A program made the position numbers and the translations under genes. From contig CALGPO010000068.1 in the NCBI GenBank assembly GCA_937960465.1, positions 1-37,592 on the forward strand: a DNA stretch of 37,592 nt, in the 5' to 3' direction. Shown here piece after piece: positions 1 to 37,592 of the stretch. Every line of letters begins with the position of its first letter. The first letter of the stretch is position 1. The stretch is from an uncultured bacterium (GTDB lineage Bacteria > Nitrospirota > Thermodesulfovibrionia > Thermodesulfovibrionales > Dissulfurispiraceae). A model generated the notes under the pieces. That model was not told where the DNA came from and searched no databases. It saw nothing but the letters and a program-made list of their open reading frames with translations.

Positions 1-123
1 GTTTCTCCTTCTCAGATATTCAAGAGAAACGCTCCAGCCTTTCCCAATATCTTTTGAGAGAACTGTATTCAGCGACCTCTCAGTATCCTCACGCCTTTTG
101 TTAATCCCATCTTCGACAGTCAT
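1..123 (-). CDS. partial ORF running off the left edge (MTVEDGINKRREDTERSLNTVLSKDIGKGWSVSLEYLRRRN...), unknown function
   Basis: Open minus-strand frame from ATG at 123 to the window edge; a 20-bp RAYT-type motif lies upstream at 201-220. Confidence 0.3.
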   Translation of the reverse strand, partial: MTVEDGINKRREDTERSLNTVLSKDIGKGWSVSLEYLRRRN

Positions 124-200
124 AGGTAAACACAAGCGAAATTTCTATGTAAAATTAATGAGTTAGCGTTAAAATGGAGATACGAAAGGTCCTCTTGATC

Positions 201-220
201 AAAATATGGGATGTGTCCCT
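201..220 (-). repeat. 20-bp motif AGGGACACATCCCATATTTT, copy 1 (minus strand)
   Basis: Perfect 20-bp match to + strand 37088-37107; contains GGGA-CACA-TCCC dyad. Confidence 0.8.
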
Positions 221-224
221 CATT

Positions 225-2669
<2,445 letters not shown>

Positions 2670-2684
2670 TTACTCCATAAATTT

Positions 2685-3791
2685 TTACAGCCTCATCGGC
2701 ATTACTACACATTTATAGTCATCTACTCCGTCCTCTGTGATCATAGCAGGACTAAGGGGTTCATTTAGTTTAAGTATGACCTTTTCAGAAGACATGACAT
2801 TCAATGCATCCAGTACATACCGCGCATTGAAGGCCATAGTCATTGCATCCCCTGAATAGCTTGCGCTGATCTCGTCACTTGCCTCTCCAAGGTCAGGGTT
2901 TGAGGCAGATATAACCATGTTGCTTGAATCTATATCTACTTTTACTGCATTGCTTCTCTCCCTGCTCATTATCGAGACCCTTCTTAGGGACTTTGTTAGC
3001 AGGTTTCTGTCCACCATGAGTATCTTCTCGTTTGCAGTTGGAATAACCTGTTCATAATTTGGATATGTCCCCTCTATTAGCCTTGTCAGAAACTGTATGT
3101 TGTCTATCTTAAAAAGGACATGGTTTTTCCCAACAACAACCTTTACAGGTTTTGCTTCATCGCTCAAAAATCGCCTCAACTCAGCTACGGACTTTCTCGA
3201 AACGATCATCTTTTTCTCTTCTTTTGATCTGAATGCAATGGCCTTTTCAGAAAGCGCCAGCCTGTGACCGTCTGTACCGACAACAATAAGTGCCCCGCTG
3301 GGTTTTACATGAAAGAGAAGACCATTCAGTACATACCTTGTATCCGACTCTCCGGCAGCGTATATGGATTTGTCTATCATATCGAGAAGCAGCGAAGAGT
3401 CCATCTCCATCTCCATTTCCCCTGTTGATTCGAGGGATGGCCAGACAGGGAAATCGTCTGCAGAGAGGCTTGCAAGGCGGAAATTGCTCTTTCCTGATTT
3501 AACCTTTACCCATTGGGTGTCTACAGATTCGAGGGATACTTCTCCGTCCATCTCTTTTACAATCTCGAACAGCTTTCTTGCAGGAATGCACATCCTACCT
3601 TCTTCTGATATATCGAGTTCAATTGGCTCTTTAAAAGCTGTTTCAAGATCTGTGGCAGTAATATACGCCCCCTCCTTTTCTGCTGTGAGAAGGAAGTGGT
3701 TCAAGATGGGCATGGTATTTTTCTTTTCCACGATATTCTGGATATCGGAAAGTTTCTTTTGCAATTCGTCCTTTTCGACTGATACCTTCAT
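2685..3791 (-). CDS. dnaN: DNA polymerase III beta subunit (sliding clamp)
   Basis: 368 aa; ends YKCVVMPMRL; adjacent to dnaA. Confidence 0.97.
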   Translation of the reverse strand: MKVSVEKDELQKKLSDIQNIVEKKNTMPILNHFLLTAEKEGAYITATDLETAFKEPIELDISEEGRMCIPARKLFEIVKEMDGEVSLESVDTQWVKVKSGKSNFRLASLSADDFPVWPSLESTGEMEMEMDSSLLLDMIDKSIYAAGESDTRYVLNGLLFHVKPSGALIVVGTDGHRLALSEKAIAFRSKEEKKMIVSRKSVAELRRFLSDEAKPVKVVVGKNHVLFKIDNIQFLTRLIEGTYPNYEQVIPTANEKILMVDRNLLTKSLRRVSIMSRERSNAVKVDIDSSNMVISASNPDLGEASDEISASYSGDAMTMAFNARYVLDALNVMSSEKVILKLNEPLSPAMITEDGVDDYKCVVMPMRL

Positions 3792-3813
3792 TGTTCCCTC
3801 CGTTTTATAGAGA

Positions 3814-5166
3814 TTATCCTCTCAGCTTTTTATTAATATTCTCTATAGTTTTATTCAGGTTTTCATCCCTACTGCGTCTGTCCTCTATCTGCTTGCATGC
3901 ATAGATCACAGTTGCGTGGTCTTTTCCGCCAAAGCACCTGCCGATTTCACTTAAGGATAGCTGCGTATGCTGCTTTGCAATATACATTGCTATCTGTCGT
4001 GCATTTGCTACTTCCTTCGTACGTTTTTTTGTTCTTAGCTCCTGTGCCTTCATCCCGAAATATTCACTGACTACCTTTTGTATGGTCTCTACGGTTATGG
4101 GTTTGTTGTCTTCGGATATCAGGTCTTTCAGCACATTCTTTGCCATATTTATGTCTATTGGCATACCTGTGAGTGACGCATAGGCGCCTAACTTTATAAG
4201 GCATCCCTCCAGTTCTCTTATGTTGGACTTTATCTTAGTGGCTATGAAATATGCTACTTCGTCGTTTATTGAGAGTTTCTCTGCATCCGCCTTTTTATAT
4301 ATAATTGCAACCTTTGTCTCGACCTCCGGAGGTTGTATGTCCGCAATAAGCCCCATACTAAATCTCGACCTTAGCCTGTCCGTAATATCCGCAATTTCCA
4401 TTGGCGACCTGTCGCTGGAGACTACTATCTGCCTCTGCTTTTCATAAAGTGAATTGAATGTGTGAAAGAACTCCTCTTGTGTTGTAGTCTTACCCGCAAT
4501 AAACTGGACATCATCAAGCAGCAATACATCAACATTTCTATATTTTTCTTTTAGTTCAGCCATTTTTTCATGTCTTAAGGAGGATACAACCTCATTAGTA
4601 AATTGTTCTGCAGGGACATAACAGACTATCATTCCAGGATTCCTATCTACTATTGCATTTCCAATAGCATTTATTAGATGTGTCTTACCAAGACCAACAC
4701 CTCCATATATAAACAATGGATTGTAGGCATAGCCTGGGTTTTCTCCAACCCTTACGGCAGCAGCATGGGCAAACTGGTTTGAAGGGCCCACAACAAAGGT
4801 ATCAAAGGTATATCTCGGATTTAAATAAATGCCCCTGCTTGCCAGTTTATTCCTTCTGTTTTCAAGCCTCGACTCTATCCTTCTCAGGGCGGCATCCTCT
4901 TTTTCTGCAGTCTTGTATTTTACGGTCAGGGGATATCCAAGTATGCTTTCCACTGCGTCTGCAATAATTGTAGGATAATTGTCTTCTATCCAGTCTCTGA
5001 AAAACCTATTCGGAATCTCAACTGCTATAGTTTTGTCTTTCAGTTGAAGGAGTTTTATTGGCTTGAACCAGAGGTCAAAGGTACTGTTTCCAACCTTTTC
5101 AGCAATCTTAGAGAGGCTTTTATCCCATATTTTTTCTATGTTTTCTATGTTGGTAACTGCTGACAT
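3814..5166 (-). CDS. dnaA: chromosomal replication initiator DnaA
   Basis: 450 aa; Walker A GGVGLGKTHL, LLLDDVQFIAGK, C-terminal GGKDHATVIYACKQIE. Confidence 0.98.
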   Translation of the reverse strand: MSAVTNIENIEKIWDKSLSKIAEKVGNSTFDLWFKPIKLLQLKDKTIAVEIPNRFFRDWIEDNYPTIIADAVESILGYPLTVKYKTAEKEDAALRRIESRLENRRNKLASRGIYLNPRYTFDTFVVGPSNQFAHAAAVRVGENPGYAYNPLFIYGGVGLGKTHLINAIGNAIVDRNPGMIVCYVPAEQFTNEVVSSLRHEKMAELKEKYRNVDVLLLDDVQFIAGKTTTQEEFFHTFNSLYEKQRQIVVSSDRSPMEIADITDRLRSRFSMGLIADIQPPEVETKVAIIYKKADAEKLSINDEVAYFIATKIKSNIRELEGCLIKLGAYASLTGMPIDINMAKNVLKDLISEDNKPITVETIQKVVSEYFGMKAQELRTKKRTKEVANARQIAMYIAKQHTQLSLSEIGRCFGGKDHATVIYACKQIEDRRSRDENLNKTIENINKKLRG

Positions 5167-5210
5167 CCCCTATCCTCTTCTAAAAAAAGCAAAATGTCCA
5201 TTATTTATTA

Positions 5211-5292
5211 CCTAAATTGAGCGATTCTATATTCAGACCTGTCTGCGTGCAACGCACAGGTAGGCCTGCCTTACAAAATCGCTCAACTTAGA
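5211..5292. mobile_element. 82-bp MITE, copy 1, with 5-bp TSD TATTA (5206-5210 / 5293-5297)
   Basis: Imperfect TIRs CCTAAATTGAGCGATT / AATCGCTCAACTTAGA; internal hairpin CCTGTCTGCGTG-CAA-CGCACAGGTAGG; 80/82 identical to 25568-25649. Confidence 0.9.
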
Positions 5293-5297
5293 TATTA

Positions 5298-5554
5298 ACA
5301 TGTTATTAACATTTGTTAATAACTTTATCTGCTTTTACCTGCTCATTATAGCCTATATGTTAAAACAAGGGCAATAATATGTTAGTTAATAAGAACCGAA
5401 AATCTTTTCAACACCAAATGCAATTTCATTTAAAAACAATACCGATTTCTTACATCTATAACTTATTGATAAATAAATATTTATATAGGTTATTAACAAA
5501 TAAACAGTGCCTACTACAATTACTATTTATTATTTAAATAAAAGAATAGTAGTA
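5298..5554. other. oriC: candidate oriC / AT-rich unwinding region upstream of dnaA
   Basis: dnaA-prfB intergenic region; TTATTAACA boxes at 5303-5311(+), 5314-5322(-), 5491-5499(+), variant TTATTAACT at 5384-5392(-). Confidence 0.55.
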
Positions 5555-6668
5555 TTACTTCTTAGTATTTGTTAAGATTTTTAAATATCCCTTGATAAAG
5601 ATATCAATATCTCCATCAAGAACTGCATCCACATTTCCGACCTCTATATTAGTCCTGTGGTCTTTAACAAGCCTGTAAGGCTGAAGCACATAAGACCTTA
5701 TCTGATTTCCCCATGATATTTCCTTTTTATCGCCTACTATACCCTCAAGTTTCTGTTCCCTCTCCTTGAGAGACATATCATAGAGCCTCGATTTTAATAT
5801 CTTTATTGCAACTTCCCTGTTTCTGTGCTGTGATCTCTCACTCTGGCAAGAAACTATTATTCCTGTAGGAATATGGGTAATCCTTACAGCAGATGAAACC
5901 TTGTTCACGTGCTGTCCACCTGCACCTGAGGCCCTGAATGTATCTATTTTCAGATCCTCATCCCTTATCTCTATCTTAATATCATCCTCTATTTCAGGAT
6001 ACACAAGCACGGCAGAAAAAGATGTATGCCTTCTCTTATTTGCATCAAAGGGCGATATTCTTACGAGTCTGTGTATACCGGCTTCTGCCTTCAGATAGCC
6101 ATAGGCATAAGGTCCTTCAACCGTAAAGGTCGCTCCCTTTATTCCAGCCTCATCCCCTATTTGTAAATCAACTATTTCTGTCCTGTAACCATGCGTCTCA
6201 GCCCATCGCAGGTACATCCTCATCAGCATCTGCGCCCAATCCTGGCTCTCTGTACCTCCTGCACCTGGATGGATTGTCACTATTGCACTATTTTTATCAA
6301 CATCTCCTGAAAGGAGGAGTTTTGATTCTATGTCCTCTAAATTTTTTCTGAGCTCATCAGCCTCTCTTTTAATATCCTCGAAGAATATCTCCCCCTCATC
6401 CTCGCTCAGGATTGCAAGAGAGTCCTCAAGGTAAAGGATCTTGTTTATTGCATTTTCTACAGGCCATATGGTCTCTTCGATATTGGTCTTTGCCTTCTGT
6501 AGACCCCTCAGTTTTTCTGGAGAAGACCATACGTCTTCAGATGAGAGTTCCTTCTCTATATTAGACAGTTCAGTCTTAAGTCTGTCGACATCAAAGATAA
6601 CCTCTTAAAGAGGCTGCCTTCTCTTTTAATTCAGAAATATAATCTTTAAGCTCGTTCTGTAACAACAT
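5555..6668 (-). CDS. prfB: peptide chain release factor 2, with programmed +1 frameshift at CTT TGA (6591-6596)
   Basis: Zero frame MLLQNELKDYISELKEKAASLRGYL-TGA joins in +1 to DVDRLKTELSNIEKELSS..., then the ORF with GAGGTESQDWAQML and GAGGQHVNKV; about 370 aa. Confidence 0.95.
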
Positions 6669-6693
6669 GTCTATTCCTCCGTCACTCATTAAC

Positions 6694-8292
6694 TTATATA
6701 CTTTTTCTTTTAATCAACAGCAACACCGAACAAACAATGCATAGATACGAAAATATATCCCCGTATTTCGTATATGGGGTCAGTGTCCTGTCTGTTTTTA
6801 TATCCTTAACTAAAGATGTTCTATCAAACAATTTTGTTGTACCTACTATTCTTCCGCTGCTGTCGATAAATCCAGAGATCCCTGTATTTGCAGCCCTTAT
6901 AACAGGTTTTCTGTTCTCTATAGCCCTGAACACAGCCATGCTGAAATGCTGATAAGGGCCGTGAGTTTTTCCAAACCATGCATCGTTGGTGATGGTCACA
7001 ATAAAGTCTCCCCCTCGGACATAAAACTTCCTAACAAGGCCCGGAAATACGATTTCGTAACAGATTAGCGTACCGAAACTTCCGAAGGGGGTCACTGCCT
7101 TTATATAACTATCCCCGGGGATGTAATCCCCTATGCCGACAACCAATTTATCAATAAAGAACAAAAGGTTTTTTAGGGGGACATACTCTCCGAAAGGAAC
7201 TAGATGTAGTTTATCATAGATATATGAGATATTTCCATTTTTATCAAGGAGCACAGCGCTGTTGGTATATAACATTTGGCGTTGAGCGTCATGCGTCGTG
7301 CGCTTAACTCTTGACCCTTGACTCTCAACGCTGTTTGTTCTCTGTTCCTTGGCCAGTACACTCCCGAAGAGGAGGTAAGAATTCAACTGCTTCTGAAAGG
7401 AGACGAGATTTTCTGTGAATTCCCTGTCTCTTCCAAAATAAAACGGGACGGAGGTCTCTGGCCACACAATAATATTGGGGTTGTCCAGGGACACAGCAAG
7501 GGAAAGCTCCTGATATGTGTTTATAACAGCATTCTGGTATGCGGGATCCCATTTCTTGTCTTGCTCTATATTGCCCTGAATTACAGCAGCCCTTATACTA
7601 AATCCATCCCTTTTCTGGTTGAGTTTATAAAGGCCGTAGGAAAAGGTCGATAAAAGAGCTATAAAGAGTATTACAAAGCCGATGGTGGTTGGAATAAGAG
7701 AATAAAGGGGCCGCTCCAGCCGTCTCTTTTTTAATAAAAGGGCATCGGCGAAGGCGCCATTGATTGCCACCAAAAGGAAGGAGATGCCGTAAACGCCTGT
7801 GATATCCGCAACCTGTATGAATGCTAAAAACTTATATTGACTGTAACCGAGACTTGACCATGGAAATCCGGTCATGGCATATGAACGGCCAAACTCAAGT
7901 ACAGTCCAGAAGACAGGAGCCACAAGCATCACGGGCAGGTCGGTTTTTCTTATATATGACGAATATAAAAATGAAAACAGTGCAGGATAAAGGCTCAGAT
8001 AGAGGCACAGGAGGAGAACTATCAGAATACTCGGAACAAATGGTATAGAGCCGTATTGGTTTATTGAGTGGTAAATCCAGTAGGTTGTGCCGAAGAAATA
8101 TACTATACCAAAGAAAAACCCCGCCTTAAATGCCTCTTTCTTATCTTTATCGTAAAGAAACACAAACAAAGGTATAAGGGCAACCCATGCAAGGAGATAA
8201 AGATCTATCTTTGGAAAAGACAGAATGAGCAAAAGCCCTGATAATAGGGCAGGTCCGTAAAGTTGATTGAATTTTGCCTTGAGATTGTTCAT
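6694..8292 (-). CDS. lnt: apolipoprotein N-acyltransferase
   Basis: 532 aa; multi-TM N-terminus, nitrilase-fold domain (VWPETSVPFYF, KLHLVPFGEYVP, LICYEIVFPGLVR). Confidence 0.95.
   Translation of the reverse strand: MNNLKAKFNQLYGPALLSGLLLILSFPKIDLYLLAWVALIPLFVFLYDKDKKEAFKAGFFFGIVYFFGTTYWIYHSINQYGSIPFVPSILIVLLLCLYLSLYPALFSFLYSSYIRKTDLPVMLVAPVFWTVLEFGRSYAMTGFPWSSLGYSQYKFLAFIQVADITGVYGISFLLVAINGAFADALLLKKRRLERPLYSLIPTTIGFVILFIALLSTFSYGLYKLNQKRDGFSIRAAVIQGNIEQDKKWDPAYQNAVINTYQELSLAVSLDNPNIIVWPETSVPFYFGRDREFTENLVSFQKQLNSYLLFGSVLAKEQRTNSVESQGSRVKRTTHDAQRQMLYTNSAVLLDKNGNISYIYDKLHLVPFGEYVPLKNLLFFIDKLVVGIGDYIPGDSYIKAVTPFGSFGTLICYEIVFPGLVRKFYVRGGDFIVTITNDAWFGKTHGPYQHFSMAVFRAIENRKPVIRAANTGISGFIDSSGRIVGTTKLFDRTSLVKDIKTDRTLTPYTKYGDIFSYLCIVCSVLLLIKRKSI
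7279..7333. repeat. degenerate 7-bp tandem tract inside lnt
   Basis: gttgagc gtcatgc gtcgtgc gcttaac tcttgac ccttgac tctcaac; bounded by inverted GCGTTGAG / CTCAACGC. Confidence 0.7.
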
Positions 8293-8293
8293 A

Positions 8294-8318
8294 ATAGCTC
8301 ATAGCTCATAGCTCATAG
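8294..8318. repeat. 7-bp tandem tract (atagctc)n between lnt and kdsB
   Basis: atagctcatagctcatagctcatag; inverted partner tatgagctat at 8351-8360. Confidence 0.85.
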
Positions 8319-8390
8319 ACACTATGGTTTTAAAATTATCAGCCATAAGTTATGAGCTATCAACTTACTTATGTTATCATAAAAAAAGTT

Positions 8391-9215
8391 ATGCCTGCTA
8401 TTGTTATTATACCGTCCCGCTATGCCTCCTCCCGTTTTCCGGGAAAACCCCTCTGCCTCCTCTTAGGAAAACCCATGATCCAGCATGTGTATGAAAGGGC
8501 GAGGGAAGCACGCCTTGTACAGGAAGTCTTTGTGGCAACGGACAACAAACTCATTTATGAGACTGTAGAGGGCTTTGGAGGGAAGGCAATAATGACTTCA
8601 GAGGCGCACCCATCAGGAACAGACAGGATCGCAGAGGCGGTCGAAAAATTACAGGCTACAGGCTACAAGATACAGGCTGCTGATATAATTGTCAATGTTC
8701 AGGGAGATGAGCCCATGATCCATCCACAGATGATCAACGATGTCATAAGCCTGATGGACGATGAAAGGGCATCGATGGGCACTCTGGCAAAGAGGATAGA
8801 GGAAGTGGAAGAAACATTTGATCCGAATATTGTGAAGGTTGTTTTTAATGCAGAGGGCTTTGCCCTTTATTTTTCGAGGTCGCCCATACCGTATCACAGG
8901 GACGTATTTAGCGCGGAAGCGCTGAAGCACGGAAGCGCTGAAAAAAAAATTTTTAGTTTTGGACTTCCGGACTTCCGGACCTCCGGACTGTTGATGTTCA
9001 AGCACATAGGCATATACGCATATCGAAGGGATGTATTGCTAAGCCTTTCAAAACTGCCTTCAACAAGGCTTGAAGAGACAGAAAAACTCGAACAATTGAG
9101 GGCGCTGGAGAACGGCTTCAGGATAAAGGTAAAAGAAACAGGGTTTGAGACCATAGGGGTAGATACACCAATGGATCTGGAACGGGTGGAAAGATGCCTA
9201 AGTATATCTTTGTAA
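8391..9215 (+). CDS. kdsB: 3-deoxy-manno-octulosonate cytidylyltransferase
   Basis: [59 protein letters not shown]; start moved from 8352 to 8391. Confidence 0.93.
8651..8678. repeat. 7-bp tandem tract (acaggct)n inside kdsB
   Basis: acaggct acaggct acaagat acaggct. Confidence 0.75.
8913..8990. repeat. 8-bp tandem tracts in opposite orientation inside kdsB
   Basis: gcggaagc gctgaagc acggaagc gctgaaaa ... ttggactt ccggactt ccggacct ccggactg. Confidence 0.75.
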
Positions 9216-10846
9216 CAGGCGGAGTCGTATCAGCATTAGGTAAAGGTATTGCAGCAGCAGCAACAGGGGCGCTCCTCGAGGCAAAGGGGCTCAGGGTAAC
9301 AATGCAGAAGCTCGATCCATATATCAATGTTGACCCGGGGACATTAAGCCCTTTTGAGCATGGAGAGGTCTTTGTTACGGACGACGGCTGCGAGACAGAC
9401 CTTGATTTAGGGCATTATGAGAGATTCACACATGTAAGGACATCTGTTTTTAACAACTACACAACAGGAAAGATATATCACAATGTGATAACAAAGGAGA
9501 GAAGAGGCGATTACCTTGGAGACACTGTTCAGGTAGTTCCCCACATAACCGATGAGATAAAAAGCGCCATAAAGTCCGCAGCAACAGAGGAATACGATAT
9601 AGCAATAGTCGAAATCGGCGGCACTGTCGGAGATATCGAGAGCCTGCCCTTTCTCGAGGCAATCAGGCAGTTCAGATACGATGTAGGAAGGGAAAATGTC
9701 TTATACATGCACCTGACCCTTGTTCCTTATATAAGGGCAGCAGGAGAACTCAAGAGCAAGCCAACACAGCACAGCGTTAAGGAGTTGAGGGCAATAGGTA
9801 TCCAGCCAGACATACTCGTCTGCAGGTCAGAGATGCCCCTTTCTGCAGATGTTAAGCGTAAGATAGCCCTTCACTGCAACCTTGATCCCGAAGCAGTTAT
9901 TGCAGCCATAGATGTGGAGACTGTTTATGAAGTGCCCCTCTCATTCAAGTTAGAAGGACTTGATAAAATGATAGAAAAGAAGCTCTCCATCAACCGTCCT
10001 GAGCCTGAGCTGTCACGCTGGAAAGAAGTGGTGCACAGGATAAAGGAGCCGAAATTCGAGACAACGATAGCAATTGTCGGAAAATATGTGGGGCTGAAGG
10101 ATGCATATAAAAGCCTTACAGAGGCACTCCTTCATGGCGGGATCGCAAACAATGCAAAGGTAAATCTCCAGTGGGTCGATGCAGAAGAGATAGGGAAAAA
10201 GGGGGCAGAGAATTTTTTATCAGAGGTTGACGGAATCCTTGTCCCCGGCGGATTCGGAAGCAGGGGCATTGAGGGAAAGATAGAGGCAATAAAGTATGCA
10301 AGGGAGAAAAAGATCCCTTATTTCGGCATCTGCCTCGGGATGCAGACTGCTGTGATAGAATTCAGCCGCAATGTTTGCAAGCTCGCAGCCAACAGCACAG
10401 AATTCGATGCGGATGTAAAAGACCCTGTTATTTATCTCATGGAGAGGTGGTATAACCACAGGACAGGCAGGATTGAGGAGAGGACAAAGGAATCACAGAT
10501 GGGCGGCACAATGAGACTTGGAGCTTACCCCTGTGTTATAAAGGAAGGCACACATGCCTTTGATGCATATGGTGCAAAGGAAATATCAGAAAGGCACAGG
10601 CACAGATACGAGTTTAACAACAAATATAGAGACATTCTCACTAAAAATGGACTTGTCATCAGCGGCACATCCCCTGATGGCGAACTGGTTGAGATGATAG
10701 AGTTAAAAGATCACCCTTGGTTTTTGGGATGCCAGTTCCATCCTGAATTCAAATCAAAGCCCATAGAGCCGCATCCGTTGTTCAAGGCGTTCATAGGCGC
10801 ATCCCTCAAAGAGAAGCGAGAGCTTTTTCATCCTGATGAAGGGTAG
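9194..10846 (+). CDS. pyrG: CTP synthase
   Basis: 550 aa; [36 protein letters not shown], glutaminase [10 protein letters not shown]; overlaps the kdsB end. Confidence 0.98.
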
Positions 10847-10866
10847 TAATTGCAGGGGTTTTTGAA

Positions 10867-11064
10867 CCATGTCATGGTTCGACAAGCTCACCATGACAAG
10901 TAGACTGTCACCCTGAGCTTGTCGAAGGGTGACACACACAACAAGCTCACCATGACATGGTTCGACAGGCTCACCATGACATGGTTCGACAGGCTCACCA
11001 TGACATGGTTCGACAGGCTCACCATGACATGTAGACTGTCACCCTGAGCTTGTCGAAGGGTGAC
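10867..11064. repeat. compound repeat between convergent pyrG and parB: 24-bp tandem units plus two 27-bp hairpins
   Basis: Three perfect catgacatggttcgacaggctcac units at 10951-11022; GTCACCCTGAGCTTGTCGAAGGGTGAC at 10907-10933 and 11038-11064. Confidence 0.9.
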
Positions 11065-11092
11065 TTTTAATTATGTCAAGGTAAACATTGAA

Positions 11093-11920
11093 TTATTGCT
11101 GTAAGAGGATTTCAAGCAGTCTATCTAATTCATCAAGGGAATAATACTCTATCTCTATCTTGCCACGTTTGCCTTTATGATTGATCTTTACTTTTGTTCC
11201 GAGTGATCTGGTGAGTTTATGTTCGAGGTCTTCAACTTCGGGCAGTTTTTCTTTTTTCTTTTTCGGCATTACAGACTGGGATAATCTCTTGCATAAAGCC
11301 TCAGCCTCTCTTACGCTCAACCCTTTTTTTATAATTTCATTTGCAGCCTCTATCTGCTTCTGCCTGTTTTCTAATGTAAGCAGTGCCTTTGCATGTCCGA
11401 TGGAGATGCTGTCATTGTTTATAAATGCCTTAATTTCATCCGGAAGCTTCAGGATTCGGAGATAATTCGCTATTGTTGCCCTGTCCTTTCCAACCCTTTG
11501 CGAAAGGTCTTCCTGCGTCAGATGGAATTCCTTAAGAAGTCTGTTAAATGCCTCTGCAGTCTCAACTGCATTCAGTTCTTCACGCTGGATATTTTCTATG
11601 AGGGCTATCTCTATTGCATCCTGCGAGGATACATCTTTTATGAGTGCAGGGATTTTTTTCAGGCCTGCCAGTGTTGCAGCCCTCCATCTGCGCTCGCCTG
11701 CAATGAGCCTGAAAGTGCCGTCTCCAACTCTTGATACAATAACAGGCTGGAGCACGCCCTTTTCTTTTATTGAGGCGGAAAGCTCTTTCAGTGCCTCATC
11801 CTTAAATATCTTTCTCGGCTGGTGCTGGTTTGGAATTATCTTTTCTATTTCGAGTCTGATGACCTCTTCACCTTTTTCAGGGAGGAGTGCCTCAAGCCCT
11901 TTGCCTAATGCAGCCTTCAT
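11093..11920 (-). CDS. parB: chromosome partitioning protein ParB
   Basis: NQHQPRKIF, RLIAGERRWRAA, ALIENIQREELNAVE, HTH GKDRATIANYLRIL. Confidence 0.97.
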   Translation of the reverse strand: MKAALGKGLEALLPEKGEEVIRLEIEKIIPNQHQPRKIFKDEALKELSASIKEKGVLQPVIVSRVGDGTFRLIAGERRWRAATLAGLKKIPALIKDVSSQDAIEIALIENIQREELNAVETAEAFNRLLKEFHLTQEDLSQRVGKDRATIANYLRILKLPDEIKAFINNDSISIGHAKALLTLENRQKQIEAANEIIKKGLSVREAEALCKRLSQSVMPKKKKEKLPEVEDLEHKLTRSLGTKVKINHKGKRGKIEIEYYSLDELDRLLEILLQQ

Positions 11921-12675
11921 TTTGTGAGCATCTCCTTTGCAAGGGATAGATAGCTCTGGGCGCCTTTTGAGCGGGCATCATAGAGAATTGCAGGTTTCCC
12001 ATGGCTCGGCGCCTCGCCGAGAGCGACATTTCTTGGTATAAGGGTATGATAGACCTTTTCCCTGAAGAATTTTCTGACCTCCTCTGCCACCTGATGGGAA
12101 AGGGTATTCCTTGCATCAAACATTGTCAGGAGTATTCCTTCTATGTCAAGTGTTGGATTGAAAGAGCCGCGCACGAGCTTAAGAGTCCTTGATAAAAGTC
12201 CGAGTCCTTCGAGGGAATAATACTCGCACTGCACAGGCACAATGACAGAATCAGCAGCAACAAGGCCGTTGAGCGTAAGCAGTCCGAGGGACGGAGGACA
12301 ATCAATAAATATATAGCGGTAACGATCTTTTATCCCTGCAATCGCATTTAACAGTATTTTCTCCCTTCCTTCTCTCTGGACAAGCTCCACTTCTACACCG
12401 AGGAGGTCTATATTTGACGGGATGATATTAAGATGGGGGACAGATGTCTCGATAATCACATCTTCTATAGAAAGCTTCCCTGTATAGATGTCATAGAGGC
12501 TTTTTTGCAAATTATCCCGATTTATACCGAGTCCGCTTGTTAGATTGCCCTGAGGGTCTGTGTCTATAACGAGAATATCTTTTTCTGCAAGGGCGAGAGA
12601 GGCAGCAAGGTTAATTGTTGTCGTTGTTTTTCCTACTCCGCCTTTTTGATTGGCTATGACAATTGTCTTTCCCAT
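11917..12675 (-). CDS. parA: chromosome partitioning ATPase ParA/Soj
   Basis: MGKTIVIANQKGGVGKTTTTINLAA deviant Walker A; overlaps parB. Confidence 0.97.
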   Translation of the reverse strand: MGKTIVIANQKGGVGKTTTTINLAASLALAEKDILVIDTDPQGNLTSGLGINRDNLQKSLYDIYTGKLSIEDVIIETSVPHLNIIPSNIDLLGVEVELVQREGREKILLNAIAGIKDRYRYIFIDCPPSLGLLTLNGLVAADSVIVPVQCEYYSLEGLGLLSRTLKLVRGSFNPTLDIEGILLTMFDARNTLSHQVAEEVRKFFREKVYHTLIPRNVALGEAPSHGKPAILYDARSKGAQSYLSLAKEMLTK

Positions 12676-12696
12676 GGATAGTTTATTGTATCATTT

Positions 12697-14466
12697 TCAC
12701 TGGATATTTTTCATAAACTCAATCCATATGGGCAGGGCTGCCTTTGCGCCGGCCTCTTTTGGGCCTATGGGTTTATGATTGTCCCTTCCAACCCATACGC
12801 CGACAACAAGCCTGTCATCAAAGCCTATGAACCATGCATCCGAAAAGTCGTTTGTTGTTCCTGTCTTGCCGTAAACAGTCCTCTTAATCTCCCTTGCCTT
12901 TGTTGCTGTTCCCATTTCAACAACCGCTCTCAACAGCACCTTCATCTTATCCACGGTCTCCGGCTCGAGAATACTCTCCGATGATGGAAATGACTCTTCT
13001 AAAAGGGCGCCGTCCCTGTTGATTATTTTTTCATAGGTAATGGGTTCGACCCTGTTGCCAGTGGCAAAAACACCATAGGCTGATGTCAATTCCAGAAGGG
13101 TGACATCCGATGCGCCGAGGGCTAATGGCAGATATGGCTGGAGGGTGCTTTTAATTCCGCATTTTTTTGCGAACTCAATTATGCTGTTAATCCCTACATC
13201 ATTTGCAAGGCGAACTGTTGCTACATTCAGCGAGAGGGCGAGGGCTGTTTTTAGCGGGACATAACCGCGATATTCGCCGTCATAATTTTTTGGAGACCAG
13301 AGTGTGTTCGGCCTTCCCCCGGGAAAGGATACTGGCTCGTCCAGTACTTCGTCGGATTCTGTCATGCCATTTTCGAGGGCAACTGCATAAACAAAAGGCT
13401 TAAATGCAGAACCGGGCTGCCTCAATGCCATGGTTGCTCTATTGAACTGCGTCTCCCAGAAGTCTGTGCCGCCCACCAATGCCTTTACATGCCCGCTCCT
13501 TTGATCAATAGCTATCAACGCAGCCTGAATGCCCTTTTTTACGCGCTTTTCGATTGCATTTATTCCATTTGCCACAGCCTCTTCTGCAATTTTCTGCATG
13601 TTATAGTCGATGGTTGAATATATCTTGAGACCAGATGTATATATGGCATTTCCATACTTTGCCTCGAGGTGCTGCCTCACAAGTTCTACAAAGTAAGGGG
13701 CCTCATATTTTCTGTAAAACGGTTTGACAGGCAATGGCTCTGCATTTGCCTTTTCGTATTCTTCCTGTGATATAAATCCGCTCTGGAGCATTTTTTTTAG
13801 AACGAGGTGTCTTCTCATGAATGCCTTTTCAGGGTTTTTGAAAGGTGAATACAGCGTGGGCGCCTTCTGCAGGCCTGCAAGCAGGGCAGTCTCTGCAAGT
13901 GACAATTCATTTACAGCCTTTCCAAAATAGGTCCGGGCAGCAGCCTCGATTCCATATGCCCTCGTGCCAAAGTAAGCCTGATTCAGGTACATGCCTATTA
14001 TCTCATCTTTTGTATATCGCTTCTCTATCTGGACGGATATGATGGCCTCTTTTATTTTCCTTGACAGGCTCTTTTCCGGTTTTAGAAAGAGCATCTTTGT
14101 CAATTGCTGTGTGATGGTGCTTCCGCCTTCGACAATGCTTTGTGCCATAATGTCCTTGTAGAGGGCGCGCAGGATTCCTATAAGATCCACACCGGGATGG
14201 GAATAGAATCTCTGGTCTTCGATGGCGATGAAAGCCTTTTTTATGCGGTCAGGGACATTATAATATGGAATAAAATTTCTTCTTTCGAGATAGAACTCGG
14301 CCAGAACCTTTCCGTCAGAGGAATATACAAAGGAGGACTCGGAAGGGGTGTAGCCTTCGAGGGATCTTACTTCAGGAAGGTCAGAAAGGCTCCAGTAAAT
14401 AAATCCTCCAAATGCACCAATGGCTGCCGATATAAGAACAACGATCAAAAGCCTTAACCAATGCAT
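12697..14466 (-). CDS. mrcA: class A penicillin-binding protein (PBP1A family)
   Basis: GT51 EDQRFYSHPGVD, EGGSTITQQLTK; transpeptidase motifs RQPGSAFKPFVYA, YGKTGTTNDFSDAWFIG. Confidence 0.92.
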   Translation of the reverse strand: MHWLRLLIVVLISAAIGAFGGFIYWSLSDLPEVRSLEGYTPSESSFVYSSDGKVLAEFYLERRNFIPYYNVPDRIKKAFIAIEDQRFYSHPGVDLIGILRALYKDIMAQSIVEGGSTITQQLTKMLFLKPEKSLSRKIKEAIISVQIEKRYTKDEIIGMYLNQAYFGTRAYGIEAAARTYFGKAVNELSLAETALLAGLQKAPTLYSPFKNPEKAFMRRHLVLKKMLQSGFISQEEYEKANAEPLPVKPFYRKYEAPYFVELVRQHLEAKYGNAIYTSGLKIYSTIDYNMQKIAEEAVANGINAIEKRVKKGIQAALIAIDQRSGHVKALVGGTDFWETQFNRATMALRQPGSAFKPFVYAVALENGMTESDEVLDEPVSFPGGRPNTLWSPKNYDGEYRGYVPLKTALALSLNVATVRLANDVGINSIIEFAKKCGIKSTLQPYLPLALGASDVTLLELTSAYGVFATGNRVEPITYEKIINRDGALLEESFPSSESILEPETVDKMKVLLRAVVEMGTATKAREIKRTVYGKTGTTNDFSDAWFIGFDDRLVVGVWVGRDNHKPIGPKEAGAKAALPIWIEFMKNIQ

Positions 14467-14495
14467 ACGGATATTATAACTGATATACTATTTTT

Positions 14496-16256
14496 ATGAC
14501 CTTAGAACTGTCAAAAGTCCCTCGCAAGCCGGGTGTCTATATTTTAAAAGGCATGAAGGAGAACGTGCTCTATGTGGGCAAGGCAAAAAATCTGAGAAAC
14601 CGCCTGAGGAGCTATTTTCAGGATTCTGCAAACCTTGATCAGCGCAAGGCAGCGATGGTCAGGATGGTTAAGGACTTTTCCTTTATTGCCACGGGTAATG
14701 AATTAGAGGCGCTTATATTAGAAGCAAATCTCATAAAGCAATACAAACCGAAATTCAACATTATTCTGAGGGATGATAAGAATTATCCCTACATCAAGCT
14801 GACTGTTACAGAACAATGGCCGAGGATAGAGGTTGCAAGAAGAATAAAAAAGGACGGCAATTTATATTTTGGCCCTTATGTGCCTTCACAGGCAATGTGG
14901 GAAGCACTCGCTTTTATCAGGAGGAATTTTTTAATCAGGACATGCGGGTATTCCCTTGATAAGCCTATGAGACCATGCATTCAATACCAGATGAAGAGGT
15001 GTTCTGCTCCATGTGCAGGACTTATCAGCAGTAGCGAATACAGGAAGATAATAGATGATGTAATTCTTTTTCTAAAGGGCGAAAAGAGGGAGTTGCTGCA
15101 CCGGCTTGAAGAAAGAATGCAGAGGCTTTCGGATGAAATGAGATTTGAAGATGCTGCAAAGATAAGGGACAGGATATTCAAGCTCAGGAGGGCATTTGAG
15201 TCGCAAAAGGTTGTTTCTCCTGAACTCGGGGATATAGATGTTATCGGTTATTGCAGAGAAGGCGATGACATAGCTGTAAATGTCTTATTCGTGAGAAACG
15301 GCATGCTCATAGGCGCGAAGGATTTCTTTTTGGAAAAGGTTCTGACGTCAGACAATTCCGAGATGATGCACAGCGTTATAGAGTTCTTCTATGCAAAGGA
15401 GATAATTCCGCCGGAAATTATTCTGGTAAATGTAATGCCTGAAAGTGCAAAGTCGCTGAAGGCATGGCTTAAGAAAAAGAAAGGAGAGAGCGTTAATATA
15501 GAGGTTCCAGCAGATGGAAAGGGTATGGAACTCCTCCAGATGGCAAATGAAAATGCAAGGCTTCATTTCGGAACAAAAAAGAAGTCCACTTTTGATGAGA
15601 CCTTAAAAATATTGAAGGACAGATTACATTTAATAAAAGTCCCTTCATCCATTGGAGCCTTTGATGTATCCACGATTCAGGGCAGCGAATCAGTAGGGGC
15701 GTTTGTTTATTGGGAAAATGGTGAGTTCAAAAAGGATAATTACAGGCATCTGAAAATAAAGGGCGTTCTCGGAGTTGATGACTATGCGATGATGCATGAG
15801 ATTGTAGAACGTGTGCTGAGAAAAGAACATCTTATACCTGACCTTGTCGTTATTGACGGTGGTAAGGGACAGCTTGAGGTTGCAAGGAGGGTTATGGGGG
15901 ATTTAGATATAAAGACCGATCTTATCGCTGTTGCCAAAAAACCTGACAGGGTATTTCTGATAAATGATGAAATTATAGACCTTGAGGACAGAAGCAGTTC
16001 ATCGCTTCTTTTGAAAAAGATAAGGGATGAAGTTCACAGGTTTGCGATTTCTTTTCACAGGAAATTAAGGGATAAGAGGCTTATGGAATCTCCTCTTGAA
16101 AAAATCCCCGGAATCGGCAAAAAGAGGAGGCTCGAACTCCTGCGGCATTTCGGAAGTATTGAGAACATCCGCAAGGCAACGGTTGATGAGATTGCGAAGA
16201 TTAAGGGGTTTAATAAGAAGGTGGCAGAGAAGGTGGTTGAGGGGCTGCAGCCATAG
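14496..16256 (+). CDS. uvrC: excinuclease ABC subunit C
   Basis: PRKPGVYILKG, GIY-YIG YVGKAKNLRNRLRSYF, C-terminal HhH IPGIGKKRRLELLRHFGS. Confidence 0.98.
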   Translation: MTLELSKVPRKPGVYILKGMKENVLYVGKAKNLRNRLRSYFQDSANLDQRKAAMVRMVKDFSFIATGNELEALILEANLIKQYKPKFNIILRDDKNYPYIKLTVTEQWPRIEVARRIKKDGNLYFGPYVPSQAMWEALAFIRRNFLIRTCGYSLDKPMRPCIQYQMKRCSAPCAGLISSSEYRKIIDDVILFLKGEKRELLHRLEERMQRLSDEMRFEDAAKIRDRIFKLRRAFESQKVVSPELGDIDVIGYCREGDDIAVNVLFVRNGMLIGAKDFFLEKVLTSDNSEMMHSVIEFFYAKEIIPPEIILVNVMPESAKSLKAWLKKKKGESVNIEVPADGKGMELLQMANENARLHFGTKKKSTFDETLKILKDRLHLIKVPSSIGAFDVSTIQGSESVGAFVYWENGEFKKDNYRHLKIKGVLGVDDYAMMHEIVERVLRKEHLIPDLVVIDGGKGQLEVARRVMGDLDIKTDLIAVAKKPDRVFLINDEIIDLEDRSSSSLLLKKIRDEVHRFAISFHRKLRDKRLMESPLEKIPGIGKKRRLELLRHFGSIENIRKATVDEIAKIKGFNKKVAEKVVEGLQP

Positions 16257-16321
16257 AAAAATCAGAGATTTTGAGATAGAATAAAGGCATAAAGATTAGT
16301 GGAGCAAAGGGAATCTTTTAA

Positions 16322-16639
16322 ATGAAAAGAGCAAATGTTTTAAAGGAAATTGACAATATCAAAGACCAGCTTGTAGAGAAATACGGACCTGAGAAGATTA
16401 TTCTTTTCGGCTCTGCTGCATCAGAGAAGGAAGAGATACACGACATTGATCTTTTTATCATAAAAAGAGACGTGCCTTATTATGGAGCGGACAGACTATG
16501 TGAGTTGTATAAACTGCTGGATACTGATTTGCCTATTGATTATATAGTCTATAAGCCTGAGGAGGCTGATGAGAGGCTTTCTCTTGGAGACCCCTTTTTA
16601 AAGAAGATTTTTAAAGAAGGAAAAGTCCTTTATGGCTGA
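16322..16639 (+). CDS. MNT-type minimal nucleotidyltransferase
   Basis: 105 aa; ILFGSAASEKEEIHDIDLFI (GS...DxD signature). Confidence 0.85.
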   Translation: MKRANVLKEIDNIKDQLVEKYGPEKIILFGSAASEKEEIHDIDLFIIKRDVPYYGADRLCELYKLLDTDLPIDYIVYKPEEADERLSLGDPFLKKIFKEGKVLYG

Positions 16640-16847
16640 TCTCAAAATAGTTAACGAATGGCTGAGTAAAGCTGATGAAGATTTTCATTTTGCTGTAGCT
16701 AATCTTAAAGAAGGCAGTAATTTTTACGCGCAAATCTGTTTTCATTTTCAGCAGGCAGCAGAGAAATATCTTAAAGCATTACAGGCTAAACAATCCACAC
16801 AGAAAATAGCAAAGTCAATAAAAAATCTTTTGGCAAAGGAGACGTAA
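16632..16847 (+). CDS. truncated HEPN-domain protein
   Basis: EWLSKADEDFHFAVANL...ICFHFQQAAEKYLKAL is HEPN-like but stops at 71 aa, without the usual C-terminal half. Confidence 0.75.
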   Translation: MADLKIVNEWLSKADEDFHFAVANLKEGSNFYAQICFHFQQAAEKYLKALQAKQSTQKIAKSIKNLLAKET

Positions 16848-17779
16848 TGAGCATCTACATTTCTGGCTCGATGGCGTATGACAGGATTATGGACTTCCCG
16901 GGGAAGTTCTCCGACCATATCCTGCCTGATAAAATACACATTTTGAATGTCTGTTTTACTGTAAACGGCATGATCGAAAAATTCGGCGGGACTGCAGGAA
17001 ACATTGCCTATTCCTTAAGCCTTCTTGGAGAAAAGCCTATAATCATAGCAACTATAGGAAAGGACTACGACAGGTATTTTGAATGGCTGAAGAAGAATAA
17101 TATTTCTGTTGAAGGCATTAAAATAATCGATGAAGAATTCACTGCAGGGGCTTATATAACAACAGACATAGCAGACAACCAGATAACTGGATTTAATCCC
17201 GGAGCAATGAAGCATCAAACTAAATATGATTTTAAAAATCCTGAATCAAAGGACTCGATGGTCATCATCGGTCCAGGCAATCTTCAGGACATGAAAGAAT
17301 ATGCAAAGAAAGCCAAAAGCAAAGGTATAAAGTGCATCTGCGATCCTGGTCAATCCCTCACACAATGGGACGGCAATTCTCTCAGGGAATGGATTGACGG
17401 CTCATATATGTTGATTACCAATGACTACGAACTTGAGCTTGTTATGAAGATGACAGGAATGGACAAGAAAGGTCTTTTAGGAATGACGAAAACAATTATT
17501 ACAACACTCGGTGAAAAGGGCTCTCTTATAAGCAATTCTGACGGCGATATGCAAATACCTGCAGCAAAGATTTCAGAGATTCTTGACCCGACAGGCGCAG
17601 GAGACGCTTACAGGGCAGGTTTGCTCAAAGGGCTTGTCAGCGGCAAGGACATGGAGACCTCTGCAAAGATGGGAGCGGTTGCCGCTGCCTATGCGATAGA
17701 GAAATACGGCACTCAAGAGCATTATTTCACTTATAATGAATTTGTAGAAAGGTATAGGAGCAATTTTGGGGAGTTGTGA
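16847..17779 (+). CDS. PfkB-family carbohydrate/nucleoside kinase
   Basis: FGGTAGNIAYSLSLLG and DPTGAGDAYRAGLLKGL signatures. Confidence 0.9.
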   Translation: MSIYISGSMAYDRIMDFPGKFSDHILPDKIHILNVCFTVNGMIEKFGGTAGNIAYSLSLLGEKPIIIATIGKDYDRYFEWLKKNNISVEGIKIIDEEFTAGAYITTDIADNQITGFNPGAMKHQTKYDFKNPESKDSMVIIGPGNLQDMKEYAKKAKSKGIKCICDPGQSLTQWDGNSLREWIDGSYMLITNDYELELVMKMTGMDKKGLLGMTKTIITTLGEKGSLISNSDGDMQIPAAKISEILDPTGAGDAYRAGLLKGLVSGKDMETSAKMGAVAAAYAIEKYGTQEHYFTYNEFVERYRSNFGEL

Positions 17780-18828
17780 TTAACGAAGATGCAATAAAAT
17801 CCTATCTTCTCAAGAAATTCAAAGATGCAATTCGTGTTGATATCCACAAAATCGGTGCTGGTGTTCACGGAGCAGGCTTTCTTATAGAAATAAAGACAAA
17901 AGAAGAAGTTAAATCATATGTCATAAAAGGCCTTTTTCCCCAAGGCCTCGGACATGATTATCCCTCTGACAGGGCGCAGGTCTTTTTACTCGACCTCGAA
18001 ACATACGACGGACTTCCGAAACACGCTAAGGCAGTAGATGTTCTTTCTGAAATGCCGGATGGCTCTGTAAAGTCCATCGGCGGAGGCAAGGAATATTACC
18101 TGCTGATGGAGAGGGTTGAAGGAAGGGATTATTTCAATGACCTCAGAGAATTCTCCAAAAAAGAAAAACTTGATTCCGAGGACATAAGCAAGATAAAGGC
18201 AATGACATCATATCTTGCAGAGATACACTCGGTAAAGAAAGAATCAAGGGCATTATACTGGAGAAAAATAAGGGACATCATAGGGCATGGTGAGTGCCTG
18301 ATGGGGGTGTTTGATATATACCCTGACGGAACTCTGAGCTATGATGAGATGGCAGAGATAGAAAAGATGTGCGTGGACTGGAGGGCAAAACTAAAGCCTA
18401 AGACCCATCGACTGTGTCAGATTCACGGAGACTTTCATCCCGGCAACATCTGGTTTAAAGACAGCACAGACTTTGTCCTTCTCGACAGAAGCAGAGGGCC
18501 TTATGGTGATGCAGCAGACGATGTTACTGCCCTTTGCATTAATTATATATTTTTCTCTTTGATGTATCATGGAGAGGTAAAAGGCGCATACCTTGAAGGT
18601 CTTAATCTGTTTTTCGAAGATTACATCAAACAGACGAAGGATAATGAATTGTTCGAGGTGGTCGCCCCGTTCTTTGCCTTCAGGGGCATTGTTGTTGCAA
18701 ATCCTGTGTTTTACCCAGAATTAAGCAGGGATGCACGAAATAGGATATTCAGGTTTGTTAAGAGTGTTCTTTTATCAGAAAGATTTGATATGAGTAAAGT
18801 TAATTACTATATGGCTGGTTCGATTTAG
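17776..18828 (+). CDS. aminoglycoside/choline-kinase-like phosphotransferase
   Basis: Brenner motif QIHGDFHPGNIWF, LLDRSRGPYGDAADD; overlaps the PfkB ORF. Confidence 0.85.
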   Translation: MINEDAIKSYLLKKFKDAIRVDIHKIGAGVHGAGFLIEIKTKEEVKSYVIKGLFPQGLGHDYPSDRAQVFLLDLETYDGLPKHAKAVDVLSEMPDGSVKSIGGGKEYYLLMERVEGRDYFNDLREFSKKEKLDSEDISKIKAMTSYLAEIHSVKKESRALYWRKIRDIIGHGECLMGVFDIYPDGTLSYDEMAEIEKMCVDWRAKLKPKTHRLCQIHGDFHPGNIWFKDSTDFVLLDRSRGPYGDAADDVTALCINYIFFSLMYHGEVKGAYLEGLNLFFEDYIKQTKDNELFEVVAPFFAFRGIVVANPVFYPELSRDARNRIFRFVKSVLLSERFDMSKVNYYMAGSI

Positions 18829-19522
18829 AATTACCTGTGCTTACTTTGATATAATTTTCCCAGATTAAGAATAACTCCTTTGTTGCTCTGAGATCTCCTG
18901 CACAATATCGCGCAATATCCACATAGCGGCCCGATTTAAAGAGGTCTTTTACCTCATAACCCGTTATCACTTTGCCTGATTCATTGGCTGATTTCGGGCT
19001 CTTTATATTAAATGTTTTACACCACATATCGAGGCTGAATCTCCTTTTTGAAGCACCATAGAATGTTAACTGGTCGAGGAGGTCTATGTGTGCGCTGTTA
19101 TATCTGTTTGGCATTAAATCCCTTGAAGGTTTTATTTTGTTTACTGCTGAGCGGATCATGATAAAGGGGCAGTCAAAGCCCCTACCATTGAATGTAATAA
19201 ACTGGTCGTATGTTTTTATGGCATTCCAGAATTTCTGGAGTATCTCTGCCTCTGTCCCGCATTCATATCTAATGCCGTCTTCTTCAAAAGGCAGAAGCAT
19301 ATCTCCTGGTGTCTGGAAATATACAGCGCCTTTGTTTGAATCAGGGTTGAGCATACCGATGGTAACTATCTCGCCTGTGAGGGGATAGAAAGAGAGGCTT
19401 TCTCTGACCCGTTCTTCTTCCTCTTCTGTCTCAGCCCATTTCAGGAGATATTGCTGCGTTGACGGCTCAAGGGAATCGAAATCAGCACCGACCGTCTCTA
19501 TATCAAATATTATTCTACTCAT
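18800..19522 (-). CDS. predicted 3'-5' exonuclease (PolB-like, RNase H fold)
   Basis: IIFDIETVG, FITFNGRGFDCPFI, ...YCAGDLRATKELFLIW. Confidence 0.85.
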   Translation of the reverse strand: MSRIIFDIETVGADFDSLEPSTQQYLLKWAETEEEEERVRESLSFYPLTGEIVTIGMLNPDSNKGAVYFQTPGDMLLPFEEDGIRYECGTEAEILQKFWNAIKTYDQFITFNGRGFDCPFIMIRSAVNKIKPSRDLMPNRYNSAHIDLLDQLTFYGASKRRFSLDMWCKTFNIKSPKSANESGKVITGYEVKDLFKSGRYVDIARYCAGDLRATKELFLIWENYIKVSTGNSKSNQPYSN

Positions 19523-19539
19523 AGCTTTTGAGGGGGATT

Positions 19540-19568
19540 TCGTAAGGGGGACATTGTCCCCCTTACGA
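19540..19568. terminator. perfect 14-bp stem hairpin between exonuclease and ctpA genes
   Basis: TCGTAAGGGGGACA-T-TGTCCCCCTTACGA. Confidence 0.5.
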
Positions 19569-19569
19569 G

Positions 19570-20862
19570 CTATGCTGCCTTTTTCATCTTTTCAAAAACT
19601 TTCCATGTCTTAAGGGTATCGATAGCCCTCTGTAATTGATTGTCGTCTTTTTCATCCACTTCTAATGGAGCCATCTCTTTTTCTTCTGGGGTCTCCTTTT
19701 GCTGGTCGTTTTTAAGATGTCCTTCGAGATCTTTTTCCCTTATAACCCTGTGCTGCTCTTTTCCATCCTTAACCTCGAGTTTTACGATTATATCAGGGGT
19801 AATTCCAACACCCTGAATGCTTATGCCTTTTGGTGTATAGTATTTTGCAGTTGTAAGACGCAGCCCAGAACCGTCGCTGAGTGGAATAAGGCTTTGCACA
19901 GAGCCTTTTCCAAAGGTCTGGACACCGATAATTACTGCCCTGTTCCAGTCTTTCAATGCGCCTGCAACGATTTCTGATGCACTTGCACTGCCCTGATTGA
20001 CAAGGACTACCATAGGCATATCCGTATATGGTTTTTCCCCTTCCGTGAAGTATTCTGTTTTTTCGCCGCTTTTGCTCTTTATATAAACCACGAGCTTTTT
20101 GGGTGGAAGGAACTGTTCGGTAACCTCCACAGCGCTGTTCAGGAGGCCTCCGGGATCGTTTCTCAGGTCAATGATCAGCGAGGTCATGCCTTCCTTTGAC
20201 AGCTTATCCAGTGCAGCGGAGAGGTCAGGACCTGTAGACTCTTGAAACTGGGTTATTTTTATGTACCCTATTCCGTCCTGAAGCATTTTTGACTTTACGC
20301 TCTTGATCTTTATGATATCCCTGACTATTGTAAAATCCTTTGTCTCTTTCCAGCCTTCCCTGAATATGGTCAATATAATGGATGTGCCTTTCGGCCCACG
20401 CATTTTAGAAACAGCATCCGTCAACCCCATATTCTTTGTGGACTCTCCGGAGATCTTGAGGATCTTATCGCCTGCCTTAATGCCTGCCTTAAATGCCGGC
20501 GTATCTTCGATTGGAGCTATAACCGTGAGTATGCCGTCCTTAATCCCTATGTGAATGCCGAGTCCACCGAATTCGCCCTTTGTTTCTACCTGCAGTTCCT
20601 TTAATGCCTCGGGCGTCATATAGCTTGAATGCGGGTCGAGGGAGTTGATCATCCCTTTAATGGCGCCAACCACGAGGTCTTTTGTTTTGACCTCATCAAC
20701 ATAGTTTTTCTTTACAAGGGTAAGAACCTCGGTAAAGGTGCGCAACTCTTCGTATCCGTTTTGTGCATTTACGGTTTCCACCGCCCATTTGCCTGCTACT
20801 ATTCCGATTAAGGCGATGGAGAATATTACTGTTACAAAAAGCCATCTTTTCTTTCGAAACAT
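19570..20862 (-). CDS. ctpA: carboxy-terminal processing protease (S41, PDZ)
   Basis: LIIDLRNDPGGLLNSAVEV, NQGSASASEIVAGALKD, FGKGSVQ. Confidence 0.95.
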   Translation of the reverse strand: MFRKKRWLFVTVIFSIALIGIVAGKWAVETVNAQNGYEELRTFTEVLTLVKKNYVDEVKTKDLVVGAIKGMINSLDPHSSYMTPEALKELQVETKGEFGGLGIHIGIKDGILTVIAPIEDTPAFKAGIKAGDKILKISGESTKNMGLTDAVSKMRGPKGTSIILTIFREGWKETKDFTIVRDIIKIKSVKSKMLQDGIGYIKITQFQESTGPDLSAALDKLSKEGMTSLIIDLRNDPGGLLNSAVEVTEQFLPPKKLVVYIKSKSGEKTEYFTEGEKPYTDMPMVVLVNQGSASASEIVAGALKDWNRAVIIGVQTFGKGSVQSLIPLSDGSGLRLTTAKYYTPKGISIQGVGITPDIIVKLEVKDGKEQHRVIREKDLEGHLKNDQQKETPEEKEMAPLEVDEKDDNQLQRAIDTLKTWKVFEKMKKAA

Positions 20863-20884
20863 CCTTTATCCTCCGTAACAACTT

Positions 20885-22123
20885 TTATTTCTTCAGCCAT
20901 TGTTGAGGGTCAAGGGGCTTTCCTCTATATCTGAGTTCGAAATACAGACCGCTTGCTCCGATGGCGCTGGATTCCCCAACCTCTCCGATGGTTGTATGTT
21001 CTTTTATTATAGCTCCATTTTTCAAAAAAATCTTGGACAGGTTCCCATACAGCGTATGATAACCGCCTCCATGACTGATTATAATTAATTGACCGTATCC
21101 CTTGAAATCATCAGCAAATACAACTTTGCCTTCATGAACTGCTTTCACGGAAGACCCATTGGATGCTTTTATATGAATGCCGCTTCTGAAGACAGGCAGG
21201 TTAAACAAAGGGTCAACCTGTGTTCCGTACTGAATTGCCACAGTACCGTTTACAGGCCAGGGAAGCCTTCCCTTTAATCGTGCAAACCCACTGTCCTCAA
21301 CCGGCTCCTCTTCTTTTATTCCCGGTTTTGTCCCTTTCTTTTTCCTCAGCTCGCTTTCCCGCCTTTCGGATTCCTGTATTATTCTCAAGAGCCTGTTTGA
21401 TGCCTCCTGCAATTCCTTTATCATTTTTTCATAAGTCTTTTTTTCCTTTCTGACACTTACTAACAGGGTCTCTCTTTCCCTTTTCTTTTCTTTTAACGAC
21501 TCCTCCAATTTAGCAAGTTTTAGTTCTTCTGTCTTGAGCTCTGCAAATAACTTTTTAAGATTGTTCTGTTTTTCGCTTAAGACCCTGACTGCCTCTTTGT
21601 ATTTGTTTATAAGACTGTAGTCATATGTGGATATATCGCTTATGTACCGCAGCGTCCTCAATGTTTGCGATATATCCTCTCCGCCTATAAGTATGAGGAG
21701 GGCGTCGTTTCCCCTGCTTATCCTCTGTAATACCCGCAGTCTTTTTTTGAGGAGATTGCCTTGCAAATTAAGGCTTTCTTTATTGTGATTAATATCCATC
21801 TGCAAGGCCGAGATATTGCTTTGTATTTTTTTTATTTTTCCGCGCTGGACTGTAAGCTGTTCTTCTATTTCATCAAGCTCTGCATATGTTTTTCTGAGTT
21901 CTTCAAGGACTGACTTCTCGACCCTTTTTACAGATTCGAGTTTCTTTTTTTGTGTCCTGATATCCTTCTGGATTTGCCTGTACTCTTCATGAGGGTTTTG
22001 AGCATATGAGGCAGTGAATAGTGGATAGTGAATAGTGAATAGTGAAAGCACAACAAGTAGGCTATACAGTGCTATATTGAAGATTTTCTGTCTTTTGAGT
22101 GTTATTTTCCTTTTGCTGTTCAC
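20885..22123 (-). CDS. envC: murein hydrolase activator EnvC-like (coiled coil + M23/LytM), GTG start
   Basis: Signal peptide, long coiled coil, degenerate LytM domain (AVHEGKVVFADDFKGYGQLIIISHGGGYHTLYGNL). Confidence 0.9.
   Translation of the reverse strand: MNSKRKITLKRQKIFNIALYSLLVVLSLFTIHYPLFTASYAQNPHEEYRQIQKDIRTQKKKLESVKRVEKSVLEELRKTYAELDEIEEQLTVQRGKIKKIQSNISALQMDINHNKESLNLQGNLLKKRLRVLQRISRGNDALLILIGGEDISQTLRTLRYISDISTYDYSLINKYKEAVRVLSEKQNNLKKLFAELKTEELKLAKLEESLKEKKRERETLLVSVRKEKKTYEKMIKELQEASNRLLRIIQESERRESELRKKKGTKPGIKEEEPVEDSGFARLKGRLPWPVNGTVAIQYGTQVDPLFNLPVFRSGIHIKASNGSSVKAVHEGKVVFADDFKGYGQLIIISHGGGYHTLYGNLSKIFLKNGAIIKEHTTIGEVGESSAIGASGLYFELRYRGKPLDPQQWLKK
22014..22048. repeat. 7-bp tandem tract in the envC signal-peptide coding region
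   Basis: gtgaata gtggata gtgaata gtgaata gtgaaag. Confidence 0.85.
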
Positions 22124-22143
22124 TGTTCACTATTCACTGATTA
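22116..22143. repeat. 7-bp tandem tract spanning ftsX stop and envC start
   Basis: ctgttca ctgttca ctattca ctgatta. Confidence 0.8.
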
Positions 22144-23016
22144 CAGTTTCAGCCTCCCGAGTGCAATGACAGAACCCACGATGCCCAGCGAGATCCCTGT
22201 TACCGGCAGCAGGATTAAAATTTCCAGTGGAAAGACTAAAGTCTTGAGCAAGGGAATGACTATGCTCAATCTGTATGTAATAGCAAAATAAAAGAGCAGT
22301 GCGCCAATTATACCGAGAATTCCTCCGAAGAATCCAATGGTGCCGCCCTCTATGAGAAAGGGCATTCGTATAAAGCCCTTTGTTGCTCCAAGGAGTTTGA
22401 TTATCTCTATCTCTTCTTTTCTTCTGTAAAATAAGATCTTTACCGTGCTGTAAGCAACAAAGACAACGCCTGTGGAGATTGTTATAAAGATGATGATGCT
22501 CATGTTCTGCAATGATTTTTTCAGGAGGTGAATTGCCTCTGCTACTTTTTCTCCGTAATATACATCATCAATGCCAGATACCTTTTTTATCTCCTCGGAA
22601 ATCCGTTTTGCAGAGGCGGATGTTACAAAATCTCTTTTCAGTCTTATTTCGATAGACGACGAGAGCGGATTTTCATTCAGCCCTTCAAGAATATATCGGG
22701 CATCCTTCAAGGTCTGTTTTAATTCTTTTATGGCATCATCCTTTGATATATATTTCAAGCCCGCAATGTCGTCTCTCTTTTTGAGGGTATCCACGATGCC
22801 CTGTACTTCTTCCTGCGAAATGTTGTCATTAAGATATGCCACCAGAGAAAAACGATCGGGAAGATGGCTCGCGACAAGCTCTACATTGTAAAGGAAAAAG
22901 GCAGTGAGGGTTATTATCAGCAGGCTGGATGCCACGGTGAACATGGAAAGAATGTTAATCCATTTCTCTCTGCAGAGGCTCTGAAAAGCTGATTTGAAAG
23001 AATAAGCCAGTGTCAT
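22141..23016 (-). CDS. ftsX: cell division protein FtsX
   Basis: 291 aa FtsX-type permease; adjacent to ftsE and envC. Confidence 0.95.
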   Translation of the reverse strand: MTLAYSFKSAFQSLCREKWINILSMFTVASSLLIITLTAFFLYNVELVASHLPDRFSLVAYLNDNISQEEVQGIVDTLKKRDDIAGLKYISKDDAIKELKQTLKDARYILEGLNENPLSSSIEIRLKRDFVTSASAKRISEEIKKVSGIDDVYYGEKVAEAIHLLKKSLQNMSIIIFITISTGVVFVAYSTVKILFYRRKEEIEIIKLLGATKGFIRMPFLIEGGTIGFFGGILGIIGALLFYFAITYRLSIVIPLLKTLVFPLEILILLPVTGISLGIVGSVIALGRLKL

Positions 23017-23678
23017 TAGCCTATCTCCTCACCAATGAGATTTCCGCCGTCTAATTTCAGCACACGCCTTCTAGTATTTCTGAATAACTCCCTGTTGTGG
23101 GTTGCAATGAGGATTGTCGTCCCCTGGAGATTTATCTCTTCAAATAGTTTTATTATGTCAATTGATGTGTTGGGATCGAGGTTCCCTGTCGGTTCATCGG
23201 CAAGCAAAACGAGGGGCCCTGTTACAATTGCCCTTGCAATAACAACCCTCTGCTGCTCCCCTCCTGAAAGGCTGCGCGGATAGCTGTCCGAGAGGTGGCG
23301 AAGGTGAACCTTTTTTAATGCCTCGGAAACGAGGTTTTTAATTTCTTTTTCGCTAACACCCTTGATCCTCAAAGCCATGGCTATATTGTCGAATACAGTA
23401 AGGTTATTTATGAGCTTGAAATCCTGAAATACAACGCCGATATTTCTTCGCAGGTGGGGTATTTGAGGCGGTTTTAATGATTGAAGGTGAAAGTCTCCGA
23501 TAACTATGTCTCCTTCATCAGGCCATTCAGCAAGATACATAAGCTTTAAGAGAGTGGATTTGCCAGCGCCACTGGGTCCTGTTAAAAAAGCCATTTCGCC
23601 TTTCTGTATAGAGAAGGTTATATTTTTAAGGACGCCTTGATGTTCATAATATTTCGAGACATTTTGGAAAGCAATCAT
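23016..23678 (-). CDS. ftsE: cell division ATP-binding protein FtsE
   Basis: Walker A GPSGAGKST, LSGGEQQRV, LLADEPTGNLDP. Confidence 0.96.
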   Translation of the reverse strand: MIAFQNVSKYYEHQGVLKNITFSIQKGEMAFLTGPSGAGKSTLLKLMYLAEWPDEGDIVIGDFHLQSLKPPQIPHLRRNIGVVFQDFKLINNLTVFDNIAMALRIKGVSEKEIKNLVSEALKKVHLRHLSDSYPRSLSGGEQQRVVIARAIVTGPLVLLADEPTGNLDPNTSIDIIKLFEEINLQGTTILIATHNRELFRNTRRRVLKLDGGNLIGEEIG

Positions 23679-23700
23679 AGCGTTGATAATGGATGGATTC

Positions 23701-24702
23701 TCATTTCCTCATAAACTCGGTCACTGTTTTTACTATATCCTCTGCTGTAAGCCCGTAGAGCTTCAGTAGCTCATCAGGCTTGCCAGAGCCGCCAAAGGTA
23801 TCCCTTGTGCCGATTCTCTTTATTGAAATCGGATGGTTTTCTGACAAGAATTCAGAGACAGCACTGCCAAGCCCTCCTATTATGGAATGCTCTTCTGCGG
23901 TGACTATCAGCTTTGAGATCTTTGCAGCTTCAAGCAATATCTCTGTATCGAGGGGCTTTACTGTTGACATATTGATTACGCCTGCATCTATCCCTTCTTT
24001 TGATAATAGTTCTCTTGCCTGCAACGCCGCAGAGACCATTATTCCATTGGCAATTATATTTACATCACGGCCGATATTGAATTTATACGCCTTCCCTATC
24101 CTGAACTTATAATCAGCAGGCATTACAGCAGGAACCTTTGCCCTTCCGAGCCGCACATAAACAGGGCCTTCGTAGTCTGCTACAGTATCTATGACCTGTT
24201 TTGTCTCAAATCCGTCAGAAGGCACTATTACAACCATCTGGGGCAGGACGCGCATTAATGCCACATCTTCCAATGCCTGATGGGATGCCCCATCCTCTCC
24301 AACAGTTATGCCGCTGTGTGTTGCAACCAGCTTTACATTGAGGCTGGAGTAACAAATGGTCTGTCGTATCTGTTCCCATGCCCTTCCTGTTTCGAATATG
24401 GCGAATGTTGATGCAAAAGGTATCTTTCCTGTTAATGATAGTCCTCCTGCTGTTCCAATCATGTCTTGCTCGGATATTCCCATATTAAAAAATCTATCAG
24501 GAAATGCCTTTGCAAACTTTGCTGTCTTTGTTGAGCCTGAAAGGTCTGCATCGAGCACTACTACCTTTTCATTCCTCTTTCCTAATTCTGCAAGGGCTGC
24601 GCCGTAGGCATCCCTTGTGGCAACAGCCTGTCCGGCAAAACTCTGAGATTCGACTGTTGACTGCTGAGTGTTGACTGCTGACTTTTCTTCCCTACTTCCC
24701 AT
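23701..24702 (-). CDS. transketolase, C-terminal subunit
   Basis: ATRDAYGAALAELGKRNEKVVVLDADLSGST, GISEQDMIGTAGGLS, HSGITVGEDGASHQALED. Confidence 0.94.
   Translation of the reverse strand: MGSREEKSAVNTQQSTVESQSFAGQAVATRDAYGAALAELGKRNEKVVVLDADLSGSTKTAKFAKAFPDRFFNMGISEQDMIGTAGGLSLTGKIPFASTFAIFETGRAWEQIRQTICYSSLNVKLVATHSGITVGEDGASHQALEDVALMRVLPQMVVIVPSDGFETKQVIDTVADYEGPVYVRLGRAKVPAVMPADYKFRIGKAYKFNIGRDVNIIANGIMVSAALQARELLSKEGIDAGVINMSTVKPLDTEILLEAAKISKLIVTAEEHSIIGGLGSAVSEFLSENHPISIKRIGTRDTFGGSGKPDELLKLYGLTAEDIVKTVTEFMRK
24651..24685. repeat. 7-bp tandem tract in the N-terminal coding region of the transketolase C-subunit
   Basis: cgactgt tgactgc tgagtgt tgactgc tgacttt. Confidence 0.8.
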
Positions 24703-25540
24703 TTCCGCCTAACTCCTTTAGTGCGATTTCGAGTTCTTCCTTTGTAGGTGCGAGTCCGTGATATTCCACCTTGCCTTCGAATATGGATACGCCCTTGCCT
24801 TTTACTGTCTTTGCAAGGATTGCGGATGGCTTGCCTTTTATCTTTTCTGCCTCGTCGAGGGCAGTTACAATTTCTTCCATGTTGTGGCCGTCTATCTCAA
24901 ATATATGCCAGTTGAATGCCTTCCATTTTTCAGCCACAGGGTCTATTTTCATTACATCTTCACACCTACCGTCTATCTGAAGGCTATTTAAATCTACAAT
25001 GGCGCATAAGTTGTCGAGGACATAATGCCCTGCTGTCATGGCAGCCTCCCATACCTGACCTTCCTGAATCTCGCCGTCGCCCAGAAGGCAATAAACCCTT
25101 GCAGGGCTTTTATCAAGCCTTAATCCTAATGCCATACCGTTTGCTATGGACAATCCCTGACCCAGAGAGCCTGTGGAAACCTCTACTCCATGAAGCATTT
25201 TTGATGAGGGATGTCCTTGCAGAGGGCTTCCTGTTTTTCTGAGGGTGTTTAGGAGGGATTTATCAAAATAACCTGTTAATGCTAAGACTGTGTAAAGAAG
25301 CGGAGCTGCATGTCCCTTTGATAAAATAAATCTATCTCTTTCTGGCCATTTTGGGTTATCAGGTCTGTGGCGCATTTTATAGAAATAAAGTGCAGTAACA
25401 ATATCTGCAGCGGATAAGGAGCCGCCTGTGTGACCTGAGCCTGCCTGTGCAAGCATTTTCAATATCTCTATCCTGACTGTTCGCGCCTGCTTTTTAAGAA
25501 ATTCAATGTCGCGGGATTGTGTTACAGTGGCCATTAACAA
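24692..25540 (-). CDS. transketolase, N-terminal subunit
   Basis: AGSGHTGGSLSAADIVTALYF, RDRFILSKGHAAPLLY, GDGEIQEGQVWEAAM (TPP motif). Confidence 0.94.
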   Translation of the reverse strand: MLMATVTQSRDIEFLKKQARTVRIEILKMLAQAGSGHTGGSLSAADIVTALYFYKMRHRPDNPKWPERDRFILSKGHAAPLLYTVLALTGYFDKSLLNTLRKTGSPLQGHPSSKMLHGVEVSTGSLGQGLSIANGMALGLRLDKSPARVYCLLGDGEIQEGQVWEAAMTAGHYVLDNLCAIVDLNSLQIDGRCEDVMKIDPVAEKWKAFNWHIFEIDGHNMEEIVTALDEAEKIKGKPSAILAKTVKGKGVSIFEGKVEYHGLAPTKEELEIALKELGGNGK

Positions 25541-25567
25541 TTTCCTTTCTCAGTCAAAAAATTAAAA

Positions 25568-25649
25568 CCTAAATTGAGCGATTCTATATTCAGGCCTGTC
25601 TGCGTGCAACGCACAGGCAGGCCTGCCTTACAAAATCGCTCAACTTAGA
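25568..25649. mobile_element. 82-bp MITE, copy 2, with 5-bp TSD TAAAA (25563-25567 / 25650-25654)
   Basis: Same TIRs and internal hairpin as 5211-5292; two substitutions. Confidence 0.92.
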
Positions 25650-25770
25650 TAAAATATTATATATCATATGGATAAAAAATTGTAATGATGAAATCGCTAA
25701 GGAGACCAGATAGGTATAGACATGCGGATTATGGTTTTGTCTTTTTATTTGTTAATGGTATAATGACCAG

Positions 25771-26253
25771 ATGGAACTTCACAGAGAGATAAGGGCGTTT
25801 TATATAAAACTGCCTTATTCGTATAAGGACATTACTCCTGATATCGTGGATAATCTATGGAAGCTTTCGAAAGATTTTGCTATAACTTCTATAGATATAA
25901 GCAAAAATAACGAGGTGTTTATACATTCCGATATTGAATTCAGTTTGGCAAGCTGGAATGAGGCTATAGGGTACCTGAGGTCCGTGACCACGCTCTTAAA
26001 TGCAAAAAGCGGGTATTTGCTTGTGAGAAAAATAATAGGATTAAAGAATTCTGTGAGGACAGAACTGGAGGGATACAAGGTTACAAAAAGGGGTGTTTAT
26101 AATGCAGAGATGCCGGAGTCCCCTGACTTTATAGAGGATGTAATAAGGCTTTCAGGCAGGAACAAAAAACTCCAGCAGATGGATGCAATGGAAAAGCTGT
26201 TCAGGTTTATTGAGGAGCAGGAGAAGGACAAAGATAATGAGGGTGCTGGTTAG
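25771..26253 (+). CDS. conserved-looking hypothetical protein
   Basis: 160 aa ORF between a MITE and tRNA-Asn; no recognised motif. Confidence 0.65.
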   Translation: MELHREIRAFYIKLPYSYKDITPDIVDNLWKLSKDFAITSIDISKNNEVFIHSDIEFSLASWNEAIGYLRSVTTLLNAKSGYLLVRKIIGLKNSVRTELEGYKVTKRGVYNAEMPESPDFIEDVIRLSGRNKKLQQMDAMEKLFRFIEEQEKDKDNEGAG

Positions 26254-26301
26254 TTTGACAATGGTTCAAATTTTTTGATATAAATAAGTTTCGTTAAAAT
26301 T

Positions 26302-26374
26302 TCCTGGGTAGCTCAGCCGGCAGAGCGGGTGGCTGTTAACCACTTGGTCGGGGGTTCGAGTCCCTCCCCAGGAG
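26302..26374 (+). tRNA. tRNA-Asn (GTT)
   Basis: Acceptor TCCTGGG/CCCAGGA, anticodon loop CTGTTAA, T-arm GGGGGTTCGAGTCCCTC; no encoded CCA. Confidence 0.95.
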
Positions 26375-26383
26375 CTTAAAGGC

Positions 26384-26418
26384 ATAAAGAGGGCGGGATA
26401 AAATCCCGCCCTCTTTAT
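26384..26418. terminator. bidirectional intrinsic terminator between tRNA-Asn and hsp20
   Basis: ATAAAGAGGGCGGGAT-AAA-ATCCCGCCCTCTTTAT followed by ATTTTT. Confidence 0.85.
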
Positions 26419-26422
26419 ATTT

Positions 26423-26884
26423 TTACGATACTTCTATTTTAATCTCTTTCGGCTTTGCCTCTTCCCTCTTTGGAAGTACTATCTCGAGCACCCCGTTTTT
26501 AAAGGATGCCTTTGCCTTTTCGCTATCAACCTCAACAGGTAGAGCGATGGTTCTTGTGAAGCTTCCGTAGCTCCTTTCGCAGGCATAGTAATCTTCTTCT
26601 TTTATTTCCTCTTCTTTTTTTACCTCGCCTTTCATGGTAAGTGAATCTTTTGTTATGGTGAGGTCTATGTCCTCCTTTGAGACACCCGGAAGCTCTGCTT
26701 TTACTACGATCTCATTTTTCCTGTCGTACATCTCGATGTTTGGGACAACCACTCCAACCTCGGGTCTTATCCAGCCTCTCCTCCTTCTGACAGGTGCAAA
26801 AAAATCTTCAAATAGTCTGTCCATGTCCTTTCTCATCTCTTCGAGTTCTTTTAATGGGCTCCATTTTACGATTGACATAGCCAA
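26423..26884 (-). CDS. Hsp20/alpha-crystallin small heat-shock protein
   Basis: ELPGVSKEDIDLTITKDSLTMKGEVK, YGSFTRTIALPVEVD, FKNGVLEIVLPK. Confidence 0.96.
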   Translation of the reverse strand: MAMSIVKWSPLKELEEMRKDMDRLFEDFFAPVRRRRGWIRPEVGVVVPNIEMYDRKNEIVVKAELPGVSKEDIDLTITKDSLTMKGEVKKEEEIKEEDYYACERSYGSFTRTIALPVEVDSEKAKASFKNGVLEIVLPKREEAKPKEIKIEVS

Positions 26885-26966
26885 CCTCCTTACTTCAGGT
26901 TAAGGTCAAGGCCTATGTTAAGCGGGCCTCAACCTTAGCCTTTTTATTTTTAAGGGTCAAAGACCC

Positions 26967-29609
26967 TTATGATACAACCTCGGCAACTGCCAACTTGCTG
27001 AATACTATTCTGTTATCTACAACATCCACTTCTACCATATCTCCTTCGCTGAATGTGCCGTCAAGGAGCTTCAATGCAAGGGGATTGAGTATTTCCTTCT
27101 GAATTGCCCGTTTTAATGGCCTTGCTCCGTAAATAGGGTCGTATCCTGCTCTTGCAATGAACTCTTTGGCATTTTCTGTAAGCACAATGTCAAGCCTCTT
27201 TTCATGGAGATACTTTTTCATCCTGTTCACCTGAATCTCAACAATCTGCTTTAAAAGTTCCTCACTCAGTGGATTGAATATGATTGTTTCGTCAATCCTG
27301 TTCAGGAACTCAGGCCTGAAGAATGCCTTCAGGTCTTCCATGACTTTTTCTTTTAATTCTTTTTCATTTTCGCTCCAGTGCGAAGGTCTTTTTATCCTCT
27401 CTTCCAATATCTCCTGAATATGGGTGCTGCCGATGTTTGATGTCATTATGACTATGGTATTTCTGAAATCCACAGTGCGTCCATGCCCATCTGTAAGCCT
27501 GCCGTCGTCAAGCAACTGGAGCAGGATGTTGAAGACCTCCTGATGCGCCTTTTCCACTTCATCGAACAGGATTACGGAATAAGGCCTTCTCCGTACTGCT
27601 TCTGTAAGCTGTCCGCCCTCTTCGTATCCCACATAGCCCGGAGGCGCTCCAACGAGTCTTGACACAGTATGCCGCTCCTGATATTCGGACATATCGATCC
27701 TTATCATTGCAGCCTCGTCGTCAAACATAAACTCTGCAAGAGCCTTTGCCAGTTCTGTCTTTCCCACGCCTGTCGGGCCGAGGAACAGAAAAGAGCCTAT
27801 AGGCCTGTTCGGATCCTGAAGTCCTGCTCGTGCCCGCCGTATGGCATCGGATACTGCAACAATTGCCTTATCTTGGCCAACAACCCTGAGCCTCAGCCTG
27901 TCCTCCATATGTATCAGCTTCTGCACCTCTGTCTCCAGCATCCTTGAAACAGGAACACCTGTCCATTTGGATACGACCTCTGCGATGTCTTCTTCATCTA
28001 CCTCTTCCTTAAGCATCTTTCTTTTTGTCTGGGTTTCTTTTAGTTTTATATTTTCAGCTTCGAGCGCCTTCTGGAGTTCGAGGAGTCGCCCGTATCTAAG
28101 TTCTGCAGCCTTTGTGAGATCTCCTTCCCTTTCCGCCCTTTCCGACTCTGTCTTTGTCTTTTCTATCTGCTCTTTTATATCCCTTATCTTCTGTATTACC
28201 TCTTTTTCACTCAGCCACTGCGCCCTTAATGAATCCCTCTTTGCCTGGATTTCTGCCATTTCTCTACCGAGCTTTTCGAGTTTCTCCCTTGCATCAAGGG
28301 AGCCGTCATCCCTCATCAATGCCTGTTTTTCTATCTCGAACTGCCTTAATTTTCTTTCTATCTCGTCCAGTTCCACAGGCATGCTGTCTATCTCCATCCT
28401 TAGCCTTGCTGCGGACTCATCAATGAGGTCTATGGCCTTATCAGGCAGGAATCTGTCCGTTATATACCTGTGGGAAAGAACTGCAGCAGCTATAAGGGCG
28501 GAGTCTTTTATCTTCACCCCGTGATGGACCTCGTATTTTTCTTTGAGCCCCCTCAAAATGGAGATTGTATCCTCAACAGAGGGCTCTTTTATATAAACAG
28601 GTTGAAATCTCCTCTCCAGTGCAGGATCTTTTTCTACATGCTTCCTGTATTCATCAACAGTTGTGGCACCAATGCATCTCAATTCCCCCCTTGCAAGAGC
28701 AGGCTTCAACATATTGGCTGCATCGACAGCGCCTTCTGCTGCGCCTGCACCAACGAGCGTGTGAAGCTCGTCAATAAAGGTTATTATCTTTCCTTCCGAC
28801 TGCTCTATCTCTTTTAAGACTGCTTTCAGTCTCTCTTCAAACTCGCCCCTGTATTTTGAGCCTGCAACGAGACTGCCTATATCGAGGGCAATCAATCTCT
28901 TATCCCTTAAGGTTTCAGGGACATCCCCTGCAACTATCCTCTGTGCAAGTCCTTCTGCTATTGCTGTTTTGCCAACGCCCGGGTCGCCTATAAGCACAGG
29001 ATTATTTTTTGTCCTTCTGGAAAGCACATGAATTACCCTTCTTATTTCCTCATCCCTTCCAATTACAGGGTCGAGCTTTCCTCTTCTTGCAAGGTCTGTA
29101 AGGTCTTTAGCATAGCGTGCAATTGCCTGGTATTTTTCTTCGGGATTAGGGTCTGTTACACGGTGAACCCCCCGTATCTCCCTCATTGCAGAAAGAATAT
29201 TATCAGGATTTGCGCCGTATCTCTTGAGAATATCAGATGCCGGGCCATATGCCTTTGAAATGGCAAGCAGCAGATGCTCAACGCTTATGAATTCATCTGT
29301 TAAATGCGTTGCCTCTTCAAATGCCTTTTCCAGCACTGTTTTTAGTCTTGGAGCTATATATATCTGTCCAAGAGGTGTTGCACCCGAGACCTTCGGGAAC
29401 TTTTCTATTTCCTTATCAATATCTGCTTTTAATGAATTTATGTCTGCATTGAGACGCTTAAGTATCTGGCATGCTATTCCATCTTCGTCCTCAAGGAGCG
29501 CATAAAGGAGATGCTCCACATCGAGCTGTTGATTGCCTTTTGCCTCTGCAATCCTCTGGGCCTCCTGCAGCGCCTCCTGACTCTTTACTGTCAATTTATC
29601 CAATCTCAT
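26967..29609 (-). CDS. clpB: ATP-dependent chaperone ClpB
   Basis: Two AAA+ domains ([37 protein letters not shown]), middle coiled coil; probable start MRLDKLT at 29609. Confidence 0.97.
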
Positions 29610-29622
29610 ACCTCTAAGCCTC

Positions 29623-29973
29623 CTATTCTTCAAATATCCTTCTTAATCGTTCTTCAAATTGCCGTCTTATATCATTTTCCATGAAGCGCATCATTTCTCT
29701 CATTTCTTCCTGCATTGCCTGTATCCTGTTTCTCATGCGAAGGATTATATCCACACCAGCCTTATTAACTCCGAGCTCCTTTGTGAGCTTTATGACAAGA
29801 TTCAGCCTCTCTATATCCTCGTCAGAATAGAGCCTTTGCTTGTTTACCCTATGTGGACGTACAAACCCTTCCCTCTCGTACATCCTCAATGTCTGGGGAT
29901 GCACTTCAAGGATTCTTGAAACCACGCTTATCATATATACAGGGCTGCTTCTGTCCTGTCTTTTTCTGACCAT
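29623..29973 (-). CDS. hspR: MerR-family heat-shock repressor HspR
   Basis: [45 protein letters not shown]; between dnaJ and clpB. Confidence 0.9.
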
Positions 29974-29975
29974 TC

Positions 29976-31049
29976 CTATTGCCTCCTTATCCCCTTTCTC
30001 GGATCTTCTTTATAAAGGGCCTCTATTTTATTTATTGCCTCTTTTGCGCTCTCAGGAATGTCTTTTGGAACTACTATTTTTATATCTACATATTCATCGC
30101 CTCTGTGTTTTGTTTTCGGAGAAATAAAACCCTTTCCTGAAAGTTTGAATCGCTGGCCCCCTTGAGTTCCCTGCGGCAGCTTCATTATAGCAGAGCCGTC
30201 TATTGTCGGCACCTCTATCTTTGCGCCAAATGCGGCTTCGCCAAAGGTTACAGGCAACTGCAAATAAATATCATCGCCTTTTCTCGTAAACACTGGATGT
30301 GGCTTTATAGTTATTTCAATAAGCAAATCGCCTGCTGGCCCTCCACCGGTGCCTGCATTGCCCATGCCTCTAAGTTTTACAATAGAACCATTATCAACAC
30401 CTGCCGGTATCTTTACCTTTACTGACTCTGTGTGTACAATTTTGCCTCTTCCTCCGCATTTCTTGCATATAGATGTGATCTTTCTGCCCGTACCATGACA
30501 TTCAGGGCAGGTCTGGGCAATCTTGAAAAAGCCTTTTGATGTCTGTATTTTTCCTGTACCTTTGCATGTAGGGCATATCTGAGAAGATTCAGCGCCTGTG
30601 CCATTACAGGCATCGCAATTAATAGTCCTTTTAATACTTATCGGTCTGGTTACCCCTGCAAATGCCTCCTCGAGGGTAAGTTCTACTTCCATAAGTATGT
30701 CTTCGCCCCTGGCATAATGCTCTGCTGCCCTGAACCTTGTGCCGAATAAATCCCCGAATATGTCTCCGAAGTCAAAGGCCTCTCCAAAATCGAAACCTTT
30801 AAATCCCTCAAAGCCGGGAAACTCATAAGCGGTTCCTGCCCTATCGTATTCTGCACGCTTCTGTGGGTCGCCGAGCACAGCGTATGCCTCGTTTATCTCC
30901 TTGAATTTCTCCTCTGCAGTCTTGTCTCCCGGATTCAGATCAGGATGATACTTCCGCGCAAGCCTTCTGAAAGCCTTTTTAATCTCATCCGGAGATGCAT
31001 CCTTGCTGACGCCGAGTATCTGGTAATAGTCTTTTACTGTTGTGGACAT
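29976..31049 (-). CDS. dnaJ: chaperone DnaJ
   Basis: J-domain [19 protein letters not shown], four CxxCxGxG motifs. Confidence 0.97.
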
Positions 31050-31071
31050 CTTCTCTCCTTTGTCTGTTCAT

Positions 31072-31101
31072 ATAATAATACTTTAGTAATAGTTTGTCAA
31101 G
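31072..31101 (-). promoter_or_regulatory. sigma70-type promoter with overlapping HAIR-like HspR operator
   Basis: TTGACA-17 bp-TATTAT; overlapping CTTGACA-N7-ACTAAAG resembles HAIR CTTGAGT-N7-ACTCAAG (11/14). Confidence 0.7.
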
Positions 31102-31121
31102 TGTTTTGATTCGATTAAAAT

Positions 31122-31841
31122 CTATTTGCCGACAAGAACTGCCTTGACAGAGCCAAGCTGCACTTTGGTTTTCAGCATCACCGGCGTTCTCTTTTCATCA
31201 TCGGTAAGCCAGATCAGGATGTCTCCTTTTCTGTAAAAGATGCCCTCTGATTTCATTATGGGCTTTATGAGAATGGTTTTGAATGTACCGAGGGGTGTTT
31301 CAACAGTCTCTTTATTTAAGACCTGTACCTCAGCCGTATATAATTTTTTGCTGTCGAACACTTCAATAAAAACCGATTTGCCCACTTTTAGAGGAAGTTG
31401 TCTGACATAATAAAGGCAAGAAAGTGGATCGAGGGCTGAATCATTTATGGCATGACTTGTTGTTTCATTGTTGAGATAGTTTATGTATTTGGCCGTTTTT
31501 GCAGCATGGTCAAAGATGATCTCCTTATCCCTCCTGTATTTCCCTTCCCTGAGCTTTATCCTATAGTTTTGAGGAATTCCGACAAAATTTTGAATCCGCT
31601 CTTTCTTTAATGTGCTGACTACGGTATCCTCTACAGTATAAAAGATGGATACCCACTTTGCAGAATTTGCCTTTGATATGAATTGTATGTTAGTGCCGTT
31701 GTCTTTTGCCTCAAGGACGGACTCTCCTGTTTTAATGCCAGCCCATGTAAGGTCGTACTGCAGCCTTTCAGGAATATCAAAGGCAAAGGCATTAGCAGTG
31801 AAATGTATGACGAATATAAAAAGCAAGAATTTAAATTTCAT
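31122..31841 (-). CDS. DUF3108-like exported protein
   Basis: Signal peptide; [21 protein letters not shown]...[20 protein letters not shown] pattern. Confidence 0.75.
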
Positions 31842-31878
31842 ATTTCAGTTCCTAATCCGCTTTTTGTTATATTACTCT

Positions 31879-32601
31879 ATGCTTGTAATTCCTGCAATAG
31901 ACTTAAAGGACGGCCTCTGTGTAAGACTCCTTCAGGGAAAGAAGGAGGATGCCACAGTTTATTCCGATGCCCCTGCATCAACTGCCCGGAGATGGGAGGC
32001 ATGCGGCGCAAGGCTCCTCCATGTTGTTGACCTCGACGGCGCATTTACGGGCAATCAAAAAAATATAGAGAGCATACGAAGAATCAGGGAAGCAGTAAAA
32101 ATGGACATAGAAGTGGGCGGAGGCATAAGGGATATGGAAAGAATTGAGTTGCTCCTTGGGGTGGGAATAAACAGAGTAATACTTGGTACAGTTGCCATTG
32201 AAAGACCTGAGCTTGTAAAAGAGGCATGTAAAAGGTATCCCGGCAAAGTGGTTGTTGGTATCGATGCGAAGAGCGGTTTTGTTGCTGTAAAGGGATGGGT
32301 GGAGGTCACTGAGGTTAAGGCAATAGAGCTTGCCCTGAGGATGCAGGATTATGGAGTATGGGGGATAATCTATACAGACATCTCAAGGGATGGCATGATG
32401 ACAGGGCCTAATATCCCTGCCATAAGAGAGATGGTGGAGACAGTGCATATACCTGTTATTGCCTCAGGTGGTGTATCATCCATTGATGATATAAAAAGGC
32501 TTAAGGAGATAAAAGGCCTCTACGGCGTCATTACAGGAAAGGCACTTTACAGTGGTGCAATTGACCTCAAAGAGGCGATAAAACTAACAGAAAAAGTATG
32601 A
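31879..32601 (+). CDS. hisA: phosphoribosylformimino-5-aminoimidazole carboxamide ribotide isomerase
   Basis: [64 protein letters not shown]; start moved from 31645. Confidence 0.96.
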
Positions 32602-32666
32602 AGGTGATAGAAAAAGCTCAGGTTTGAGATAGAAGATATTAACTGCAAAATTAATAATGCTTTTGA

Positions 32667-33530
32667 ATGCAAGGAAACATGATGACACACCATAAGTTAA
32701 TAATTGGCAATTGTATGAGTATGCAAGAAATACCAGATGAAAGTGTTCATTTAATGTTAACATCACCACCTTATTTTAACGCACCATTTGATTATAAAGG
32801 ATTGTTTAAGAATTATGATCAGTATTTAAGCGTATTAAATAGAGTAGCTCGGGAAGTATTTAGAGTGTTACAAAATGGCAGAATTGCTGTATTAAACATT
32901 GATGATATGCTTGTAAATGGTGAAAAATTTCCAATCGTTGCTGATGCCACAAAAATATTTCAATCCGCTGGTTTTAGATATAGAGATAGAATGATATGGA
33001 AAAAACCTGACGGTTATTTAAGAATAAGCAGAAGGAGTGGGGTAATTTTACAAAATCCTTATCCAATGTACTTTTATCCCGATAATCTTTTAGAAAGTAT
33101 AATAATATTTCAAAAGGGCAAATTCGATTATCGATCAATACCAAAAGAAGTAAGGGAAGAGTCAAAAATTGATATAAAAGAATTCTCTGATAATAAATGG
33201 TATATGACACTTTGGGAAATGGTTAATGTTTTGCCGGGTTCACCCTTAGAAAAAGAGATTGCTGCTTTCCCTGAAGAGTTACCCTATAGAGTTATAAAGT
33301 TATTTTCTTACAAAGGAGAGACAGTATTAGATCCATTTGCAGGAAGTGGAACCACTATGAAGGTAGCCAGACAACTTGGAAGAAACAGCATAGGAATAGA
33401 AATTAAAAAATCTTTAATTTCTATAATTAAGAAAAAACTAGGTTTTGATGGGCAATTAAATCTTGATAATCGGGATGATACTTTTGAAGTAATAATAAGG
33501 GAAGGCGGCAAATATGGATGTATCAGCTAA
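32667..33530 (+). CDS. beta-class DNA methyltransferase (N4-cytosine or N6-adenine)
   Basis: Motif IV TSPPYFNAPFDYKG precedes motif I DPFAGSGTTMKVA; alternative start at 32679/32682. Confidence 0.92.
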   Translation: MQGNMMTHHKLIIGNCMSMQEIPDESVHLMLTSPPYFNAPFDYKGLFKNYDQYLSVLNRVAREVFRVLQNGRIAVLNIDDMLVNGEKFPIVADATKIFQSAGFRYRDRMIWKKPDGYLRISRRSGVILQNPYPMYFYPDNLLESIIIFQKGKFDYRSIPKEVREESKIDIKEFSDNKWYMTLWEMVNVLPGSPLEKEIAAFPEELPYRVIKLFSYKGETVLDPFAGSGTTMKVARQLGRNSIGIEIKKSLISIIKKKLGFDGQLNLDNRDDTFEVIIREGGKYGCIS

Positions 33531-34587
33531 AGTAACAGGTATAAAATATACTCCATTTTTGTGTCGTCCAATGAATCAATATGGCATATCCGAAATAGAT
33601 TTTGCTTTTAGTAATGATGCAGCATTTATACTAAATATTCAAGAAAATAAACAAGTTGCTTTGAGCTGGTGGGTATCTCCAAAGAGAACAAGATCATATC
33701 CTTATGCAAGAGTGTATGACACTTTAAATTTTCAGGGTAAAAAATCAACGATAATTCCTATCCTAAAAGATGAGGGAAAGGAGGGAGATAGAGATTTTTT
33801 ACAGTGGGACACTGTTTCTTTAATGAGTTTGTTGGGTGTTTATGTGATTATTGGTTACTATAAAATAGCTGAACGAAGTTTAAGATATAGGCATAAAATA
33901 ACAAATCAAAAATTTGATATTCAACATATTAAAGAGAAACTAAATAACCTTTTATCTTACCAATCAGATGCCTTGCATTGGAATCTTGCACAAATTGAAG
34001 AAGTTGCTGAAATTGCTCAGAAGGCATTGGACTCATACAAAAAAATTGCAAAAAAACTTGATGTTGAAATGCATTCAAAAGAAACCGCTGAAAAAAGAGT
34101 TAAGGAACTTCTTAAAGGAAAGGAAAATTTTATGGGACTTTCCCGAACATTAGCAGAGAAGGCACAAAGAAGAGAATTCGTAACAGTTCAACCAAAAGAA
34201 AGATTATCTGGGATCAAAGCCACTTTAACAATTAAAAACTATCTTGGAGGGTATTATTTCTTTACCTGTGATGAGGTAAATATTGAAAAAGGAGTTATCT
34301 ATCTAATAGAGGGAAAACACAGCAAGCTAAGTTCTATTCCTTCATTAGAAGATATAAAGGATGGTTTAATAAAAATGATTTTGTTTACAAATTTAAAAGA
34401 AGTAAAAATAGGGTCAACGGAATATACTCCTATGCCAATATTAAAACTTACAACAGACGTAGATTTTTCAACCAATAAGTTAAGAAATTCTCATATTAAT
34501 ATTTTGCGTCTTCTCAAAAAAGAAGCAGAAGAAAATGGTTTTCAAGTGTTAATTAACAAAACTAATTTGGATACAATTGATCTATAA
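33514..34587 (+). CDS. putative type II restriction endonuclease partner
   Basis: 357 aa, 17-bp overlap with the methyltransferase; PD-(D/E)xK-like DEVNIEKGVIYLIEGKHSK. Confidence 0.7.
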   Translation: MDVSAKVTGIKYTPFLCRPMNQYGISEIDFAFSNDAAFILNIQENKQVALSWWVSPKRTRSYPYARVYDTLNFQGKKSTIIPILKDEGKEGDRDFLQWDTVSLMSLLGVYVIIGYYKIAERSLRYRHKITNQKFDIQHIKEKLNNLLSYQSDALHWNLAQIEEVAEIAQKALDSYKKIAKKLDVEMHSKETAEKRVKELLKGKENFMGLSRTLAEKAQRREFVTVQPKERLSGIKATLTIKNYLGGYYFFTCDEVNIEKGVIYLIEGKHSKLSSIPSLEDIKDGLIKMILFTNLKEVKIGSTEYTPMPILKLTTDVDFSTNKLRNSHINILRLLKKEAEENGFQVLINKTNLDTIDL

Positions 34588-34652
34588 GCTAATGATATAC
34601 TCCTGTAGAAATTACCATAAGATAAAAGTCCTCAAGTTTAGATTATTTTAAG

Positions 34653-34918
34653 ATGAGGATTGATCAAAATACATTAAAGTTGTAGGGGCAATTCATGAAT
34701 TGCCCCTACATGCTATCAGGTATTTTGGTGAAGATTGCGAGATAAGGATCTTTGGTTCACGGATAGATGACTCTAAGAAGGGTGGGGACATAGACATCTA
34801 TATTGAGACCTCTTTAGAGGCAGGTCCTGAGGACAAGGCAGGATTCCTTGCAGACCTGAAGCTTGCGATTGGTGACCAGAGGATAGACCTCTTTACTTGG
34901 AAGCGCAGCGCATTCTAA
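34653..34918 (+). pseudogene. MNT-type nucleotidyltransferase remnant interrupted by a palindrome
   Basis: MRIDQNTLKL then out-of-frame AIRYFGEDCEIRIFGSRIDDSKKGGDIDIYIE; 30-bp palindrome between them. Confidence 0.7.
34681..34710. repeat. 30-bp perfect palindrome TGTAGGGGCAATTCATGAATTGCCCCTACA
   Basis: Direct reading; every position pairs. Confidence 0.95.
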
Positions 34919-35161
34919 AAAAAGGCGCTACCATCTGGATTACAGGAACTTACCATAGCATCGGGGTAATAAATGTTGTTCTTCAGGATTTAGGGTTCAA
35001 GATATGGCAAAGGCGGTTGACCTCAAAGGCGCTCCGTATAAGAATTTGAAGGAGTATAAGGAATATAAGAAGTTGAGGGAGTAAGATGATAGAAGTGGAA
35101 CAGTTTGTTTATGAACGAGATAGGGAGACATTTCGGCGGATAGTCTTTGGAGAACTGAAAG

Positions 35162-35923
35162 ATGACCGATAAAAGACCAGAAGTTCTTGAAAATGCACCG
35201 TTGCAATACGCGCCAGAAAATGAGCTGGGAGTTGTTTTTCTATTTTCACATATTTCAAAAAAACTGCGAGTTAGGGTTGAAAGCATTAGACCGCAATTCC
35301 CTGATTGTGTTGCATACCAAAAAACCTCTCATGGTGAAAAACGAATAAGGATTGAATTTGAGTATCGCTCAAGCAGTTTCAAAAGCCATAATCACTCAAG
35401 CAGAAAATGCGATTGGATAGTTTGCTGGGAGCATGATTGGCCTGAAGTTCCTAAAAATCTTAAAGTAATTGAACTTAGGAACTATTTTGGATTAGGTTTC
35501 AAGGTATGGATCCAACCTTATAATATCAAGCAACTAAATGGCCGTTGTCTTACAAATAAAGAGTCTTGGGGTGTTTCTAAACGAGCATCCTCTGGTGACC
35601 TATTATTAATGTATGCCAATAGACCCAAACAATGTATTGAAGATATTTTTTTGCTTACGGAAAAGCCTAAGCTTGGCAGGGCTGGATGGCGTGAGGGCGA
35701 CTGTTACCGGGGAGTGATTAAGAGAGTATGTAAACTTAAAAGTCCTATTTTTTTAGATGACCTAAGACAGCATAAAATCATCAAAACAGCCGGGTTTATC
35801 AAAGCTCATCTGCAAGGCAATAGCAATGTTACGGAATATTGGCCTCATCTGTATAGAATGATAGTAAATAGAAATCCAAGTATTAAGAAAAAGATTATTA
35901 AGTATGCACCGGAAAAGTTATAA
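35162..35923 (+). CDS. predicted nuclease domain fused to EVE/PUA-like domain
   Basis: N-term FPDCVAYQKTSHGEKRIRIEFEYRSSSFKSHNHSSRKCDWIVCWEHDW; C-term SWGVSKRASSGDLLLMYANRPKQCIEDIFLLTEKP. Confidence 0.65.
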   Translation: MTDKRPEVLENAPLQYAPENELGVVFLFSHISKKLRVRVESIRPQFPDCVAYQKTSHGEKRIRIEFEYRSSSFKSHNHSSRKCDWIVCWEHDWPEVPKNLKVIELRNYFGLGFKVWIQPYNIKQLNGRCLTNKESWGVSKRASSGDLLLMYANRPKQCIEDIFLLTEKPKLGRAGWREGDCYRGVIKRVCKLKSPIFLDDLRQHKIIKTAGFIKAHLQGNSNVTEYWPHLYRMIVNRNPSIKKKIIKYAPEKL

Positions 35924-35942
35924 CGAAAATATTAGAATCAAT

Positions 35943-37004
35943 ATGACTATCACCAATAAACAGATAGCATTAATAGACGACCCTGCATTCCCCTCAACCC
36001 GTTTTCAAGGAAGCAAGCTGAAGATAGTTGACTGGATTTGGGAGGCTATTAAGGATTTGGATTTTAATTCCGCTCTTGATGCTTTTGGCGGAACTGGGTG
36101 TGTTGGCTACATGCTAAAGGAAAAGGGCAAAAAGGTTACATATAACGATATTTTGAAGTTTAACTGGTACATCGGACTTGCGCTGATTGAAAATGACAGA
36201 GTTACATTAACAGACAACGAAATTGACTTTCTTCTTACAATGCATGATGAAATTAAATATCCAACTTTTGTTTATGATACCTTCAAAGATATTTACTTTA
36301 CTGATGAGGAAAACCAATGGATTGATATGGTAGTAACAAATATAAATCTCCTTGATGACATTTATAAAAAAGCCCTGGCCTATTTTGCGCTTTTTCAGGC
36401 ATGTATTATTAAAAGACCCTTTAATCTTTTTCACAGGAAGAATCTTTATATAAGATTTGCGGAGGTTAAAAGAGACTTTGGGAATAAGGCTACATGGGAT
36501 ACCCCTTTTGAAGTCCATTTCAGAAAATTCGTTGACGAGGCTAATCAAGCAGTCTTCTCAAACGGACAACATAATAAGGCGTTAAATTTAGATGTCTTTG
36601 ACATTGGAGGAGATTTTGATCTTGTCTATATTGACACCCCTTATATCTCAAAAGCCGGCGTTGGTGTTGATTATTTCAGTTTTTATCATTTCTTGGAAGG
36701 ATTGGTTAATTATCCCAAATGGGCAGAGATGATAGATTATCGGACAAAACATAAAAAATTAAAGGGAAACGGCTCTGTATGGATTAATAAAAATCAGATT
36801 CATTCTGCCTTTGATAGATTGTTTGAGAAATTTCAAGACAGTATCTTAGTTGTTTCTTACAGGGCTGACGGCATTCCGTCTATTGAAGAACTGGAAAACC
36901 TGCTGAGCAAATACAAACCAACTGTGCAAGAAATAAAACGGAAAAATTATAAATATGTTTTAAGCACCAATCATTCTGAAGAAGTCTTATTAATCGGGAG
37001 ATAA
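35943..37004 (+). CDS. D12-class N6-adenine DNA methyltransferase
   Basis: STRFQGSKLKIVDW, DAFGGTGCVGYMLK, motif IV variant YIDTPYIS; start MTITNKQ preferred over 35904. Confidence 0.85.
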   Translation: MTITNKQIALIDDPAFPSTRFQGSKLKIVDWIWEAIKDLDFNSALDAFGGTGCVGYMLKEKGKKVTYNDILKFNWYIGLALIENDRVTLTDNEIDFLLTMHDEIKYPTFVYDTFKDIYFTDEENQWIDMVVTNINLLDDIYKKALAYFALFQACIIKRPFNLFHRKNLYIRFAEVKRDFGNKATWDTPFEVHFRKFVDEANQAVFSNGQHNKALNLDVFDIGGDFDLVYIDTPYISKAGVGVDYFSFYHFLEGLVNYPKWAEMIDYRTKHKKLKGNGSVWINKNQIHSAFDRLFEKFQDSILVVSYRADGIPSIEELENLLSKYKPTVQEIKRKNYKYVLSTNHSEEVLLIGR

Positions 37005-37007
37005 ACA

Positions 37008-37079
37008 ATGCTTGCTAAGCGGATAATACCGTGTCTTGATGTAAAGGATGGAAGGGTTGTAAAGGGTGTCTCCTTATAA
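37008..37079 (+). pseudogene. hisF: 5' remnant of hisF (imidazole glycerol phosphate synthase cyclase subunit)
   Basis: MLAKRIIPCLDVKDGRVVKGV then SL-stop. Confidence 0.9.
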
Positions 37080-37087
37080 ATTTTATT

Positions 37088-37107
37088 AGGGACACATCCC
37101 ATATTTT
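37088..37107 (+). repeat. 20-bp motif AGGGACACATCCCATATTTT, copy 2
   Basis: Perfect match to the minus-strand copy at 201-220. Confidence 0.85.
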
Positions 37108-37141
37108 TGACATTAAAATAGCTGTTCTGTAAAATTACTAC

Positions 37142-37222
37142 ATGCCAAGAATAGCAAGAGCGGTTGCGGTAGGATTCCCTCATCATATAATCCAAAGAGG
37201 GAATAATAAAGACCTAAATTGA
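37142..37222 (+). pseudogene. 5' remnant of a RAYT / IS200-like transposase
   Basis: MPRIARAVAVGFPHHIIQRGNNK then interrupted by the IS end at 37213. Confidence 0.8.
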
Positions 37223-37592
37223 GCGATTCTTTTTTGCAAAACAGTTTTGTCACCCGAAATCTTTAAATCTTATCATTTTGAAATAGATAGAACCTCTAAG
37301 AGCAAAGATTTCACGACAGTGCAACTATATTTTTGCACTCATTATTGAAAACTCTCTCATAAAACACTGCTTTAAGGTGAAAATTACAGAATTCAGACGC
37401 ACCTATCCTCTCTTGTGTTCTTTAATTTCTCTGCTGTCAAACAATTATTGGTATCGGATTCTGACACCTTTTCCATAAATCATTAAATCGCAATGTATCC
37501 ATAACTGTCTGTGTGATTTTCAGGATTATTTCTCCACCTGTCTTTACAATCTTTGCTGCAAAGTCTAATGCCTTCCGCCTGACTGTCGTCGC
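37213..37592 (-). mobile_element. terminal part of an IS (IS1380-family candidate), running off the right edge
   Basis: TIR CCTAAATTGAGCGATTCT identical to the first 18 bp of the MITEs; internal minus-strand transposase C-terminus. Confidence 0.75.
37437..37592 (-). CDS. C-terminus of IS transposase (partial)
   Basis: ATTVRRKALDFAAKIVKTGGEIILKITQTVMDTLRFNDLWKRCQNPIPIIV* inside the IS end. Confidence 0.65.
   Translation of the reverse strand, partial: ATTVRRKALDFAAKIVKTGGEIILKITQTVMDTLRFNDLWKRCQNPIPIIV

Follow-up and report, generated by a model that had tools for sequence, protein, structure and literature searches.

Fusions of an EVE domain with a nuclease are known from predicted and characterized restriction enzymes. 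Bell, Wolf and Koonin (2020, PMC7641849) predict EVE-PD(D/E)XK fusions to be type IV, modification-dependent restriction enzymes, and EVE-nuclease fusions are a recurrent type IV architecture in that work. VcaM4I, an EVE-HNH modification-dependent endonuclease, flips 5mC and 5hmC with its EVE domain, and those EVE domains whose ligands have been studied bind modified bases (PMC7897488).

We analyzed a window of 37,592 nucleotides (contig CALGPO010000068.1 of an uncultured Nitrospirota bacterium), in which a putative nuclease-EVE gene is followed by a D12-class DNA methyltransferase gene (Table 1). The nuclease-EVE protein has an EVE domain and a probable PD-(D/E)XK-type nuclease domain in one chain, and a predicted role in modification-dependent restriction, in common with the predicted EVE-PD(D/E)XK enzymes of PMC7641849; compared with that class, it carries ExE instead of ExK, and its nuclease domain belongs to a family that has no Pfam, NCBIfam or PADLOC model. 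It is most likely a new member of this predicted class. VcaM4I resembles it in the fusion of an EVE reader to a nuclease and in the fold of the EVE domain (6yex). In contrast to VcaM4I, the nuclease is N-terminal in the window protein, which reverses the domain order, and its nuclease has a fold other than HNH. In the HNH_repeat (PF18780) proteins of loci such as L003, L004 and L037, the domain that is N-terminal in the window protein recurs at about 42-52% identity, with D48 and E67 kept, but their targeting module is HNH_repeat rather than EVE and their nuclease domain is C-terminal. The methyltransferase falls into the M2 subfamily of EcoRV-like restriction-modification (R-M) systems of Nitrospirota (methylase M1, EcoRV-family R, D12 methylase M2), with identity of up to 91% and the same DTPY motif. 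Unlike in those systems, M1 and R are mere remnants in the window, and the system to which D12 belonged no longer works.

Coding regions and domain composition

The two open reading frames (ORFs) are located on the same strand and are nearly contiguous, with an overlap of 20 bp if D12 starts at 35904. The true start of D12 is probably near 35943, because its homologues mostly have 355-361 aa. The sizes of the two ORFs, their near-contiguity and the sequence motifs quoted in the earlier note are all found in the window, as is the DTPY motif IV of the D12 protein, FDLVYIDTPYISKA. Both ORFs appear to be real genes rather than chance ORFs, since the nuclease-EVE protein has full-length homologues at 63-37% identity in a scan of GTDB species genomes, the close homologues of D12, which occur in the same phylum, have 91-61% identity, and the dN/dS of D12 between the window and genome G005 is 0.057 (NG86, dS 0.74). 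Searches of the 253-aa protein against NCBIfam and PADLOC gave no match, a protein query against plasmids, phages and viral contigs gave 0 matches, and Foldseek against BFVD gave nothing at E <= 0.001.

Table 1. Features of the window around the nuclease-EVE and D12 genes.
Feature	Position	Strand	Evidence and remarks
N6_N4 methylase of the second R-M pair	32667-33530		Pfam 3.8e-45
Type II restriction endonuclease (REase) of the second R-M pair, overlapping its methylase gene	33514-34587		PADLOC PDLC03572 at 2.2e-97
MNT nucleotidyltransferase gene, truncated copy interrupted by a palindromic repeat	34650..34891	+	blastn 98-100% to L101 (contig C36), 252-476
M1 remnant (N6_N4_Mtase family), 35 residues	34900..35004	+	83-94% identical to M1 of relatives; E to 8.6e-17
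EcoRV-family REase remnant, last about 30 residues	34989..35078	+	E 1.9e-10; blastn to L126 at 35001-35071, 82%
Putative nuclease-EVE gene, 253 aa	35162..35923	+	ORF; 24 full-length homologous loci; AlphaFold2 (AF2) pLDDT 94.2
Predicted N-terminal catalytic domain, PD-(D/E)XK-like, residues 14-107	35201..35482	+	75-sequence alignment; AF2 topology
C-terminal EVE domain (predicted fold), residues 113-253	35498..35920	+	Pfam EVE; Foldseek PDB matches
D12-class DNA methyltransferase with DTPY, orphan M2, 366 aa	35904..37004	+	Pfam MethyltransfD12 2.7e-13; homologues and their neighbors; dN/dS
68-bp fragment of the hisF start	37008..37075	+	Starts 4 bp after the D12 stop; full hisF on contig C36

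The C-terminal half of the protein is established as an EVE domain at the level of the predicted fold. For the AF2 model (pLDDT 94.2), the top Foldseek matches against the PDB are the EVE proteins 2gbs (6e-6), 1zce, 2ar1 and 1wmm, together with 2eve; the VcaM4I structure 6yex is also among the top matches (E 4e-4), and YTH structures occur among the matches as well. The matches to EVE structures have a probability of 1.00 and TM-scores by target of up to 0.65. The Pfam EVE model (PF01878) matches residues 132-225 of the window protein with E 0.063 and 13.7 bits, against a curated cut-off of 23. It is matched by 11 of 21 full-length relatives at E <= 1 (best 2.8e-8), and two relatives checked singly, L024 and L025, reach 33 bits against the same cut-off. 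When the family profile was compared with PDB sequences, two EVE structures ranked first, at E 0.03-0.09 only. The EVE/PUA fold proposed for this half in the earlier note is thus borne out by the model, by the EVE structures at the top of the Foldseek search and by the Pfam matches of relatives.

The N-terminal half is probably a nuclease. Its element order, H21-31, E37-42, E49-55, E58-69, H71-75, E85-90 at high pLDDT, was taken from the DSSP assignments of both AF2 models and judged by eye; it follows the alpha-beta-beta-beta-alpha-beta core of the PD-(D/E)XK order. Residue E21 lies on helix 1, P47-D48 precedes strand 2, E65-x-E67 is in strand 3, and the CDxIVCW motif is in strand 4. Across 75 aligned sequences E21, P47, D48, E67, C88, W89 and W93 are invariant and E65 is nearly so. 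In terms of the catalytic motif PD...(D/E)xK, the lysine position is occupied by E67 (ExE), a departure that counts against the nuclease assignment; ExE in place of ExK is also present in BamHI. Foldseek with the isolated domain gave no significant match: the best has E 0.28, and the weak matches, none below this value, include SwaI, BamHI, Cap4 and Bax1. None of the sequence profiles of known nuclease families matches the domain, and its own profile found only chance-level matches to VPS26 among PDB sequences. The restriction-like nuclease suggested by the earlier note is thus probable from the PD-(D/E)XK topology and the invariant D48 and E67; the structure search adds no significant match.

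The same domain occurs with several fusion partners. Dozens of further loci in the GTDB species genomes match only about residues 14-107 of the window protein. The domain is fused to HNH_repeat in L003, L004 and L037, and to DUF5655 in L034 (in L030 DUF5655 is below the cut-off); L033, L076 and L084 have different C-terminal parts attached to it. Many of the loci L030-L050, L063, L067 and L077, from both archaea and bacteria, have a DUF5655-like C-terminal domain after the nuclease domain, and in L033 and L076 the nuclease domain is followed by another C-terminal domain. DUF5655 was not named in the literature that our search returned, and PF18780 was mentioned there by one paper, in another context. 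The acidic residues are kept while the fusion partner changes, which is the behavior that would be expected of a nuclease module. A widespread nuclease domain that has no Pfam, NCBIfam or PADLOC model and is common to EVE-, HNH_repeat- and DUF5655-bearing proteins merits a family model of its own.

Distribution of the nuclease-EVE gene

Homologous loci with full-length or nearly full-length proteins were collected from GTDB species genomes of about ten phyla (L006-L029, n=24); among these, L020 and L027 carry split or truncated genes and L029 ends at a contig end. None of the 24 loci has a D12 homologue near the nuclease-EVE gene, with at least 1.5 kb of downstream sequence available in 18 of them. 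Neighboring genes are unrelated: the 94 neighboring ORFs include one DNA methylase, a divergent one in L011, and no conserved defense neighbor was seen at these loci. Conversely, the nuclease gene is absent from all 11 related D12 loci of other genomes. The co-occurrence expected of a type II R-M pair is thus not found on either side (0/24 and 0/11). The absence of a cognate methylase, as in type IV enzymes, is observed at the level of genomic context only.

The nuclease tree mixes phyla. The window protein has its closest relatives in other phyla, the nearest in Planctomycetota (L006), and the other two Nitrospirota members are placed elsewhere in the tree, which has few well-supported branches. 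The nuclease-EVE gene is solitary and scattered and probably moves horizontally, and it probably adjoins the D12 methylase by accident. In two Saccharicenans genomes (L020, 5764-6570, and L027, 4846-5354) the gene looks as though it is decaying, with its nuclease and EVE portions either separated or shortened.

Conservation of the gene pair had been named in the earlier note as a check, and lack of co-occurrence elsewhere as a refutation, of its proposal that the two genes form an undescribed R-M or modification-sensing system, possibly a self-versus-nonself switch. The pair is missing from the 24 nuclease loci and from the 11 other D12 loci, the usual partner of D12 is an EcoRV-family REase, and the switch is left with no comparative support. 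The lead of a new pair is thereby removed, and the neighborhood is explained by the decay of an EcoRV-like system.

Origin of the D12 methyltransferase

The order M1 methylase, REase, D12 is intact in L131, L132, L134 and L135. The REase of this M1-R-M2 system belongs to the EcoRV family (PF09233 at 3.5e-110; PDB EcoRV at 6e-40). Both the neighbors of its relatives and its sequence relationship place the window D12 as M2 of such a system. The DTPY motif, regarded in the earlier note as unusual compared with the common DPPY, is the normal motif IV of this D12 subfamily and is present in 11 of its 12 members. AlwI and DpnII were considered as D12 partners from plasmid matches of 32-37% identity, and were displaced by the EcoRV-like partner of the relatives with 61-91% identity.

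Upstream of the nuclease gene, a deletion near 35000 has joined the M1 remnant to the REase remnant. The earlier note overlooked these two remnants at 34900-35078. From the sequence comparisons, D12 can be identified as the surviving M2 of a decayed EcoRV-like M1-R-M2 system. Its dN/dS of 0.057 points to purifying selection, so that the gene probably still encodes an active orphan methylase. The survival of D12 under purifying selection after REase loss represents a clean case of an orphan methylase arising.

Locus L126 of genome G005, from the same family as the window genome, contains hisA, a longer REase remnant, a repeat-like spacer of about 190 bp, an intact D12 and hisF. The gap between D12 and hisF is 3 bp both there and in the window, and the nuclease gene is absent from this D12-hisF locus. 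Among the 12 D12 loci seen, the nuclease lies between a dead REase and a surviving M2 in one lineage only. In our reading, an EcoRV-like M1-R-M2 system was once located between hisA and hisF; deletion has reduced M1 and R to remnants, and the nuclease gene is now found between the R remnant and a still-selected M2.

In L134, a gene with an Mrr_cat domain (5761-6816; 3.3e-5) is located between the EcoRV-like R and D12, in the slot that the EVE nuclease takes in the window. Mrr-type enzymes are also modification-dependent. Because of this gene and this property, the slot between R and D12 may attract genes of modification-dependent nucleases, and the position of the window gene may not be wholly accidental.

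Possible functions

We consider it reasonably probable that the 253-aa protein acts on its own, as a type IV-like (modification-dependent) restriction endonuclease made of a single chain, and that D12 is a bystander. The EVE domain would probably hold a modified base after flipping it out, and this base is most likely a modified pyrimidine of phage DNA, such as a modified cytosine. The PD-(D/E)XK-type domain (E21, D48, E65-x-E67) would then cut DNA close by, probably in dimeric form, and would need neither ATP nor a cognate methylase. A rival reading, unlikely in our judgment, is that the nuclease cuts at sites set mainly by sequence or structure, as a homing- or repair-type enzyme, with EVE as a general nucleic-acid-binding module. 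The nuclease domain is often fused to HNH_repeat, a homing endonuclease associated repeat, and most of L030-L085 have either a long N-terminal part ahead of this domain, which is HNH_repeat in those that were scanned, or a tail resembling DUF5655 behind it; a solitary gene scattered over phyla is also expected of a selfish nuclease. This is countered by the modified-base binding of EVE domains with studied ligands (PMC7897488), by the status of EVE-nuclease fusions as a recurrent type IV architecture (PMC7641849), and by the listed nuclease-EVE loci, where an unsystematic look noted neither an intron or intein nor a target gene that had been disrupted. Action on RNA, or a toxin-like effector role, is very unlikely. 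EVE/PUA-family domains also bind modified RNA, RNA binders are known among EVE domains and the related YTH/ASCH folds (YTH is among the Foldseek matches), and MNT genes or fragments lie upstream in L006 and in the window, but the PD-(D/E)XK-type topology and the HNH_repeat fusions point to DNA and no antitoxin-like neighbor is conserved.

Cooperation of the nuclease and D12 as an R-M or modification-sensing pair, with m6A as the self mark, has little probability. It draws on the adjacency and common direction of the genes and on the strong purifying selection on D12, which still does something though its own R is gone. The distribution speaks against it, with D12 near none of the 24 nuclease-EVE loci and the nuclease at none of the 11 other D12 loci; D12 usually has an EcoRV-family REase as partner; and G005 has the D12-hisF arrangement with an intact D12 and no nuclease. 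A related scenario is that the broken EcoRV-like operon took up the nuclease-EVE gene in its R slot, and that the nuclease now relies on the retained D12 methylase for its self-mark. There is room for it because the Mrr_cat nuclease of L134 occupies the same slot, and we give it a similarly slim chance. If true, it would make a hybrid R-M system with a modification-reading nuclease in place of the type II enzyme.

Other features of the neighborhood

Apart from this block, the window contains another R-M pair, apparently intact, at 32667-34587, also between hisA and the hisF fragment; its REase (33514-34587) gave no match against plasmids. The surroundings of the nuclease-D12 block are rearranged. 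A whole MNT-HEPN-hisF arrangement is present on contig C36, and the MNT copy and the hisF start of the window, which lie on either side of the block, duplicate parts of it (L101). Pieces resembling a REP-type transposase are found at both contig ends, which suggests that the window contig and C36 adjoin.
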